Below are positions 1 to 64,000 of a stretch of DNA of 64,000 bases, one piece after another; positions within the stretch are counted from its first letter, which is position 1; the number at the start of each line of letters is the position of its first letter. Below the pieces are notes generated by a model that made no database searches, was not told where the DNA came from, and was given only the letters and a program-made list of their open reading frames with translations. The translations under genes were made by a program, and so were the position numbers. Source of the stretch: Terriglobia bacterium (GTDB taxonomy: Bacteria > Acidobacteriota > Terriglobia > Bryobacterales > Bryobacteraceae); contig JAIQFI010000016.1 in assembly GCA_020073345.1 (NCBI GenBank), forward strand, positions 1 through 64,000, given 5' to 3'.

Positions 1-242
1 GCGCTCTGATGATGATCGAACCACCAGGTCAGGCGCGGATCGGTGGAGTACTTGAAGTCCACGATGGCGTTGACATCGCCGTCAAACAGGCTGGGCTCGA
101 ACAGCTGCGACGCTTTGTGCGCCAGTCCGGTGAACTCAAATTGCGCATCGGGATGGAACTTAGCTTCCAGGAACCGGCTGAAGAAGGCCGCGGACGCCGT
201 GCCGTCGAAACAGTGGTCGTGATAGAGAATCCGCGCGCGCAT
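1..242 (-). CDS. DHH-family phosphoesterase, N-terminal part only
   Basis: Only the first ~80 residues lie in the window; the gene runs off the left edge. The start is the ATG at 240-242. Two superfamily marks are visible: HDHCFDG at residues 8-14 (early metal-binding segment) and WWFDHHQSA with the DHH triad at 76-78. DHH proteins use Mn2+ to hydrolyse phosphodiester or pyrophosphate bonds (RecJ, nanoRNases, cyclic-dinucleotide phosphodiesterases). The C-terminal half that would separate these is missing, so the substrate is open. There is no signal peptide, so it is probably cytoplasmic. It lies 106 bp downstream of the S8 peptidase gene in the same direction; I see no convincing promoter or terminator between them. 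Confidence 0.75.
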   Translation of the reverse strand, partial: MRARILYHDHCFDGTASAAFFSRFLEAKFHPDAQFEFTGLAHKASQLFEPSLFDGDVNAIVDFKYSTDPRLTWWFDHHQS

Positions 243-348
243 TTAGCGATATCGTCCGGGAAAACTTGCTAGTGTCTCGCAAACGATGAGCGCAATGCAA
301 GGGGCTACCCAAAACAGCCGGACTATAGGACCGATTTTCGACCGAAAC

Positions 349-2301
349 TCAATGCAAAATTGCGTTCACCGCAGCCGGCGCCATCACGATTCCGTATCCG
401 GCGTCCCGATCCACTCCCGGGGCGCGGATGTCCAGCGCCGTCGACGTCAGGGCGTTGAAGATCTGGGCGCCGGTAGCCGCCGGATTCGCCGACTTCACCA
501 GTGCCGCCACTCCCGCCGCGTGAGGAGCGGCCGCCGAAGTACCGAAGAAGGGACTGAATCCCGGCGTCCGCGTGGACACGCCATCCGCCGCGGCGATGTC
601 CGGCTTGACGAGGACTACGCCGCCGTTAGTTCCGAACAGAAGATTGCCGGGCGTGATCGGTGTCCCGTCCGCCTTATAGAATAGACGGCGCGGTCCATCC
701 GAGCTGAAGGGCTCGGTCGGGTTCAATGCTCCACCGGGGAAGGGCTTTGTGAATCCCTTCGCGCTGTTCCAGGCTACCGCGGCGACGCCGAACGCCCGCC
801 CCGGACACGACGAGTTAGTCAGCACGCAGCCGGCCGACGCGTTGTGACCGTGCGTCTGGCCCGCTGTCACCAATTGCAGCCGCTCTCCAAAGAACAGATC
901 CACGTGCAACGCGCGAGGCAGCGCTCCCGCCTTGGCTGCGATGACAACCCGCGAGTTGGCCGGGAAACCACTGGCGCTGAATACTTCTTCGAATGGATCG
1001 GAGCCGGGGCCGTTTTGGGTCGTCGTCGAGCTTGCGACAACGGCCGTGCCAGCGGAATTCAGGATGAAGAGATCATAGTCGTTCGTCGAGTTCCCGAGCG
1101 GATCGGACCAAGACAGGTCAACGACTCCGGTGGTGGCCAACAGCCGGTTGAAGCTCTGCGCGCCAAAGGAGTGGAGTGTATAGCCTGGCAACAGCGCATT
1201 CGTGCCGCCATTTGCAAAGTCGCCTTCCCAAACCGAGGCCGTCCCGTTGGTGATGTTGCCGCTGTTCGCCGCGGAGGAAAAATACAGCGCGCCGGACTGC
1301 GTGACGTCGTTCACCGCCTGGGCGATCACGCCGTCCTGGAATACCCCCTCGTCGCTATAGGAGACATCATCCACGATGATGTCGCAATGGTAGGTATTAC
1401 GCAGCAGCCGGATGTTGTCAGCAAAGCTTTCCGGGCTATTGAACGCCGACGCGAAGAACAATTGCACGCCGGGAGCCAGGTCGTACACGATTTCCATCAT
1501 GGCCGACCCTTCGCTCGTGCCGGGACCATCGATAATGTCCGCGACGTTCAGTGCGTCATGTGGCAGATCGCCGGTTCCGATCAGGAGGGGAATCGCCTCC
1601 GCCGAATCGGACAGGACGCCCACTCTGATGCCGTTCCCCCGGACACCGCCGGCCTGGACCGTATTCGCTCCGTGGGTAACCAGTCCCTGCGTACTCGTAG
1701 CGCCGATGAAGAATGGCAGACCGATGTTTCGAAGGATCCTTGAAATGCGATTCTTCTGCGGTTCCGCGCGGCCTTGACCTTTTTGGGCGAGTCGCGGCCG
1801 GAGATAATCGGCCGCCGAAACACCGTTGTGTCGGGGAGGCAGCGCCGATTTGATGGAAGTGACATCCGCGCGGCCGGCCAGTGCTTCGATCGAGCCCAGC
1901 GGAACACGGGCCCGAATGGCTCCGAGAGCAGCGGAACTGTACACCACACGGCCGCCAGCTTGTTGGATAGCGTTCACCAGATCGGTGGAGACGGACGCTT
2001 TGATGCTGACCAGCACTCCGGATTGCGCGTCACCGCTGAGCGAGGAAGCGGCAGCACCAAAGTTCAGAATGCCGGCGGGCGCCACACCCCGGGAGGCGTT
2101 GATGGCGTAGACCAGCGAGGACGATAGCTTCTGCTGGAGCGGGGTTCGAGAGTCCTTCTCCTGCAACAGAACGGCCATTTGCCGAAGAGCGGAGTCACTG
2201 ATATCTTGAGCGGCCGCCGGGCCGACCAGCGCCAGTCCTGCCAGTACAGCTGCGGCAAGAACGGGCTTATCGATTCTTCCGAGGTTCGAGATTCGTTTCA
2301 T
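349..2301 (-). CDS. secreted subtilisin-like (S8) peptidase with atypical catalytic site
   Basis: A 650-residue exported protein. The signal peptide is visible (positive start, hydrophobic residues 14-31, AAAQ cleavage region). The peptidase core runs from about residue 210 to the end: Asp block RVGVLSDS (D232), oxyanion block SSAANSG (N346) and Ser block GTSAAAPHAAG (S589). Where subtilisins carry the catalytic His (HGTHV) this protein reads GTSEGSAMMEI with E264, so the usual His is absent. The region before 200 looks like an I9-type propeptide. I chose the ATG at 2301 over an upstream GTG at 2328 because AAAGGA sits six bases before it. It follows the PEP-CTERM gene by 30 bp, so the two are probably cotranscribed. 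The fold is secure; activity is uncertain. Confidence 0.85.
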   Translation of the reverse strand: MKRISNLGRIDKPVLAAAVLAGLALVGPAAAQDISDSALRQMAVLLQEKDSRTPLQQKLSSSLVYAINASRGVAPAGILNFGAAASSLSGDAQSGVLVSIKASVSTDLVNAIQQAGGRVVYSSAALGAIRARVPLGSIEALAGRADVTSIKSALPPRHNGVSAADYLRPRLAQKGQGRAEPQKNRISRILRNIGLPFFIGATSTQGLVTHGANTVQAGGVRGNGIRVGVLSDSAEAIPLLIGTGDLPHDALNVADIIDGPGTSEGSAMMEIVYDLAPGVQLFFASAFNSPESFADNIRLLRNTYHCDIIVDDVSYSDEGVFQDGVIAQAVNDVTQSGALYFSSAANSGNITNGTASVWEGDFANGGTNALLPGYTLHSFGAQSFNRLLATTGVVDLSWSDPLGNSTNDYDLFILNSAGTAVVASSTTTQNGPGSDPFEEVFSASGFPANSRVVIAAKAGALPRALHVDLFFGERLQLVTAGQTHGHNASAGCVLTNSSCPGRAFGVAAVAWNSAKGFTKPFPGGALNPTEPFSSDGPRRLFYKADGTPITPGNLLFGTNGGVVLVKPDIAAADGVSTRTPGFSPFFGTSAAAPHAAGVAALVKSANPAATGAQIFNALTSTALDIRAPGVDRDAGYGIVMAPAAVNAILH

Positions 2302-2331
2302 TTGAGGTCCTTTGGACGGAGGTCCCACTGT

Positions 2332-2979
2332 TCAGCGGATTAAATTTCGGTTGCCGCCCTGGGAGAATGCCCGGCGCAGAAAAAGCGCCAAACCACCGAT
2401 TCCGCAGAGCAGCAGGGAGTTCGGTTCGGGCACCTCGCTAAAGCTGGAGTAGTAGAAGCCCTCCACCAGGAGTTCCAAGGGCATGCCGGCTCCTCCTCCA
2501 GGGTTCAACTCACTGACGGGAATGATCAGATGGGAGTGCCGCGCAACAATGATCTGGAAGAAGCTTGGAGCGTCGAAGGGTTGAGTGAGCCCCGGATCGC
2601 CGAGATAGTTCACGTCGAGTCCGTAACTGAGAGGGACGTTCACGGGATTGAACGCGTTCAGGTAAGCAGCCATGAACAGGCTGGCCGTCGGATCGTCCAG
2701 GCTGATTTGAAGGAATGGCCTGTCCCCGGTATCGAGGATGTCGAAGGCTTGGAAAGCACGCTGCGTGGGGGCACCGATCACACCGGGAAAATCCTTGACA
2801 ACGCCCCAGACGCTCGAGATTCCATCCCTACTAATTCGTCCGAATTGGGTACCTGTCGGCGAGAAGGTAATCGCGCCACTATCGTAAATTATAGCGGCGG
2901 ACGCGGATGCCCCGGACAAGAGCGCAACGGGCAAGGCGATCCTCAATAGTATGTTCAGTTTGGCAAAATGTCGCAGCAT
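2332..2979 (-). CDS. PEP-CTERM sorting-signal exported protein
   Basis: A 215-residue secreted protein of unknown function. The N-terminus is a signal peptide (MLRHFAKLNILLRIALPVAL). The C-terminus has the tripartite PEP-CTERM signal: VPEPNS, a hydrophobic stretch (LLLCGIGGLALFL), then RR and a basic tail. Such proteins are normally processed by an exosortase; none is encoded in this window. The body is beta-rich and otherwise unrecognised. The ATG at 2979 has GGAGGA just upstream (spacing about 4-5), and a good sigma-70-like promoter lies at 3024-3052. The S8 peptidase follows after 30 bp, so both may act at the cell surface as one operon; this is inference from spacing. Confidence 0.8.
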   Translation of the reverse strand: MLRHFAKLNILLRIALPVALLSGASASAAIIYDSGAITFSPTGTQFGRISRDGISSVWGVVKDFPGVIGAPTQRAFQAFDILDTGDRPFLQISLDDPTASLFMAAYLNAFNPVNVPLSYGLDVNYLGDPGLTQPFDAPSFFQIIVARHSHLIIPVSELNPGGGAGMPLELLVEGFYYSSFSEVPEPNSLLLCGIGGLALFLRRAFSQGGNRNLIR

Positions 2980-3023
2980 CAATCCTCCTCCGGACAGGAC
3001 GCGCGAACGCGTTCAGGCTAGGG

Positions 3024-3052
3024 AGTATAGCGTTGATTGAGTAGAAGGGCAA
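3024..3052 (-). promoter_or_regulatory. sigma-70-type promoter for the PEP-CTERM / S8 peptidase pair
   Basis: Read on the minus strand: -35 TTGCCC (3052-3047), a 17 bp spacer, and -10 TATACT (3029-3024), about 45 bp upstream of the ATG at 2979. Hexamers and spacer are close to consensus. Confidence 0.6.
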
Positions 3053-3121
3053 GTCCCAGGAGGCAGGTTTAGTACTAAAGCTAACGATCTTTCAGGGTGT
3101 GTGGTACGACCCCCATTAAAC

Positions 3122-3135
3122 TTGACTCAGGTCAT
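3122..3135 (+). promoter_or_regulatory. dyad TTGAC-N4-GTCAT upstream of the NifU-like gene
   Basis: The sequence TTGAC tcag GTCAT is a short inverted repeat (TGAC-N4-GTCA) ending 17 bp before the GTG at 3153. A TATAGA hexamer follows at 3141-3146. In form it resembles operators of CRP/FNR-like or Rrf2-like regulators that often control Fe-S genes. The regulator is inferred only. Confidence 0.35.
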
Positions 3136-3152
3136 AATTCTATAGAGATACC

Positions 3153-3512
3153 GTGCACTCCGATCGTCTACTGGAACATTTCCGGAATCCCCGCAACATC
3201 GGCCAGCTCCCGCTGCCGGCGATCACCGTGGACGTGACCAATCCGGCCTGCGGAGATCTACTGCGTTTGTCGGCGCGTTTCGAAGACGGGCGCGTGGCGG
3301 AGGCGCGTTTCCAGGTTCGTGGATGTACCGCATCGATCGCCGCAGGCTCCGTTCTTTCCGAGTGGATGATCGGCAAGACGCGACCGCAACTGCAAGAACT
3401 GACGGCGGAGATCATCGATCAGGCGCTAGGCGGGTTAGAACCGGCTTCGAAGCATGCGGCGGTGCTGTGCGTGGACGGCGCCAAAGCCATCGCTCGTAGT
3501 GCAGTATCCTGA
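3153..3512 (+). CDS. NifU/IscU-like iron-sulfur cluster scaffold
   Basis: A 119-residue protein of NifU N-terminal type, expected to hold a nascent Fe-S cluster for transfer to apoproteins in the cytoplasm. The family start is clear (LLEHFRNPRNIGQL), and the three ligand cysteines are in the expected contexts: NPACGD, VRGCTAS and AAVLCVDG. It begins with GTG at 3153; no strong Shine-Dalgarno is visible. No cysteine desulfurase or other Isc/Suf gene is adjacent, so the sulfur donor must be encoded elsewhere. The iron-dependent alcohol dehydrogenase starts 8 bp after its stop and is probably cotranscribed. Confidence 0.85.
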   Translation: MHSDRLLEHFRNPRNIGQLPLPAITVDVTNPACGDLLRLSARFEDGRVAEARFQVRGCTASIAAGSVLSEWMIGKTRPQLQELTAEIIDQALGGLEPASKHAAVLCVDGAKAIARSAVS

Positions 3513-3519
3513 TCGTTAC

Positions 3520-4635
3520 GTGACTCCTTTCGACTTTCGGCCCCGTACCCGTGTGGTGTTCGGCGCAGGCGAGTTTGCGCGACTGGGCGAGGTTGCCCGG
3601 GAACTGGGCGGGACACGCTGCCTGCTGGTGGCCGACCCCGGCATCGTCGAGGCCGGCTACGCCCCGGAAGCCATGCGCTCGCTCAAGGCGCGGCGAATGA
3701 CCGTTCACGGATTCCATGAATTTCAGCCGAATCCCACTTCGGCCATGGCTGAAGCCGGCGGAGCTTATGCCTCGCCCCTCGGTATAGATCTGATCGTGGC
3801 AGTGGGCGGCGGAAGTTCGCTCGATTGCGCCAAGGCGATTAACTTTCTTCTAAGTAACGGTGGGAAGATGCGGGATTACTGGGGTTACGGTAAAGCCTCT
3901 CGTCCGATGCTGCCGATGATTGCGGTGCCCACTACGGCGGGCACCGGAAGCGAGGCGCAAACTTTCGCCACGCTGGTCGATTCGGAAACCGGCGCACGAA
4001 TGTCGTGCGGTGACGGAAAAGGGTCGTTTCGGGTGACGATTCTGGATCCGAAGCTGACCACGTCACAGCCTGCGGCGCTGGCGGCCGCGACGGGATACGA
4101 TGCACTGTCGCACGCGCTCGAGACGCTGGTGACTGCGCGGCAGACGGCGCTTTCGGAATGCTTCTCGAGGTCGGCCTGGCGCCTGGTCTCCTCCGGTTTC
4201 GAGCGCATATTGCGGAATCCCGAGGATCTGGAAGCACGGGGAGCGATGCTGCTGGGCGCGCACTTCGGCGGCCTGGCGATCGAGAACTCGAATCTGGGCG
4301 CGGCGCACGCCTGCGCGTATCCCCTTACGGACCAGTTCGGACTTTCGCACGGAGCGGCGGTCGCTACGGTGCTGGCCCAGGTGGTCGAATGGAATAGCGA
4401 TTCCAGTGGTTCAAGCGCTGCACGCTACCGCGAGCTGTATCCCGGCGATCTGCCGTCCCGGCTGCGCGAGCTGGCGGAAATGGCCGGGCTGGCCGCGAGT
4501 CTGCGCGAGGCGGGGATTCCCGAAGAAGCGCTGCCGCGCCTGGCGGAAGAGGCCGCCACCCAGTGGACCGGGAAGTTCAACCCGCGGCCTTTCAACGCAG
4601 CTGCGGCCCTGGAAATCTACCAAGCGGCGTACTAA
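3520..4635 (+). CDS. iron-containing alcohol dehydrogenase
   Basis: A 371-residue group III (Fe-dependent) alcohol dehydrogenase. The N-terminal half holds the nucleotide-binding fold with the GGGSSLD motif (about 96-102). The C-terminal helical half carries the metal ligands: YDALSHALE (D194, H198) and two later His in GAAHACAYPL and GLSHGAAV. This set matches FucO/YqhD-type enzymes that interconvert alcohols and aldehydes with NAD(P)H; the substrate cannot be read from sequence. The frame is open back to 3454, but that part overlaps the NifU-like gene and is not conserved-looking, so I start at the GTG at 3520, just before the typical PFDFRPRTRVVFG. Confidence 0.9.
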   Translation: MTPFDFRPRTRVVFGAGEFARLGEVARELGGTRCLLVADPGIVEAGYAPEAMRSLKARRMTVHGFHEFQPNPTSAMAEAGGAYASPLGIDLIVAVGGGSSLDCAKAINFLLSNGGKMRDYWGYGKASRPMLPMIAVPTTAGTGSEAQTFATLVDSETGARMSCGDGKGSFRVTILDPKLTTSQPAALAAATGYDALSHALETLVTARQTALSECFSRSAWRLVSSGFERILRNPEDLEARGAMLLGAHFGGLAIENSNLGAAHACAYPLTDQFGLSHGAAVATVLAQVVEWNSDSSGSSAARYRELYPGDLPSRLRELAEMAGLAASLREAGIPEEALPRLAEEAATQWTGKFNPRPFNAAAALEIYQAAY

Positions 4636-4691
4636 AGCCGCCTCCGAATGTTCTACAGAATTTCGGTCAGACCTGCGATTATAAGGGCAAC

Positions 4692-5450
4692 GTGAGTTTC
4701 CCCGACCGTTTCGAGCTGCTCGAGCTGCTGCACGAAGGCGAGGTTCAAACCTTCCGCGCGCGCGAGCGAGTCACCGGCCTCGCGCTCGAAGCGCATTTGT
4801 TTGCATCTCCCGAACTGTTGGCCCAGCTGGACCATCTGAGCGAGCCGCAGCGGAGCCTGGTAATCGATCGGGGCAGCCACGAAGGAAAGCTCTACGCGGT
4901 CACCATGCCGCTGCCCGCCGGGTTCCGGGCATGGCTTGCCGCCGAGCCCCTGCCTGGCGGGCAAGCTCCCTTAGACTCCGCAGGCGCGTGGCGAATCCGG
5001 CCTTCGGGCCAGCCAGCGCCCGCCCCATCAGAGCCAGCGGCCGCTCCCGGCGATTTCACCCGCATGTTTCAGTTGCGCCAAGCGCCCGAACCGGTGGCAG
5101 CGCCGGCGTTGAAGGCCGCACCGTCTCCGGCTGCGTCGTTCCAGCCCGGAGAATTCACCCAAGCATTCCCTCGTGTGTTCGAGAGACCGGCGCCGGCTCC
5201 CAGCGCTGCTCCCACTAGCTCTCCAGCGCCCGGGCAGCCGGGAGAATTTACCAGAATGTTCCAGAAGCCGGCCGCGCCCCCGGCCACAACGCCGGCCGCG
5301 ACGCCGCCCGCGGCTTTGACAGCTGAGACGCCGATACCCGAGACGTCCGGATCCGCTACGCCCGCCCGCCGTCGCGCGAGATTCATCGTCATCGCCGTCG
5401 TACTGCTCTCCGCGATCGCCGTGTTCGTATTGGTGAGAACGCTATACTGA
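4692..5450 (+). CDS. membrane-anchored protein with three GEFTRMF-type motifs
   Basis: A 252-residue protein not assigned to a named family. Residues 1-90 form a compact domain (FPDRFELLELLHEGEVQTFRA) resembling the start of a kinase-like or forkhead-associated-type module, but no catalytic motif is visible. A Pro/Ala-rich linker follows with three spaced copies of one motif: GDFTRMFQL, GEFTQAFPR and GEFTRMFQK. A single C-terminal transmembrane helix (FIVIAVVLLSAIAVFVLV) ends three residues before the stop, suggesting a tail anchor. The open frame extends upstream to 4563, but that overlaps the dehydrogenase; GTG at 4692 is the sensible start. It lies directly before the glycan cluster. Confidence 0.7.
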   Translation: MSFPDRFELLELLHEGEVQTFRARERVTGLALEAHLFASPELLAQLDHLSEPQRSLVIDRGSHEGKLYAVTMPLPAGFRAWLAAEPLPGGQAPLDSAGAWRIRPSGQPAPAPSEPAAAPGDFTRMFQLRQAPEPVAAPALKAAPSPAASFQPGEFTQAFPRVFERPAPAPSAAPTSSPAPGQPGEFTRMFQKPAAPPATTPAATPPAALTAETPIPETSGSATPARRRARFIVIAVVLLSAIAVFVLVRTLY

Positions 5451-5457
5451 AGCTTTG

Positions 5458-6603
5458 ATGCGATTTTCAGTTGACGCGCACGCCATCGGCTGTCGCCTGA
5501 CGGGAAACGAAGTTTACATCCGCAACCTCCTGCACGAGTTTGCACGTCTGGACGAAGGCAACGACCTGATCGCGTATATTTCGAAAGCGAGCGCGGAGGC
5601 GGAGCTGCCCGGCCGCATCCGGACGCGGCGCGTCTCGCAGAATCCTTATAAACGCCTGGGCGTGGATCTTACCAGGCATCTCCAGCGGGATCGTCCAGAT
5701 CTGTTGCACGTGCAGTATACGGGCCCGGTATTCAGTGCGGCGCCGCTAGTGGTGAGCGTTCACGATGTCAGCTTTCTGGAGTATCCGCAATACTTCACCC
5801 GGTTTCGTTCTCTCCAGCTGCGGCTTACGGTGCAGCGGACGGTGAACCGTGCGGCCCGGGTGCTTACGCCGAGCGAGTTTTCGCGGCGCGCGATTCTGAG
5901 GCACTACGCCATCGCCGAAGAGAAGGTGGTGGTGGTGCCGAACGCCGTCGCCAGCCAGTTCCGGCCTATCGATCGCGACGTAGCGCGGGCGGCGATCCAG
6001 CGGAAATTCGGCTTCCGGCGGCCGTTCGTCCTCACCGTCGGCGATCTGCAGCCGCGCAAAAACCCGGTGGGGCTCCTGCATGCATTCGAGGATGTCCTAC
6101 GGGCACAACCGAAGTTGCGCCACGATCTGGTGTTCGTCGGCAAAGAAACCTGGTACTCTCACGACCTGCATCGGGCGGTGAAGCGATCTCCGGTTCGAGA
6201 CCGAGTACGGTTTGCGGGGTTTGTGGAGGACACCGACCTGGTCCAGTTTTACGGCGCCTGCGACCTGTTCGTGTTCCCGTCGTTCTATGAAGGCTTCGGT
6301 CTGCCCATCCTGGAAGCCATGGCCTGCGGGCGAGCCGTGGCCTGCTCGCGTCTGACTGCGATGCCCGAGGTTGCCAACGCGGCCGGCATTCTGTTCGACC
6401 CTGCCTCGAAGGAGGAAATCGCGCGGGCCATGCTGGATGTACTGCTGGATTCGGAACTGCGGGCGCGTCTGGAACGGCTCGGGCTGCACCGCGCGGCTGG
6501 ATTTAGCTGGGAGAAGTCGGCCGCGCAGACGCTTGAGGTGTATTACGACGTGGCAGGCCGGCGCCGCCGGCGCAGTGCGGCTGTCGCGGCGCGGGCATCA
6601 TGA
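5458..6603 (+). CDS. glycosyltransferase family 4
   Basis: A 381-residue retaining GT-B glycosyltransferase. The N-terminal acceptor domain includes PDLLHVQYTGP and VVSVHDVSFLEYP; the C-terminal donor domain has VLTVGDLQPRKNP and the EX7E motif in FYEGFGLPILEAMACGR, typical of GT4 mannosyl/glucosyltransferases. It is cytoplasmic or peripheral and would use a nucleotide sugar; donor and acceptor are not predictable. The ATG at 5458 lies 7 bp after the preceding stop. Its stop overlaps the next start as ATGA at 6600-6603. It opens the run of glycan genes reaching to 11201. Confidence 0.9.
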   Translation: MRFSVDAHAIGCRLTGNEVYIRNLLHEFARLDEGNDLIAYISKASAEAELPGRIRTRRVSQNPYKRLGVDLTRHLQRDRPDLLHVQYTGPVFSAAPLVVSVHDVSFLEYPQYFTRFRSLQLRLTVQRTVNRAARVLTPSEFSRRAILRHYAIAEEKVVVVPNAVASQFRPIDRDVARAAIQRKFGFRRPFVLTVGDLQPRKNPVGLLHAFEDVLRAQPKLRHDLVFVGKETWYSHDLHRAVKRSPVRDRVRFAGFVEDTDLVQFYGACDLFVFPSFYEGFGLPILEAMACGRAVACSRLTAMPEVANAAGILFDPASKEEIARAMLDVLLDSELRARLERLGLHRAAGFSWEKSAAQTLEVYYDVAGRRRRRSAAVAARAS

Positions 6604-7334
6604 TTACGCGCAAAAGTGCGCGCAAAACGGAGCGCGGCGCGAGCGTCACGAGATCCGCTCTGCTCGCCTTGACAGCGTTTCTGGCGTCCGCTTCCGGAGA
6701 GATCCTGCATTACAGCATCAACTGGCCCAGTGGCCTGAGCATGGGAGAAGCCAGTCTGCGCTCGGACCGGACCGGCGAGGGCACCGCCTCCACGCCCGGC
6801 TGGGAATTTGAGCTGAACCTGGACGCCAGCGTGCCTGGCTTTACGATCCGCGATCAGTATCATTCAACGGCCAGCCTCGACCTTTGTTCCGGGCAGCTGG
6901 AGAAGAAAATTTCGCACGGCGCGCGAAACGGCGAAGAGCGCGTGACCTTCAACCCGGATAAGAACGTGGCCACGCGCGAGACCGTGCGCGGTAACACGAC
7001 TGGAGGGAAGTCCGAGCTGAGCGTGCCCTCCTGCGCGCACGACGCCTTGACGCTGATCCAGTTCGTGCGCAAGGAACTGGCGCAGGGACGCCTGCCTCCT
7101 CCCCAAACGGCGATTCTGGGCGCCGCTTATCAGGTACGGCTCGAGTACCTGGGGAACACGGCAGTACACCTGGGAACTCAACAGGTGGATGCAGACCGGT
7201 TTCGGACTTCGATCAAAGGTCCCGCATCGGATCTCACCCTGGAGTTGTTCTTCGCGCGGGATGCGGTGCGCACACCGGTGATGGTGAAGATCCCCTTGCC
7301 GCTGGCGACTTTCACCGTAGAATTGATTCCCTGA
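6600..7334 (+). CDS. DUF3108 exported protein
   Basis: A 244-residue protein with an N-terminal signal sequence (residues 17-35, cleavage near ASGEI). The mature part is beta-rich and fits DUF3108: the opening LHYSINWPSGLSMGEAS, a central DALTLIQFVRKEL, and the closing LTLELFFARDAVRTPVMVKI. Members are periplasmic, function unsettled, often with envelope polysaccharide or lipid genes. It overlaps the GT4 gene by four bases and is followed 3 bp later by the GT4-methyltransferase gene, so all are one transcript. A role in glycan transit across the periplasm is a guess from position. Confidence 0.8.
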   Translation: MITRKSARKTERGASVTRSALLALTAFLASASGEILHYSINWPSGLSMGEASLRSDRTGEGTASTPGWEFELNLDASVPGFTIRDQYHSTASLDLCSGQLEKKISHGARNGEERVTFNPDKNVATRETVRGNTTGGKSELSVPSCAHDALTLIQFVRKELAQGRLPPPQTAILGAAYQVRLEYLGNTAVHLGTQQVDADRFRTSIKGPASDLTLELFFARDAVRTPVMVKIPLPLATFTVELIP

Positions 7335-7337
7335 AGC

Positions 7338-9305
<1,968 letters not shown>

Positions 9306-9318
9306 GGAGCCTAGCTAG

Positions 9319-10455
9319 ATGGACGTCTTAGAGGCGGTGGCCGAAGGCGCTGCCATTCACCTCCGTTTCCGCCTGGACCGGCCCGGAGTCATCGGCTGGC
9401 AGCTCTACGATCCATCCACCGGCGCGTTCCTTCTGGAAGGCGAATGGTCGGAGGTGACCGGCCTCGATGCGGATCTGCGCATCCCTCTGCCGCCCCAGGA
9501 AGGCGCCTATCGCGTCCAGGTCGCGCCGGTGAAGGACCGAGCCCGGTTCATTGAGATCGCCGCGCGAGTGTGGGCAGGGAAGCTCGAGATCGGGGCGCCG
9601 CGTGTGCTGACGGCCGCGTCGGTGCGGCGTGCGCGGCTTCTGCGAGCCGTCCCCAAGGCGTTTCTTCTGCCCGTTTGCAGTGTCTGGCGCAATCGCAAGC
9701 TGATCGGGTCGATGGTCCGCCGCGACATCCTGGCCCGTTATCGGGGCAGTTTCGGCGGTACGGTGTGGACGTTCCTGAATCCGCTGCTGCTGATGGCGAC
9801 CTATTTCTTCGTGTTCGGCGTCGTGCTCCGCACGCGCTTCGGAGCCGACACCACCCGGACGGGGTTCGTGCTCTATTTTCTGTCGGGGATGCTGCCGTGG
9901 CTGGCGTTTTCCGAAGCCGTGGGCCGCTCGCCGTACGTGATCCTGGAATACCGCAGCTTCGTCAAGAAGATCGTCTTTCCCCTGGAGACGCTTCCTGTAA
10001 ACCTGGTGATTGCGGGCGCGGTCACGGAAGCTTTCGGCTTGCTGATTTTCTTGGGCGGGCTGCTAGCCGTGCGGGGGTCCGTGCCTGCCAGCGTGGTCTG
10101 GCTGCCGCTGCTGCTGATTCCCCAGATTCTGTTCACGGCGGGACTGTGCTGGATGCTGGCGGCGACCGGCGTCTATGTGCGCGATCTCGGGCAGGTTACC
10201 GGGTACCTGCTGACGCTGTGGTTTTTTCTGACGCCAATCTGTTATCCCGAATCGTCGCTGCCCCCCGGGGCTATCGGCGTGCTGCGCTTCAATCCGCTAT
10301 TTGTCTTAGTCAAGGCGTATCGCGCGGTATTTCTGGAGAATCACGCGCCGACGCTGCGGGGCGTGTTCGGGTTATGGGCCGTGTCGGTCGCGATCGCTGT
10401 TATCGGATACGCCTGGTTCCACCTGCTGCGGAAGAGTTTCGCGGATGTAATCTAG
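9319..10455 (+). CDS. ABC-2 polysaccharide export permease (Wzm-like) with extra N-terminal domain
   Basis: A 378-residue inner-membrane protein. Residues ~125-378 are an ABC-2 permease of the O-antigen/teichoic-acid exporter type: MVRRDILARYRGSFGGTVW before the first helix, then about six membrane segments, with FFLTPICYPESSLP near the end. Residues 1-90 form an additional beta-rich soluble domain (RFRLDRPGVIGWQLYDPSTG) not normally part of Wzm; it recalls the carbohydrate-binding module often found on the partner ATPase Wzt. No Wzt ATPase gene lies nearby. The 5' side is joined to the glycosyltransferases, so it probably exports their lipid-linked glycan. The start is ATG at 9319 with AAGGAG upstream. 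Confidence 0.85.
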   Translation: MDVLEAVAEGAAIHLRFRLDRPGVIGWQLYDPSTGAFLLEGEWSEVTGLDADLRIPLPPQEGAYRVQVAPVKDRARFIEIAARVWAGKLEIGAPRVLTAASVRRARLLRAVPKAFLLPVCSVWRNRKLIGSMVRRDILARYRGSFGGTVWTFLNPLLLMATYFFVFGVVLRTRFGADTTRTGFVLYFLSGMLPWLAFSEAVGRSPYVILEYRSFVKKIVFPLETLPVNLVIAGAVTEAFGLLIFLGGLLAVRGSVPASVVWLPLLLIPQILFTAGLCWMLAATGVYVRDLGQVTGYLLTLWFFLTPICYPESSLPPGAIGVLRFNPLFVLVKAYRAVFLENHAPTLRGVFGLWAVSVAIAVIGYAWFHLLRKSFADVI

Positions 10456-10514
10456 CCTGACCTGGGCGGAGCGAGCAGTGCTAGAATTCTCAAACGACGG
10501 AGGCTCTTGAGCGA

Positions 10515-11201
10515 ATGAGCGGTGCTGGAGCACGCGACACAACATTAAGGGCCATGCGCGAAGACTGGGACCAGCGCGCGCGGGAGAACGCCGAGTACTA
10601 CATTCATACCGGGTCGAAGCAATGGGATGAGCGCGAGTTCTTCCGGTCGGGTGAGATCAACGTAGCCAACGAGATCATGACGGATATGGCCAGCATATGC
10701 GGCGGGAACCGGTCTCCTCTAGATCTCGACGCACTCGAAATAGGATGCGGAGTCGGCCGCATGACGAAAATGATGGCCCGGATCTTCCGCCATGTTACCG
10801 CGGTGGACGTAAGCGCGGAAATGATCCAACGGGCCAAGACCAATCTCAGCGGCCTGGACAATGTGAACGTGGTCCTTGGGGATGGCGCGACTCTTTCCGC
10901 ATTGAAAGACGCCTCCTACGATTTCGCCTTTTCGTTTATTGTGTTTCAACACATCCCCACCGTCGAGGTTGTCGCGTCCTATTGCCGTGAAGTGTATCGA
11001 GTTCTTCGACCTGGCGCGCTGTTCAAGTTCCAGTTGCAGGGCGTCCAATGGAACCGCGATCGGCCGCCGGACACATGGCATGGGATATCGTTCTCCGAAG
11101 ACGATTCGCGCCGGCTGTGTCAAGAAACTGGCTTTATCTTCGAGCGGAGCGACGGCGTAGGCTCGAACTTTTACTGGCTGTGGTTCAGAAAACCTGACTA
11201 G
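10515..11201 (+). CDS. class I SAM-dependent methyltransferase
   Basis: A 228-residue soluble methyltransferase. The SAM-binding loop is ALEIGCGVGRMTKMMA, followed by the acidic VTAVDVSAEMI (motif II) and SFIVFQHIP (motif IV); RVLRPGALFKFQ is the usual post-I strand. The substrate cannot be deduced; its place after the exporter permease suggests glycan or lipid-carrier methylation. It lies 59 bp after the permease in the same direction, with GGAGG at 10499-10503 before the ATG at 10515. Its 3' end faces the VWA gene. Confidence 0.85.
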   Translation: MSGAGARDTTLRAMREDWDQRARENAEYYIHTGSKQWDEREFFRSGEINVANEIMTDMASICGGNRSPLDLDALEIGCGVGRMTKMMARIFRHVTAVDVSAEMIQRAKTNLSGLDNVNVVLGDGATLSALKDASYDFAFSFIVFQHIPTVEVVASYCREVYRVLRPGALFKFQLQGVQWNRDRPPDTWHGISFSEDDSRRLCQETGFIFERSDGVGSNFYWLWFRKPD

Positions 11202-11223
11202 AACCGCGCGGTGCGGGCGGGAT

Positions 11224-12177
11224 CTAATTCGCCACCGCGTAGTAGCCCTTGCGAGCCTGGACCTTGTAATCTTTGTTCGCCATCTTGAAGTCGAGCTTCC
11301 GGTAACTTCCGTCTTTTTTGGGATTCGTGGGTGTGTACGCGATCGCGTACTGAGAGCGCATCTCGTCCTGGATTTCCTTGAAGAGGTCGTCGAGGCTGTT
11401 CTTGCGATCCACTTTGAGCACTCGTCCGCCGGTTTCATCCGACATTTTCTTAAGGTCGCCTTCTCCGCTGCCGCCGAACCCAAATCCGCCATAAGCGCCG
11501 GGATCGGTGTAGTAAATGCTGTACACGACTGTGTCAGCCAGTTGGGCCTCGTGAATCGCTTGCTCACGGGTCTTGCGGCTCCCGGTGTCGACACCGTCGG
11601 TGATCACCACAATCACCTTGCGCCCCGCCTCGCTCCTGAGCCGCTCATTCGCGGCCAGGTACACCGCATCCCACAGAACCGTGCCGGCCTGGTTCTGCGC
11701 CGTCGGGACCGGACCCGGGTGCAGCCCGCCCACGGGAACGCTCAAGCGCAGCTCCTTCAGCCCGTCTTCCAGGAGCTTGGGGGAACTGGTCGAATCCTGC
11801 AACAGCTCGGAATCCTTGCCGAAGCTGATCAGGAACGCCAGGTCCTTGGGGCGGAGCACCGAGCGGAAGAACGCGCTCGCCGCCCGGCGCTCGCTATCGA
11901 TGAGCCGCTCCTGGCTGCCGCTGACGTCCACCAGCAGGCCGATGGTGAGCGGGAGGTCGGTTTCGCGGGTGAAATACTTGATCTGCTGCTCCTTTGCGTC
12001 CTCGAACAAATGGAAGTCGCCTTTTTCCAGGCCACCGATCAGGGCGTTGTTCTTCCCGCGGACGGTGCACAGGACGTTAACCAGATCCACGTCGACCTTG
12101 ATCACGTCGTCCTGGGCCATGAGGCCGAGCACCAGCACCATTGCCATGCCAGGCAGACACAAATAGAGGCGACTCAT
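11224..12177 (-). CDS. VWFA-related acidobacterial secreted protein
   Basis: A 317-residue exported protein with a signal peptide (LYLCLPGMAMVLVLGLMAQ). A short N-terminal beta region (VDLVNVLCTVRGKNNALIGGL) precedes a von Willebrand factor A domain with the MIDAS motif DVSGSQ and the later VITDGVDTGS. This layout is the VWFA-related family expanded in Acidobacteria; such proteins bind Mg2+ and are presumed to mediate protein-protein contacts in the periplasm or at the surface. The start is the ATG at 12177, not an upstream in-frame codon lying inside the divergent gene. Only ~28-40 bp separate it from the AlkA-like start, so promoters of the pair must be compact. Confidence 0.88.
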   Translation of the reverse strand: MSRLYLCLPGMAMVLVLGLMAQDDVIKVDVDLVNVLCTVRGKNNALIGGLEKGDFHLFEDAKEQQIKYFTRETDLPLTIGLLVDVSGSQERLIDSERRAASAFFRSVLRPKDLAFLISFGKDSELLQDSTSSPKLLEDGLKELRLSVPVGGLHPGPVPTAQNQAGTVLWDAVYLAANERLRSEAGRKVIVVITDGVDTGSRKTREQAIHEAQLADTVVYSIYYTDPGAYGGFGFGGSGEGDLKKMSDETGGRVLKVDRKNSLDDLFKEIQDEMRSQYAIAYTPTNPKKDGSYRKLDFKMANKDYKVQARKGYYAVAN

Positions 12178-12205
12178 ACTTATACTGTAAGACGCTCCCG
12201 GTAAT

Positions 12206-12823
12206 ATGGGGGTTTCGATGAAGAAAGCACTCCACCACCTGAAGGCTGCCGATCCGGTTCTCGGAACCATCATCGAGCGGGTAGGCCCCTACCGGATGCA
12301 ATACCGGGACCCCAACTTCCACACCTTGGTCCGGTCCATCGTCTACCAGCAATTGAGCGGCAAGGCTGCGCTGACGATCTTCAATCGATTGATCGCGGCA
12401 GCCAAGGCGGACCCGCTGACGCCGGAAGCGGTCCTGCGGCTGCGGCCCGTCCGGATGCGGGCGCTGGGCCTTTCCCAGCAGAAGCTCGCCTACATCCGCG
12501 GCTTGGCTAGGATGACGCGGGACGGTCAGGTTCGCTTCGACCACGTGCACTCACTTGAGGATGCTGCGATCATCGAGCATTTCACCCAGGTCAAGGGCGT
12601 TGGTGTCTGGACGGCACAGATGTTCCTGATCTTCGCCCTGCGCCGTCTGGACGTGCTGCCGACCGGGGACCTGGGCGTGCGGGCGGCGATCAAGAAAGCC
12701 TACAATCTGCCGGAACTACCCTCGCCGGCGGAGATGGAAAAGATCGCGGCGGCCTGGCGGCCGTACTGTTCGGTGGCGTCCTGGTATCTGTGGCGAAGCC
12801 TGGACAATCAAGGCGCGATGTAG
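12206..12823 (+). CDS. AlkA-type DNA-3-methyladenine glycosylase (HhH-GPD)
   Basis: A 205-residue base-excision DNA glycosylase. The helix-hairpin-helix is QVKGVGVWTAQMFL, and the catalytic Asp is in LPTGDLGVR (D155). The N-terminal HTLVRSIVYQQLSGKAA is the standard first helix of the HhH-GPD fold. There is no C-terminal FCL iron-sulfur motif, so it belongs to the AlkA/Mag group removing alkylated purines rather than Nth/MutY. Two starts are possible, ATG 12206 or ATG 12218; the second has a GGGGG run six bases upstream. YebC follows 74 bp downstream in the same direction. Confidence 0.88.
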   Translation: MGVSMKKALHHLKAADPVLGTIIERVGPYRMQYRDPNFHTLVRSIVYQQLSGKAALTIFNRLIAAAKADPLTPEAVLRLRPVRMRALGLSQQKLAYIRGLARMTRDGQVRFDHVHSLEDAAIIEHFTQVKGVGVWTAQMFLIFALRRLDVLPTGDLGVRAAIKKAYNLPELPSPAEMEKIAAAWRPYCSVASWYLWRSLDNQGAM

Positions 12824-12897
12824 GGACCGCCCGCCCCACATGATATCTTTAAGAGTTGGGCTCCCCAGATGGGTTTCGATGAGCCCGCGAGGATTGT

Positions 12898-13644
12898 ATG
12901 TCTGGACACTCAAAATGGGCGACTATCAAGCACAAGAAGGGCGCGCTTGACGCCAAACGCGGGAGAATCTTCACCCGCGTGATCAAGGAAATCATGATCG
13001 CTGCCCGTAACGGCGGCGATCCCGATATGAACCCGCGGCTCCGTACCGCGATCACCGCGGCCAAGGCCGTCAGTATGCCCGCCGACAACATCAAACGCGC
13101 CATCCTGCGCGGCACGGGCGAGCTCGAAGGCGGCCAGATCGACGAGATCATGTTCGAGGGTTACGGTCCCGGCGGCGCGGCGGTGCTGGTGATGGTGGCT
13201 ACCGACAATCGCAACCGCACGGTCAGCGATATCCGCCACATCTTCTCGAAACAAGGCGGAAACCTGGGCGAGCAGGGCAGCGTCGCATGGATGTTCGAGC
13301 GCAAGAGTGAGATCGTGATTGAGGGCGATAAAGCCACCGAAGACCAGCTTATGACCCTGGTGCTGGACGCAGGCGCCGAGGACCTCCGCAACGACGGGGG
13401 CAACTGGGAAGTGATCTCCGCTCCGGAATCGCATGACAAGGTGCTTGAGGCGATTCAGAAAGCAGGCATCCCCACGGATTCCGCGGCCATTGGCATGGTG
13501 CCCAAGAATCTCATGAAGCTGGAGGGTAAGAACGCCAGCGGCATGCTCAGGTTGAGCGAGGCTTTGGAAGAGCACGACGATGTGCAGAACGTGTATTCCA
13601 ACTTCGACATCGACGAAAAGGAGATGGAGGCCCTCGCGTCCTGA
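12898..13644 (+). CDS. yebC: YebC/PmpR-family protein
   Basis: A 248-residue, full-length YebC family member. The signature N-terminus [20 protein letters not shown] is intact, as are NIKRAI and the central [12 protein letters not shown]. The family has been described as transcriptional regulators, and more recently some members as translation factors easing ribosome stalling at prolines; the sequence does not decide which. It is followed after 41 bp by ruvC, an arrangement seen in many bacteria (yebC-ruvCAB), linking it to the recombination operon. The start ATG at 12898 is unambiguous. Confidence 0.95.
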
Positions 13645-13685
13645 TCGCACGCGGGCGTGCGGATTGGGAAACGGGCCGTCGAATC

Positions 13686-14180
13686 GTGCGTGTTCTGGGA
13701 ATCGACTGCGGGACCGAGCGCACTGGCTGGGGCGTGATCGAAAGCGACGGCCGCAGTCATCGCGTTCTCGCGCATGGCGTGATCCGCACGGCGGTCAAAA
13801 CGCCTCTGGAGCAGCGGCTGGCCGCGATCGCTCAAGGATTGCGAGCCGTTCTGCGGAGTCACCAACCCGACGCGGCTGCGGTGGAAGAAGTTTTCTATTC
13901 GCAGAACGTCAAAACCGCGCTGAAGCTGGCCCACGTGCGCGGCGTCGCCTTGCTGGCCATCGCCGAGGCCCAAATCTCCCTGGGCGAGTATTCTCCACTG
14001 GCGATCAAGGTCAGCGTGGTTGGATACGGCCGGGCCGAAAAACAGCAGGTGCAGATGATGGTCCGAACGCTCACGGGCCTCCAGGGAGTCATCGAAACAG
14101 AGGATGCCTCCGACGCACTGGCAGTCGCCATCTGCCACGCGACCACCAGGTCCCGGGCAGCGTTGGGGGTCGGCTCGTGA
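13686..14180 (+). CDS. ruvC: Holliday junction resolvase RuvC
   Basis: A 164-residue RuvC endonuclease. Catalytic acidic residues are present: D7 in [16 protein letters not shown]67/E68 in [12 protein letters not shown], and the C-terminal pair in [15 protein letters not shown]. It cleaves Holliday junctions symmetrically with Mg2+ as a homodimer together with RuvAB; ruvA and ruvB are not here. The GTG at 13686 is the start, directly before the conserved first strand. Its stop overlaps the following GTG as GTGA (14177-14180), so the next gene is translationally coupled. Confidence 0.95.
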
Positions 14181-14803
14181 AGCGCTTGGTGCTGTTTGCG
14201 GTAATTACAGGGTTTGCCCTGGGAGCCGATTTGCCGCGCGTTTCCTACACCAAGATCTTTCCGGGATCCGAACCCGCATACATGGCCATCACCATGGACA
14301 AAGGCGGGGCCGTCACTTACAAGGAAGCCAAGGACGAAGAGCCCGAGACGTTCAAGCTGGAAGCGGACGCGGTACAGGCGATTTTCGATCTGGTGGACAA
14401 GCTCGACCATTTCAAACGCCCGCTCGAGAGCGGTCTGAAGGTCGCGAAAACCGGCGATAAGACGTTTCGCTGGGAAAATGGCGCGGAATCGAACGAGGCC
14501 AAGTTTAACTACTCTCTGGACGAAAACGCCAAAGTATTGCAGGACTGGTTCGAGCGCATCTCGGAGAGCGAGCGGGCGCTGATGGTGCTGCGGCGCGCGA
14601 TCCGCTTCGACAAGTTGGGTGTCAATGATGCAGTGCTGCGCGTCGATACGGCTTTCTTTCAGAAACGTTTGGTGGGCCGCGAGCAGTTCGTGCCTCTGCT
14701 TGACCGGATCGCCAAGAACGAAAGTTTCGTTAACCTTGCTCGGGACCGGGCCGCCCGGCTGGCGGACGCGCTGCGTGCCGCTGGAAAGGCCGCTTTGGAA
14801 TGA
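14177..14803 (+). CDS. secreted protein of unknown function downstream of ruvC
   Basis: A 208-residue exported protein; residues 1-17 ([17 protein letters not shown]) are a signal peptide. The mature protein is mixed alpha/beta with [17 protein letters not shown] near the start and an Arg/Ala-rich C-terminal helix region. I do not recognise a family. It is coupled at both ends: GTGA overlap with ruvC and ATGA overlap with the TPR-TlpA gene (14800-14803). The same reading frame is open upstream through ruvC, but that part is out of frame with ruvC and is an artefact. Confidence 0.7.
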
Positions 14804-16062
14804 AACGTGCCGTTCTGGTCATCTTGTGCGCGTGGACAGCCCTGGCTCAGCAATCCGAGCCGTCCGTTCAAGAGCAGCAGGACCTGATGCGCGCCCTGGG
14901 CGAAAACACCAGCCCGGTGGACCTGATGCGCGCCCTGGAAGCGCACCTCGACAAGTATCCGAACACAACGCAGCGCGCCGACCTGGAGCGCAGCATCGCG
15001 AAGGCGGCCATCGAGAGCAACGATCTTCCCATGATCGCCAAATACGGTGAATCGGCGGTGGCCAGCTCGGCGGATGATTTTCTGCTTCTGGACCGGCTGG
15101 CCTACGCGTTTTTGATCCTGGGAGGCGACGAGAACGCCGCGAAGGCGTATAAGTACGCTCGCGCATTTGAAGATCTGGTAGACAAGATGCCGGTGGCCAC
15201 CGGCAAAGACGCCGCGCGGCGGCAAGACGAGCAGGAGCGCGCCATCGGCCATGCCTTGATGTATCAGGCACGCGCCCGGACCATCCAGAAAGACCATGCG
15301 GACGCCCTCCGGCTGGCGGCCCGCGCGTTTTCGGCCTATCCCAGCGAGGAGACCGCTCGCGAATGGGCGGAAGTTCTGCTGAGCATGGACCGGCAAGCAG
15401 AAGCGATCGAGCACCTGGCCGAGGCGTTCGTCGTCCCGGATGCCAATGCCACCGATGAAAAACGTCAGGGTGACCGGCTGCTCCTGGGCGAGCTGTACGC
15501 CAAGCTGCACGGATCGGAGAAGGGTTTGGGCGATCTGGTGCTTTCGGTTTACGACCGGGTTTCGACGACAGTAGAGACGCGCCGTAAGAAACTGCTGGCG
15601 CTGGATCCGAATTCCGCTCTCGCGGATCCGATGGAGTTTACCGTTACTGGGCTGGACGGGAAGAAGCTCCTGTTGGAAAGCCTGAAAGGCAAGCTTCTGG
15701 TCATGGACTTTTGGGCCACCTGGTGTGTTCCGTGCCGGGTGCAGCATCCGTTGTATGAAACCCTTCGCCAGCGATTCGGCGCGCGCGGGGACGTTGTATT
15801 CCTGGAAATGAATGCCGACGAAGACCGCACCGTAGTGGAACCTTTCCTGACCGCCGAGAAGTGGGACAAGGCAGTCTATTTCGAAGACGGGCTAGCCCGG
15901 CTGCTGAACGTGATGAATATCCCCACCACGATCCTGATCGACAAGAGCGGCCGGATCGCCAGCCGGATGGACGGCTTCGATCCATCCACGTTTCTGGAGC
16001 TGATGATGGGCCGTATTCAGTCGATGCTCGGCGATTCCGCGCCGGCGGCCAAAACACAGTAG
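14800..16062 (+). CDS. periplasmic TPR protein with C-terminal TlpA-like thioredoxin domain
   Basis: A 420-residue exported protein. A signal peptide ([15 protein letters not shown]) leads a helical repeat region (~20-270), with [20 protein letters not shown]-like TPR helices. Residues ~285-410 form a thioredoxin fold of the TlpA/ResA type: [15 protein letters not shown] with CVPC at C309-C312 and the cis-Pro region [13 protein letters not shown]. It should be a membrane-side thiol-disulfide reductase with a built-in protein-binding arm. Its 5' end contains an exact 19 bp direct repeat, GACCTGATGCGCGCCCTGG, at 14881 and 14920 (39 bp apart, encoding DLMRALG/E twice). It overlaps the upstream gene by four bases. 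Confidence 0.85.
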
Positions 16063-16069
16063 CTGCGAG

Positions 16070-17239
16070 ATGAGTTTCGGCCGCGTCACCTGGATTGTTC
16101 TCGATAGTGTCGGTATCGGCGAAATGCCCGACGCCGCCCAGTACGGCGACCAGGGCAGCGACACGCTGGGGCACATCGCGCAGAGCCGCAAGCTGCACCT
16201 TGATAATCTCTGCCGGCTGGGGCTGGGGAACATCCGGCCCCTGAACCGTCTGCCGCCCGATGCGGCGCCGCAAGGGTCTTTTGGACGATGCTCACTGGCT
16301 TCGCCAGGCAAGGACACGACCACGGGCCACTGGGAAATGGCGGGGATTCACCTGGTGAAACCGTTTCCGGTTTACCCCAATGGTTTTCCACCCGAGGTGA
16401 TGGAGGAATTCGAGCGCCGGATCGGGCGCGCCACGCTCGGCAACAAGGCCGCGTCGGGGACCGAGATCATCAAAGAATTGGGCGAGGAGCACATGCGCAC
16501 GGGCTCGCCCATTGTGTACACTTCGGCCGATAGCGTATTCCAGGTGGCCGCGCACGAAGAGGTCATCACGCTGTACGAGCTTTACAAAATCTGTGAAACC
16601 GCTCGGGAGATCCTGCGCGGAAAACATGAAGTGGGGCGCGTCATCGCGCGGCCCTTTATCGGATCGCCTGGGTCTTTCACCCGCACGCCCAATCGCCATG
16701 ACTACGCCGTTCCGCCGCCCAAGGGCATGCTGCTTGATCGCCTCCAGGAACGGGGCGTGGAGGTGTTCGCGGTGGGTAAGATTTTCGACGTGTTCCTGGG
16801 GCGGGGCATCCGGGATTACGAAAAAACCAAATCCAACGCCGACGGCATGGAAAAGACGCTCCAGGCGATGGACTCGCTCGCCCGCGGCATGATTTTCGTC
16901 AACTTAGTCGATTTCGACCAACTGTACGGGCATCGCAACGACGTGGAAGGCTACGCGCGGGCCCTGGAGGCCGTGGACGACTGGCTTCCTTCGCTCGAAG
17001 CCCGTCTGGGCCCGGATGACCTGCTGATCCTGACCGCCGACCATGGGTGCGATCCAACGACGGCCTCCACCGATCACAGCCGCGAGTACGTGCCGCTGCT
17101 GGTCTATGGAAAGCGCGCGAAGGCGGGAGTCGATCTCGGGACGCGGAAGACGCTATCCGACATCGGTCAGACGGTGGCGGAGAATTTCGGGACCCGGATC
17201 GTTACGGGCGAGAGCTTCCTGCCCCAGATTTCGAACTAG
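16070..17239 (+). CDS. deoB: phosphopentomutase
   Basis: A 389-residue DeoB, interconverting (deoxy)ribose-1-phosphate and -5-phosphate in nucleoside salvage. The alkaline-phosphatase-like metal sites are intact: [13 protein letters not shown] at the N-terminus, the phosphorylated Thr in [23 protein letters not shown], and [10 protein letters not shown] plus STDHSRE near the end. Cytoplasmic, Mn2+-dependent. The ATG at 16070 follows the preceding stop by 7 bp. The 3' end overlaps the convergent secreted-protein gene by 38 bp (17202-17239). Confidence 0.96.
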
Positions 17240-18209
17240 CGTCGGTCGCAGCGTTGTCTTTAGCGCTGGTGTCCACCGGCTGAGGCTTGTCTGGCAGGCA
17301 CTTGCCCTTACAGACGGTTTCCGAGAACTTCTCGAAATTGCCCAGCCGCCCGGGGTCGGACACGGAAGGATGCCGGTAACTCACCGTCTCGACGATCGAA
17401 CCATCCGGATTCGCGCGCCGCTGCAGAAGCTGCTCTTCTTTGACGCGCATGGTGGCAGAGCTGGTCCCGGGCGCGGCGGGTTCGTACAGGTCGACCTGGG
17501 TCGTCTGCGTGCCATCGGGGAGTTTGGTGGTGGTTGAATCGCTCTGAGTCGAGGGCTGTAACTGTCCGTTCATTCCCGGCTCGTAAGTGACCGTGGATTC
17601 CTTTGAAGTGTCGTTCATCTTGGAAGTGGTTTTCACGGAACGCAGCGCTTCCTGGAACCCGCCCGAGGCGCCGGGCCGGTAGACCGATTCGGTGGTACGT
17701 TGATTGTCGGCTGGACCATCCGTGACGGCTGACCGTTTCTCGACCGTTTCGAACGAGCCGTTCAAGGATGGCCGGGCGATCACTGTGTTCGCGGTGGTGG
17801 TCGAACCGTCCACGCGCGTTTCGATGGTCCGGCGCTCGGCCTCATTCAACCTGCCGTTCAAATCGCTGCGATAGGTTGTCTGGCGGACGGAAGAATTGCC
17901 GCCGGGCAGCTTGTTCTCCTCGATCATCACGCGCTCGGTCGAGGCGAGTTGGCCATCGCGGTTGAACCTTCGCAGGATCCGTTCGGTGACCTTGCCATTG
18001 GCGTCCTCGCGGACGACGTGTTCCACCGCCTGTTCCAAGGGAACCTGGCGGCCGTTGACCGATTGGAAGAGCTCTGTGCGCTCGCCATCGGTGGAGTTGA
18101 AGGATTGACCTGCCACGCGGTTGCCATTGAGGTCCTTGACGGACGTGCTGGTGGCGTTTTGCGCCGAGGCAAATGCCGCAATAAAAGCAAGGGAAAGAAC
18201 AAGTTTCAC
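17202..18209 (-). CDS. secreted repeat-rich protein of unknown function
   Basis: A 335-residue exported protein with a short signal peptide ([16 protein letters not shown]). The mature chain is a series of divergent ~40-45-residue units with the pattern [12 protein letters not shown]...[10 protein letters not shown]...Y.P..NG, rich in Thr, Ser and Gly, with many Arg/Glu-alternating strands; it looks like a beta-repeat surface or adhesive protein. Two Cys close together (VCKGKCLPD) sit near the C-terminus. No family recognised. Its last 38 bp overlap deoB tail-to-tail, and its start faces miaB 82 bp away. ATG 18209 is the natural start. Confidence 0.7.
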
Positions 18210-18290
18210 ATCTATAGGCTAAGCCGAAGCCTGAGTCGCGGCAATAAGGGGAACGCCTTAGGCGGCCCATTCCCTTACAATGAAAATAGA

Positions 18291-19604
18291 GTGAAGACCT
18301 TCTACATCGAGACCTTCGGGTGCCAGATGAATGCGCACGATTCGGAGAAGGTGATCGGCACGCTGATCAGCCAGGGTTACCACAAGGTGGAAACTCCCGA
18401 AGAAGCCGAGCTGGTCTTCTACAACACCTGCAGCATCCGCGATAAGGCCGAGCAGAAGGTGTTTCACCGGCTCCAGCAGTTCAAGAAAGAACATGGCAAG
18501 GGGAAAACGTTTGCGGTGCTGGGTTGTGTCGCCCAGCAGGAAGGCGAGCGGATCTTCGAAAAAGCGCCCCACGTAAGCCTGGTGTGCGGATCGGCCAGCT
18601 ACAACCGGCTGCCGGAGATGCTGGTGCAGCTTGAAACCGGCAATCGCCGCGTCACCGGACTGAGTCTCGATACCCAAGACACCTTCGAAACGCCGGTGAC
18701 TCGCAGGGACAACCCGCACCGGGCCTACATCACGATTATCGAGGGCTGCGACAAGTCGTGTGCCTATTGCGTGGTGCCGTTCACGCGCGGTCCGGAGCGC
18801 AGCCGCACCAGCGCGTCCGTCATTTCGGAATCCCTGGAGCTTGCCCGTGCGGGATACAGCGAGATCCAGTTGCTGGGACAGAACGTGAACAGTTACCGCG
18901 ATCCGTCGCCCGCGGGTTGGGATTTCGCGACTCTGCTCGATAACGTGGGACGAGTGCCGGGAATCCGCCGCGTGCGATTCACTACGTCGCACCCGCGCGA
19001 CTTCCGCAAGAGCATTGTCGATGCCATCGAGGGGAACACGGCTCTTTGCAATCATGTGCACCTGCCGGTGCAATCCGGATCGACTCGTGTCCTGGCGGCT
19101 ATGGACCGTCTCTACACGCGCGAAGAGTACCTGGAGCGGATCCACTGGATGAAAGCGTCCCGTCGCCCGATCGCCATTACCACCGATATCATCGTCGGGT
19201 TCCCGGGCGAGACCGAGCAAGACCTCGAGGCCACCCTCGGGCTGCTCGACGAAGTGCAATACGATTCCCTGTTCGGCTTTAAGTACTCCCGGCGTCCGAA
19301 TACCTCTGCGCTGCTGCTGGAGGACCAGATTGCCGAAGAAGAGAAGACCAGGCGGCTGGCGATGGTGCAGGAACACCAGCGTAACATCCAGATCCGCCGC
19401 AACGCCACGTATGTCGGATCGGTTGAGGAGTGCATGGTGGAAGGATTCAACCGGGCCACCCAGCAGTGGATCGGGCGGACGTCGCAGCATAAGACGCTGA
19501 ACTTCCTGCGGCCCGGCTCGGATGCAGACTTGACGGGGCAGTACCTGGAGGTTCGGGTGACCCGGGCAGGTCCGAACTCTCTCGTGGGCGAAGCGGTTAA
19601 CTGA
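18291..19604 (+). CDS. miaB: tRNA-2-methylthio-N6-dimethylallyladenosine synthase MiaB
   Basis: A 437-residue radical-SAM methylthiotransferase that methylthiolates i6A37 in tRNAs. N-terminal UPF0004 cysteines C11 (FGCQMN), C47 (NTCSIRDKAEQK) and C79 (LGCVAQ) bind the auxiliary cluster; C153-C157-C160 (EGCDKSCAYC) bind the radical-SAM cluster. A C-terminal TRAM domain (~370-435) ends with RVTRAGPNSLVGEAV. RDKAEQK and HLPVQSGS favour MiaB over RimO. The GTG at 18291 is the start just before the conserved first strand; no strong ribosome binding site is visible. The bifunctional nuclease gene follows after 23 bp. Confidence 0.95.
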   Translation: MKTFYIETFGCQMNAHDSEKVIGTLISQGYHKVETPEEAELVFYNTCSIRDKAEQKVFHRLQQFKKEHGKGKTFAVLGCVAQQEGERIFEKAPHVSLVCGSASYNRLPEMLVQLETGNRRVTGLSLDTQDTFETPVTRRDNPHRAYITIIEGCDKSCAYCVVPFTRGPERSRTSASVISESLELARAGYSEIQLLGQNVNSYRDPSPAGWDFATLLDNVGRVPGIRRVRFTTSHPRDFRKSIVDAIEGNTALCNHVHLPVQSGSTRVLAAMDRLYTREEYLERIHWMKASRRPIAITTDIIVGFPGETEQDLEATLGLLDEVQYDSLFGFKYSRRPNTSALLLEDQIAEEEKTRRLAMVQEHQRNIQIRRNATYVGSVEECMVEGFNRATQQWIGRTSQHKTLNFLRPGSDADLTGQYLEVRVTRAGPNSLVGEAVN

Positions 19605-19627
19605 GAACCAAAAGGAGGGACGCGAAC

Positions 19628-20113
19628 ATGGAAGTCGAGATGAAGATCCGGGGATTGATGATGGACCCCAGTACGAATCTCCCGATTGTCGTGCTCAAGG
19701 ACGTCAATGGCGGCGCGGTCCTTCCCATCTGGGTGGGGATCTACGAGGCCAATGCCATCGCGCTCGAGATCGAGAAGATCCCCACGGCGCGGCCCATGAC
19801 GCACGACCTGATCCGCAACCTGCTGTTTGGCCTGGAAACCGGAGTGAAGAAGGTGGTGGTCAGCGACCTCAAAGAAGACACCTACTACGCCGTGATCTGG
19901 CTGGAGCGGGACGGCAAGCTCATTTCTGTAGATTCCCGTCCCAGTGACGCGCTGGCGATCGCGCTGCGCCTGGATTGTCCGATCTTTGTGGAGGAGACGG
20001 TGCTGAAAACCTCGAAGACCGCAGCCGCCGTGGCCGAGGTCGGAAGCAACGAGGAAATCCGCAAATGGCTCGAGGGCCTCAATGATGAGGACCTCGGGCG
20101 TTACAAGATGTAA
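19628..20113 (+). CDS. bifunctional nuclease (DUF151) family protein
   Basis: A 161-residue protein of the BFN/DUF151 family. The conserved core is complete: LPIVVLKDVNGGAVLPIWVG, EANAIALE, the central LETGVKKVVVSDLK, and SVDSRPSDALAIALR. Homologues are reported to have DNase and RNase activity, but catalytic residues are not well defined. The strong site AGGAGG lies just before the ATG at 19628. It follows miaB by 23 bp, a pairing common in bacteria, so they are likely cotranscribed. A hairpin at 20120-20140 follows the stop. Confidence 0.9.
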   Translation: MEVEMKIRGLMMDPSTNLPIVVLKDVNGGAVLPIWVGIYEANAIALEIEKIPTARPMTHDLIRNLLFGLETGVKKVVVSDLKEDTYYAVIWLERDGKLISVDSRPSDALAIALRLDCPIFVEETVLKTSKTAAAVAEVGSNEEIRKWLEGLNDEDLGRYKM

Positions 20114-20119
20114 TCGGCC

Positions 20120-20140
20120 GCGAAGCTACTGCTTCGCTTT
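20120..20140 (+). terminator. hairpin with short T-run between convergent genes
   Basis: GCGAAGC (20120-20126), loop TACT, GCTTCGC (20131-20137), then TTT. A perfect 7 bp stem located between the DUF151 gene stop and the convergent paralogue gene, whose stop codon it overlaps. It could act for either strand; the T-run is short. Confidence 0.45.
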
Positions 20141-21538
20141 CGGCGCGGCCTTAGCAGGACCCTTGGCGGGGCCTTTTGCTGGGCCCTTGCCCTTGGGCGC
20201 TCCCCTGGGATTCGTTCCGGTCCACCCGACGAGCTGCTTCAGCTCCATGTCCACTTCGAAGGTAACCATGAACGGATCCTTCTGGAATGCCGACGGCTGG
20301 CCTTCGAATTCCAACTCGGCCCCGGGTTCCATGGTGCCGGGAAGAGGTTCCTCGAAGGTGAGCTTCACGTCCGCGACGTCCGGTTTTTCCAGGGCCAGGG
20401 TCAACGTTTTGGGCTTGTTCTCCGGCGACATCGAGATCAGCTTGGCCTTGAACTTTTCAAAGCCCTTCTGTTTGCCCGGTTCGCCTGGCAGGAGCGCGCC
20501 TTTCATGGCGGCAAAGTAGGAATCCCCGTCCTTCTGCAGCGGCTCCCGGACGATATCGCGCCAGAACGCCAGGATCGGATTGGCGGCGTCCGCAGCGGCC
20601 TGCTTTTCCGCTGCTTCACGGACGAGATCGACCTTACTCTTGATCGTGAATCCATCCGGTGGGAACGGGTTGGTCTTGGCCATGGCCAGCAGGTTCTGGA
20701 GTCCCTCGTCGGAACCGTGGTAGGACGTGTAGGTCTTGGTGATGTATTCCAGCGCCTGTTTTTGGGCGGCTGCCGGCAGCGCGCCCGGACCGGCGTTGGC
20801 GGCCGCTCGTGCGAAGTGATACAGGGCAATGGGCTGCTTCTCGGGGTGCTGTTGATTCTGAGCCAGGATCGCGCCCGCCAGGCTATAAGAGGTGGACGCC
20901 TGCGTCGGGTCCTTCTTCAGATAAGCGGTGAGGTCCGTTTCCGCCCTGGGCTGATCCTTGCGCGCGGTGATGGTGAACAAGTACGCGTTGTGGGCGGCCG
21001 TCTTCATGGCCGGCTTGATGGCCGGCCAGTCCGCCTCCTTTATATCCATAGGCCGGTTTCCCGCCGCGAAAGCAGAGTCAAGGTTATCCAGGATGTACAT
21101 TGAGATCCGGCCCGCGTTGTCCAGGTCGGCCGGCTGCGCTGGCATGAGGCCTTGAACCAGAGTCACGATCGCTCGCAGGGAGTAAAAGTGATTGGGGTGC
21201 GACTTGAGAATTTCAATGGCCTTGTCGAAGGCCTGCCGGTTCATGTTCGCCTGCTGGTAGACGAACAGATACTGTTCTTCGCGTTCGTCGACGAAATCGC
21301 TTTGGGCGAAGGCTTGCTTCCATTTGTCGAGCGCCGCTAAGCGGCCCTTGGCATCCGTTGCTTTGGTAAAAGCCTCGTACAGTGCGTATTCCTCGCGGCC
21401 GCCGTCTGCGCCCTTAAAGGCTTTTTGCGGCGCTTTGGTATCCTGCGCCTTGATCTGTTGTGTTCCCAGCTCCCAACCGAGAGCCAGTCCCAGCCCAACT
21501 GCCGTGATCGTCGTCAGCGTGCGATATTTGAATGTCAC
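20126..21538 (-). CDS. secreted conserved protein, tandem paralogue A
   Basis: A 470-residue exported protein with a signal peptide (TTITAVGLGLALGWELG). The body is helical and TPR-like (FYSLRAIVTLVQGL, IALYHFARAAANAG), followed by a beta domain (KAKLISMSPENKPKTLTLAL). The tail is a basic low-complexity run of KGPAK units. It is clearly homologous along its length to the neighbouring gene 21630-22961 (shared AKGR/GK-LDKWK, YLFVYQQ-NMNRQAFDKA, TKTYT-YHGS-EGL, FPP-GF), so the pair arose by tandem duplication. The start is GTG at 21538, with GGAGGA upstream; the function is unknown. The KGPAK tail is much longer than in its paralogue. Confidence 0.75.
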   Translation of the reverse strand: MTFKYRTLTTITAVGLGLALGWELGTQQIKAQDTKAPQKAFKGADGGREEYALYEAFTKATDAKGRLAALDKWKQAFAQSDFVDEREEQYLFVYQQANMNRQAFDKAIEILKSHPNHFYSLRAIVTLVQGLMPAQPADLDNAGRISMYILDNLDSAFAAGNRPMDIKEADWPAIKPAMKTAAHNAYLFTITARKDQPRAETDLTAYLKKDPTQASTSYSLAGAILAQNQQHPEKQPIALYHFARAAANAGPGALPAAAQKQALEYITKTYTSYHGSDEGLQNLLAMAKTNPFPPDGFTIKSKVDLVREAAEKQAAADAANPILAFWRDIVREPLQKDGDSYFAAMKGALLPGEPGKQKGFEKFKAKLISMSPENKPKTLTLALEKPDVADVKLTFEEPLPGTMEPGAELEFEGQPSAFQKDPFMVTFEVDMELKQLVGWTGTNPRGAPKGKGPAKGPAKGPAKAAPKAKQ

Positions 21539-21629
21539 AGCATTCCTCCAGCGCAATCAAGTTTCGATAATTCCGTGCCGGTACTCTGCGGAGTATACCC
21601 AAAGCTGGTGTCCATAGGCAAGCCCGTCC

Positions 21630-22961
21630 CTACTGCTTACCCTTAGCTTGCGCTTTGGCCTTGCCGGTTGAAGACTTCGGAGGGTTCTTGCCGGTCCAAC
21701 CTGCGATCTTATCCGGATCGGTCTCGAGCACCAGCATAAAGGGCTGCCTGGTGTAAGATTTCGCGACGCCTTCAAACTGGAGTGCCTCGCCTGCTTCCAT
21801 CTTCCCCGGCAACGCTTGAGACAGTTCCAGGGTGACGTCGGGAACGTTGGGTTGCTCCAGAGCCAGCACGATCTGCTTGGGCTTGGTTTCGGGCGTCATC
21901 GACACGATCTTGGCCGTGAATTTCTGGACGCCGTTCGCTCCGCCCGGCAGCAGCACACCTTTCATGTTCATCTCGAAATAGGCTTCGCCGCCGTCCATGA
22001 TCAGCGGATCCTTGATGGCCGACTGCCAGAGTCCCAGATCGGGGTGAGCGTCAGCGAACTCCTTCTCCTTGGCGGCTTTCACGATCGCCATATCCCGGCT
22101 GCTTTCGATGCTGAACCCTTCGGGTGGGAACGGACTGTTCTTGGCCAGAGCGAGCAGCTTCTCGAGTCCTTCATTGGAGCCGTGATACGCCGTGTAGGTC
22201 TTGGTCAGGTAGTCTTGAGCCTGCTTCCGAGCCGGGGCGGGCAGGCTGTTTGGGCCGTCGTAGCTGGCGGCGCGGGCGAACTGGTAGAGGCCTAGGGGCA
22301 GCTTTTCGGGATGATCCTGATTCTGCGCTAGGAGTTCACCGCCCAGCGTCAGCGAGGTCTGCGCCTGCGTGGGATCGAGCCGCAGGTACCTCTTCAGTTC
22401 GGTTTCGGCTTTGGGATGATCTTTGCGCTGCACGTACACCCAGGCCAATGTGGCCTGCGCGGCGTTCTTCATGGCCGGCTTGTAGGTGATCCACTCGCCG
22501 TCCTTGACCTCCATGGGCTTGTTCGAGGGGGCGAAAACCGCATCCAGATTGTCAAGAAGATACGTCGAGACGCGTTCGGCTGTCTCCAGATCTGAAGACT
22601 TCGGTGGAGGCGGAAGGGTATAGGCCAGCCGCTCGATCGCCGACAGTGAGTAGAAGTGATTGGGGCGGGTTTTCAGGATCTCGGCGGCCTTGTCGAAGGC
22701 CTGGCGGTTCATGTTCGTCTGCTGGTAGACAAACAGGTACTGCTCCTCGCGCTCCTGGCTGAAATCGCTGGCCGGAAAGGCCGCCTTCCACTTATCGAGC
22801 GCGTCTATTTTCCCCTTGAGGTCGGCCTTCTGATAAGCCTGGAAGAGGCCGTACTCTTCTTGACCCTTCCAGTCCCGCTTGGGTTCCTGTGCCGCCAAGC
22901 CCCAGCCCAAACTCAAGCCCAGACCGGCGGCGGCAATTAATGTGAGGATCGGATTCTTCAT
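21630..22961 (-). CDS. secreted conserved protein, tandem paralogue B
   Basis: A 443-residue exported protein, paralogue of the gene 92 bp downstream. Signal peptide NPILTLIAAAGLGLSLGWGL ends near LAAQEP. Helical repeats fill the first ~300 residues (LFVYQQTNMNRQAFDKAAE, YQFARAASYDG, TKTYTAYHGSNEGLEKLLAL). A beta-rich C-terminal domain reads TAKIVSMTPETKPKQIVLAL, followed by a short Lys/Ala/Gly tail. The frame is open to 23012, but the ATG at 22961 is the start that gives a signal peptide. No enzyme motif is visible; the tetratricopeptide-like body suggests binding rather than catalysis. Confidence 0.75.
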   Translation of the reverse strand: MKNPILTLIAAAGLGLSLGWGLAAQEPKRDWKGQEEYGLFQAYQKADLKGKIDALDKWKAAFPASDFSQEREEQYLFVYQQTNMNRQAFDKAAEILKTRPNHFYSLSAIERLAYTLPPPPKSSDLETAERVSTYLLDNLDAVFAPSNKPMEVKDGEWITYKPAMKNAAQATLAWVYVQRKDHPKAETELKRYLRLDPTQAQTSLTLGGELLAQNQDHPEKLPLGLYQFARAASYDGPNSLPAPARKQAQDYLTKTYTAYHGSNEGLEKLLALAKNSPFPPEGFSIESSRDMAIVKAAKEKEFADAHPDLGLWQSAIKDPLIMDGGEAYFEMNMKGVLLPGGANGVQKFTAKIVSMTPETKPKQIVLALEQPNVPDVTLELSQALPGKMEAGEALQFEGVAKSYTRQPFMLVLETDPDKIAGWTGKNPPKSSTGKAKAQAKGKQ

Positions 22962-23131
22962 GTTACAACCATCCCTTTTCTGGTTACGACATCCCTTTAC
23001 TTCAGGGTACACCCTACCCTTCCGTACCTTGCTGCAGCACTACCTGGATGTTAGACACCGGCTGCGGACTCAAGGTTTCGCGTGCGGCTCGTGTCGAGTG
23101 CCGCGCTTTCGCGTATCCTGAACTCTGGCCC

Positions 23132-24589
23132 ATGCGTTGGCTCGATTTAGGGGTGATCGTGGCGTATCTGGTGGGGATCACCTGGTTTGGAGCGCGCTTT
23201 CGTGGATCGCAAAACTCGCTGAAGGACTATTTCCTGGGAGGCAGGCGAGCTCCCTGGTGGGCTATTTCGCTCTCTATTGTTTCCGCCGAGACCAGTACGC
23301 TCACCGTGATCGGCACGCCGTCCCTGTCGTTCAACGGAAACTTCGGATTTCTGCAACTGGTTCTTGGATATCTTCTGGCGCGGCTGGTGATCGCCACGCT
23401 GTTTCTGCCGGCCTATTTTCGCGGGGAAATGTACACTGCCTACGAACTGATGCGGATTCGCTTCGGGACCCGCATCCGCCGGCTCACCGCAGGGACGTTC
23501 TTGATCTTGCGGGCGTTGGCCGAAGGCGTGCGGGTGTTCGCGATCTCCATCGTCATTTCCGTGGTCCTGGGTACCGGCGAGATGGCGTCCATCGGGGCGA
23601 TCCTGTGCCTTACTCTCCTTTACACGTATGAAGGGGGAATGACCGCGGTGATCTGGACGGACGTGGTGCAGATGACGCTGTACGTCGCTGGCGCTTTGGT
23701 CAGCCTGTTTCTGGTGCTGCGCGAAATCCCCGGCGGATGGGGTCATGTGGTGGCTGTCGCCGAGCCGCTCGGGAAACTCCAGGTGTTCGATTTCCGGATC
23801 GGCCCCGTCGCGGAGTTCTTCACGCGGACTTACAGTTTTTGGGCCGGGATCATCGGCGGATGTTTCCTCACCACAGCCAGCCATGGAACCGAGCAGCTTC
23901 TGGTCCAGCGCCTTCTTGCGGCAAAAGATGAGCGCCAGAGCCGGGCGGCGCTGCTTTCGAGCTGGGTGGTGATCTTCGTGCAGTTCACGCTATTTCTGAT
24001 CGTCGGCGTGTGCCTGTTCACCCTGTACAAAGACCACGGGTGGACGGCTCCTGCGGTAACCGACAGCATCTATCCGCGCTTTATCTGGGAAAAGCTTCCT
24101 GCAGGCCTTTCAGGTCTGCTGATCGCCGCGATTCTGGCCGCGGCCATGTCCAACCTGAGTGCGGCGCTCAATTCCCTGGCATCGACCACTGTGATGGATT
24201 TTCTGCGCCCATTCGGGGGCGGGGAATCAGGCAACGAATCCCTGTGGCTGAAGCGCGCGCGGCTCGCAACCATAGCGTGGGGAGTGATTCTGGCGGGGGT
24301 GGCCCTGCTGGCTCGGAATTGGGGTGGCGTGCTGCAGGCCGGGCTCACGATCGCCTCGATCATTTACGGCTCGTTGCTGGGCGTGTTTCTGCTCGGATTG
24401 CTGACGCGCCGCGTGGGTGAGATCGCCGCGATGTGCGGCATGGTCGCCGGACTGGCGCTGATGCTGTACGTTCGCTTCGCCACGCCCATCGCCTTCACCT
24501 GGTATGTGGTGATCGGTACGGCGATGACGTTTGTCACCGGCTTGGTGATGTCTCTTTTCCTCAAGGAGAATCCCCGTGCAGCCGTCTAA
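23132..24589 (+). CDS. sodium:solute symporter family protein
   Basis: A 485-residue polytopic membrane protein of the SSS (SLC5) family with about 13 helices. The opening VIVAYLVGITWFGARF, then LKDYFLGGRRAPWWAISLS and SAETSTLTVIGTP match the sodium-binding first repeat. TASHGTEQLLVQRLLAAKD marks helix 8 of the family. It would couple Na+ entry to uptake of a solute I cannot name. The frame extends back to 23048, but the ATG at 23132 starts right before the first helix. Its last 14 bp overlap the APC permease, so the two transporters are translationally coupled. Confidence 0.9.
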   Translation: MRWLDLGVIVAYLVGITWFGARFRGSQNSLKDYFLGGRRAPWWAISLSIVSAETSTLTVIGTPSLSFNGNFGFLQLVLGYLLARLVIATLFLPAYFRGEMYTAYELMRIRFGTRIRRLTAGTFLILRALAEGVRVFAISIVISVVLGTGEMASIGAILCLTLLYTYEGGMTAVIWTDVVQMTLYVAGALVSLFLVLREIPGGWGHVVAVAEPLGKLQVFDFRIGPVAEFFTRTYSFWAGIIGGCFLTTASHGTEQLLVQRLLAAKDERQSRAALLSSWVVIFVQFTLFLIVGVCLFTLYKDHGWTAPAVTDSIYPRFIWEKLPAGLSGLLIAAILAAAMSNLSAALNSLASTTVMDFLRPFGGGESGNESLWLKRARLATIAWGVILAGVALLARNWGGVLQAGLTIASIIYGSLLGVFLLGLLTRRVGEIAAMCGMVAGLALMLYVRFATPIAFTWYVVIGTAMTFVTGLVMSLFLKENPRAAV

Positions 24590-25973
24590 ACTTCATCAAC
24601 CAGCTTTGCGGCGAGCCCTGGGTCCTTGGTCGACGGTTGCGATCATTATGGGCACAGTCATCGGGAGTGGAATTTTCCTGGTCCCCGCCGATATGGTCAA
24701 GGCCGTGGGATCGCCGGGCACGGTATTCGCGGTGTGGGTGTTTGGAGGAGTGCTGTCGCTGTTCGGCGCCTTAACCTACGCGGAATTGTCGGCGGCTCTG
24801 CCCGAAGCCGGCGGCGAATACGTGTACCTTACGGCTGCCTACGGGCCTTTTTTCGGCTTCCTCTACGCGTGGACGCAAACCTGGGTGGCAAAAAGCGCAT
24901 CGATCGCGGCGCTCGCTACGGCTTTTTACTATTATCTGGCGGACTTTCTGCCCGGACTGCAGGCACCCTTGTATGTCGTGCCGTGGCCGATCGGGCCGGG
25001 CGGAGGGCCGCTCGAAATTCGATACGGGCAACTGTTGGCGATTTGCCTAATCCTGCTTTTGTCGGCCGTGAATTATCGAGGTGTCCAGGTTGGCGGTCAC
25101 GTGCAGGTGGCAGTCACCGCATTGAAAGTTCTACTGATCGGCGGAGTGATCGCTGTCGGATTGTTTTCGCGGCAGGCCCACGTCCTCAATCTCTCCACTT
25201 CTACGACGCCCATACCAGGTGGTCCCGCCGGATTCTTTGTGGCGCTGGTCGCCGCTCTGTGGGCCTACGACGGATGGAATAACGCCGGAATGCTCGGGTC
25301 GGAAATCGAAAACCCGCAACGAACCTTTCCTCTGGCTCTGATTGGGGGCGTCACGGCCATTATCGGCGTGTATCTGCTTACCAATCTCGCGTATTTTTCG
25401 GTCTTAAACGCTGGGGAGGTTGCCGGCAGCGATCGTGTTGCCGCAGATATGATGCGGCGAGTCACCGGGCCTACTGGTTCCGCGGTGGTCAGCGTGGCAG
25501 CCATGATTTCTATCTTCGCGGCGTTGAACGGCTCGATTCTATCGGGATCCAGGGTCCCATATGCGATGGCCCGAGACGGATATTTCTTTCGGCATATTGG
25601 GCGCGTTCATCCTGCTTTTCGAACACCCTCGGCCAGCATTCTGCTGCTGGGAGTGTGGTCTTCTTTATTTGTCTTGAGCGGACACTACAGTGATTTGTAC
25701 AATGCCGTGATATTTCCCAGCTGGATTCTCTATGGAATGACCGCTGCCGCAGTGATCGTTTTGCGCCGTAAGCAGCCCGATTTGGTACGCCCTTATCGCA
25801 CCTGGGGGTATCCCTGGGTACCTCTGGCATTCGTCGGAGTGACGATCATGCTTCTCTATCAAACGTTAGTGTCCTCGCCGCGCGCGGCCGCGATCGGATT
25901 GGTCGTGATTGTTCTGGGAGTACCGGGCTTTTTTTACTGGAAAGGACGCCGGAAGGATTCGGCCGCGAGTTAA
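24576..25973 (+). CDS. APC-family amino acid permease
   Basis: A 465-residue, 12-helix transporter of the amino acid-polyamine-organocation superfamily, closest in appearance to the LAT/YfnA group. The helix 1 motif is IIMGTVIGSGIFLVP, and GALTYAELSAALPEAGGEYVY is the classic helix 2-3 signature. Helix 6 region carries FVALVAALWAYDGWNN. It starts with GTG at 24576 inside the 3' end of the symporter gene, with AAGGAG about eight bases upstream. The pairing of two uptake systems suggests a shared nutrient, for example a peptide or amino acid, but this is inference only. Confidence 0.9.
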   Translation: MQPSKLHQPALRRALGPWSTVAIIMGTVIGSGIFLVPADMVKAVGSPGTVFAVWVFGGVLSLFGALTYAELSAALPEAGGEYVYLTAAYGPFFGFLYAWTQTWVAKSASIAALATAFYYYLADFLPGLQAPLYVVPWPIGPGGGPLEIRYGQLLAICLILLLSAVNYRGVQVGGHVQVAVTALKVLLIGGVIAVGLFSRQAHVLNLSTSTTPIPGGPAGFFVALVAALWAYDGWNNAGMLGSEIENPQRTFPLALIGGVTAIIGVYLLTNLAYFSVLNAGEVAGSDRVAADMMRRVTGPTGSAVVSVAAMISIFAALNGSILSGSRVPYAMARDGYFFRHIGRVHPAFRTPSASILLLGVWSSLFVLSGHYSDLYNAVIFPSWILYGMTAAAVIVLRRKQPDLVRPYRTWGYPWVPLAFVGVTIMLLYQTLVSSPRAAAIGLVVIVLGVPGFFYWKGRRKDSAAS

Positions 25974-26008
25974 GTATGTTAAGTTTTCATAAAGGACCGG
26001 GGAATTTG

Positions 26009-26038
26009 TTGAAAGAAACGGAAACGATCCGTTACACT
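26009..26038 (+). promoter_or_regulatory. sigma-70-type promoter in the gap before the AT-hook gene
   Basis: TTGAAA (26009-26014), 18 bp spacer, TACACT (26033-26038). It lies in the 223 bp non-coding stretch (25974-26196) between the APC permease and the AT-hook gene; otherwise that gap holds no feature I recognise. Confidence 0.5.
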
Positions 26039-26196
26039 TTAGACATAAAAGATATGCGGAACAAGCGACGCTTTCCGTAGCGACTGACCGATCAGCTCCC
26101 TCCTAGGCCGTGGCGCCACAGAGTTCAGCCGGTCATCTAAACAACAGGGGTGGACAGGGGGTTTGGGTCCAGCCCGGGGAAATTTGGGGGAACTAC

Positions 26197-26391
26197 ATGG
26201 ATGTGATTAAGATGCTGGCGGAATTACGCCAGGAACGTGACCAACTGGAAGAGGCCATTTTGACGCTCGAGCGTCTGGCGCGCGGCCGGGGGCGGCGGCG
26301 GGGCCGGCCACCAGCCTGGATGACGGAGCTGAAGCGCAGAGGGCGGCCTCCGGGCAGCAAGAACAAAACCAAAGAATCCGCCGCAGCGTAA
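26197..26391 (+). CDS. small AT-hook coiled-coil protein
   Basis: A 64-residue protein. Residues 1-28 form a likely coiled coil (IKMLAELRQERDQLEEAILT). The remainder is strongly basic with two AT-hook-type cores: RGRRRGRPPAWM (about 31-42) and KRRGRPPGSKNK (about 46-57), so it should bind the minor groove of A/T-rich DNA, probably as a dimer. The frame is open from 26110, but the ATG at 26197 has a GGGGG run at typical distance and starts the conserved-looking part. It is a candidate nucleoid-associated or regulatory protein. pyrF follows after 37 bp. Confidence 0.7.
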   Translation: MDVIKMLAELRQERDQLEEAILTLERLARGRGRRRGRPPAWMTELKRRGRPPGSKNKTKESAAA

Positions 26392-26428
26392 CCTCTCGCA
26401 GAAGGTTGGGCGGGTACAATTGTAGTCA

Positions 26429-27172
26429 ATGCCCTCTCCATCCGCTGCGTCACGCGACAACGCGCCTGTGTGTGCATCCGGTTCTGACCGCCTGGCCGAT
26501 CGCTTGATTGTTGCGCTCGACGTCGAAACAGCCGCGGAAGCGCGAGTACTCGTCAATGCGCTCGGCGGAGCGGCGTGCTTCTACAAAGTCGGCCTGGAAT
26601 TATACGCCGCCGCCGGGATGGACTTCGTCCGCGAGCTGAAGGCCCAGGGTCATCGTGTATTCGTCGATCTGAAGCTATACGACATCGGAGAGACGGTGAA
26701 GCGGGCAGTAGCGCAGGTGGCCAAAGTCGACGCCGATTTTCTAACCGTGCATGGAAGCCGCGCCGTCATGGCTGCCGCGGTGGCGGGCCGCGGCGAATCC
26801 TCTCTGAAGCTGCTGGCGGTGACGGTACTCACCAGTTTCGACGACAACGATCTGCGCCAGATGGGGTATTCCTGCGACGTGGCGGCTCTGGTGGAGTTAC
26901 GCGTCCGCAACGCCATGGAGACGAGCATGGACGGCGTGGTCTGCTCGCCCCTGGAAGTGGCGCGGGTGCGGACGATCGCCGGGGCACGCGCGACTCTGGT
27001 GACTCCCGGGGTACGTTCGGCGGGCGCAGCGGCGGGGGATCAAAAGCGCGTGGCAACACCCGCCGAGGCGATCGCCAACGGAGCGGATTACCTGGTGATC
27101 GGCCGCCAAGTCACGCGCTCCAGCGATCCGCGCGCGGAGTTCCTCAAGATCTGCGATGAAATCAGCGGTTAG
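26429..27172 (+). CDS. pyrF: orotidine 5'-phosphate decarboxylase
   Basis: A 247-residue PyrF that makes UMP from OMP, last step of pyrimidine synthesis. The catalytic array VDLKLYDIGETV holds D80, K82 and D85; LIVALDVET begins the barrel and VTPGVRSAGA plus YLVIGRQVT bind phosphate near the end, as in type I (E. coli-like) enzymes. The first ~20 residues (SPSAASRDNAPVCASGSD) are an extension not usual in the family; a GTG within it is an alternative start. No other pyrimidine gene is adjacent. Confidence 0.94.
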   Translation: MPSPSAASRDNAPVCASGSDRLADRLIVALDVETAAEARVLVNALGGAACFYKVGLELYAAAGMDFVRELKAQGHRVFVDLKLYDIGETVKRAVAQVAKVDADFLTVHGSRAVMAAAVAGRGESSLKLLAVTVLTSFDDNDLRQMGYSCDVAALVELRVRNAMETSMDGVVCSPLEVARVRTIAGARATLVTPGVRSAGAAAGDQKRVATPAEAIANGADYLVIGRQVTRSSDPRAEFLKICDEISG

Positions 27173-27186
27173 CCGGCTGATTCTTT

Positions 27187-29247
27187 TTAGAGGAGACTGA
27201 ACACCATCAGAAACACGTTCAGGCTGGTGTCAGGTGGCGCGAAGGGTCCCGTCGTCTCGAAGACATCGCCCAACGCTGTGCCGGTCACGTAGATGTTGCC
27301 TTTCGCATCCACATCAACGCCATAGGCGACCTGATACCCCGGTCCGGTGATGTGGCTGGAGTAGATTAGCGCCTTCAGCGGAGAGGCGGCCGGATCGATC
27401 ACCGCCACGAATCCGTCGATGCTGTTGCCGGGATCGGATGCCGGCGCCAGCGCATTCACAACCGGAAGGTCGAGTGACAGCGTGTAACCGCAAAGATAGT
27501 ATTTACCCGCCGCATCGATGCGCAGGTCGTAGGGGACGTCGCCGTCCGTTCCGCCGAAGTAAGTCGAATAAACCAGTGCCTTGGTGAAATCCTGCGCGCT
27601 GGGATCGAGGATGGTCAGAAACGCATCTCCGTTTCCGGCCGGTGTGCTCTGCAGCGCGTTGGGGGTGACGGGGAAATTATCGGACATCGTGAATCCAGTG
27701 ACGCCCACATGGCCCGATGACTCCACCAGGATCTTGGTGGCTTGATCCTGGCCGGATCCGCCCAGGAATGTTGAGTACGTAAGGGTCATGGCGCTCAGGT
27801 CCAGCCCGGTCAGGAAAGCGTCTCCGCCGCCGGAATAAAACGGGCGGAAGGAGTTTGCCGTGGTGGGCCAGTCCCCCGATCGCGTGTAGCCCGCCACATA
27901 CAACTTGCCGTCGGTGCCGACAGCGATCGACCGCGGAACATCCTGTCCGCTTCCCCCCAGATAGGTGCTCGCCACCAGACTCGCAATGCCGCTTTGCGAC
28001 GGATCGATCTCGGCCAGGAATGCATCCGAGGTTCCACCCGGGAGAGTGGATTGATAGGCGTTGGGGGTGACCGGATAATCGTCGGACGTGGTCGTCCCGG
28101 TGAGGTAAATCTTCCCTCCCGCGACTGCGATTGCCGTGGGTATATCGGTCTTGGTTCCAGCGAAGAACGTGGAGTAGGTCAGGCCGTCCTTTCCAGGCAG
28201 CTTCGTGTCGATGACCGACACGAAACTTCGCCGCACGCCGCCGTTGCCGGTGAGATATCCGTTGGGCGTAACCGGGAAATTGGCGTCGTCCGTGTATCCC
28301 GCCAGATAAAAAACCCCGTTGTCGTCCACCGTCATGGCTTTCAGGTAATCCCCGAAATCGCCGGTGAAGAATCCCGAGTAGGTGATAATATCGTCACCCG
28401 TGGTCAGCGGATTCATTACCGTAGTAAAGGCCTGTTGGTTCGAGCTGAGAAAGAATCCGGTGTACGCCGTTCCTACAGTCGGGAAATCCGGTGAGTAGGA
28501 GTATCCGGCGATGTAGATCAGTCCATTCTTGTCGTGGCCGATGCCGATCGGCACCTCGGCGCTGGTTCCCGCCAGGTAACCAGTGAACAGGACAGTCGGA
28601 TCGACGACCAGAGCTTGGCTCGCGTCGTACGAACCCAGCGTGATGCCGATGGAACCGTCCGCTTCGGTTACGTAGGAGGCCGGCACGCCCACGATTTCCC
28701 CCGACCTGCGGCGCTGATAAACCACGGGAGGATTCTGAGTCACCTGCCGGTCACCCAATCCCAGAATCACCTGTCCCAGAGAACCCAGGCGGATGCTGTC
28801 GGCCCCCTCGAAGCGCATGCGGATTTGCGACGGATCGGCGCCCGGAGCCAGCTCGAAATCGTACTCCAGGTTCTGGCCCTTCCCGTAATAGACAATGTCG
28901 ATACCGGGATAAACGCCCGTCTGGCGCAAGCGGCTAAAGGCGTCCACGCTGCGGGAGTTCCGGCCGAAGTAGTTGGTCGGTGCAGCCGATTTGTCGAGCC
29001 CCTCAAATCGGGCGCTGCGATCGCGACCTTCCAGGGTCAACAGCAGTCCTCGGTCCCCGAGGTGGAAAAAGGTCCCGTCCTGGGTGAAACCGACGGCAAA
29101 ACCCGGCCCGTGGGCGACCCATTTGTGAGCATCCAGAGCCTCGAAGCGCAAAGGAAGCTGCGCGTATACGTCGGATGACGGGGCGGCCAAGCCAGGAAAG
29201 GCGACGAAACACAGTCCCCCAGCCAAGCCTACAAGTGACAGACGCAT
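27187..29247 (-). CDS. exported SBBP-repeat beta-propeller protein
   Basis: A 686-residue exported protein; MRLSLVGLAGGLCFVAFPGL is the signal peptide. Residues ~25-230 form the N-terminal DUF7948-like domain (FALEDYDFELAPGADPSQIR-type, with GIDIVYYGKGQNLEYDFELA). Then come about seven SBBP units with the pattern G-x-YxxGYT-x-S-x-xFPVT (for example YIAGYSYSPDFPTVG, YLAGYTDDANFPVTPNGY, YVAGYTRSGDWPTTANSF), consistent with one seven-bladed propeller. Its role is unknown; such proteins are abundant in Acidobacteria. There is no C-terminal sorting tail. I start at the ATG at 29247. Two 10 bp direct repeats TGATCCTGAG (29286 and 29301) lie upstream. Confidence 0.85.
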   Translation of the reverse strand: MRLSLVGLAGGLCFVAFPGLAAPSSDVYAQLPLRFEALDAHKWVAHGPGFAVGFTQDGTFFHLGDRGLLLTLEGRDRSARFEGLDKSAAPTNYFGRNSRSVDAFSRLRQTGVYPGIDIVYYGKGQNLEYDFELAPGADPSQIRMRFEGADSIRLGSLGQVILGLGDRQVTQNPPVVYQRRRSGEIVGVPASYVTEADGSIGITLGSYDASQALVVDPTVLFTGYLAGTSAEVPIGIGHDKNGLIYIAGYSYSPDFPTVGTAYTGFFLSSNQQAFTTVMNPLTTGDDIITYSGFFTGDFGDYLKAMTVDDNGVFYLAGYTDDANFPVTPNGYLTGNGGVRRSFVSVIDTKLPGKDGLTYSTFFAGTKTDIPTAIAVAGGKIYLTGTTTSDDYPVTPNAYQSTLPGGTSDAFLAEIDPSQSGIASLVASTYLGGSGQDVPRSIAVGTDGKLYVAGYTRSGDWPTTANSFRPFYSGGGDAFLTGLDLSAMTLTYSTFLGGSGQDQATKILVESSGHVGVTGFTMSDNFPVTPNALQSTPAGNGDAFLTILDPSAQDFTKALVYSTYFGGTDGDVPYDLRIDAAGKYYLCGYTLSLDLPVVNALAPASDPGNSIDGFVAVIDPAASPLKALIYSSHITGPGYQVAYGVDVDAKGNIYVTGTALGDVFETTGPFAPPDTSLNVFLMVFSLL

Positions 29248-29403
29248 GAAGGTAAGACGTACTCCCTGAACCGTTCGGTTCCCAATGATCCTGAGTAAGG
29301 TGATCCTGAGATATAGGATAAACCACTTCACCGCCCGCTGGGGCCGGTTCCAATCGAGGGCGCAAGTGGCTGAAAGAACGGGCTGCAGCGGTAGAATACC
29401 AAC

Positions 29404-30318
29404 ATGCTACGTCTGACTCTGGTTGGTGTTCTCGCGCTGGGAAGCGCCTATGGTGCTGCCTGCGACCGGGCCTGTTTGAAGACCACGCTGGATCAGTATC
29501 TGACCGCCGTGGTGCAGCATACTCCGGCGGCCGCCCCTCTTTCAGTCGGCTTCCGGCAAACGGAAAACGCGATGGTGCGGAGGCTGGGCACGGGGTTGTG
29601 GGAAAGCACGAAAGCTCTGGGCAAGCTTCAGCTCAGATATTTCGATGCGGAGAGCGGGCAGGCAGGCTATTTCGGAACGCTCGACGAGGCCAGCGGCCCT
29701 GCCATCGTCACCCTCCGCTTGAAGGTGGAGGATCGCAAGATCACTGAGGCTGAGTGGGTGTTGTCGAGAAAGGGCGACCCCGGCCTCGGTCCCCTGGGCG
29801 GCGGGCAGGCGAATGCCGCCTACAACGACGTGGACTATCTGCTCGCACACGCGCCCGGAGAGCGCGTGGCTCCGAAAGCAGGCCGGGTATCCCGCACGGA
29901 CCTGATCGCGATCACCAACAGTTATTTCGACGGGCTGTCGGCGCACGACGGGAAGCTAATTCTCGCGTATCCCGGCTGCGTGCGGATCGAGAACGGCACG
30001 CTCACAACGCAGCGGGCGATACAGGGGGGCGGTCAGACCGACTGCACCTCGGAAGGAGCGATGGCCAACATTTTTGCGGTGACGGCGCGGCGCTATCCCA
30101 TCGTCGACGAGGAAGCGGGCGTGGTGCTTGGTTTGGTGCTGTTCGAGCGAAAGCCGGGCGTCGCCATGCGGCGCAATCTTCTAGCCGAGTGGTTTTACGT
30201 CGAGCAGGGCAAGATCCGCTCTATATACGCGTCGATGTATTATCCCGAGCAGGAGGCGATGGCGCCGAACTGGCCGCCTTACGACGGCAATTGGCCGGTG
30301 GCGCCGCCAGCTAAATAG
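29404..30318 (+). CDS. exported protein resembling DUF8021
   Basis: A 304-residue exported protein with signal peptide LTLVGVLALGSAYGAACD. Two similar halves begin LKTTLDQYLTAVVQHTPAAA and LIAITNSYFDGLSAHDGKLI, suggesting two SnoaL/NTF2-like helix-sheet units; TENAMVRRLGTGLWES is a recognisable DUF8021-type block. Four Cys may form disulfides (DRACLK, YPGCVR, TDCTS). Function unknown. It is transcribed divergently from the SBBP protein (156 bp between starts) and directly precedes the amidase (27 bp gap), so it may share its transcript. Confidence 0.65.
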   Translation: MLRLTLVGVLALGSAYGAACDRACLKTTLDQYLTAVVQHTPAAAPLSVGFRQTENAMVRRLGTGLWESTKALGKLQLRYFDAESGQAGYFGTLDEASGPAIVTLRLKVEDRKITEAEWVLSRKGDPGLGPLGGGQANAAYNDVDYLLAHAPGERVAPKAGRVSRTDLIAITNSYFDGLSAHDGKLILAYPGCVRIENGTLTTQRAIQGGGQTDCTSEGAMANIFAVTARRYPIVDEEAGVVLGLVLFERKPGVAMRRNLLAEWFYVEQGKIRSIYASMYYPEQEAMAPNWPPYDGNWPVAPPAK

Positions 30319-30336
30319 GACCTTAGCGATGCTAGA

Positions 30337-30354
30337 CTCACTCATGTGAGTGAG
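30337..30354 (+). promoter_or_regulatory. 18 bp palindrome covering the amidase start codon
   Basis: CTCACTCA (30337-30344), TG, TGAGTGAG (30347-30354): a perfect 8 bp inverted repeat with a 2 bp centre. The GTG start of the amidase (30346-30348) lies within it. It might be an operator or a structure that limits translation; the first eight codons are constrained by coding, so chance cannot be excluded. Confidence 0.35.
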
Positions 30355-31845
30355 AACCATCCAAACCGTCGGGAAGTTCTGCTGGGAATTGCCGCCGCGC
30401 CACTCATCGAGAGCGCTTTGGAGGCTCAGGCGGCAGCCTCGTCCATTTGTTTCCTCAGTACGGTCGAAATGGCCCGGCTGATCCGCACAAAGAAGCTGTC
30501 GGCACGCGAGGCGCTGGCCGCGCATCTGAAGCAGATCGAGCTGGTGAACCCGAAGGTCAATGCGATTGTGACGCTGGTAGCGGAAATGGCAGCTGAGGCC
30601 GCCGCGAAGGCCGATGAGATGCAGGCGCGCAAGCAGCCGTTGGGGTCACTGCACGGTCTGCCAGTCGCCCATAAGGACCTGCTGGAAACCCGTGGCATCC
30701 GTACGACCTTTGGATCGCCGCTCTACAAAGACTACATTCCCACCGAGGATGATCTAGTGGTGGAACGGATGGGGCGGGCGGGTGCGATCACCATTGGCAA
30801 GACCAACACACCGGAATTCGGCTCGGGGTCGCAGACCTTCAACACCGTCTTCGGGGCGACGCACAATCCCTACGACCTGACCAAGACCTGCGGCGGATCC
30901 TCGGGAGGCGCCGCCGTGGCGCTGGCTTGCGGCCTGGCGCCGGTTGCCAGCGGCTCGGATACTGGCGGCTCACTGCGCAATCCGGCCGCATTCTGTAACG
31001 TGGTTGGCTTCCGGCCTTCGATCGGCCGCGTACCAAACCCCAAGGCGGCGTTCGCGTGGTTCACGTTAAGCACGTCGGGATGCCTGGGGCGTTCGGTGGC
31101 CGACTTGGCCTTGGTGCTGAGCACGATCGCGGGGCCCGATTCCCGTGCGCCGCTGTCCATCAATGAACCGGGCGATCGCCTGGCTCGCCCGCTCGAGCGG
31201 AGCTTCAAAGGTGTGCGCGTGGCCTGGTTCAAGGATCTAGGCGGTGTTCCGTTTGACCCGCGCGTGCGTGCAGTAGCTGACGGGCATCGCAAGACATTTG
31301 AATCACTGGGATGTATCGTCGAGCAGGCGGAGCCGGACTTCGCCCCCGCCGAGATCGCCTTTCGCATGCTGCGTGCCTGGAATTCGGCGAATACGTATGG
31401 CGCGCGGCTGCATGAGCACCCGGACGCTTTCAAAGACACGCTCAGGGGTGAGATCGAGGAAGGGTTGCGCCTGACCGGCACAGACTTGGCGCGCGCTGAG
31501 ACCGCCCACGGCCAGCTCTGGCGGCGCTTTCAGGCATTCCTCGAAAAGTACGAGTATTTCGTTCTGCCCACCACGCAGCTGCCGCCATTCGACGTGAACA
31601 CGCCCTACCCGACGGAGATCGCGGGTGTGAAGTTCGACAACTACATTGACTGGATGAAGTCCTGCTGGTACATCTCGGCAACGGGCAATCCGGCGGCCTC
31701 GGTGCCGGGCGGCTTTACGCCCGAGGGACTTCCCATCGGCGTGCAAATCGTGGGACGCAACAAGGAAGACTTCAGCGTCCTTCAAATGGCGCACGCGTTC
31801 GAACAGGCGACTGGTTTCGGCAAAAAGCGCCCGCCGATTGCGTAG
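30346..31845 (+). CDS. amidase (amidase-signature family), Tat-type leader
   Basis: A 499-residue enzyme of the amidase signature family. The catalytic triad contexts are intact: Lys in LPVAHKDLLETRG, cis-Ser in KTCGGSSGGAA, and nucleophile Ser in SGSDTGGSLRNPA. It hydrolyses an amide bond; the substrate is unassigned (no GatB/GatA context). The N-terminus PNRREVLLGIAAAPLIESAL has twin arginines and a hydrophobic core, so it may be exported by the Tat system. Start is GTG at 30346, inside a palindrome. It is followed convergently by dnaB with only 10 bp between the stops. Confidence 0.92.
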   Translation: MSENHPNRREVLLGIAAAPLIESALEAQAAASSICFLSTVEMARLIRTKKLSAREALAAHLKQIELVNPKVNAIVTLVAEMAAEAAAKADEMQARKQPLGSLHGLPVAHKDLLETRGIRTTFGSPLYKDYIPTEDDLVVERMGRAGAITIGKTNTPEFGSGSQTFNTVFGATHNPYDLTKTCGGSSGGAAVALACGLAPVASGSDTGGSLRNPAAFCNVVGFRPSIGRVPNPKAAFAWFTLSTSGCLGRSVADLALVLSTIAGPDSRAPLSINEPGDRLARPLERSFKGVRVAWFKDLGGVPFDPRVRAVADGHRKTFESLGCIVEQAEPDFAPAEIAFRMLRAWNSANTYGARLHEHPDAFKDTLRGEIEEGLRLTGTDLARAETAHGQLWRRFQAFLEKYEYFVLPTTQLPPFDVNTPYPTEIAGVKFDNYIDWMKSCWYISATGNPAASVPGGFTPEGLPIGVQIVGRNKEDFSVLQMAHAFEQATGFGKKRPPIA

Positions 31846-31855
31846 CTGACCCGCA

Positions 31856-33226
31856 TTATTCGGGTGGCTCCTCCGGCAGGTCGTCGATACGATTCTCGAA
31901 GCGAGTGTACTGGCCCAGGAACCGCAGCGGCACTGTCCCGATGGGGCCGTTGCGCTGCTTGGCGATGATCAGGTCGGCCAGGCCCTTCACGCTCAGGTCG
32001 TCCTTCTTGTAGATTTCCTCGCGGTGGATGAAGCCGACCAGGTCGGCATCCTGTTCGATCGATCCGGAGTCGCGCAGATCGCTCAAGATCGGCTTATGGT
32101 CCCCGGGGCGCGTCTCCGAAGCTCGGCTCAATTGCGAGAGAACCAGGAAGGGCACTTCCAGGTCCTTGGCCATCAGTTTCAGACCACGCGAGATGGCCGA
32201 TACTTCCTGGTTGCGGTTTTCGATGCGGCCCATGCTGCCCATCAACTGGAGATAGTCGATGATCACGAGGCTCAAGCCGTGCGTGTTCTTCATCCGCCGC
32301 AGCTTGGAGTGCACATCCATGAGGTTGACGCCGGCCGAGTCGTCGAGAAACAAGGGCGATTCGGTAATTTGCGCCAGCGCGAAATGCAGTTTGCGGCGCT
32401 CTTCCTCATTGAGATAGCCGGCGCGAAACTTGTGCTGGTCGACGCGGGCGCCCGCGCACAGCAAGCGCGTGAGGAGGCTGGCCGACGACATTTCGAGCGA
32501 GAAGACCGCCACCGGCTTCTGCATCTGGGGATGCGTCGCCACATGCTGGGCGATATTCAGCGCCAGAGCCGTCTTGCCCATGGAGGGGCGTGCGGCGAGG
32601 ATGATCAGCTCACCGGCGTGCAGGCCGCCCGTCATCTCATCGAACTTGGCGAAGCCGGTGCTGAGGCCGCGTACGCGCTGGCTGGGATCGAGAAACGCGT
32701 TGGCCCCGCCCGGGAAACGCTCCACGATGCTGGCAGGTGACGAAAGCTGCTCATTGGCGCCGGCTTCACCCAGCTTCAGCAGCCCTTCTTCGGCCGATGC
32801 CAGGATCTTGTCGGGTTCCTCTTCGCCCATCAGGCAACGGTCGATGATCCTCTGCGAGCTGAAGATCAGCTTCCGCAGCACGGCCTTATCGCGGACGATG
32901 CGGACGTAGCTGTCGAGGTTGGTGATTTCCGGCAGACCGTCGTCGAGCGAGACCAGGTACGACATGCCGTCCACCGACTCGAGCTGGCCCTGCTTCATCA
33001 GCTCTTCGGCTAGCGTGACGCGGTCGATCCGCTCGCCGCGGCCGTACAGATCCCTCATCCGGCCGTAGATTCGGCGGTGTTTCTCGAGGCTGAAATCTTC
33101 GGGCGATAGGGAGCCGGCCACCTGGAGGTAGACCGCATCGTTGAGCAGGATAGAGCCGAGCACGAGCCGCTCGGTGTCTACGCTTGCGGGCAGACCTTTC
33201 TCGAATGTGAGATCCGCAATGGCCAT
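31856..33226 (-). CDS. dnaB: replicative DNA helicase DnaB
   Basis: A 456-residue hexameric 5'-3' helicase of the replication fork. The N-terminal DnaG-contact domain starts PASVDTERLVLGSILLND; the RecA-like domain has Walker A AARPSMGKTALAL, Walker B LVIIDYLQLM and the later SQLSR...RPGDHKPILSDLRDSG-type motifs. No intein is present. The frame is open further upstream to a GTG at 33310, but the ATG at 33226 gives the usual length and start. 225 bp separate it from the cyclophilin stop on the same strand. Confidence 0.95.
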   Translation of the reverse strand: MAIADLTFEKGLPASVDTERLVLGSILLNDAVYLQVAGSLSPEDFSLEKHRRIYGRMRDLYGRGERIDRVTLAEELMKQGQLESVDGMSYLVSLDDGLPEITNLDSYVRIVRDKAVLRKLIFSSQRIIDRCLMGEEEPDKILASAEEGLLKLGEAGANEQLSSPASIVERFPGGANAFLDPSQRVRGLSTGFAKFDEMTGGLHAGELIILAARPSMGKTALALNIAQHVATHPQMQKPVAVFSLEMSSASLLTRLLCAGARVDQHKFRAGYLNEEERRKLHFALAQITESPLFLDDSAGVNLMDVHSKLRRMKNTHGLSLVIIDYLQLMGSMGRIENRNQEVSAISRGLKLMAKDLEVPFLVLSQLSRASETRPGDHKPILSDLRDSGSIEQDADLVGFIHREEIYKKDDLSVKGLADLIIAKQRNGPIGTVPLRFLGQYTRFENRIDDLPEEPPE

Positions 33227-33451
33227 GGTCACATGTTCAACGACGTCTCTTACCTTAACCGGTTCGTCACAGTCGGCTGAAGTTTTTTTTGGCCGTTCAC
33301 CCTCTCGCACTTACGACGAGGAAAAACCTGTGGAAGAACCCGCTGGAACGGTGCACGCCAACCTGTTGAGAGGAAAGCCGCGGCGGAGTGATTTCCACAC
33401 ACTCTTCCTAAACCATTTTAGCGCAGTTTTGTTTTGGTCGAACTGGCCGGA

Positions 33452-34117
33452 TTACTTCTTTGATCCGGCGTCCGGAACGATGGTGGCGGTTAAGATCCGG
33501 TCCAGCCTGGGGAAGGCCTTATCCAGGTATGCTTTGCCCTGGGCTGTGATCAATCCCTGGTCGGGTTGTTCGCCGTAACCGGAATAGATCTTGTCAACCA
33601 CGTCCATGCCCTTGGTAACCTCACCGAAAGGAGCAAAGCGATCGGCATTGAGCCGGGAATTGTCTCCGTAGTTGATGAAAAGTTGCGTGGATCGGCTGTT
33701 GCGCGCGGATGTCTGGGCAAAGGTCACCATGCCGCGCGTGTTCGATTCCTTCACCGGGTCGTCCTGGATGTTCGCGTTAGCCAGGACTCGGGAAACCTCG
33801 GGCCGGGCGCTGATCCCGAATTGAGCCATGAACCCGGGAATGACGCGAAAGAATGCCGCATCCGTGTAGAAGCCGGCGCGAATAAGGTTATAGAAGTGAT
33901 CCGCCCCGTGGGGAGCCCAGGCGCGAGTGACCTTGATGGTGAAAGGACCCTTGGTGGTTTCGACCTGCACCACAAAGGTCGCCGGGGCCGTGGCCGTCAT
34001 GGTCGAGGGATCGAGCAAATTCGGTTGCCCGGCTGGAGCCTTGGCGGCGGCCTTGGGAGCATCGGTTTGCGCCACCGCAGCGACGCACAGGGTCAAAGCA
34101 AGAAGCGTAGTTTTCAT
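33452..34117 (-). CDS. periplasmic cyclophilin-type peptidyl-prolyl isomerase
   Basis: A 221-residue secreted PPIase. Signal peptide MKTTLLALTLCVAAVAQTDA, then an Ala/Pro-rich linker, then a cyclophilin domain (~45-215): FTIKVTRAWAPHGADHFYNL, FFRVIPGFMAQFG (active-site R and F), and RSTQLFINYGDNSRLN. RVIPGFM and GMVTFA are typical bacterial cyclophilin blocks. It would assist folding of exported proteins. The 56 bp upstream gap from the YdcF-like gene does not contain a clear promoter. Confidence 0.9.
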   Translation of the reverse strand: MKTTLLALTLCVAAVAQTDAPKAAAKAPAGQPNLLDPSTMTATAPATFVVQVETTKGPFTIKVTRAWAPHGADHFYNLIRAGFYTDAAFFRVIPGFMAQFGISARPEVSRVLANANIQDDPVKESNTRGMVTFAQTSARNSRSTQLFINYGDNSRLNADRFAPFGEVTKGMDVVDKIYSGYGEQPDQGLITAQGKAYLDKAFPRLDRILTATIVPDAGSKK

Positions 34118-34173
34118 AGATCGAATTGTATTCTATCGCGAAGTGGGCGCCTGAAGCTACCGCGCGCAACCTC

Positions 34174-34767
34174 TCAGATTCCGAACCACTCTGTCACCGT
34201 CTTCACCCACTCGATAAAAGCGATCTTTTTCCCCTGGCGGTTGTGCCACCAGCCGCCGGCTGTAAAGCTGCTGTCCGGTGCGGCGACCACGATGAATTGC
34301 AGATCGGGCGCCGCGGAACGGTAGATCCTTCCCGCGCGGCGCGTATGGTAGTCGCTGGTAACCAGCAAAACTTTGTGCGCGTTGAGCTGGTGCAGGCGCG
34401 GAATTGCCTCAAGCGCTTCTTCTTGCGTGGATTTAGCGTCGTTTTCAAAATGCAGGAAGTAGGACTCGGGATACCCGGCCTTCACAGCGAAGGGAATCTC
34501 GAGATCGCACTCATGGTAGCCGTATAATCCCGAAGGCCCGCTGACCAGCACCTTGGAAACATAGCCTCGCCGGGCGAGTTGGGCGGCGGCGAGAATTCGA
34601 TTTCCTTCTCCATCGCCCGCCAGGACGAGAGCGATGTCGGCCTTTTGAGGAGCTTCCGCGTTGACCAGATACGAACCCAGCCCAGCCAGTACCGCCTCGT
34701 GGAAAATGAGCCCAAGTACAACGACAGCCGCCAGTATCAGCGCCAGAATGCGGAGAGCGCGCTTCAC
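34174..34767 (-). CDS. YdcF/SanA-like DUF218 membrane protein
   Basis: A 197-residue protein with one N-terminal membrane helix (ILALILAAVVVLGLIF) and a DUF218 domain: ADIALVLAGDGEGNRILAA at the start, DAKSTQEEALEAI in the middle and LLVTSDYHTRRAGRIYR, the usual catalytic-looking region. Members (SanA, ElyC, YdcF) affect envelope integrity, perhaps through lipid-carrier metabolism; the reaction is not settled. It is 18 bp from the gene upstream, which starts a three-gene envelope cluster on this strand (36309-34174). Confidence 0.85.
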   Translation of the reverse strand: MKRALRILALILAAVVVLGLIFHEAVLAGLGSYLVNAEAPQKADIALVLAGDGEGNRILAAAQLARRGYVSKVLVSGPSGLYGYHECDLEIPFAVKAGYPESYFLHFENDAKSTQEEALEAIPRLHQLNAHKVLLVTSDYHTRRAGRIYRSAAPDLQFIVVAAPDSSFTAGGWWHNRQGKKIAFIEWVKTVTEWFGI

Positions 34768-34785
34768 TAGTTCTCTTTTGGGGGG

Positions 34786-35409
34786 CTACTGCTCGTCGGA
34801 CCCGCGCTGGTCCAAGCGGCCGACGGATTTAAGCCGCTGGAACATTCTTTCGACTTCCTCTTCCTCCTCGGGCCGGAGCAGGGGACGGTGGATGGCGGGT
34901 GAAGGCTGACGCTGGGGAGCCGCCGCGGGTTCCTTCGTCTTTTGAGGATCGGGTGTTCTTCCAAGTTCAGGGGTTTTACTAAGCTCTCCCCAGGCTTGCA
35001 AATAGGGAACCCCATCGAGGAGCGCGCTACGCGAGTAACGGCGCAGATGACGCAGCAAGCTGGTGGAAGAATCCACATCCCCGGCATACAGCAGGAGCAC
35101 GCGGCGATCATTCGCTAAGGTTAGAGTAACGGCCAGTGGGGCGATCCAGCCAGTCTGGTCCAGCCTGCGGATGTCCCGCCACAAAATGACCCGCCGGCCG
35201 AGCTGGAGGTGTGTCTCATGAATTTCGATTCCGGGTTGCCACAGCAGCGCAATCAGCGCAAGCGAAGTAGCACCGAATAGCGCGGCTGCGATCCAGGTGG
35301 AAGGCCAGCGCAGACCGGTCCAGGCGGAAAAGAGGGTCCCGCAGAACGCCAGGACCGCGAACAGAATGTAGCGGCGTGAAGGTCGGTAGTTGGCAACCGG
35401 ACGGCTCAC
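34786..35409 (-). CDS. membrane protein with PH-like domain, function unknown
   Basis: A 207-residue protein. Two adjacent membrane helices (YILFAVLAFCGTLFSAW and WIAAALFGATSLALIALLW) are followed by a small beta domain (GIEIHETHLQLGRRVILWRDIRRLD), similar in layout to bacterial PH domains. A Pro-rich region and an acidic/charged C-terminal helix (LRPEEEEEVERMFQRLKSV) end it. No definite family. It lies 24 bp after the RDD gene and 18 bp before the YdcF-like gene, so the three are probably one operon. Confidence 0.65.
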   Translation of the reverse strand: MSRPVANYRPSRRYILFAVLAFCGTLFSAWTGLRWPSTWIAAALFGATSLALIALLWQPGIEIHETHLQLGRRVILWRDIRRLDQTGWIAPLAVTLTLANDRRVLLLYAGDVDSSTSLLRHLRRYSRSALLDGVPYLQAWGELSKTPELGRTPDPQKTKEPAAAPQRQPSPAIHRPLLRPEEEEEVERMFQRLKSVGRLDQRGSDEQ

Positions 35410-35433
35410 TCCTTCAGGTTACCACTTCGCTTG

Positions 35434-36309
35434 CTAATCGGTGGTCGGGAATGTCTTCGAGATGTGGTCGTGCCAGGTGAGGTTTTCTTCGTCGACCAGG
35501 GCCCAAACCAGGCCGAGGCCGGCGGAAAGCAGGCTCAGCAAGTTGGCCACCTGTCGAATCCCGCGCTGCTCGCGGTCCGGGCGCCGTCCGTCGAAATCCA
35601 CCAGGCGCAGTCCGGCGAACCGCATTCCTGGGGAATCGCCGTTGGCCAGACACCAAAGCGCGCGATAGAACAGCGCGATCACCGCGGTGACTCCAATGAA
35701 GAAGGATAAGGCCTGGCGATCCAACTCCACTTGGCCACCGGACAGAAAGAAGATCCCGAGAAAGACTCCGACTGCGATCAGAATCAGGCTGGCGTCCACG
35801 GCCGTGGCGACAAGCCGGTGGGTGGGAGCCGCCACGGGTGCATCGCAGCCGATGGCCTCTCCGGGCTGGATTCGGACTTCGGGCGCCGAATCGTGGAATC
35901 CGAGCGTCTGTTGGAAATCGGAACGGTGACGCTGAGAGCGCGCCCCTGCGGCAGGGCGGGGGGATGGGCGCCGCTGGGTTGCGGTACGAGCCGTGTCGCG
36001 CTGGTAGGGGTGCAGCGGCGTCAGCGTCGGAATGGGGATGACTTTGTTCCCGCCCGAACCTTCGCGGAAACCGTCGCGAAAGAGCGACGGCTGATAACTG
36101 GGTGTCTCTAGCGGCTGCGCGGGCGCCGGGTTCCCTCCGGGGAAAGGCTGCAGAGCGGGAGCTGTCGCGGCCGAGGATGGCGCCGGCATGGCTGTAACGG
36201 GCCGCATCGGAACGGCCGCAGGCGATTCCCCTTTGAGACGCCACCCACAATGGACACAACGCTCCTCGGCCTGCTGATTCACGGCACGGCAGTGAGGGCA
36301 ATGCGTCAT
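35434..36309 (-). CDS. zinc-ribbon plus RDD-family membrane protein
   Basis: A 291-residue protein of three parts. Residues 1-27 are a zinc ribbon (HCPHCRAV...RCVHCGWRL). Residues ~30-160 are a Pro/Ala/Arg-rich linker. Residues ~165-290 are an RDD domain: APTHRLVATAVDASLILIAV first helix, MRFAGLRLVDFDGRRP between helices, and VDEENLTWHDHISKTF after the last, with three to four helices in all. RDD proteins are implicated in ion or osmotic stress, but mechanism is unclear. The start is ATG 36309, followed immediately by the CPHC motif. Confidence 0.85.
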   Translation of the reverse strand: MTHCPHCRAVNQQAEERCVHCGWRLKGESPAAVPMRPVTAMPAPSSAATAPALQPFPGGNPAPAQPLETPSYQPSLFRDGFREGSGGNKVIPIPTLTPLHPYQRDTARTATQRRPSPRPAAGARSQRHRSDFQQTLGFHDSAPEVRIQPGEAIGCDAPVAAPTHRLVATAVDASLILIAVGVFLGIFFLSGGQVELDRQALSFFIGVTAVIALFYRALWCLANGDSPGMRFAGLRLVDFDGRRPDREQRGIRQVANLLSLLSAGLGLVWALVDEENLTWHDHISKTFPTTD

Positions 36310-36353
36310 TCTTGTCAGGCAGCGTACTTGGACGCTCGGCGACCTTTTTTATC

Positions 36354-36383
36354 TTGACTGTTCCGGCAGCGCTCTGCTACGGT
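36354..36383 (+). promoter_or_regulatory. possible promoter upstream of lptD
   Basis: TTGACT (36354-36359), 18 bp spacer, TACGGT (36378-36383). The -35 is near consensus, the -10 is weak. A transcript from here would begin near 36390, which would argue for the GTG at 36443 as translation start of lptD. Confidence 0.3.
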
Positions 36384-36388
36384 GGCGC

Positions 36389-38737
36389 TTGAGGGCTTTT
36401 ATCCTTCGTAACATAAACGGACGTGTTTGTCACGGACTTTATGTGCTGGTGGCGGCTGGCCTACTTTTTTCTAGCACTAAGTTAATCGGTCAAACCTACC
36501 GCCCTACTTTACCCCCGCCCGCGGTCCCAGTCCAGCCCGGACCCGACCCGAACATGGCCGTTCGACCGCCCCGGCCCGGCGCTCCTGGCCCGGGCGAAGT
36601 AGCGAAGGCGTCGGCTGATCAGCAGGAATCCGATGGGAAGATCCTGCATCTTCGCGGAAATGCCCGAGTGGAAACGGCCGACGACCTGCTCACCGCCGAC
36701 GAGATCGATTACGACGAAACGACGCACCAGGCGGAAGCTCGCGGCCACGTTCACCTGGAAAGCTTCTCCCACGGTCAGAAGATGAATTGCGACCGCGCGG
36801 AGTACAACACCGAGACGCGCACCGGAAAGTTCTACAACGTCAGCGGGACTTCGGCCGCCCGGGTCGAGGCGCGGCGCGGCCTCCTGACCACTCAGAATCC
36901 GTTTTACTTCAGCGGCGAATGGGCCGAAAAGTCCGAGGATCGTTACATCCTGCACAACGGATTCCTGACGGACTGCCTGATTCCTGCCCCCTGGTGGCGT
37001 CTCAAAGGGCCAACCTTCGATATCATCCCGGGCGATCGCGCGGTTTCCCGGTCTTCCTGGTTCTATGTGAAAGAAGTTCCCATCTTCTACACCCCGTACT
37101 TCTACAAATCGTTAGAGAAGCAGCCGCGCCGCAGCGGTTTTCTGCTGCCCAATATCGGCAATAGCTCCTTGCGGGGAAAGACTGTTGGTGTCGGCTACTT
37201 CTGGGCGATCAATCGCAGCTATGACCTCACCTACCGCGGTCTGCTGTATTCCCAGACCGGGTTCGGACATCAGGCCGACTTTCGGGGTGTCGTGAATGAA
37301 CGCACCAGCTTCGATGCTTCCCTGTACGGCATCACGAGCACCAGTGCGAACTCCAACGCGCCCAGCGGATTAGTGGTATCGGTCGAAGGAAAGTCCGAAT
37401 TGGGTAAGGGATGGCAGGCGCGCGGCGACCTGCGCTACCTGTCCTCCTTTCTTTTCCGGCAGCAGTTTACGCAGTCCTTCGACGAGGCCGTCTCTTCGGA
37501 GACGCATTCGGTAGGGTACGTGACCCGGCACTGGTCCGATTTCGGATTTAGCCTGGTGGCCGAGCGCAACGCGAATTTTCAAAGCACGGCTCCCAACGAT
37601 GAAATCGTTCTTCGCAAGCTGCCGGAAGTGCAATTCATTACGCGCGAGCACGCGATCAGGAAGTTGCCGGTATGGGTTTCGCTCGACAGCAGTTATGGTT
37701 TGGAGCATCGCACTCAGCCTTTATTCCAGACTCGCCAGTTCGTGCAACGCGTGAATTTCGAGCCGCGCATCATGAGCGCCGTGCACTGGAACGGATTCGA
37801 CTTGGCGCCGAGCTTCGGCATTCATGAAATCGCCTACGACTCCAACATCACGACCACTCATGTGACCGGCGAAAATGTCGAGCATTTCGCCCGGGACGTC
37901 ATGCTGGATATATCCGCGCCGCCTCTGTCGCGCATCTTTGATGCTCCCAAGTGGATGGGCCGCGGAAAAGGCGCCAAAGTCAAACACGTCATCGAGCCCC
38001 GGGTCACCTACCGCTATGTCACCGGCATCGAGGATTTCAACCAGGTGATTCGCTTCGACGATACCGACATTCTGTCCAATACGCACGAGGTCGAGTTCTC
38101 GCTGACCAATCGCCTGCTGGCGAAAGATAGCAACGGTAATGTATCCGAAGTGCTGAGCTGGCAGCTTTGGTACAAGCGCTATCTGGATCCAAGCTTCGGC
38201 GGCGCGGTGATCCCGGGTCAGGCCAACGTGCTCATGAGCGCGGTAGATCTGACAGGGATCCCGTTTGTGGACGGGTTGCGGCGCCAGTCGCCGGTGGTGA
38301 GCGTGCTGCGGTACCAGTCGAATATGAATGTGGAGTGGCGCGCCGACTACGATCCAGTCCGGAAGGGAATCATTGACAGCGGCATCAATGTTGACCGGCG
38401 GGTCAAGCAAGTGTACGTTTCGCTGGGCGACTACCTGCTGAAGAGCAATCCCGTGATCGGGGCTCCCGGCTCCAACCAGTTGCGTGGGCAGATTACCTAC
38501 GGCGGGGATAACCGGCGCGGCTGGAACTACGGGTTCAGCGCGTTTTACGATTACCGTCTGGGCGTGATGCAATTCGCGCAGAGCCAGGTTACCTACAACA
38601 CGGATTGCTGCGGCATCAGCGTACAATACCGGCGATTCTCGTTCGGTGAGCGCAACGAGAACCAGTTCCGCGTGGCCTTTGCGATCTCCAACATCGGCAG
38701 CGTGGGAACCTTGCGCAAACAGGACCGGATTTTCTAG
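36389..38737 (+). CDS. lptD: LPS-assembly protein LptD
   Basis: A ~780-residue outer-membrane protein that inserts LPS into the outer leaflet together with LptE. After a signal sequence (LYVLVAAGLLFSSTKLIGQ) and a Pro-rich stretch comes the OstA/LptA-like beta-jellyroll (HLRGNARVETADDLLTADEI; HLESFSHGQKMNCDRAEY), then a long C-terminal barrel ending GTLRKQDRIF. Start is uncertain: the frame is open from a TTG at 36389, while GTG at 36443 also gives a signal peptide and better fits the -35 at 36354. The last 69 bp (38669-38737) are repeated 1215 bp downstream at 39884-39952; see the insertion entry. lptE lies at 46359-45838. Confidence 0.9.
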   Translation: MRAFILRNINGRVCHGLYVLVAAGLLFSSTKLIGQTYRPTLPPPAVPVQPGPDPNMAVRPPRPGAPGPGEVAKASADQQESDGKILHLRGNARVETADDLLTADEIDYDETTHQAEARGHVHLESFSHGQKMNCDRAEYNTETRTGKFYNVSGTSAARVEARRGLLTTQNPFYFSGEWAEKSEDRYILHNGFLTDCLIPAPWWRLKGPTFDIIPGDRAVSRSSWFYVKEVPIFYTPYFYKSLEKQPRRSGFLLPNIGNSSLRGKTVGVGYFWAINRSYDLTYRGLLYSQTGFGHQADFRGVVNERTSFDASLYGITSTSANSNAPSGLVVSVEGKSELGKGWQARGDLRYLSSFLFRQQFTQSFDEAVSSETHSVGYVTRHWSDFGFSLVAERNANFQSTAPNDEIVLRKLPEVQFITREHAIRKLPVWVSLDSSYGLEHRTQPLFQTRQFVQRVNFEPRIMSAVHWNGFDLAPSFGIHEIAYDSNITTTHVTGENVEHFARDVMLDISAPPLSRIFDAPKWMGRGKGAKVKHVIEPRVTYRYVTGIEDFNQVIRFDDTDILSNTHEVEFSLTNRLLAKDSNGNVSEVLSWQLWYKRYLDPSFGGAVIPGQANVLMSAVDLTGIPFVDGLRRQSPVVSVLRYQSNMNVEWRADYDPVRKGIIDSGINVDRRVKQVYVSLGDYLLKSNPVIGAPGSNQLRGQITYGGDNRRGWNYGFSAFYDYRLGVMQFAQSQVTYNTDCCGISVQYRRFSFGERNENQFRVAFAISNIGSVGTLRKQDRIF
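38669..38737 (+). repeat. direct repeat copy 1 (lptD 3' end)
   Basis: 69 bp comprising the last 22 codons and stop of lptD (RVAFAISNIGSVGTLRK...). It matches 39884-39952 in 68 of 69 positions; the only difference is T at 38731 against C at 39946. The match begins and ends sharply, and the downstream copy keeps the same reading frame and stop codon. Confidence 0.95.
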
Positions 38738-38779
38738 TTGTGAAAACAGATCGAGATGCCGCTCCGCGCCTAACTGCGG

Positions 38780-39694
38780 TTACCTCTTCGGGATAATGTT
38801 CGCTCTGATGCTATCCGCGAGCTTGCTTCGCAGGTCGTCTGCGTCTTTCCAGACGACATGCCCCAGGTGACGCGTGTCAAACGTAAGATGCTTCACGTAG
38901 TCTTCCCGACAACATGAGATCACTTCTAACCCGAGGCCGCTTGCGAAACCCGCCTCGTAGTAGACACTCTGTCGGTTACCCGTGAAATCTGCTACTACAA
39001 AACGGGATTGACGAATTCCCGAAAAGATCCTATCTACAACGGCTTTGTTTGTCGGATCTTCCTTCACCCGATACGGTTTGAAATTGCAGTCATCTCGGAT
39101 CGCGCTTTCAAAGCCCCGAACAAAAACGCTGTCGAGGCTGTCGTCAAACCACATGGCTACAAAGCAGAGCTTGGGATCACCGTCGGAATTGAGTGTAGGT
39201 TCGATCGCTTGCCAGCCCTTTATGGAGGGCTCGTAGATTCCCTGAGGGTGTAGTTTCTTAAGTAATCCTTCGTCTTCCAGATGTTCTATGTACCTTTGAA
39301 GCTCGTCTTTACTTCGGCAATCAGCCAGGGGATAAATGTCATCTGCGATGACTCGAACACCTTTGCCCGGCAATTCCACCTGCTTGGCGATACAGCTTAA
39401 GACTCGCTCAGCTCGTTGAGCGATACTCAGATTCTGATGCGGGGCTGCCATTTCCTCAAGATTGTCTGTGTCAAACAGGAGTGGTGAACCAGCGTCCGAT
39501 GCTTGACTTGCAGCTGCTGACAAATAAGGCTTGAGCGCCTTCGGAATCACTCGGTTCAACGCGAGGTTGCGGCTGAGACGGTAGCTTCCGCAACGCCTAC
39601 AACGCAAAGAAATCTGGCCATGGTCTGCCGCCAAAGACGATTCCACTTCGGGGTTATCCGCCTCACATAATGGGCAAAAAGCTTCAACACTCAT
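38780..39694 (-). CDS. zinc-ribbon / TIR-like (nucleoside deoxyribosyltransferase-like) putative effector
   Basis: A 304-residue cytoplasmic protein. Residues 7-35 form a zinc ribbon (C7-x2-C10 and C32-x2-C35). Residues ~90-165 are helical and may be a winged helix (RAERVLSCIAKQ; LQRYIEHLEDEGLLKKL). Residues ~175-304 form an NDT/TIR-like Rossmann domain: CFVAMWFDDSL, FVVADFTGNRQSVYYEAGFA (D236, E247 at the catalytic Glu position) and HLTFDTRHLGHVVW. Proteins with this fold split nucleotides or NAD in defence systems; here that is inference. ATG at 39694 is preceded by GGAGAAGG. It is the only gene in a low-GC insert. Confidence 0.7.
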   Translation of the reverse strand: MSVEAFCPLCEADNPEVESSLAADHGQISLRCRRCGSYRLSRNLALNRVIPKALKPYLSAAASQASDAGSPLLFDTDNLEEMAAPHQNLSIAQRAERVLSCIAKQVELPGKGVRVIADDIYPLADCRSKDELQRYIEHLEDEGLLKKLHPQGIYEPSIKGWQAIEPTLNSDGDPKLCFVAMWFDDSLDSVFVRGFESAIRDDCNFKPYRVKEDPTNKAVVDRIFSGIRQSRFVVADFTGNRQSVYYEAGFASGLGLEVISCCREDYVKHLTFDTRHLGHVVWKDADDLRSKLADSIRANIIPKR

Positions 39695-39883
39695 TTCACC
39701 TTCTCCAACGGTGACATTAACTTAGCGTCTGCCTTCGCGCCCCCTACCGTCGCCGAACGCACTTTGATCGATGCGGCGCCGTTCATGGCGTCATCGTATC
39801 ATCTGACGGTAACCAGGAAAGAAGCCGATGCCACGTCGCAATCGTTGCTGCTCCGCGATGCGCCGTCAAGCCCGTCAATGGAT

Positions 39884-39952
39884 CGCGTGGCCTTTGCGAT
39901 CTCCAACATCGGCAGCGTGGGAACCTTGCGCAAACAGGACCGGATCTTCTAG
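39884..39952 (+). repeat. direct repeat copy 2 (displaced lptD 3' end)
   Basis: 69 bp, 68/69 identical to 38669-38737, ending in the same TAG stop. It encodes a remnant ...RVAFAISNIGSVGTLRKQ... with no plausible start of its own and unrelated sequence before it. fmdB-like gene stop (39959) lies 6 bp beyond, so this is probably where lptD originally ended. Confidence 0.9.
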
Positions 39953-39958
39953 GATGGC

Positions 39959-40312
39959 CTAGTCGTTCTTGGTCGTGGTGCTGGCCGGCTTGGATTCGGT
40001 TTTGGTTTCAGACGGCTTGGATTCCGTCGATTTGGATTCGCCCGATTCAGACCCCTTGGAGTCCGTTGACTTGGAATCAGCCTTGGTCTTAGACGAGTCC
40101 CCTTCCGAATCCTTCTTCGGAGAAGAGGATCCGCCCTTAGCGTAGTCGGTTGCATACCAACCGCTGCCTTTGAGGCTGAACCCGGACAGAGATATCAGCC
40201 GCTCCACCGTTCCCCCGCAGCCCTCGTGCACGGTCAGCGGGGCGTCGGCAAACTTCTGAATCACTTCAAACTTGTTGCCACACTTCGAGCATAGGTATTC
40301 GTACAGCGGCAT
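39959..40312 (-). CDS. FmdB-family zinc-ribbon protein with Ser/Lys-rich tail
   Basis: A 117-residue protein. The first ~45 residues are an FmdB zinc ribbon (MPLYEYLCSKCGNKFEVIQK, then EGCGGTVERLIS), and SGFSLKGSGWYATDYAK is the usual continuation. The C-terminal 55 residues are a low-complexity run of S, K, E, T and D (SKSTDSKGSES-type), as in many acidobacterial and proteobacterial FmdB homologues. Function is unresolved (annotated as regulatory). It overlaps nothing and starts 14 bp after the S41 gene stop, so both are likely on one transcript. Confidence 0.88.
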   Translation of the reverse strand: MPLYEYLCSKCGNKFEVIQKFADAPLTVHEGCGGTVERLISLSGFSLKGSGWYATDYAKGGSSSPKKDSEGDSSKTKADSKSTDSKGSESGESKSTESKPSETKTESKPASTTTKND

Positions 40313-40326
40313 AAACTTGCGGCGCC

Positions 40327-41553
40327 TTAGGGAACGATCGTTTTCAGCGTATCGTAGCCGTGCTTCAGGATCTCATCCTCCGCCGGCTTGGTTGGCGCAA
40401 CCGGCGCAACATTGCCCGGATTAGCAGGGTCGTCATCGTTCTCCACGACGGCTGTGCTCTCGGCTTGCAGCACGTTGGGGGTTACGTGTACGTCCTGGAT
40501 CGCCTTCCCGCTGGGAGTGTAAAATTTGGCTACCGAAAGAATCACAGCACCACCGTCATCCATGGTGATGGCTTTGCGGATCGCGGCGTCTCCGTAGGTC
40601 GGCTCGCCAACCAGCTGAGCGCGCTTGGAATCAAGCAGGGCACCCGCGGCTACTTCCGCGGCTCCCGCCGTGCCGCGATTCACCAGCACCACCAGCGGCA
40701 GCTTGGTGATGGCCTTGGAGGCCGCAGCCGCGTGATCCTGGCGCGGGGATTTTTGCCCCTGCGAGTACGTGATCAGACCTCTATCCATGAACAAATTCGC
40801 CAGCGTAATGCCTTCGTCCACCGGCCCGAGCGCGCAATAGCGGAGGTCGAGCATCAGACGTTTGGCGCCTTGCTTTTCCAAATCCGTAACTTTCTGGGCG
40901 ATGTCCTTCGCGCGGCCCGCCTGCAACGTCGAAGCCGTGATCAGACCGATGGGATCCGGGCCTTGATCGGTGACCAGCTTCCCGCTCACCTGCGGATATA
41001 CCAGCGGGGCCCGCACCAGCTTCATCTTTTGCGGATCCGCCTGGCGTGGCGTAAGCACACTCATCTCGATCGAAGAACCCGTCTCGCCTTGCAGCAGGAT
41101 CTCGGCGAAAGCCAGAGGCATATCGCGCGTCGCGATATTGTTGATGGATTCGATGACGTCGCCGGTCGAAAGGCCCGCTTTCGCGGCGGCCGAACCCGGG
41201 AGAGCGTCCACAACCGTCAAATATCCCAGGCGTCGCGCCAGGGTCAATCCGACGTCTGCTTTGCCGGTGCCTTTTTCTTTCTGGTACTGCTTGTATTGAT
41301 CCGCATTGAGATAGCTGGCGAAGGGGTCGAGCGCCTCCAGCATCCCGTTGATGGCCCCGACGGTGACGGCCTTCATGTCGGGTTCCTCGACGTAGTCCTG
41401 TTTGATGTGCGACAAAACGTCGGTGTAAACCCCTAGCTGCGTGTAGGGCTGGTCTCCGGCGGGAGCGCCCCGGCCTCGCACGGCCCCGAACAACAACAGC
41501 ACTACCAGGCACGTGGAGGATGCGACCACAGCGAACTTAAATCGACCGTTCAT
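40327..41553 (-). CDS. S41 (CtpA-like) protease homologue lacking the catalytic Ser-Lys pair
   Basis: A 408-residue protein with an N-terminal membrane anchor (FAVVASSTCLVVLLLFGAV), a PDZ domain (~100-175; LPGSAAAKAGLSTGDVIESI) and an S41 peptidase core. The nucleophile block normally reading G-T/S-A-S-A-S-E is VNRGTAGAAEVAAGAL, so Ser is replaced by Gly (G297). Twenty-five residues on, where CtpA has the general-base Lys in GKG, it reads TYGDAAI (D322). Both catalytic residues are therefore missing although the surrounding fold is well kept. It may act as a non-catalytic PDZ scaffold or adaptor. Located between fmdB-like and CHRD genes on the same strand. Confidence 0.88.
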   Translation of the reverse strand: MNGRFKFAVVASSTCLVVLLLFGAVRGRGAPAGDQPYTQLGVYTDVLSHIKQDYVEEPDMKAVTVGAINGMLEALDPFASYLNADQYKQYQKEKGTGKADVGLTLARRLGYLTVVDALPGSAAAKAGLSTGDVIESINNIATRDMPLAFAEILLQGETGSSIEMSVLTPRQADPQKMKLVRAPLVYPQVSGKLVTDQGPDPIGLITASTLQAGRAKDIAQKVTDLEKQGAKRLMLDLRYCALGPVDEGITLANLFMDRGLITYSQGQKSPRQDHAAAASKAITKLPLVVLVNRGTAGAAEVAAGALLDSKRAQLVGEPTYGDAAIRKAITMDDGGAVILSVAKFYTPSGKAIQDVHVTPNVLQAESTAVVENDDDPANPGNVAPVAPTKPAEDEILKHGYDTLKTIVP

Positions 41554-41633
41554 AGGCGAAGGCCTCTCATGTATGAGGATAGCAGGTCGGAATTGTCGAC
41601 AGCAGGACCGATGGTACTAGGCGGTCCAGTGAA

Positions 41634-42209
41634 TCAGGAAACCCGGCGCCTACGCCCCAGAATCAGGCCGCCCAAAGCCAGGCCAACCAACCCGAGCGTG
41701 GCGGGTTCGGGAACCAGAAAGCCACGAATTTCGCCCCCAGGTCTGAAGGTGGTGTGAATGTTTAGATAGGCTTTCCCGTCCGCCATACCCGCGGCGAGCG
41801 CAGCTTCGGCGCCCGCTGCGGTGCCGCCGTTGGCAGTGACAAATGCCCCATTATAGGTCGAGGCCAAGGTCAAGTCGAAGATGTGGTCGTAGGTTCCGGA
41901 CGTTACTCCGATCGGGAACCCAACAAAAAATGGCGTTTGCGTTGCCACCCCCGCGGTGCCAGTGAGCGGGTCCGCCGTGCAGCAATGAATATGCGAGGCG
42001 GTCGTGGTTCCGACCAGACCGGAGAAAGTCACGTTTACCTCCAACGTGTTCGCCACATCATCAATGGTCACGAGGGCGAATCCAGTGGCTGGAGATGCGT
42101 TGGATGGGGATTCGCTAGCGCCATCCAAGTACGCAAGGTAGGTAATTGGGCTTGCCGTTAAACTCGCCGCCAACAGAGTGCCTACAAAGAGTAGATTTCG
42201 AAGTTTCAT
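41634..42209 (-). CDS. CHRD-domain PEP-CTERM protein
   Basis: A 191-residue exported protein: signal peptide (LLFVGTLLAASLTAS), CHRD domain (~25-160; YLDGASESPSNASPATGFAL, then HIHCCTADPLTGTAGVATQT and KAYLNIHTTFRPGGEIRGFL) and the PEP-CTERM tail VPEPATLGLVGLALGGL-RRRR. CHRD domains bind unknown ligands in secreted proteins. The tail implies exosortase processing and surface display, as for the protein at 2332-2979. ATG 42209 has GGAGGA six bases before it, and an extended -10 lies at 42230-42238. Confidence 0.88.
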   Translation of the reverse strand: MKLRNLLFVGTLLAASLTASPITYLAYLDGASESPSNASPATGFALVTIDDVANTLEVNVTFSGLVGTTTASHIHCCTADPLTGTAGVATQTPFFVGFPIGVTSGTYDHIFDLTLASTYNGAFVTANGGTAAGAEAALAAGMADGKAYLNIHTTFRPGGEIRGFLVPEPATLGLVGLALGGLILGRRRRVS

Positions 42210-42229
42210 TCACATCCTCCGAGGGGCTC

Positions 42230-42238
42230 AGTATATCA
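42230..42238 (-). promoter_or_regulatory. extended -10 promoter element for the CHRD gene
   Basis: On the minus strand TGATATACT, i.e. TG-N-TATACT, about 21 bp upstream of the ATG at 42209; no good -35 is visible. The rest of the 199 bp gap to 42408 shows no other clear feature. Confidence 0.4.
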
Positions 42239-42408
42239 CTACAAAAGTACTGCCGATTAAGTATTTTTCCACAGGAAGTACCAGGGGTACTCTGGACACT
42301 AAGTAGCTTATAGATCAATGGTGTACGCCTGAAGATCCGATTTTCGAATCCGCCGTCCGCGCCCTCCATCTATTAGCTGGTTCAACAGAGAAAGGAGGCT
42401 AGGGCCGG

Positions 42409-44406
42409 ATGGCCCTACTATCTATGACAATCGGGTTCTTAAGCGCGTCCCTGATCGCGGCAGCGGCGGGAGGCGTTTTGCTGATCCTGCTGTCGTCAAT
42501 TTATAGCGTCGGTCCCACAGAGGTGGGGCTGGTTCGCAAACGGTTTGGTGCAAGACTGCCGGGCGACAGCCCGATCGCAACCAAGGGCGAGGCCGGATAC
42601 CAGGCGGATATGCTGATGCCTGGTCTGCGGTTCAAGCTGTGCCTGGTGTATGCGGTCACCAAACACCCGTGGGTGCAGGTTCCGGCCGGGCAGATCGGCG
42701 TCGTTATTTCGCAGGTGGGGGAAGCATTGCCGATCGGCGCGAAATCGGCCGTGTACAAACCGGAGTTTGGAAACTTCGCCGACGTCCGGACGTTCATGGC
42801 TAAAGGCGGACAGAAAGGCGTCCAGCGGCCGGTGCTCTCGCCGGGAACACTGGCGCCGATCCATCCGGTGGCCTTCCTGGTGATCACGCGGGCGGAGGTA
42901 TTCGGCGTTTCCATCTCGGCGGATCTGCGCGCGCTGGCCCGGTCGAAAGGCCGGCTTACGCACGAAGCGTTCGGGCTGAGCGCCAACCAGCTGGAGGTGA
43001 CGCGTATTTCTCCGCGTCCTACCGAAGGCGGCAAAGTAGTCGACATGGTCGGCATCGTCACGACCCTCGAAGGGCAGCCGCTGCCGGCCGGTGACATCGC
43101 CAGCCGTTTGGGCGGATTCGACGACATCGCGGCGCTCGAAACCGCCGCCACAGACGAAACCATCGCTTCAGACACAAGTGACGCCCGGCTGATCGAGACA
43201 ATCCTGGGCAGCCAGAACAATCGTCATAATGCCTACCAGGATTTTCAGAAATTCCTGGATCTGGGCGGCCGGATCGGATTGCAGCACGATCCGCTGCTGT
43301 ACGGGGCGTACAACCTGAATCCGTTCCTGGTGCGCGTGGAGGAAGTGCCCATGCTGGTCATCGAGCAGAGCCAGGTCGCCGTAGTGAAGGCGTACGTCGG
43401 CCTTCCGACGCAGGATACGTCGGGCAAGGACTTCAAGTTCGGAAGTCTGGTGCGTCCGGGCCATCGTGGAATCTGGCAGGACCCGCTGCGCACCGGCAAG
43501 TACCCGATTAATCCGCGCTGCTATCAGGCCGTGATCGTGCCGACGTTCATCATCACCTTGAACTGGGCCGACGCCGTATCGCAGGCTCATAACCTGGACG
43601 CGCAGCTCAGCCAGATCGAAGCCAAGAGCAGTGAAGGCTTCCAGTTCGCCATCGACCTGCAAGTCCAGATTCATATTCCGGACACACAGGCGCCGTACGT
43701 GATTTCGATGGTGGGCAGTGTTCCGAACCTGGTGAACGAAGTGTTGCAGGCGGCGGTGGGCAACCATTTCCGCAACAAGCTGCAGAGCATGCCTGCCGTC
43801 CGGTTCATCGGGAGCCGAGAGGAAGTGCAACAAGGAGCCTTCGAGTACGTCAAGACCGAGCTGGCCAAGTATCGGGTGGAAACCCGCGGCGTGTACATCC
43901 AAGCGGTGGTGCTGCCGCAGCAACTGGTGCAGGTCCTGACCCAGCGCGAAATCGCGAATCAGGAGATCGCGACGTACCAGATGCAGAAGGCCGCGCAGGA
44001 CCAGCGCATCGAGACCGAGAAGGCAAAGGGCACTGCCGACATGCAGGCCGATCTGGCGAAGTCGCAGGTGGGTGTGAACATTCAGACCAATCGAACGGCT
44101 TCGCGCAAGATGGAAGCCGAAGGCGAGGCGACTTATATCGAGCAGACCGGTACGGCGCAAGGCGCTCAGGTTCGGTCGGTCGGTTTGGCTCGCGCGGAAG
44201 CTTACGAGCGGCAGGTGAAGGCTCTCGGCGAAAGCGCCACGGCTTTCGTCAACTCAGTGGAGGCGCTGTCGAAGAGCAACGTTCCCTTCATGCCCAGCAC
44301 TCTGGTGATGGGAGCCAACGGAGGCGGGGCGCTAGACGGTCTGATGGCGCTGATGATGCGTCAGATGGGTAGCGGAAACGGTAGCCAGAAGCCGCTGGCG
44401 CCGTAA
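42409..44406 (+). CDS. SPFH/Band 7 (flotillin-like) membrane protein
   Basis: A 665-residue protein with an N-terminal membrane segment (IGFLSASLIAAAAGGVLLILL), an SPFH domain (IYSVGPTEVGLVRKRFG onward), and a C-terminal coiled-coil rich in A, E, Q (residues ~480-610; REIANQEIATYQMQKAAQDQ). The C-terminal part has the flotillin-type QTGTAQGAQVRSVGLARAEA. Such proteins form oligomeric rings or rafts in the cytoplasmic membrane. GAAAGGAGG lies upstream of the ATG at 42409. It is a stand-alone transcription unit; a strong hairpin follows at 44428. Confidence 0.88.
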   Translation: MALLSMTIGFLSASLIAAAAGGVLLILLSSIYSVGPTEVGLVRKRFGARLPGDSPIATKGEAGYQADMLMPGLRFKLCLVYAVTKHPWVQVPAGQIGVVISQVGEALPIGAKSAVYKPEFGNFADVRTFMAKGGQKGVQRPVLSPGTLAPIHPVAFLVITRAEVFGVSISADLRALARSKGRLTHEAFGLSANQLEVTRISPRPTEGGKVVDMVGIVTTLEGQPLPAGDIASRLGGFDDIAALETAATDETIASDTSDARLIETILGSQNNRHNAYQDFQKFLDLGGRIGLQHDPLLYGAYNLNPFLVRVEEVPMLVIEQSQVAVVKAYVGLPTQDTSGKDFKFGSLVRPGHRGIWQDPLRTGKYPINPRCYQAVIVPTFIITLNWADAVSQAHNLDAQLSQIEAKSSEGFQFAIDLQVQIHIPDTQAPYVISMVGSVPNLVNEVLQAAVGNHFRNKLQSMPAVRFIGSREEVQQGAFEYVKTELAKYRVETRGVYIQAVVLPQQLVQVLTQREIANQEIATYQMQKAAQDQRIETEKAKGTADMQADLAKSQVGVNIQTNRTASRKMEAEGEATYIEQTGTAQGAQVRSVGLARAEAYERQVKALGESATAFVNSVEALSKSNVPFMPSTLVMGANGGGALDGLMALMMRQMGSGNGSQKPLAP

Positions 44407-44427
44407 GAAGCTCGAGCTGTAAACACG

Positions 44428-44455
44428 GGGGCGGGCGATTAACGTCGCCTGCCCC
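44428..44455 (+). terminator. GC-rich hairpin after the SPFH gene
   Basis: Stem GGGGCGGGCGA (44428-44438), loop ttaacg, stem TCGCCTGCCCC (44445-44455); ten of eleven positions pair. There is no U-tract, but its position between the stop at 44406 and rpsT suggests a transcription stop or attenuator. Confidence 0.45.
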
Positions 44456-44497
44456 AGTTGTCAGGGACTCGCTCCCTGCGATATCCTGGAGATTCGA

Positions 44498-44767
44498 ATG
44501 GCAAACACAGTTTCAGCGCTAAAGCGCGTACGCATCGCCGAACGCCGGACGGCCGTCAACCGGACTCGCAAGACTCGTTTGAGGCATCAGATCCGGGCAA
44601 TGCGCCGGCTTTTGGAGTCGAAGGACACCAAGGGCGCCACCGCGCTGGTACCCAAGACTTTTTCGGTGATCGACCGGGCCGCCAAGTGGGGCATCATCAA
44701 GAAGAACACGGCGGCACGCTACAAGAGCCGGCTGACGATCCGGCTTCGCAAGATCGCGGCAGCTTAA
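44498..44767 (+). CDS. rpsT: 30S ribosomal protein S20
   Basis: An 89-residue basic protein, length and pattern of bS20: [17 protein letters not shown] at the start, [19 protein letters not shown] in the middle and [18 protein letters not shown] at the end. It binds 16S rRNA in the small subunit. GGAG sits seven bases before the ATG. It lies alone between the hairpin at 44428 and the convergent holA, whose stop is 9 bp beyond its own. Confidence 0.96.
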
Positions 44768-44776
44768 ACGTTCGTT

Positions 44777-45838
44777 TTAGCGCGTCGTTAAAGCGAAAAC
44801 CATCTCTTCCATCAAAATGCGGTCGTCGGGACGCGCGTCCCGAAGTCCGCGATCCGTCTCGAACACTTTCTCTACAGCCAGCTCCAGGCGTTCTTTCGAA
44901 AATGCCTCCATGGTCTGCTCGATCTGACGGGCTCGTTCGGGCCACATGCGGGCGCCCAGCTTATTGAAATGTGCCTGAATCTGCCCCGCGCCGCGCAAGC
45001 CTGCTTCGCGAGCCGCTAAGGCTGTCCGGAACTGTGTCGCGAGGAAGGTCAGGGCCAGCGGCATGTATTCGCCCGAGCGCGAGAGTGTATCCAGAATTTC
45101 CAGAGCCCGAGTCCTGTCACCCCTTCCAAGAGCTGCGACCAGGACGAAGATCGTGCTCGACTGCGCATCCGGTACCAGGGCAGCAATGTCGCCGGCGGCA
45201 ATCTTGCGCGCGGTCCCGGCGAACAGCCGAAGCTTTTCGATTTCCATGGCGAGGCGCGAGGCATCGCCGCCAGTGGCTTCCAGCAGCAGCGCCAATTCCG
45301 CCAGACCGAGCTGGATACCCGCGTCTTTCGCCAGCCTCTGAGCCAGGAAACGCGCGGCCTCCGGCGCATAGGGACGGAACTCGACCTTGGCTGGGATGGC
45401 CGAGAAGAAGGCTTCCACGCGCTCGATCCGAGGCTTATCTTCCCCTTCGAATTCGTACCGGGCGCAATCGATCACCAGGACCACGCCGGGCGTCGGCTCG
45501 CGCAGATACGCAGCAAGACCGGCTTGCCCGGTTTCTACATCGTCGGTGCCTTCACCAGCAGTGCGGCCGCGAGGCACCGCGGCCTCGGCTCCCCCGAGCC
45601 AGATCAAGCGGCGCGAGGCGAACAGGGAGAGCGCCCGGGCGTCGTCCAGTGCGGCGGCTAGCGGAGTCCGATCGAGATCGTGGCGGGTGAATCCATTCTC
45701 CCGTTCTTCGGGAGACAGAACGGCGTCCAGCAGCGCGCGGCGGCATCGCGACCGCTCATACGCTTCCGGACCGAGGAACAAATAGGCGGGCTCGGGACCG
45801 CTCTTTGCGAGTCTCGCCAGAAACTGTTCGGGACTCAT
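44777..45838 (-). CDS. holA: DNA polymerase III subunit delta
   Basis: A 353-residue HolA, the clamp-loader subunit that opens the beta clamp. Family marks: EPAYLFLGPEAYERSRCRRALLDA at the start, FASRRLIWLGGAEAAVPR, then the pattern ALLLEATGGDASRLAMEIEKL and ALEILDTLSRSGEYMPLALTFLA in the middle. Its ATG overlaps the lptE stop (TGATG at 45836-45840). The lptE-holA junction is also found in E. coli, so this linkage is ancient. It is the last gene of the psd-to-holA operon. Confidence 0.9.
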   Translation of the reverse strand: MSPEQFLARLAKSGPEPAYLFLGPEAYERSRCRRALLDAVLSPEERENGFTRHDLDRTPLAAALDDARALSLFASRRLIWLGGAEAAVPRGRTAGEGTDDVETGQAGLAAYLREPTPGVVLVIDCARYEFEGEDKPRIERVEAFFSAIPAKVEFRPYAPEAARFLAQRLAKDAGIQLGLAELALLLEATGGDASRLAMEIEKLRLFAGTARKIAAGDIAALVPDAQSSTIFVLVAALGRGDRTRALEILDTLSRSGEYMPLALTFLATQFRTALAAREAGLRGAGQIQAHFNKLGARMWPERARQIEQTMEAFSKERLELAVEKVFETDRGLRDARPDDRILMEEMVFALTTR

Positions 45839-46359
45839 CAGAAGTTCTCGAGAACGGCGCTGACAATGGACCGGGCGACTTGCTGGCCAGCGCGCTTCAG
45901 GGCCGGGTCGCTTTCTTCGAAGTATTGAGTGGCGTTCGGGCTGATCTGATACGTTGCGGTCACGTCGAAAGTAGGCCGGGAAAAGAGCACTTTGCCCGTG
46001 GCACGCTCGATCAGGTTCACCGACAGCGTGACGTGCAGTTCGGCGAAGGCAGCGCGGCCGGTTGCGGGATCGAAAATGGTGGGATAGAAAGAATAGTTGA
46101 CCACCGTGCCGCGCAGCACCGCGTCCGCAGTATTGGGGTCGGACACTACTCGATAGCGAGTGCGCGTGATGAACTCGCGGGAAATCACCTCTGGAAGCTG
46201 GTCGGTCAGCTTGTATCGCGTGGTCAGATTATTGAAGGCCGGGACGCAAACGGTGTGGATGGTTTTCGGCAGAAGATTGTCGGTTGCCGCGAACCGGTAC
46301 CCGCACGACACCAAAACGATCGAAAGCAGAGCTGTGGCGAATCTGGCCACGTAGTTCAC
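45838..46359 (-). CDS. lptE: LPS-assembly lipoprotein LptE
   Basis: A 173-residue lipoprotein. Lipobox LVSCGY puts the lipidated Cys at residue 19. The mature domain (LPKTIHTVCVPAFNNLTTRY, then REFITRTRYRVVSDPNTADAVLRG) matches the LptE/RlpB fold. It plugs the LptD barrel and acts in LPS delivery; lptD is at 36389. It overlaps the upstream gene by ATGA (46356-46359) and the downstream holA by one base, so translation is coupled across the operon. Confidence 0.88.
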   Translation of the reverse strand: MNYVARFATALLSIVLVSCGYRFAATDNLLPKTIHTVCVPAFNNLTTRYKLTDQLPEVISREFITRTRYRVVSDPNTADAVLRGTVVNYSFYPTIFDPATGRAAFAELHVTLSVNLIERATGKVLFSRPTFDVTATYQISPNATQYFEESDPALKRAGQQVARSIVSAVLENF

Positions 46360-47363
46360 AGCGTTTCCCTGGCCACCGCGACGGCGTTCTCCGCCGCCAG
46401 GCGCAGGTTATCCGACGCCAGCCAGAACCAGGACGCGCGCGGCTGGTTGTGATCGACCGCGATGGCGCCCACGCTCAGCCCGCTCTGCCCGGCCATGCCG
46501 ACGTTCGACGGAGGTTCGTCCGTGCGGACATCCAGGCCCGATTCCGAGAGGAGCTTGGCCAGCACGTCCGCGCCCGGGTTCTCCTCAAACTCGATCCAGG
46601 CGGACATACTGTGTCCGTGAAAGACTGGCGCCTGAATTACTCGTAGCGAGGGCATCGGAACGCCGGGCCAGGAGGTGAGCAGCGAGGCGAGATGCTTCTC
46701 CACCCGCTGCTCGATACTTTCCAGCGGTTCCAGGGCTTCCTGGCCGTAACGCGCGAGCATATTGAACGCCAACTGCGTGTCGAATACATCCATCTTCAGT
46801 TTCTGGAAGGACAGCACGCCCACGGTCTGCTGCTGCAGTTCATCGAGTCCACGCTGGCCGCGTTCGCTGGCCGGCTCGAACACGTGCACCACGGACCGCC
46901 GGATGGGCGCGGCTTTGGAGACACGGCCCAGTAGCATTGCCAGCGCGATTGCGGCTGGGTGCGCGATGACCTGTATCGGCGACGCTATTCCCTCCGGCCG
47001 CCACAGTGCGGGGTCGGCCGAAGGCGCGCGCAAACGAGCTTCGGGTTGCTCCTCGAGCCCGCCCGCCAGATCAATCAGCCGCGGACCTCCCGCCGGATTC
47101 ACCTTGAGAGCTCTGCGGCTCGAGGCCGGGGAGCCGGCCAAGAACGCGACCGTGGCGCCCGCCAGACTTTCAGCCGAAAGCGGCGCCATGACGATCGGTT
47201 CATCGTCCTCGGCAGCCAGCTTGGCGGTCCCATCGGCAGCCGCGGAGATCAGTTGCACGCGCGGGGCAGGCTTGCTTTGGTCCAGCACCTCGCGGATTTC
47301 CTTGGCCAGCAGCGTGTCGCCGCCAACCAGCGCGATCAGGGGACGCTCGGTCAGACTAGCCAA
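46356..47363 (-). CDS. aspartate-semialdehyde dehydrogenase homologue (USG-1-like), catalytic Cys absent
   Basis: A 335-residue protein with the semialdehyde-dehydrogenase fold: a Rossmann start (PLIALVGGDTLLAKEIREV), GPRLIDLAGGLE, and the C-terminal dimerisation-domain pattern VQAPVFHGHSMSAWIEFEEN with the usual His. The catalytic Cys segment, normally NPNCS, reads AHPAAIALAML, so the Cys is missing. This is the USG-1 pattern known in gamma-proteobacteria: a relative that keeps the fold but probably not Asd activity. It sits between pssA and lptE, overlapping both, in an envelope-biogenesis operon. Confidence 0.82.
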   Translation of the reverse strand: MASLTERPLIALVGGDTLLAKEIREVLDQSKPAPRVQLISAAADGTAKLAAEDDEPIVMAPLSAESLAGATVAFLAGSPASSRRALKVNPAGGPRLIDLAGGLEEQPEARLRAPSADPALWRPEGIASPIQVIAHPAAIALAMLLGRVSKAAPIRRSVVHVFEPASERGQRGLDELQQQTVGVLSFQKLKMDVFDTQLAFNMLARYGQEALEPLESIEQRVEKHLASLLTSWPGVPMPSLRVIQAPVFHGHSMSAWIEFEENPGADVLAKLLSESGLDVRTDEPPSNVGMAGQSGLSVGAIAVDHNQPRASWFWLASDNLRLAAENAVAVARETL

Positions 47364-48270
47364 CTTGATGCTCCGGCCGATTGTCAGGTTGGGGATGCCC
47401 TGGACGCAGGCGCCGCCGTATGATGCCTCCGGCGCGGATCACGATCCCGCTCAGGACGTAGCACATCGACATTCCCAGCAACATGGGTTGCGAAAGATCC
47501 CAGATCAGGTAGATCAGGATGCTCAGCGCCACGAACGTCAGGGGCGATCGCGGTCGCATCAGGTTCAGATCCTTGAAGCTGGGGTAGCGCCAGGTGCTGA
47601 CCATCAGGAAGGAAAGCAGTCCGAGTAACGCAAGCCACGCAGTCGAGAAAACCCACCAGCCCAGCGGGCCGCCGTCGACGAAAGCGTAGACTACGCTTGC
47701 CACCATAGCGGCCGCGGCGGGGATCGGCATTCCCACGAAATACTTGCGGCCGGCCCGGCCTGGATTCTTGGGCATGGGATTGACCTGGACGTTGAAGCGG
47801 GCCAAGCGTAGCGCTCCACACAGAAGAAACAGAAACGCCAAAAAATATCCGGCTCGATGCAGGTGATCGATGGTGAGCGGAGCGGGCGGCGCGGTGGCGA
47901 ACTCGACGCCCCAGGCATAGGCCAGCACGGCCGGGGCTATCCCGAAACTAATGACGTCGGCCAGCGAATCCATTTCGCGGCCGAAATCGCTGACGGTCTT
48001 GGTGAGGCGTGCGATCCGGCCGTCCAGGCCATCGAGAAATACGGCCACTCCAATAGCGATCGCCGCGGCGCGAAAGTGCCCGGCCGATCCGGCTTGCGCG
48101 GTCACCTGTGCATTTAAAAGCGCCCCGCGGAACGCTTCCATGATCGCGTAAAAACCGAGGAACACGTTGCCCGCCGTGAACAGCGTGGGCAAGGCGTAGG
48201 CGGCGCGTCGGGGGCTTCGGTCGGGCGAGCGGGGATCGATCAGCCGTTCCTGGAATCGCAATCGTTTCAT
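47356..48270 (-). CDS. pssA: CDP-diacylglycerol-serine O-phosphatidyltransferase
   Basis: A 304-residue integral membrane enzyme making phosphatidylserine from CDP-diacylglycerol and serine. The CDP-alcohol phosphotransferase motif is complete: DGLDGRIARLTKTVSDFG-REMDSLAD. Flanking are several membrane helices (AYALPTLFTAGNVFLGFYA, VAVFLDGL, YFLAFLFLLCGALRLARFN). Its stop overlaps the downstream gene by 8 bp and its start overlaps psd by 4 bp. psd and pssA together give phosphatidylethanolamine synthesis. Confidence 0.93.
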   Translation of the reverse strand: MKRLRFQERLIDPRSPDRSPRRAAYALPTLFTAGNVFLGFYAIMEAFRGALLNAQVTAQAGSAGHFRAAAIAIGVAVFLDGLDGRIARLTKTVSDFGREMDSLADVISFGIAPAVLAYAWGVEFATAPPAPLTIDHLHRAGYFLAFLFLLCGALRLARFNVQVNPMPKNPGRAGRKYFVGMPIPAAAAMVASVVYAFVDGGPLGWWVFSTAWLALLGLLSFLMVSTWRYPSFKDLNLMRPRSPLTFVALSILIYLIWDLSQPMLLGMSMCYVLSGIVIRAGGIIRRRLRPGHPQPDNRPEHQVG

Positions 48271-48929
48271 ACCGCCTCCGTCACAACGTTCTCCGCGGTT
48301 TCACGAATGCGGGCGATGATGCTTGAGCCCGCGCTTACACGGTCGCCGGCGTGAACCGTGATCTCCCATTCGGGACCTAGAAATACATCGACTCGCGACC
48401 CGAACTTGATGAGGCCAATGCGCTCGCCGGCCTCCAGAATATCCCCTGGCTTTTTGTAACAGATGATCCGGCGCGCAATCAAGCCGGCGATCTGCTTGAA
48501 CATTACGGTTGTGTGAACGCCGCCTACGACGCCCTCCACCGTAAGGATGCTTTGCTCGTTGGCGTCGCTGGCTTCCTCTTTGTTGGCGGCCAGAAACTGG
48601 CCTTTTTTGTAGCTGACGCAAGTAACCTTGCCGGGAATCGGCGTGCGGTTCACGTGTACGTCAAAGACGTTTAGAAAAATGCTGACACGGCTGGCGCCGG
48701 AAGCCACTGGCCGGATGGCGATGACCTTGCCGTCCGCCGGCGACACGGCCACCGGGCCGGGAGGCACCTGCCGTTCCGGGTCGCGGAAAAAGTTCAAACA
48801 GAATGCTGCCAGAATGTAGAAGGGCAGGGCGTAGGTCCATCCCAGCAGGTACGTCGCGATGGCTGCGCCGACCAGCAAACCGCCCGCGTAGTAGAAGCCG
48901 TACGACAACATCCACCACCATTGTCGCAT
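48267..48929 (-). CDS. psd: phosphatidylserine decarboxylase
   Basis: A 220-residue decarboxylase of the short (archaeal-type, PSD-A-like) class. It has two N-terminal helices (YAGGLLVGAAIATYLLG; LPFYILAAFCLNFFRD) and the core FRDPERQVPPGPVAVSPADGKV, FLNVFDVHVNRTPIPGKV and the self-cleavage site KFGSRVDVFL, where Ser becomes the pyruvoyl group. It converts phosphatidylserine to phosphatidylethanolamine. ATG 48929 is chosen over an in-frame upstream start (48971) inside the divergent gene's leader. First gene of the operon running to holA. Confidence 0.9.
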   Translation of the reverse strand: MRQWWWMLSYGFYYAGGLLVGAAIATYLLGWTYALPFYILAAFCLNFFRDPERQVPPGPVAVSPADGKVIAIRPVASGASRVSIFLNVFDVHVNRTPIPGKVTCVSYKKGQFLAANKEEASDANEQSILTVEGVVGGVHTTVMFKQIAGLIARRIICYKKPGDILEAGERIGLIKFGSRVDVFLGPEWEITVHAGDRVSAGSSIIARIRETAENVVTEAV

Positions 48930-48971
48930 TGAGCCTTGGGAGCGGGCGACAATGGGTAGAACCCTCAGCAA

Positions 48972-50759
48972 GTGGCCCTCTTACTCAATACCAACCAAAT
49001 TTCGAAATCCTTCGGTGTGGAGCCGTTGTTTCGCAACGTGTCCCTCAGCATTCAAGAGGGCGACCGGCTGGGACTCATTGGTCCGAACGGCTCTGGCAAG
49101 TCCACGTTGCTGCAAATCCTCGCGAAGCGCCTGGAGGCGGATTCCGGCGATTTGGTGATTCGTAGCGGCACCCGGCTGGTCTACGTTCCTCAGGATTCTC
49201 AGTTCGACCCTGGCGAGTCCGTCCGCGGCGTGATGCGGCGGGCCATGCGCTCCGCGGGTTTACCGGAATCGGAATGGCAGGCTCGCGAGGCGGAAACCTT
49301 GGGTCGCGCGGGCTTCCAGAACTTCGATGCCGAAGCGGCGACGCTTTCCGGAGGCTGGCGCAAGCGGCTCTCCATCGCCGAAGCTCTGGTACAGAAACCG
49401 GAAATCGTCCTGCTCGACGAACCTACGAACCACCTGGACCTGGCGGGTATCGAATGGCTGGAAAAATCCCTGCAGGGCGCGCCTTTCGCGTGCGTCATCA
49501 TCAGCCACGATCGCTACTTCCTCGAAAATGTGCCCACTAGAATGGCTGAGCTGAACCGTACTTATCCCGATGGGATGTTTTATGTCCCCGGCAATTACAG
49601 CGCCTTTCTGGAACAGAAAGCCGAGTTCCTGCACGCACAAGCCAAGCGCCAAAGCGCACTGGAGAACCGGGTGCGCACGGAAATGGAGTGGCTGCGGCGC
49701 GGCCCCAAGGCGCGTGCCACCAAGGCCAAAGCGCGTATCGATAACGCCGGAGAGCTGATCGCTGAATTGTCCGATCTCAGGTCCAGAAGTCAGACCGCCA
49801 ACGCCGGCATCGATTTCGAAGCAACCGGCCGCAAAACTAAGCGCCTGATCCATCTGGAAAACGTTGGATTTGGATTCGAAGGCAGGGCGCTGTTCGAAAA
49901 TCTTGACTTCACGATCACGTCCGGAATGCGCGTCGGACTGGTGGGCGCGAATGGCAGCGGCAAGACCACTCTCCTTCAACTGCTGCGCGGTGATATCGCG
50001 CCGCTGCAAGGTCAGATTGAGCGCGCAGGGAATCTGCGGATCGTCTACTTCGATCAGCGCCGCCAGATCAATCCGGAGCTGACTCTGCGGCGGGCGCTCG
50101 CGCCGGATGGCGATTCGGTGATCTATCGCGACCGCGTGATTCACGTCGCTTCCTGGGCCGCCCGGTTCTTGTTTGCAAGCGAGCAACTGGATCAACCCGT
50201 CAGCAAGCTATCGGGAGGCGAGCGGGCGCGCGTGCTGATCGCGAACCTGATGCTCGAGCCCGCCGACCTGCTGCTTCTCGACGAGCCCACCAACGATCTG
50301 GACATCCCCACGCTCGAGATCCTGGAGGAGAGCCTGCTCGAATTCGAGGGCGCGCTGGTGCTAGTGACTCACGACCGCTATTTGCTGGATCGGGTTTCGA
50401 CTGTTGTTCTCGGCCTGGATGGAAATGGGAAGGCCGAACGCTTCGCCGATTACTCGCAGTGGGCGGCGGAGCAGGGCGCGCGTAAACCGCCAAAACCAAA
50501 AGCACCTGCAAAACAGACGCCCGCGGCGGAACCTCAGAAAAAGAAATTGTCTTACCTGGAAGGCCGCGAGTACGAATCGATCGAGAAGAGGATTTCCGCC
50601 ATGGAGGAGGCCATCCAAGCCAAGCGCGTGTCGTTAGAGGAGGCTGCGCTCAAAGAGCCCCTGCTTCTCGAACAGATGTATCGTGAGCTGGAAGCCTCGC
50701 AACAGGAGGTCGACTTGCTGTACGCCAGATGGGCGGAGCTGGAAGAAAAGGTCCGCTAG
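48972..50759 (+). CDS. uup: ABC-F ATPase, Uup type
   Basis: A 595-residue protein with two ABC domains and no membrane part. Walker A motifs are GPNGSGKSTL (~40) and GANGSGKTTL (~325); signatures LSGGWRKRLS and LSGGERARV; Walker B LLDEPTNHLD and LLDEPTNDLD. A Lys-rich linker and a C-terminal coiled coil (LEGREYESIEKRISAMEEAI, to the end) identify Uup rather than EttA. It acts at ribosomes or branched DNA, not as a transporter. Start is GTG at 48972, 42 bp from the divergent psd start. Confidence 0.92.
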   Translation: MALLLNTNQISKSFGVEPLFRNVSLSIQEGDRLGLIGPNGSGKSTLLQILAKRLEADSGDLVIRSGTRLVYVPQDSQFDPGESVRGVMRRAMRSAGLPESEWQAREAETLGRAGFQNFDAEAATLSGGWRKRLSIAEALVQKPEIVLLDEPTNHLDLAGIEWLEKSLQGAPFACVIISHDRYFLENVPTRMAELNRTYPDGMFYVPGNYSAFLEQKAEFLHAQAKRQSALENRVRTEMEWLRRGPKARATKAKARIDNAGELIAELSDLRSRSQTANAGIDFEATGRKTKRLIHLENVGFGFEGRALFENLDFTITSGMRVGLVGANGSGKTTLLQLLRGDIAPLQGQIERAGNLRIVYFDQRRQINPELTLRRALAPDGDSVIYRDRVIHVASWAARFLFASEQLDQPVSKLSGGERARVLIANLMLEPADLLLLDEPTNDLDIPTLEILEESLLEFEGALVLVTHDRYLLDRVSTVVLGLDGNGKAERFADYSQWAAEQGARKPPKPKAPAKQTPAAEPQKKKLSYLEGREYESIEKRISAMEEAIQAKRVSLEEAALKEPLLLEQMYRELEASQQEVDLLYARWAELEEKVR

Positions 50760-50784
50760 TTTCGCAGGGGATAGAATTGAACAG

Positions 50785-51135
50785 ATGAACCAAGCCAAGC
50801 CCGAAAACCAGATCGACTATATCGAACTGCCCGCGTCCGATATCGAGAAAACCAAGACGTTCTACCGCTCGGTTTTTGGCTGGAAGTTTGAAGACTACGG
50901 TCCCGAATACACCAGCTTTCATGACGGTCGCATAGGCGGTGGTTTTACCAAGGAAACGCCGGCTCCGGGCCGGGGCGTGTTGCTGGTGATTTATTCGTCC
51001 GATTTGGCTGCGGTTCAGCAGAAAATCAAGGCCGCCGGCGGAGGGATCGTCAAAGATGTTTTTTCGTTCCCCGGGGGGCGAAGGTTTCACTTCGCGGATC
51101 CGAACGGCAATGAACTCGCGGTCTGGAGCGAGTAG
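50785..51135 (+). CDS. VOC-family (glyoxalase/bleomycin-resistance-like) protein
   Basis: A 116-residue single VOC domain with the two beta-alpha-beta-beta-beta units. Recognisable blocks: QIDYIELPASDIEKTKTFYR, FGWKFEDYGPEYTSFHD, and the ending FPGGRRFHFADPNGNELAVW. His, Glu and the second His/Glu positions (H in SFHDG, E in NELAVW) may bind a metal. It has no assigned substrate. The ATG at 50785 is 25 bp after the uup stop; the frame is open upstream but that part lies within uup. Confidence 0.85.
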   Translation: MNQAKPENQIDYIELPASDIEKTKTFYRSVFGWKFEDYGPEYTSFHDGRIGGGFTKETPAPGRGVLLVIYSSDLAAVQQKIKAAGGGIVKDVFSFPGGRRFHFADPNGNELAVWSE

Positions 51136-51184
51136 ACTAGCTGCCGAAACCTTTCGGGGCCGAATCCGTCTATAGTGTTGATAT

Positions 51185-51754
51185 ATGCAAGATGAACAGG
51201 GCACCCCCGCTGCGAGTGTGCCCGCGACCTCGTCGCCAGCCCGCACCACGCTGTATTGGCTGCGCGATCTGTCCGTCAGCGTGGTCATCGCGATTATCGT
51301 CATTCTGTTCCTCTATCAGCCCGTAAAGGTGGAGGGCACCAGCATGACGCCCGCGCTGGTCAACGACGAGCGGATTTTCATCAACAAGTTTGTCTATCGC
51401 TTCGGCCTCTCCGATATCGTCCGCGGCGACACCATCGTGTTCTGGGCGCCCGAGGATCCCTCGAAGTCTTACATCAAGCGCGTAGTCGGTCTCCCCGGCG
51501 ACGCCGTCGAAATTGTAGACGGCACGGTGATCCTTAACGGCCAGCGCCTGGAGGAGCCCTACATCCGCGACGAGTACCGCGACCGCGTGTCCATGACTCG
51601 CCGCGTGGTCGAAGACGGGCACTACTTTGTTCTGGGTGATCACCGCAATTCCTCGAATGACAGCCGCAGCTGGGGCACGGTTCCGCGCGACGCCATCTAC
51701 GGCAAGGCTGTGTTCGTGTATTGGCCGCTGGAGCGATTAGGCCTTTTGCGCTAA
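51185..51754 (+). CDS. lepB: signal peptidase I
   Basis: A 189-residue type I signal peptidase. An N-terminal membrane helix (VSVVIAIIVILFLYQPV) is followed by box B with the nucleophile S53 (VEGTSMTPAL) and the general base K98 (YIKRVVGLPGD); VLGDHRNSSNDSRSWG is the last conserved box. It removes signal peptides of the many exported proteins in this region. It starts 49 bp after the VOC gene. A single membrane helix makes it the short type. Confidence 0.94.
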   Translation: MQDEQGTPAASVPATSSPARTTLYWLRDLSVSVVIAIIVILFLYQPVKVEGTSMTPALVNDERIFINKFVYRFGLSDIVRGDTIVFWAPEDPSKSYIKRVVGLPGDAVEIVDGTVILNGQRLEEPYIRDEYRDRVSMTRRVVEDGHYFVLGDHRNSSNDSRSWGTVPRDAIYGKAVFVYWPLERLGLLR

Positions 51755-51766
51755 CTCGGCTATCGC

Positions 51767-51976
51767 TTACCGCCGCCCGATCAGCCACATCGCCAGGCTC
51801 AGGACCGCGCTCACCACCAGACACGTGACAATCGGAAAGTAGAACACGCCGTTCTTTCCGCGAACCACGATGTCGCCGGGCAGGCGTCCTAGCTTGATCG
51901 GCAGCCGGTCGCCCAGTGTCATCAGCACGCCGGCCGCTATCAGAATGAGCCCGAGGATGATGAACGTGCGCCCCAC
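51767..51976 (-). CDS. DUF2905 small membrane protein
   Basis: A 69-residue protein with two membrane helices (FIILGLILIAAGVLM and FPIVTCLVVSAVLSLAMW) joined by the family block LGRLPGDIVVRGKNG. Such proteins occur widely near translation or repair genes, function unknown. It starts with GTG at 51976, close to the glutamate dehydrogenase start on the other strand, and ends 12 bp from lepB. Confidence 0.8.
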   Translation of the reverse strand: MGRTFIILGLILIAAGVLMTLGDRLPIKLGRLPGDIVVRGKNGVFYFPIVTCLVVSAVLSLAMWLIGRR

Positions 51977-52014
51977 GTCTTGATCATATTCGATAATAGG
52001 TGCGGAGCCCTCAT

Positions 52015-53331
52015 ATGATCACGGAAGCCGCGCCGCGCCCGACTCTGCCTCCCTCGCCTTCGCTCAAAGCCGAAGAGGGGATGGAGGACGAATTTAATCC
52101 GCGCCTGTCCGCCGAGGCTCGTTTCGACGAAGCCGCCGGGCGCCTGCGTCTCGATGACGGCATGCGCAAGGTGCTGCGCTCTCCCTCACGCGAAATCATT
52201 GTTCACATTCCGGTGCTGCTTGACGATGGCCGGCTGGAGGTATTCACCGGCTATCGGGTGCAACATTCCATTGCGCGCGGTCCGGCCAAAGGCGGCATCC
52301 GCTACGCGCCCGACGTGACGCTGGACGAGGTCCGCGCCCTGGCCGCCTGGATGACCTGGAAATGCGCGGTCACCAACGTCCCGTTCGGCGGTTCCAAGGG
52401 CGGCGTTATTTGCGATCCGTCGATTCTTTCGCCCGTCGAGCTGGAGCGCATCACGCGCCGCTACACGGCGGAGCTGTTCGAATTCATTGGTCCGGAAATC
52501 GACGTCCCGGCTCCCGACGTCAATACGAATGACCAGACCATGGCGTGGATCATGGATACCTACTCCATGCACGCGGGCCATACGGCGACGGCCGTGGTGA
52601 CCGGCAAACCCATCGATCTCGGAGGCTCGCGCGGCCGCACCGAAGCTACGGGGCGCGGATGCATGATCGTCGTCGACCAGGCTCTGAAGCGCTTCGGCCT
52701 GGAGCGTTCTTCGACCCGCGTCGTGATTCAAGGATTCGGCAACGTGGGCGGCATGGCTGCCAAACTGATGGCCCGAGCCGGGTTCAAGATCATTTGCATC
52801 GTGGAATTCGACGGCGCCGTCTACAATCCGAAAGGCCTCGATATTCCCGCACTCATGAAACACCGGAAAGAAACTGGTTCCATCACCGATTTTCCCGGCG
52901 GCGAGAACATGGACCGTGAGGAGGCGTTGTTCCTGGAAACCGATGTCCTGCTGCCCGCGGCCCGCGAGAACGTCATCACCTCGCAGAACGCTCCGAAGCT
53001 GCGGACGAAGATCCTGTGCGAAGGAGCCAACGGCCCCAGCACGCATTTCGCAGATCCCATCCTGGCGGAGAAGGGAATCTTCGTGATCCCGGACATTCTG
53101 GCCAATGCCGGCGGCGTCACGGTCTCCTATTTCGAATGGGTGCAGGACCGCCAGGGTTACTTCTGGAACGAGCAAATGGTCAATGATCGCCTTGAGGAGA
53201 TCATGGTGAATAGCTTCAACGACGTCGTCGCCTACGCCGAGAAACACGGCGTCCACAATCGCACTGCCGCGTACATGCTGGCCCTAGACCGCGTGGCCTT
53301 CGCCATCAAGCTGCGCGGCATCTACGCGTAA
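52015..53331 (+). CDS. gdhA: glutamate (Glu/Leu/Phe/Val) dehydrogenase
   Basis: A 438-residue NAD(P)-dependent glutamate dehydrogenase of the hexameric family. Active-site Lys in [10 protein letters not shown] and [12 protein letters not shown]; the coenzyme fold is [38 protein letters not shown] is the final conserved block. It interconverts glutamate and 2-oxoglutarate + ammonia. An upstream in-frame GTG at 52000 would add five residues; the ATG at 52015 is the more natural start. Confidence 0.92.
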
Positions 53332-53364
53332 TAATAGAGAGAAAATCGGTAGGAGGACTGCTTC

Positions 53365-53976
53365 ATGAAAATCGCCGTCATCGGCGCGACCGGTAACGCC
53401 GGATCGCGCATCGTCACCGAGCTGGTGAACCGAGGGCACCAGGTTACCGGAATCGCGCGCCATCCCGAGAAGATGCAGGCAGGCGCGGGTTTGACGCTCC
53501 ACAAGGGCGATGTGAAGGACGAAGCTGGCTTGGCCAAGCTGCTCGCCGGCCATGACGCGGCCGTCCACAGCGTCCGGTTCCTGGATACCGATGCGCGTTC
53601 CGCAGTTGGCGCGGCCAAGAAATCCGGTGTCAAGCGATTCCTGGTCGTCGGCGGCGCGGGCAGTCTCGAAGTCGCGCCTGGATCCGCCCTGGTCGACACC
53701 CCCAACTTCCCGCCCGCCTACAAAGCGGAGGCCTCCGGAGGGCGCGACTTCCTCAATACGCTGAAAGCCGAACGCGAATTGGACTGGACCTTCCTCTCGC
53801 CCTCCGTATTCTTCAGCCCCGGCGAGCGTACCGGAAAATTTCGCCTCGGTAAAGATCAGGTGCTCACCGGCGCCGACGGGCAGAGCAAAATCTCCATGGA
53901 AGACTACGCCATCGCCCTGGTTGACGAGATCGAACACCCTCAGCATCGCCGCCAGCGCTTCACCGTTGGCTATTAG
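53365..53976 (+). CDS. NAD(P)H-binding oxidoreductase (atypical SDR)
   Basis: A 203-residue protein with an N-terminal nucleotide motif IAVIGATGNAGSRIV and the pattern FLVVGGAGSLEV. It resembles NmrA-like or YwnB-like atypical short-chain reductases, which often serve as sensors or reductases. No Tyr-x3-Lys catalytic pair is obvious. The ATG at 53365 has GGAGGA upstream. It lies 33 bp after gdhA and 42 bp before pdxS. Confidence 0.85.
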   Translation: MKIAVIGATGNAGSRIVTELVNRGHQVTGIARHPEKMQAGAGLTLHKGDVKDEAGLAKLLAGHDAAVHSVRFLDTDARSAVGAAKKSGVKRFLVVGGAGSLEVAPGSALVDTPNFPPAYKAEASGGRDFLNTLKAERELDWTFLSPSVFFSPGERTGKFRLGKDQVLTGADGQSKISMEDYAIALVDEIEHPQHRRQRFTVGY

Positions 53977-54018
53977 GTCCAGGGGTGCGATGATGGAGAT
54001 ATACCTGGAGAAGGGATT

Positions 54019-54903
54019 ATGTATCTTTCCGACGAATTCCGGCTGAAAGTCGGCCTGGCCGAAATGCTCAAAGGCGGGGTCATTATGGACGTGACCAACG
54101 TCGAGCAGGCCAAGATCGCCGAAAGTGCGGGCGCCTCCGCCGTCATGGCGCTGGAGCGCGTTCCGTCCGACATTCGCAAAGAGGGCGGCGTCTCGCGCAT
54201 GGCCTCCATCCGCATCATCCGCGAGATCATGGACACGGTTTCCATCCCGGTGATGGCCAAGGCGCGCATCGGCCACTTCACGGAGGCTCGGGTCCTCGAA
54301 GCGCTGGGCGTCGATTATATCGACGAGAGCGAAGTGCTCACGCCAGCCGACGAAGAGCACCACATCGACAAGAAGAACTTCAAGGTTCCGTTCGTGTGCG
54401 GAGCGCGTAATCTGGGTGAAGCGCTGCGCCGCATCGCCGAAGGCGCCGCGATGATCCGCACCAAAGGTGAGGCGGGCTCCGGGAATATCGTCGAGGCGGT
54501 TCGCCACATCCGGACCATCGTCAAGGAAATGAAGCACCTCACGATCCTCGGCAAGGAAGAGCTGGTGCACGAGGCCAAGAATCTGGGCGCGCCGCTCGAG
54601 CTGGTGGAATGGGTCGCCGCCAACGGAAAACTGCCCGTGCCGAACTTCTCCGCAGGCGGTATCGCGACGCCGGCCGACGCAGCGCTGGTCATGCAGCTCG
54701 GAGCCGAAGCGGTGTTCGTGGGCAGCGGTATTTTTAAATCCGAGGATCCCGACTCCCGCGCACGCGCCATCGTCAAGGCCGCGACCTACTACAACGATCC
54801 GGTGAAGCTCCTCGAAGCCAGCGAAGAGCTGGGCGAAGCTATGCGCGGCCTGGACGTTTCCAAGCTCCCCGAAAGCGAACTCCTCCAGACTCGCGGCTGG
54901 TGA
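54019..54903 (+). CDS. pdxS: pyridoxal 5'-phosphate synthase lyase subunit PdxS
   Basis: A 294-residue (beta/alpha)8 PLP synthase. Key blocks: [17 protein letters not shown] (start of barrel), Lys in [28 protein letters not shown], and [12 protein letters not shown] followed by [12 protein letters not shown]. It condenses ribose-5-phosphate, glyceraldehyde-3-phosphate and ammonia to PLP, ammonia coming from PdxT. The next gene, pdxT, follows after 54 bp, so they are one unit. Confidence 0.97.
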
Positions 54904-54957
54904 GCCGCTTGCGCGGCGGCCAATGCGCCTCCGGCGCAGAAGCTGAGTGATGACACC

Positions 54958-55512
54958 GTGAAGACAGTCGGCATCCTCGCCCTTCAGGGCGATTTTGACG
55001 CTCACCGCAAAGCCGTCGAGCGCGCCGGAGGACTTGCCGTTGAAGTCCGCAGCGCTAAGGAACTCGACGCCTGCGACGGCCTCATCGTGCCTGGCGGCGA
55101 GAGCACCACCATGCTCAAGCTGCTCGACATCGAAAACCTGACCGAGCCTCTGCGCCAATTTGCCGCCCGGAAGCCCGTCTTCGGAACCTGCGCCGGCGCG
55201 ATCCTGCTGGCGCGCTCGGTCACCAACCCCGCGCAGCCGAGCCTCAACCTGATCGATATCGATGTCGAGCGCAACGCCTACGGCCGCCAGATCGATAGCC
55301 GCGTGACCCGCGTGAAGGCTGACGGGCACGAGATGGAGGCAGTCTTCATCCGCGCGCCCAAAATCCTGCGAGTCGGCGAGGGTGGCAAGGTTCTGGCTAC
55401 CTGCAACGGCGATCCGGTGTGGGTGGAGCAGGGCAGGCACATGGTGACGACGTTCCACCCCGAGCTCACGCCTGATTCGCGAGTCCACTGCGCTTTCCTC
55501 GCTAAACTGTGA
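54958..55512 (+). CDS. pdxT: pyridoxal 5'-phosphate synthase glutaminase subunit PdxT
   Basis: A 184-residue class I glutaminase that feeds ammonia to PdxS. The nucleophile Cys is C78 in FGTCAGAILLA; the catalytic His-Glu is in TTFHPELTPD. LIVPGGESTTML is the family block. It starts with GTG at 54958 and ends 8 bp before a hairpin (55521-55541). Full length relative to the family. Confidence 0.96.
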   Translation: MKTVGILALQGDFDAHRKAVERAGGLAVEVRSAKELDACDGLIVPGGESTTMLKLLDIENLTEPLRQFAARKPVFGTCAGAILLARSVTNPAQPSLNLIDIDVERNAYGRQIDSRVTRVKADGHEMEAVFIRAPKILRVGEGGKVLATCNGDPVWVEQGRHMVTTFHPELTPDSRVHCAFLAKL

Positions 55513-55520
55513 TCCCACAA

Positions 55521-55541
55521 CGAGCAGGCCATTGCTGCTCG
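55521..55541 (+). terminator. hairpin after pdxT
   Basis: CGAGCAG (55521-55527), loop gccattg, CTGCTCG (55535-55541). A perfect 7 bp stem 8 bp after the pdxT stop, without a T-run. Confidence 0.35.
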
Positions 55542-55605
55542 GGGCCAAGGTGGGGTGGTACGACCTATCTAAAGTTAAGGTATAGAGCCGACGAAGGTTC
55601 TACGT

Positions 55606-56517
55606 ATGGAACCTCAGTTCTTCGTGGAGAATTTCGTCCGGTTCTTCGACTACGTCCGCATCGTGGGAGGGCTTCATGTGCCTGGGTGTGCAGTCAAGCA
55701 TCTGCGGGTGATGCAATCCGGGAGGGTCCTTGGGACCGCGCCCGTGAATCTCAGTGTGCCCGGCCTCGACGTAAAGTGTGGGTTCGCCGTAACGTTCCTT
55801 GCGGCTGAGTTTGATCCCAATGAGGCGCGCCTCGTGTTCGAGCTGGAGGACGGAACAGACTACCAGATCACGGGTACCGAAGCGGCACATACGTATCTGC
55901 GCTCCGAAGCGGCTGGCAACCGATGCGATAGACAGTTCTTCAGTAAGCTGCGGGCGCCAGGCTTTGACAGAGTCCTGGAGCTTGGCAGCCGCGCACGATC
56001 TGAAATCAGCCGCCGACATTTATTCGAAGGCAAACAGTATACCGGGTTGGATATCGTCCAAGGGCCGAACGTCGACGTGGTCGGTGATGCGCATTCCCTG
56101 TCCGCGCATTTCCAGCCGGATAGTTTCGATGCACTATACTCAGTCTCCACGTTCGAGCACCTCGCGATGCCTTGGAAGGTGGCGCTGGAGGTGCACAAGG
56201 TCCTGCGGCCCGGCGGTTTAGCGTACTTTGTGACCCACCAGGCACTCGGCATGCACGAGCTCCCCTGGGACTTCTGGCGGTACTCGGACACCTCGTGGAA
56301 CTCGCTCTTCAATTCGTATACGGGCTTTCGCGTCCTGGAAACGTTCCTGGGGAGCCCGATGATGCTCGTGCCTTTCATCTATCACGATCACTGGAAAGGT
56401 TATGAAGGGGCCGTTGGGTTCTCAACGTCATCTGTATTGGTAGAAAAGTGCGGACCGAATAACATGGAATGGAACCTGGACGTGGCCGCGGTGACCAAGG
56501 GCCTCTATCCAGCCTAG
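55606..56517 (+). CDS. class I SAM-dependent methyltransferase
   Basis: A 303-residue protein. Residues 1-100 are a beta-rich N-terminal part of unknown role. The C-terminal ~190 residues carry a methyltransferase: RVLELGSRARSEISRRH (atypical glycine loop), YSVSTFEHLAMPW and HKVLRPGGLAYFVTHQ. Substrate unknown; family resemblance is to surface-glycan methyltransferases, as in the second half of the 7338-9305 fusion. GAAGG precedes the ATG at 55606. Ends 23 bp from the convergent LolA-like gene. Confidence 0.82.
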   Translation: MEPQFFVENFVRFFDYVRIVGGLHVPGCAVKHLRVMQSGRVLGTAPVNLSVPGLDVKCGFAVTFLAAEFDPNEARLVFELEDGTDYQITGTEAAHTYLRSEAAGNRCDRQFFSKLRAPGFDRVLELGSRARSEISRRHLFEGKQYTGLDIVQGPNVDVVGDAHSLSAHFQPDSFDALYSVSTFEHLAMPWKVALEVHKVLRPGGLAYFVTHQALGMHELPWDFWRYSDTSWNSLFNSYTGFRVLETFLGSPMMLVPFIYHDHWKGYEGAVGFSTSSVLVEKCGPNNMEWNLDVAAVTKGLYPA

Positions 56518-56540
56518 AAGAACTGCAGCGGTTAGTGACG

Positions 56541-57218
56541 CTACAGCTTGCGCGGGACTTTCTTCACGTCTGGCGGGACCTTCAACTCTAATTCCGAATC
56601 CGGCAGCGGTTCGTTGACCTTGATATTGGAATACACCGCCAAATTGTAATTCTGTGAGGTCTCGGTGACCTTGACCTGGATCGGAACGGTGTCCCCTTCG
56701 GGAATCCACAACTCGATTTTGGCGAACTTCTTCCTGGTTTCAGCGTCTTTGGGAGCCAGATCCAGGCGCGAGGTGCGTGTGGAGCCCAGCGTGTCGGTCC
56801 CTCCCAGACTCACCTCGTAGTCTTTGCGCAATTCCGCGCTCGATGTGCCGAATCCCAGCAAAAGGAACTGGTTCGCGGCCCTGGCGTACTTGCCGGCGTC
56901 CCAGATCTCCACCATTTTGGCAGCCGGGTAGTAGACTTCCGCGGTTTTGGAGGAGAGGCGAATGGTCTGGGCGTTGGGCCCATGAAACTCCACCAGCGTA
57001 ACGGTCTGGCCGTTGGTCCGCTTGACCCGCTCGACACCCTCGATGTCTTCCTTGTCGTTCAGAACTTTGGTATATTCGGTCCGCTTAATGTTGGCCGTGA
57101 AGGTCCGGAACGTGCGGGCCGACTGGTCCATCCGCGCCAGAATGTCATTGAGCGTCTCTGCTTTCAGAACCATCCCTGCCATTGCGGCCAGGAAAGCGAA
57201 GCGAACAAATCTGGTCAT
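56541..57218 (-). CDS. LolA-like outer-membrane lipoprotein-sorting protein
   Basis: A 225-residue periplasmic protein with signal peptide FVRFAFLAAMAGMVLKAET. The mature domain has the LolA/LolB-like half-barrel pattern: LNDILARMDQSARTFRTFTA, YYPAAKMVEIWDAGKY and KIELWIPEGDTVPIQVKV. Such proteins carry lipoproteins or lipid-like ligands through the periplasm; with so divergent a sequence the ligand is open. ATG 57218 is the start; the upstream in-frame part overlaps the preceding gene. Confidence 0.8.
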   Translation of the reverse strand: MTRFVRFAFLAAMAGMVLKAETLNDILARMDQSARTFRTFTANIKRTEYTKVLNDKEDIEGVERVKRTNGQTVTLVEFHGPNAQTIRLSSKTAEVYYPAAKMVEIWDAGKYARAANQFLLLGFGTSSAELRKDYEVSLGGTDTLGSTRTSRLDLAPKDAETRKKFAKIELWIPEGDTVPIQVKVTETSQNYNLAVYSNIKVNEPLPDSELELKVPPDVKKVPRKL

Positions 57219-57222
57219 GCAG

Positions 57223-57561
57223 TTAGGGCTTGGTGTACGCCATGTAGCCGGTAATCTCGTGTTCGGCCTCGTCAAAGACCGGCTCCACGCGCAGGATGGT
57301 GGTGTGGGTCTTGAAACGCTGATTGACGAGATCCGTGGCCATGCGCAGCTGATCCGCCCCCGCCACGTTCGCCAGCAGCTTCGGCTCGATCAGATACCCC
57401 TGCTGCGCCGGAAGCATTTGGATGCTGGCAGCCCGGGGTTGATCGCGGAACACATCGCGCGGCGTTAAAAAGATAAACGCCAGGATCAGGGTCACGATAA
57501 TGTCCCACTGCCACGACGTCCGCGGAAATTCCCAGAAAATTAGCCGTCGTAACGTCCCCAT
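57223..57561 (-). CDS. small membrane-anchored protein of unknown function
   Basis: A 112-residue protein with one membrane helix near the N-terminus (WQWDIIVTLILAFIFL) after a conserved-looking LRRLIFWEFPRTS. The C-terminal ~70 residues are mixed alpha/beta (DQLRMATDLVNQRFKTHTTI). No family recognised. It ends 4 bp before the LolA-like start and follows folE by 27 bp, so it probably belongs to that transcript; LolA coupling suggests an envelope role. Confidence 0.65.
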   Translation of the reverse strand: MGTLRRLIFWEFPRTSWQWDIIVTLILAFIFLTPRDVFRDQPRAASIQMLPAQQGYLIEPKLLANVAGADQLRMATDLVNQRFKTHTTILRVEPVFDEAEHEITGYMAYTKP

Positions 57562-57588
57562 CGCTTCTATGGTAACAAGTCCGGTCCG

Positions 57589-58185
57589 TTACACCGGCCG
57601 CCCCACCAGCGCCAGGAACTCGTCGCGCGTCGCCTTGCGTGTCCGGAAATTCCCCAGCATGTTGCTGGTCACGGTGCCGGAGTGCTGTTTTTCCACGCCC
57701 CGCATCATCATGCAGAAATGCCGCGCCTCCACCAAAACGGCCACCCCGCGCGGCGAAATCACGCTCTCCACCGCTTCGGCGATCTCCTGCGTCATGCGCT
57801 CCTGCAATTGCAGCCGGCGCGCGAACATGTTGACGATCCGCGGGATCTTGCTCAGCCCGATCACCTTGTCCTTGGGCAGGTACGCCACGTGGACTTTGCC
57901 GAAAAACGGCAGCAGATGATGCTCGCACATGCTGAAAAACTCGATGTCCTTCACGATCACCATCTCGTCGACCTTGCAGTGAAATATCGCATTGTTGACG
58001 ATCTCTTCCAGACTGGTGCCGTATCCGCTGGTCAAGAACCTCAGCGCCTTCTCGTAACGCTCCGGCGTGCGCGCGAGGCCTTCCCGCGAAGGATTCTCGC
58101 CCAGCATCTTCAAAACGTCGCGCATGTGCGCCGCGAGTTTGGTGCCCTGCGTTGGCATCACCTTCACCAGAGCTTTGCTCTTCAT
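57589..58185 (-). CDS. folE: GTP cyclohydrolase I
   Basis: A 198-residue FolE converting GTP to 7,8-dihydroneopterin triphosphate. Zinc ligands and active-site blocks are visible: [20 protein letters not shown] (Cys-His-His), [20 protein letters not shown] and [13 protein letters not shown] (second Cys). Start is ATG 58185, with two PTPS-type genes directly upstream (3 bp gap), so the pathway genes are one operon. Confidence 0.96.
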
Positions 58186-58187
58186 GC

Positions 58188-58592
58188 TTACGAAACCTCC
58201 AGCTCAAAACTGTTCCGCGCGGTTTCAGCGATCCGTACGCGTGCCAGGCGAGCCGGCAGCGTCCAGCCCGCGGCCAGCGCCCTATGAACAAGCGTCGCCA
58301 GGTTCTCGGTGGTGGTAACCGACCCGGCGAGTTCGGGAATATCCGCGTTCAGATTCTTGTGATCGAGACGGCCCAGCACCCGTTCCCGCACCAGAGCGTC
58401 CATCGCCTCGCGATTCACCACCTGCCCGTCCTGGTCCACTGGACCATCCACCGTGATCTCGAGCAGATAATCGTGACCGTGACCGTGGGGGTTATTGCAC
58501 TTCCCGTAGAGACGCCGGTTCTCCTCCGGGCTCAAGGCCGGTGTATCCAGCCGGTGCGAGGCAGAAAAGCGATAGCGCGAAGTGAGCTTCAC
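58188..58592 (-). CDS. 6-pyruvoyl-tetrahydropterin synthase/QueD family protein (Cys-containing)
   Basis: A 134-residue PTPS fold enzyme. Zinc ligands H13 (SASHRL), H38 and H40 (HGHGHDY), catalytic C32 in [10 protein letters not shown], and a Glu near the end ([11 protein letters not shown]). Products of FolE would be its substrate: either a tetrahydropterin or, as QueD, 6-carboxytetrahydropterin for queuosine. It overlaps the upstream paralogue by 4 bases (58589-58592) and precedes folE by 3 bp. Confidence 0.9.
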
Positions 58593-59014
58593 TGTTCGCC
58601 TCCATAGTCGACATACAAATCCGCCGTTTCATACAGCCGCACGTTGTGCAGGCGCACGCCGTCACCTCTACCTATGGCCCGGATCTGCGGCTCGATCCGC
58701 TTCCAGATCTCGACCGCCAAGTTCTCAGTCGTTGGAATCACGCGATCGAAGGGCTGCACTTCCCGGTTCAGGAACCGGTGATCCATCGGATCCACCACCT
58801 CCCGGTTCAGGATCTCCTTCAGTTCGCGCAGATCGAACACCATCCCCGTCACCCGGTCGGGTTCGCCTGCGAGCGTCACTTCCAGCACGTAGTTGTGGCC
58901 ATGGCCGTTGGGATTGGCATTGTTGCCGTAAACGGCTTGGTTGCGCTCCGCGCTCCAGGCCGGATTGGCGCAAACGTGCGAGGCAGAAAACTCGGCTTTT
59001 CGGGTTAGAAACAT
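58589..59014 (-). CDS. PTPS-family protein, divergent paralogue without Cys at the usual site
   Basis: A 141-residue paralogue of the downstream gene. Zinc ligands H13 (SASHVC) and H38/H40 (NGHGHNY) are kept, but the residue aligned without gaps to the catalytic Cys is N32 (YGNNANPNG). A Cys at 15 is two residues after H13. In PTPS-III-type enzymes the Cys is replaced by Glu and activity shifts towards folate precursor formation; here it is Asn. It may work on a different pterin or pair with the other copy. Starts at ATG 59014. Confidence 0.85.
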   Translation of the reverse strand: MFLTRKAEFSASHVCANPAWSAERNQAVYGNNANPNGHGHNYVLEVTLAGEPDRVTGMVFDLRELKEILNREVVDPMDHRFLNREVQPFDRVIPTTENLAVEIWKRIEPQIRAIGRGDGVRLHNVRLYETADLYVDYGGEQ

Positions 59015-59079
59015 TCGCCCCCCTAGGTTGGATGCGGCCGGCCCCCTCGGGGACCGACCAGATCCACTAAAATAATAGC

Positions 59080-59598
59080 GTGAAGACCGTTACCGACCGT
59101 ATTCTGCTCGGACTGGTCCTGGCTCTGGGCGTAACCCTGGCCTGGGTGGTCTCCGGCACCCTGGACGACGGCATCGTCCGTGTGGGCGATGCCGCGCCTG
59201 CCTTCAAGGTGGTGACCGAGACGGGCCGCACCATCACGCCGGAAAACTTCGGCGGTAAACTGCTAGTACTGAATTTTTGGGCCTCCTGGTGCCAGCCCTG
59301 CCTGCAGGAAGTTCCCTCACTCGAAGTCTTCCAGCGGCAGTTCGCGCCCGAGGGCGTGGTGGTCCTGGGCGTCAGCGTCGACAAGAACGAGCAGCTCTAT
59401 CGCCGCTTCCTGGACCAATTTCGCGTGTCCTTTGAAGTCGCGCGAGATCCCTCCTGGGACATCGCCGCGAATTATGGCACCTTCCAGTTGCCCGAAAGCT
59501 ACATCATCGATCGCTCCGGGAAAGTGGTTCAGAAGGTGATCGCGGCCCAAAACTGGATGAATCCGGACTTCGTTCAAAGCATTAAGAAAATGCTGTGA
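59080..59598 (+). CDS. TlpA-like membrane-anchored thiol-disulfide oxidoreductase
   Basis: A 172-residue protein with an N-terminal membrane anchor (LLGLVLALGVTLAWVVS) and a thioredoxin domain facing the periplasm. Active site WCQPC is C71-C74, with FQLPESYIIDRSG containing the cis-Pro region. ResA/TlpA types keep cytochrome or other exported thiols reduced. Start is GTG at 59080. Its stop overlaps the next GTG as GTGA (59595-59598). Confidence 0.92.
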   Translation: MKTVTDRILLGLVLALGVTLAWVVSGTLDDGIVRVGDAAPAFKVVTETGRTITPENFGGKLLVLNFWASWCQPCLQEVPSLEVFQRQFAPEGVVVLGVSVDKNEQLYRRFLDQFRVSFEVARDPSWDIAANYGTFQLPESYIIDRSGKVVQKVIAAQNWMNPDFVQSIKKML

Positions 59599-60173
59599 AG
59601 CTGTTAATTTCAGGACTGATCGTAGTCTCTTTTGCGGCCGGAGCAGACATCAAGTCTCTCCCCAACCAGGCCGGAAACGGCAATATCGACCTCTCCGGCG
59701 CCGTTATTGTCGATGCCAAGGAAATCCAGCAGCTTGTGGGCGCCTCCATGGAGACTGGCTACGTCGTGGTGCAGGTTAAGGTAAGCCCTCGCACATTGGG
59801 CGCTATCCGTATCAGCCCCGATGACTTCACGCTGGTCTCGCGCAAAGACGGCGAGCGCAGCCCGGCGCTGGTTCCCAGCCAGATCGGGGGGCCGGCGAAC
59901 TTGGCTTTGAAATCCAAGACCACCTACTCCGGCAGCCCGGGCGTTAGCTCGACCTCTGTGAGCGTGACTCCGGCTGACGCCAAGAAGACCCCGGAGAAGG
60001 CCCCGGACGCCAACCTGCTGAAGATTCTGGAATCCAAGATCCTGCCCGAGAAGGAAACCAAGGAACCCGTGGAAGGACTGCTCTATTTTCTGCTCGAGGG
60101 CAAGAACAAACCCAAGGATCTGGGACTGCTCTACAAAGGCCCCGCGGGCCGCCTGGCCATGGATTTTAAGTAG
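59595..60173 (+). CDS. secreted protein of unknown function
   Basis: A 192-residue exported protein with signal peptide LISGLIVVSFAAGADIKSL. The mature part is beta-rich (GYVVVQVKVSPRTLGAIRI) then a Lys/Pro/Glu-rich segment and a final FLLEGKNKPKDLGLLY block. Not recognised. It is translationally coupled to the redoxin gene; rsfS converges 5 bp after its stop. Confidence 0.7.
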   Translation: MKLLISGLIVVSFAAGADIKSLPNQAGNGNIDLSGAVIVDAKEIQQLVGASMETGYVVVQVKVSPRTLGAIRISPDDFTLVSRKDGERSPALVPSQIGGPANLALKSKTTYSGSPGVSSTSVSVTPADAKKTPEKAPDANLLKILESKILPEKETKEPVEGLLYFLLEGKNKPKDLGLLYKGPAGRLAMDFK

Positions 60174-60178
60174 GGACT

Positions 60179-60517
60179 TTAAGTAGTGGCCGGAGCCAGC
60201 TCCACGGTCTTTGCATCCCGCCACAGGCGTTCCAGGTCGTAATACAGGCGCGCCTTGTCCGAAAAGATGTGCACCAGGTAGTCGCCGTAATCCATCAGGA
60301 CCCACTCGGCATTGTCGTAGCCTTCCATGCTGGTGGGCGTTTCTCCGAGCTTCTTCAGGTGCTGATGAATCTCGTCGGCGATGGCTTGAATCTGGCGGGT
60401 GTTGGCGCCGCTCAGAATCACGAAGTAGTCGGCGAAGGACGTGACCTCCCGCAGATCCAGCACCCGAACGTTGCGGGCTTGTTTCTCTTCTGCTGCTCGC
60501 ACCGCCTCCAGCCACAT
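60179..60517 (-). CDS. rsfS: ribosomal silencing factor RsfS
   Basis: A 112-residue protein of the RsfS (DUF143/YbeB) family. Blocks: VRVLDLREVTSFADYFVILSG, ANTRQIQAIADEIHQHLKKL, and AEWVLMDYGDYLVHIFSDKA with YDLERLW. It binds uL14 and blocks subunit joining on starvation. The ATG at 60517 gives the family start; the frame is open to 60640, overlapping the divergent hpt. The two are close-set divergent genes. Confidence 0.93.
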   Translation of the reverse strand: MWLEAVRAAEEKQARNVRVLDLREVTSFADYFVILSGANTRQIQAIADEIHQHLKKLGETPTSMEGYDNAEWVLMDYGDYLVHIFSDKARLYYDLERLWRDAKTVELAPATT

Positions 60518-60590
60518 CGGCGCGGGCGCTTGTGGTTTCTTCCTTGCGCTACCCAGTGAGTGAAGCCTCCCTGCTGGTATCGTACTACTT

Positions 60591-61106
60591 ATGTCCTCGC
60601 TGCGGGTATTGATCCCGGCTGAAAAGATCCAGGCGCGCATCCAGGAGCTGGGTGCGCAGATCGACCGCGACTACGCCCAGGGCCCTGTCTACCTGGTGGG
60701 CGTCTTGAAAGGAGCTACTGTTTTTATGGCCGATCTGGCCCGCGCGATGAAGACCCCGGCGCGGATGGAGTTTGTCGGTATCGCCAGCTACGACGGCAAG
60801 ACGTCGTCGGGCGAGGCCCGGCTCACCAAGGATCTCGATCACCCCGTGGAAGGCTACGACGTGATCGTGGTCGAAGACATCGTCGACACCGGAGTCACTT
60901 TGACGTATTTCCTGCAGTTGCTCCAACAGCGCAAGCCCAAATCGCTGCGGATCGCCGCACTTCTGGATAAGCCGTCGCGCCGGCTGCGGCCGGTGCATGT
61001 AGATTACGTGGGATTCGAGGTGCCGGATCAGTTCCTGGTCGGCTACGGGCTGGATTACCAGGAAGACCACCGTAACCTGCCCGATGTTTGCATCCTGGAG
61101 GGGTGA
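60591..61106 (+). CDS. hpt: hypoxanthine phosphoribosyltransferase
   Basis: A 171-residue purine salvage enzyme making IMP/GMP from the base and PRPP. The PRPP motif VIVVEDIVDTGVTLTYFL is intact; LVGVLKGATVFMADLAR and FVGIASYDG are the other family blocks; VGYGLDYQEDHRNLPDV ends it. Start ATG at 60591, 73 bp from the divergent rsfS start. Confidence 0.95.
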   Translation: MSSLRVLIPAEKIQARIQELGAQIDRDYAQGPVYLVGVLKGATVFMADLARAMKTPARMEFVGIASYDGKTSSGEARLTKDLDHPVEGYDVIVVEDIVDTGVTLTYFLQLLQQRKPKSLRIAALLDKPSRRLRPVHVDYVGFEVPDQFLVGYGLDYQEDHRNLPDVCILEG

Positions 61107-61138
61107 GAAAGCCGCTCGTTTGGGCCACTACTTAGATG

Positions 61139-61167
61139 GCCGCAAATGAACGCAAATGAACGCGAAT
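61139..61167 (+). repeat. left terminal inverted repeat of the GxxExxY element
   Basis: 29 bp: GC then the decamers CGCAAATGAA, CGCAAATGAA and CGCGAAT. Pairs with 61446-61474 read on the other strand in 26 of 29 positions. The ATG of the GxxExxY reading frame lies inside it. Confidence 0.85.
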
Positions 61168-61434
61168 CCCTAGCCAAAAGTGTCATTGGCGCAGTTTACG
61201 AGGTGTCCAACGTCCTAGGAGTTGGATTCCTCGAGAAGGTCTATGAACGGGCGCTCGTGACCGAGTTATGTGCCCGAGGCATGCGAGCGCAAACGCAGGC
61301 CCCATTTCCAGTCCAGTACAAGGGCGAATGTGTCGGAGAGCAGTGCCTGAACTATCTAAAGGCCTCTGGCAAGTAACATCGCTCTTCTTGTCAACTTTCA
61401 AAAGCCCAGGGTCGAACGGAAGAGGGTAGTTCTC
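61146..61434 (+). pseudogene. GxxExxY protein, broken (internal deletion and frameshift)
   Basis: The start matches PF13366 (GxxExxY) proteins: AKSVIGAVYEVSNVLGVGFL-EKVYERAL, and later PFPVQYKGECVGE. Directly after that, the reading skips to QCLNYLKASGK, the family's C-terminal block, so roughly 30-40 residues are missing, and the frame then stops at TAA 61374-61376. One base back (from 61372), the other frame continues as SNIALLVNFQKPRVERKRVV, the usual ending. So the gene has an in-frame deletion plus a +1 shift. It is not expected to give a working product. Confidence 0.8.
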
Positions 61435-61445
61435 GGCGTTCAAAT

Positions 61446-61474
61446 ATTTGCGTTCATTCGCGTTTATTTGCGGC
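61446..61474 (-). repeat. right terminal inverted repeat of the GxxExxY element
   Basis: Read on the minus strand: GC, CGCAAATAAA, CGCGAATGAA, CGCAAAT; 26/29 positions match the left copy (differences at the 10th, 16th and 26th). Its end adjoins the tesA-like stop codon. Confidence 0.85.
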
Positions 61475-62088
61475 TATTTCAATAGCGGCTTCACAGTCTT
61501 CAGCACCGTCCCCGAGACGATCTCGGCTCCCTCGGCGGTCGGATGGATCCCGTCCCTCTGTAGATACCGCAGGTCCGGCGTCACGATGTCCGCTAAAAGG
61601 AACGGAATCAGCCTCAGCTTGTATTTGGCCGCCAGATCCGTGTAGATCCTCTGGAAGTCCCGGATGTAGTCCGGCCCGTAGTTGGGCGGCAGTGTCATCC
61701 CCGCCAGCACGACCTTCGCGCCGGCCTGCTGGAAAGCCACGATCATGGTTTCCAGGTTCTGACGCGTCACCTTCAACGGCAAGCCGCGCAAACCGTCATT
61801 CCCGCCCAATTCCAGGACCACCACTGCGGGCTTTAATCGCACGGCCGATTGGATTCGCGATACGCCGCCCTCGGTGGTGTCGCCGCTGATGCCCAGGTTC
61901 TTCACTTGCCACGCGTAGCCCTCCTTATCCAGCGTCCGCTGCATGTCGTCAGGAAAACTCTGTCCGGCCTCGAGCCCGTACCCGGCGCTCAAGCTGTCGC
62001 CGAATACCACGATCGCTTTACGAGCGGGCGTCTGTGCCGGTAGGGGCGCTAGCGCCAGGAGTCCTACGATCAAATACTTGAGATTCAT
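61474..62088 (-). CDS. tesA: GDSL arylesterase/lysophospholipase (TesA-like)
   Basis: A 204-residue exported SGNH hydrolase. Signal peptide LIVGLLALAPLPAQ, then block I FGDSLSAGYGLE (Ser nucleophile), block II NLGISGDTTEGG, block III VLELGGNDGLRG (Asn) and block V RDGIHPTAEG (Asp-His). It cleaves acyl esters or thioesters in the periplasm. It is divergent from ybbA-like/ybbP-like genes (27 bp gap between starts), the same arrangement as in E. coli. Its stop adjoins the right inverted repeat of the GxxExxY element. Confidence 0.92.
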   Translation of the reverse strand: MNLKYLIVGLLALAPLPAQTPARKAIVVFGDSLSAGYGLEAGQSFPDDMQRTLDKEGYAWQVKNLGISGDTTEGGVSRIQSAVRLKPAVVVLELGGNDGLRGLPLKVTRQNLETMIVAFQQAGAKVVLAGMTLPPNYGPDYIRDFQRIYTDLAAKYKLRLIPFLLADIVTPDLRYLQRDGIHPTAEGAEIVSGTVLKTVKPLLK

Positions 62089-62115
62089 CGGAGCCTACCC
62101 ACCATAATAGAAGAA

Positions 62116-62823
62116 GTGTCCATCCTCCCCTCTATTCTGGCCGCCCGGAACCTCACCAAAAGCCTCGATAGCGGGAGCCACCGCGTCGAAATCCTCCGCG
62201 GTATCGACCTTGAAATTCCGGCCGGCCAGTTCGTCGCCATCATGGGCGCCTCCGGCAGCGGCAAGAGCACCCTGCTCGGCCTGCTCGCCGGTCTCGATAC
62301 CGCGACTTCGGGAACCATCGTCATCGACGGCGTTGACATTACTGGCTTGAGCGAAGACAAGCTGGCGCTGGTGCGCGGCCGCAAGATCGGATTCGTCTTC
62401 CAGAGTTATCAGTTGCTCCCGACCCTGACCGCTGAAGAGAACGTCCTGCTGCCGCATGAGCTGGCCGGAGGCGACGTTTCCGCGGGAATTGCTCGTGCCC
62501 GCTCCCTCCTCGACAGCGTCGGCCTGGGTGACCGTCTCGATCATTACCCGGTTCAGCTCTCCGGTGGCGAGCAGCAGCGCGTGGCGCTGGCACGAGCTTT
62601 CATGGTGAAGCCGCCCATTCTGATGGCCGATGAACCCACCGGCAACCTGGATAGCGTCAACGGCGCGCACGTACTCGATCTGCTCATCACGCTCAACCAG
62701 CGCGAAGGGACCACACTGGTGCTGGTGACCCACGATATCGCCCTGGCGTCGCGCGCCGATCGTATCGTCACCATGCGCGACGGCGCGATAGTTGCTGACG
62801 AGTTGCGAGACCAGGCCGCATGA
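62116..62823 (+). CDS. ybbA: ABC transporter ATP-binding protein (YbbA/LolD-like)
   Basis: A 235-residue ATPase of the LolCDE/MacB group. Walker A GASGSGKSTLLGL, Q-loop KIGFVFQSYQLLP, signature VQLSGGEQQRVALARAFM, Walker B PILMADEPTGNLDS, and H-loop VLVTHDIAL. It pairs with the FtsX-type permease that starts within its stop (ATGA, 62820-62823). Start is GTG at 62116. Its linkage with tesA suggests the YbbAP-TesA unit, which in E. coli works on hydrophobic substrates or lipoproteins; the exact substrate is uncertain. Confidence 0.92.
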   Translation: MSILPSILAARNLTKSLDSGSHRVEILRGIDLEIPAGQFVAIMGASGSGKSTLLGLLAGLDTATSGTIVIDGVDITGLSEDKLALVRGRKIGFVFQSYQLLPTLTAEENVLLPHELAGGDVSAGIARARSLLDSVGLGDRLDHYPVQLSGGEQQRVALARAFMVKPPILMADEPTGNLDSVNGAHVLDLLITLNQREGTTLVLVTHDIALASRADRIVTMRDGAIVADELRDQAA

Positions 62824-64000
62824 GATTGTCCCTGCGAACCGCCGGACGCATTGCCTGGCGCGAAACCCGCTCCTCGCTCACTAAGTTTCTGTTTGTCGTG
62901 TTCGCCGTCGCCATTGGCGTCGGCGCTCTGGCCGGTGTCCGCGGATTCAGCGAATCCGTCCGGGCGATGCTCAACAGCGAGTCGCGCACCATCATGGCGG
63001 CTGACCTGAGCGCGCGCCAGTTCGCTCCGCCCAAGCCGGACCAGGTTGCTCAGCTCGACCAGCTCGGCTCGCGCGGAGTCGACCGCACGCTGATCACGGA
63101 AACCGTTTCGATGGCCGCCGCCATCACTCCGGACGCGGTGCCCGTGCTGGTTTCGATCAAAGCAGTCGATCCGGCCAAGTATCCCTACTACGGCGCCGTG
63201 AAGCTTTCTCCCGAAATGGCTCTGTCCCAGGCACTAACTCCCGAAACGGTGATCGCGGGCGAGGACGTTCTGATCCGGCTCGGTGTCAAGGTCGGTGATC
63301 CCGTTCGTCTCGGATCCGCCGATTTCCGTATGGCCGCGATCGTTATCTCCGAGCCTGACCGCATGTCGGGCAGCCTCAACGTCGGTCTGCGCATGATGAT
63401 TTCGCGCGAAGGGTTTGAGCGCACCGGGCTCATGCAATTGGGCAGCCGCGCCGCCGAGCGCTACCTGTTTAAGATTGAGCCGAATGGTCCGTCGATGGAG
63501 GAAGCCCGCTCGGCCATTCTCGAGGCGCTGCCCGAAGCTCGCGTGATCGATTCCCGCGAATCCAATCCTCTCATCACGCGCGGCCTGGATCAGGCCACCA
63601 CGTTTCTCAGCCTCATCAGCCTGATTGCCCTGATTGTCGGCGCTATCGGCGTCGGCATGGCCATGTACGCTCACCTGCAGCAGAAGATGGACAACATCGC
63701 GGTGATGAAGTCGCTGGGAGCCACCTCCGCCGAGATCATCCGCATCTATACCATCCAGACTTTGATGCTGGGCCTGCTGGGCGGAATCGCGGGCATACTG
63801 CTCGGCCGCGCCGTCGAGGAAGTGTTTCCCTCGCTGATCAACAAGATCTTCGAGATCAAGGCCACCACTGGCTGGCACTTCGACGCGGCGGTTCAGGGCA
63901 TTTCCGTAGGAATGCTTACCACGCTGCTGTTCACCTTGCCGCCGCTGGTGGCGATCCGCAAAATCCGGCCGGCGATCATCCTGCGCCGGGGCATGCCGGA
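62820..64000 (+). CDS. ybbP: ABC transporter permease (YbbP/FtsX-like), N-terminal part
   Basis: The first ~393 residues; the gene runs off the right edge. After the first helix (FLFVVFAVAIGVGALAGV) comes a MacB-type periplasmic domain (~40-260; RTIMAADLSARQFAPPKP, LIRLGVKVGDPVRLGSADF) and then the FtsX core: FLSLISLIALIVGAIGVGMA, QKMDNIAVMKSLGATSAEI and IQTLMLGLLGGIAGILLG. The ATG at 62820 overlaps the ybbA stop by four bases. The YbbP family has a second FtsX-like repeat in its missing part, which would settle the assignment. Confidence 0.9.
   Translation, partial: MRLSLRTAGRIAWRETRSSLTKFLFVVFAVAIGVGALAGVRGFSESVRAMLNSESRTIMAADLSARQFAPPKPDQVAQLDQLGSRGVDRTLITETVSMAAAITPDAVPVLVSIKAVDPAKYPYYGAVKLSPEMALSQALTPETVIAGEDVLIRLGVKVGDPVRLGSADFRMAAIVISEPDRMSGSLNVGLRMMISREGFERTGLMQLGSRAAERYLFKIEPNGPSMEEARSAILEALPEARVIDSRESNPLITRGLDQATTFLSLISLIALIVGAIGVGMAMYAHLQQKMDNIAVMKSLGATSAEIIRIYTIQTLMLGLLGGIAGILLGRAVEEVFPSLINKIFEIKATTGWHFDAAVQGISVGMLTTLLFTLPPLVAIRKIRPAIILRRGMP

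Follow-up and report, generated by a model that had tools for sequence, protein, structure and literature searches.

How did a single gene come to lie between two nearly identical copies of the 3' end of lptD? The window, that is, the whole 64-kb stretch of DNA analysed (64,000 nucleotides), contains the following features bearing on this question:

36389..38737, plus strand: complete lptD gene, encoding the LPS assembly outer-membrane protein and serving as insertion target (Pfam LptD_2 1.8e-12, LptD 7.3e-11)
38669..38737, plus strand: repeat copy 1, the final 22 codons and stop of lptD
38738..39883: inserted DNA, 1146 bp, GC 52.4%, missing from the junction of the relatives G018 and G019
38780..39694, minus strand: cargo gene, 304 aa, with an N-terminal CxxC zinc ribbon, a middle helical part and a C-terminal NDT/DNPH1-like domain
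39884..39952, plus strand: repeat copy 2, an orphan lptD 3' end
39949..39962: hairpin CTAGG-ATGG-CCTAG, containing the 10 bases that are extra relative to the empty junction of G018
39959..40312, minus strand: fmdB-like zinc-ribbon gene, the right neighbour, convergent with lptD (Pfam Zn_ribbon_8 4.2e-15)
40327..41553, minus strand: S41-family (CtpA-like) peptidase, a synteny marker (Pfam Peptidase_S41 2.8e-33)

The repeat and the inserted DNA at the lptD 3' end

The two copies (38669-38737 and 39884-39952) are offset by 1215 bp and identical at 68 of 69 positions, the sole mismatch being a T in copy 1 where copy 2 has C; the coordinates, identity and offset reported in the earlier note were all exact on re-checking. 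A 69-bp match at 98.6% is not a chance occurrence, and this pair was the single direct repeat in the whole window to pass a screen for repeats of at least 30 bp with at least 85% identity, 300-7000 bp apart. The C-terminus of lptD stays full despite the insertion. Copy 2 was ruled out as a piece of another functional gene, since it lies inside no credible gene; the 62-aa ORF starting with TTG at 39764-39952 merely crosses it and was not accepted as a gene. On its 3' side copy 2 is followed by GATGGC and then by CTAG, the fmdB stop, so that it is not flush with fmdB. The hairpin at 39949-39962 is not claimed as a terminator, as the scan expects 1.4 such sites by chance.

As had been described before, the repeats enclose one gene on the opposite strand (38780-39694); the remaining ORFs of at least 60 aa in the insert are antisense to it or cross copy 2. 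Neither the ORF list nor Pfam revealed an integrase or transposase gene in the 1146-bp insert, in agreement with the element having been called integrase-less, and its ends carry no inverted repeats of at least 12 bp. The GC content is 52.4% for the insert and 51.1% for the cargo gene, against 58.4% for lptD and 60.7% for the window; the reported drop is therefore real but slightly smaller than the 51 versus 62% first counted.

lptD was found in 60 of the 61 genomes searched, its own genome included. In G018 and G019, of the same genus, the lptD and fmdB stops overlap with no DNA between them, and these junctions are thus empty sites. The gap between the two genes is 2 bp in G016, 16 bp in both G003 and G021 and 38 bp in G005, compared with 1221 bp here. 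(G006, in which lptD and the peptidase gene are close together on one contig, would be an eleventh junction and was left out of the comparison.) These empty sites bear out the proposal that one gene was inserted at the end of lptD. Copy 2 is not joined directly to fmdB as lptD is in G018 and G019, there being 10 extra bases relative to G018. Copy 2 may plausibly be the ancestral lptD end, although these 10 bases separate it from an fmdB junction of the G018 type; the relatives compared are all other species.

Over the 69 sites, copy 1 differs from G018 at 10, from G019 at 14 and from G020 at 12, and from copy 2 at only 1, which indicates that the insertion event was recent. Both copies are about equally close to the three relatives, as expected if the recipient supplied both. 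At its own junction G020 carries another single gene (Mrr-nSTAND1) with no long repeat and only a 6-bp TTCTAG repeat, showing that not every single gene arrives at the junction with a long duplication; CTAG flanks the full insert on either side in both this genome and G020.

The terminal 69 bp of lptD did not recur in any of 20 downstream stretches, the other occupied junctions available (only three: G020, G011 and G022) contain no copy of the lptD 3' end, and a degenerate 38-base pattern representing this end had no exact hit in viral contigs. Re-use of the repeat around other cargo, which the earlier note had suggested looking for, was accordingly not found in either set. Two short inverted matches (19-21 bp) to the last 69 bp were seen further upstream within lptD. 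A tblastn search of the 20 downstream stretches (18 from the genus, several of them short) yielded no relative of the cargo at the lptD junction, and the DNA of the insert was matched in 3 of 200 family genomes: the source genome itself (G000) and, partially, coding homologs in G607 and G023.

Similar insertions in the source genome

A repeat scan covering 1.20 of the 6.23 Mb of G000 gave 19 repeat pairs, three of which are clear one-gene insertions (C50, the lptD locus; C11; and C19 at 159104), a count that leaves out 6 of the 19 pairs (C50 89434, C5 twice, C10, C6 and C7 2728). Two pairs are at RNA genes (ssrA and tRNA-Thr), two on C19 are ambiguous, three lie inside one ORF as judged by script (C2 twice and C15), C8 110062 and C12 22163 were judged from the ORF listing to be coding repeats or paralogs, and C7 8257 was taken for a contig-end repeat.

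The two further one-gene insertions have duplicated targets of 80 and 38 bp, for which relatives have single-copy empty sites. The 80-bp duplication runs from the end of one gene into the beginning of its neighbour and flanks one methyltransferase gene, whereas G018 has one copy without that methyltransferase gene. At the 6 differing sites, one copy is closer to G018 at 4, the other at 0 and neither at 2; relaxed constraint on the other copy explains this asymmetry, as would a foreign copy. The 38-bp repeat is the 3' end of a 198-aa gene and flanks a 769-aa gene, with one copy present in G019. That unrelated sequences are duplicated at unrelated sites of G000 argues for a site-independent process.

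Three other pairs were not accepted as established cases: 1) the 44-bp repeat after an RRM gene on C19 (126878/128972), which has short matches elsewhere; 2) the 92-bp repeat on C19 (129049/130167), of which several copies occur in G018 C108; and 3) the ssrA case, a composite in which about 14 bp of the ssrA end are repeated in G000, parDE is already beside ssrA in G019, and only a CHRD gene is extra in G000. In a control of 360 kb from two other genomes, 6 repeat pairs were found and judged to be dispersed or coding repeats, mostly on brief inspection; one of them, in G030, is a 73-bp pair tight around a single ORF, with similar sequence recurring in the same stretch. Given this pair and the small control sample, G000 is not shown to be unusual.

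Possible routes of insertion

We consider it reasonably probable that a lone foreign gene, together with flanking DNA of its own (1146 bp in all), was recently inserted at the convergent lptD/fmdB junction with duplication of a 69-bp target comprising the end of lptD and its stop, leaving one copy on each side. Breaks about 69 nt apart on the two strands may have left overhangs that were filled in while the incoming fragment was joined; joining may have occurred by such staggered-break fill-in or by one-sided recombination. Ku-dependent end joining may have been involved, and was considered because G000 encodes Ku (E 6.2e-47); Ku is also encoded in G018, G019, G020 and G030, not in G040, and this evidence is circumstantial. 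On this reading the pre-insertion allele would have had a single 69-bp copy, with either GATGGCCTAG or fmdB itself next to it. Because a duplication at a gene end keeps both neighbours intact, gene ends would be over-represented among the surviving insertions. Against this reading, the 10 extra bases before fmdB are accounted for only if another small event took place or the ancestral sequence was different.

Excerpts of PMC3031569 (also PMC1643837) describe restriction-modification systems that insert with 'long and variable target duplications', and the insertions of Nobusato et al. (2000, Gene 259:99) and Furuta et al. (2010, NAR 38:2428), as described in papers citing them, likewise involve a small gene unit with a long, variable target duplication, recognised by comparison with a related genome. 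In these excerpts a restriction-modification cargo appears as a frequent association and not as a strict rule; the duplications in excerpts of PMC3784515 are far larger than the present one. The lptD locus has the single-copy empty relatives (G018 and G019) and the flanking direct repeat of such insertions, but compared with those excerpted accounts its cargo is one NDT/TIR-like gene and not a restriction-modification system, its host is probably an acidobacterium and not Helicobacter pylori, and it has the 10 extra bases at the right end. In a limited literature search, part of which turned up nothing recognised on this kind of locus, the scar type is already known mainly from restriction-enzyme genes, and the cargo type here differs.

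Homology-facilitated illegitimate recombination, a process on which papers came up in the literature search, would give the exact layout with an arbitrary duplication length and keep copy 2 beside fmdB. Linear DNA from a same-species donor already carrying the gene beside lptD would have undergone homologous exchange within lptD and an illegitimate join 69 bp upstream of the recipient lptD stop, making copy 1 the donor's and copy 2 the recipient's. We think this unlikely: it merely shifts the first insertion into the donor, and the last 900 bp of lptD contain no imported patch by identity to G018, G019 and G020, although a same-species donor would leave none. An assembly artefact, with the reads of two strains misjoined at lptD, might be suspected in a 98-contig draft, but the copies differ by one base, each is bordered by its own sequence within the insert, and to the right the contig is colinear with the same three relatives; such an error is extremely improbable.

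Integrative elements of the tRNA, ssrA and icd types use the 3' end of a gene as attachment site and usually replace it, and the earlier note had explained the locus in this way. As in these elements, the target gene remains whole and its 3' end is found on either side. A tyrosine recombinase, supplied in trans or lost afterwards, might have integrated a small element there and replaced the lptD end with an identical copy. The ssrA and tRNA-Thr 3' ends of G000, partly duplicated around small inserts, favour this, as does a possible site-specific insertion with long target duplication in Helicobacter (excerpts of PMC4978471). However, the insert is of one-gene size and encodes no integrase, no re-use of the same core was seen at the G020, G011 and G022 junctions (the G020 insert having only its 6-bp repeat) or, by exact degenerate pattern, in viral contigs, and the other sites duplicate unrelated sequences, the 80-bp case spanning two genes. 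An integrase attachment site at the lptD 3' end is therefore weakly supported, and we regard site-specific integration as improbable here; the locus cautions that a duplicated gene 3' end is not always an integrase attachment site. A stepwise origin, in which the gene entered at the shared CTAG stop with an IS5-like 4-bp duplication and the 69-bp copy arose separately, is suggested by the CTAG flanking the whole insert here and in G020 and by the 4-bp target duplications of IS5 (excerpts of PMC3031569). It is nevertheless very improbable, requiring two separate events at a site with neither inverted repeats of at least 12 bp nor a transposase gene; since CTAG encodes both stop codons, its presence on either side could be maintained by selection alone.

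The cargo gene and the loci of its relatives

The cargo protein is predicted to have an NDT/TIR fold, with about 15% sequence identity to the nucleoside 2-deoxyribosyltransferase/DNPH1/MilB fold, from whose members, as known here from sequence and fold, it differs by its fused N-terminal zinc ribbon. Pfam Nuc_deoxyrib_tr matched at 15 bits, below the 28.8-bit cut-off; like TIR-like NADase defence proteins, the cargo matches a PADLOC TIR effector (residues 214-290, 5.9e-8), and its Foldseek matches include SPARTA TIR domains (E 8.8e-3 and weaker). Glu247, invariant across 18 aligned proteins, may correspond to the catalytic Glu; as the CFVAMWFD motif was among the patterns used to find relatives, its alignment columns may look over-invariant. 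Fold and limited family similarity make the protein most likely a putative single-gene immune effector cleaving a nucleotide or NAD+ through its NDT/TIR-like domain, and its PADLOC similarity suggests that it is possibly anti-phage. Unlike DUF4062 'Swarozyc' in excerpts of PMC13174449, it has no DUF4062 among its Pfam matches at E up to 1. Pfam and PADLOC gave no restriction-modification family match, NCBIfam nothing above cut-off, and solved structures no match by sequence.

The search for cargo proteins used an even draw of 396 genomes of the phylum and not the whole genus. Seven of 72,556 plasmid records had partial matches, phages gave no match at 1e-5 and five weak records once E values up to 1 were allowed, viral contigs one pattern match and none confirmed, and a sigma-70 promoter scan no promoter.

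To our knowledge, how lone defence genes enter genomes without an integrase or transposase is largely open. We tentatively suggest, as a possibility we hold doubtful, that insertion with long target duplication may be a general way for single genes, prominently immune ones, to enter the chromosomes of bacteria and archaea at gene ends with no recombinase, staggered breaks being filled and joined and the duplicated end protecting the neighbour, and that this cargo family may travel so in more than one phylum. With three one-gene insertions having duplicated targets and empty sites readable in relatives, G000 offers junctions from which the joining mechanism can be worked out.

At 2 of 30 loci of cargo relatives the gene lies between copies of an apparent gene 3' end. 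In L048 a decayed copy (VSDDSSVSEE*) lies across the gene from the C-terminus of the next ORF (VADDGSVSEE*). In L090 the gene is flanked on both sides by a 53-bp repeat whose sequence reads as the coding end of a C-terminus; neither copy is in an intact gene, and a search of the L090 genome gave no third copy. Flanking repeats scoring at least 40, a cut-off fixed in the script beforehand, occurred at 2 of 28 cargo relatives and 4 of 1110 other genes (Fisher p 0.008); at a cut-off of 38, picked after the scores had been seen, the counts were 3 of 28 and 5 of 1110 (p 0.0007). This test left out L036 and L045 and misses repeats overlapping the gene, as it missed the C11 case, and only 2 or 3 loci underlie the enrichment. 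Of the 30 loci, 9 had some repeat at E up to 0.05; the multi-copy repeat of L034 and the short or distant ones of L037, L040, L043, L050 and L087 were set aside, and tight two-sided repeats were present at L039, L048 and L090.

The insert at the 3' end of lptD

The lptD locus is best labelled a recent single-gene insertion with a long target duplication. The 69-bp direct repeat described in the earlier note, with one mismatch and copies 1215 bp apart, was confirmed just as given there, and it was the sole direct repeat in the window to pass a screen set at 30 bp, 85% and a spacing of 300–7000 bp. The 1146 bp between the copies have a GC content of 52.4% (cargo gene, 51.1%), compared with 58.4% for lptD and 60.7% for the window. 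The locus is composed of:

left neighbour: lptD
38669–38737: copy 1 of the repeat, the 3' end of lptD
38780–39694, minus strand: cargo gene (304 aa, NDT/DNPH1-like C-terminal domain), the one credible gene between the copies
39884–39952: copy 2, the orphan repeat
right neighbours: fmdB-like gene, then S41 peptidase

The cargo is a putative NDT/TIR-like immune effector. GATGGC stands between copy 2 and fmdB, and CTAG is present twice at the copy 2/fmdB border, giving a small hairpin; these features may predate or postdate the insertion. The two copies differ at 1 of 69 sites. Compared with the same-genus relatives G018, G019 and G020, copy 1 is identical at 59, 55 and 57 of 69 positions and copy 2 at 58, 56 and 58, respectively. 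The insertion is recent on the time scale of these species.

The lptD-fmdB junction in related genomes

lptD was present in 60 of the 61 genomes searched, that of the window (G000) included. Among the 59 relatives with a match, its downstream side was fetched for 20, of which 18 belong to the same genus. fmdB was found on nine of the downstream stretches, which with the window gives ten junctions, and was not found on the other 11, where the stretch ends or other genes come next. The empty sites expected by the earlier note were seen in G018 and G019, where lptD and fmdB overlap by 4 bp (CTAG and CTAA, respectively), the tetranucleotide being common to both stops. Small gaps separate the genes in G016 (2 bp), G003 and G021 (16 bp each) and G005 (38 bp), and inserts are present at 4 of the 10 junctions: G000 (1221 bp), G020 (3161 bp), G011 (1658 bp) and G022 (821 bp). 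Since the junctions of relatives are empty or differently filled, the segment in the window has genuinely been inserted, at a junction that is open to different genes. In none of the 20 stretches did the final 69 bp of lptD occur again downstream; what did occur there were two short inverted matches, of 19 and 21 bp, to lptD sequence lying further upstream.

The G020 insert is a single gene of 901 aa that combines an Mrr nuclease domain with an nSTAND1 ATPase domain, an architecture that by our reading appears defence-like; PADLOC gave weak matches only (best 0.0016), and only TTCTAG is repeated on both sides of this insert. G022 carries a DUF1572/DinB-like gene and G011 a gene for a 471-aa protein without a Pfam match. 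Single genes are thus what this junction takes up, and by our reading two of the four are defence-like.

Mechanism and known systems

The earlier note had taken the lptD repeat for an attachment site, a reading that is only partly supported: an insertion and a duplicated lptD end are indeed present, but the 1146-bp insert contains no recombinase gene. An integrase acting in trans is one alternative. Another is one-sided homologous recombination from a same-species donor; along the last 900 bp of lptD, identity to G018, G019 and G020 in 69-bp steps ranged from 0.72 to 0.93, with no patch marking imported DNA, a trace that a donor of this kind would not leave in any case. For an insertion with target duplication, two strands would be broken tens of bases apart, and gaps filled in during the joining of foreign DNA would produce a long duplication. 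Ku, which is encoded in G000 and was found in 5 of 6 genomes searched, would allow such joining. As the neighbouring gene is made whole again when its end is duplicated, survivors would be expected at gene ends, so that no target-specific enzyme would be required.

Insertion with long target duplication is credited to Nobusato et al. in passages of later papers, which frequently tie it to restriction-modification genes of Helicobacter pylori (PMC1643837, PMC3031569, PMC4978471, PMC2749054, PMC3154945); one such case may be site-specific (PMC4978471). The lptD locus shares the anatomy conveyed by these citing passages, whereas its cargo is of another class than the restriction-modification genes they name, and it is therefore regarded as a variant of this type.

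Recurrence of the scar

The interest of the lptD locus lies in the recurrence of its scar in G000 and, probably, in the cargo family. A scan of 1,199,979 of the 6,230,231 bases of G000 (at least 28 bp, at least 80%, 200–12000 bp apart) yielded 19 direct-repeat pairs. Besides lptD, two of these enclose a single inserted gene, and in each case a same-genus species shows the empty site with one copy only. On contig C11, 80 bp comprising a glycosyltransferase gene end and a WecG-like gene start (names by our reading, as for the insert) are duplicated around one methyltransferase gene, with a GC content of 0.53 in the insert and 0.66 and 0.62 in the flanks; G018 has a single 80-bp copy without the methyltransferase, and G020 a different methyltransferase-like gene in the same place. 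On contig C19, a 769-aa gene lies between two copies of a 38-bp sequence from the 3' end of a 198-aa gene; G019 has one copy and lacks the 769-aa gene at this site, and the gene is present in G020. Two further pairs are 3' parts of RNA genes (tmRNA and tRNA-Thr), and two others are ambiguous.

At the glycosyltransferase/WecG-like junction (L122 1202–2058; L225 2462–3217), two same-genus species carry different single methyltransferases and a third none. The 3' part of the tmRNA gene (L100 8214–10192; C50, the window's contig, about 92214–94192) is duplicated over 63 bp, the copy lying past a ParDE-like toxin-antitoxin pair and a CHRD/PEP-CTERM gene; in G019 parDE adjoins ssrA and the CHRD gene is absent there. 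The 41-bp 3' copy of tRNA-Thr(tgt) (L173 6009–6687, C19) lies beyond a single XRE-type helix-turn-helix gene. A sequence of about 43 bp (L163 about 9774–9816; C19 about 129774–129816), for which over 30 near-copies are listed across genome G004, is possibly a small dispersed repeat family. In genome G001, an imperfect direct repeat of about 65 bp directly around one 849-bp ORF (L064 6986–8004) marks a candidate further one-gene insertion.

Two 180-kb stretches taken as controls, one from G030 and one from G040, contained 6 direct-repeat pairs, judged, mostly without close study, to be dispersed or coding repeats, a sample too small to call G000 unusual. One of the six, a 73-bp, 82% direct repeat at 102576–104048 of the G030 stretch (L175–L182 region), tightly surrounds one response-regulator-like ORF, although similar sequence recurs near 157638 and 161837 of that stretch.

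Among 30 loci with relatives of the cargo gene (window excluded), nine had some direct repeat at E up to 0.05 and three had one tightly on both sides. In L090 (53 bp, 83%), both copies translate as C-terminal ends, the stop codon coinciding with the edge of the repeat or lying close to it, but neither is part of an intact gene; one resembles the end of an MsrB protein by its motif, and no further full copy was found in that genome. In L048, labelled as uncultured archaeon (54 bp, 74%), the C-terminus of the adjacent ORF supplies one copy, the second being an orphan that has decayed, and the L039 repeat (45 bp, 82%) is intergenic by our reading. With fixed 250-bp flanks, a score of 40 or more was reached by 2 of 28 cargo relatives (L090 and L039) vs 4 of 1110 other genes (p 0.008), an enrichment that is suggestive only; L048 scored 38. 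In L093 (5675–6891, genome G410), three copies of a sequence of about 110 bp lie directly beside the cargo-gene relative.
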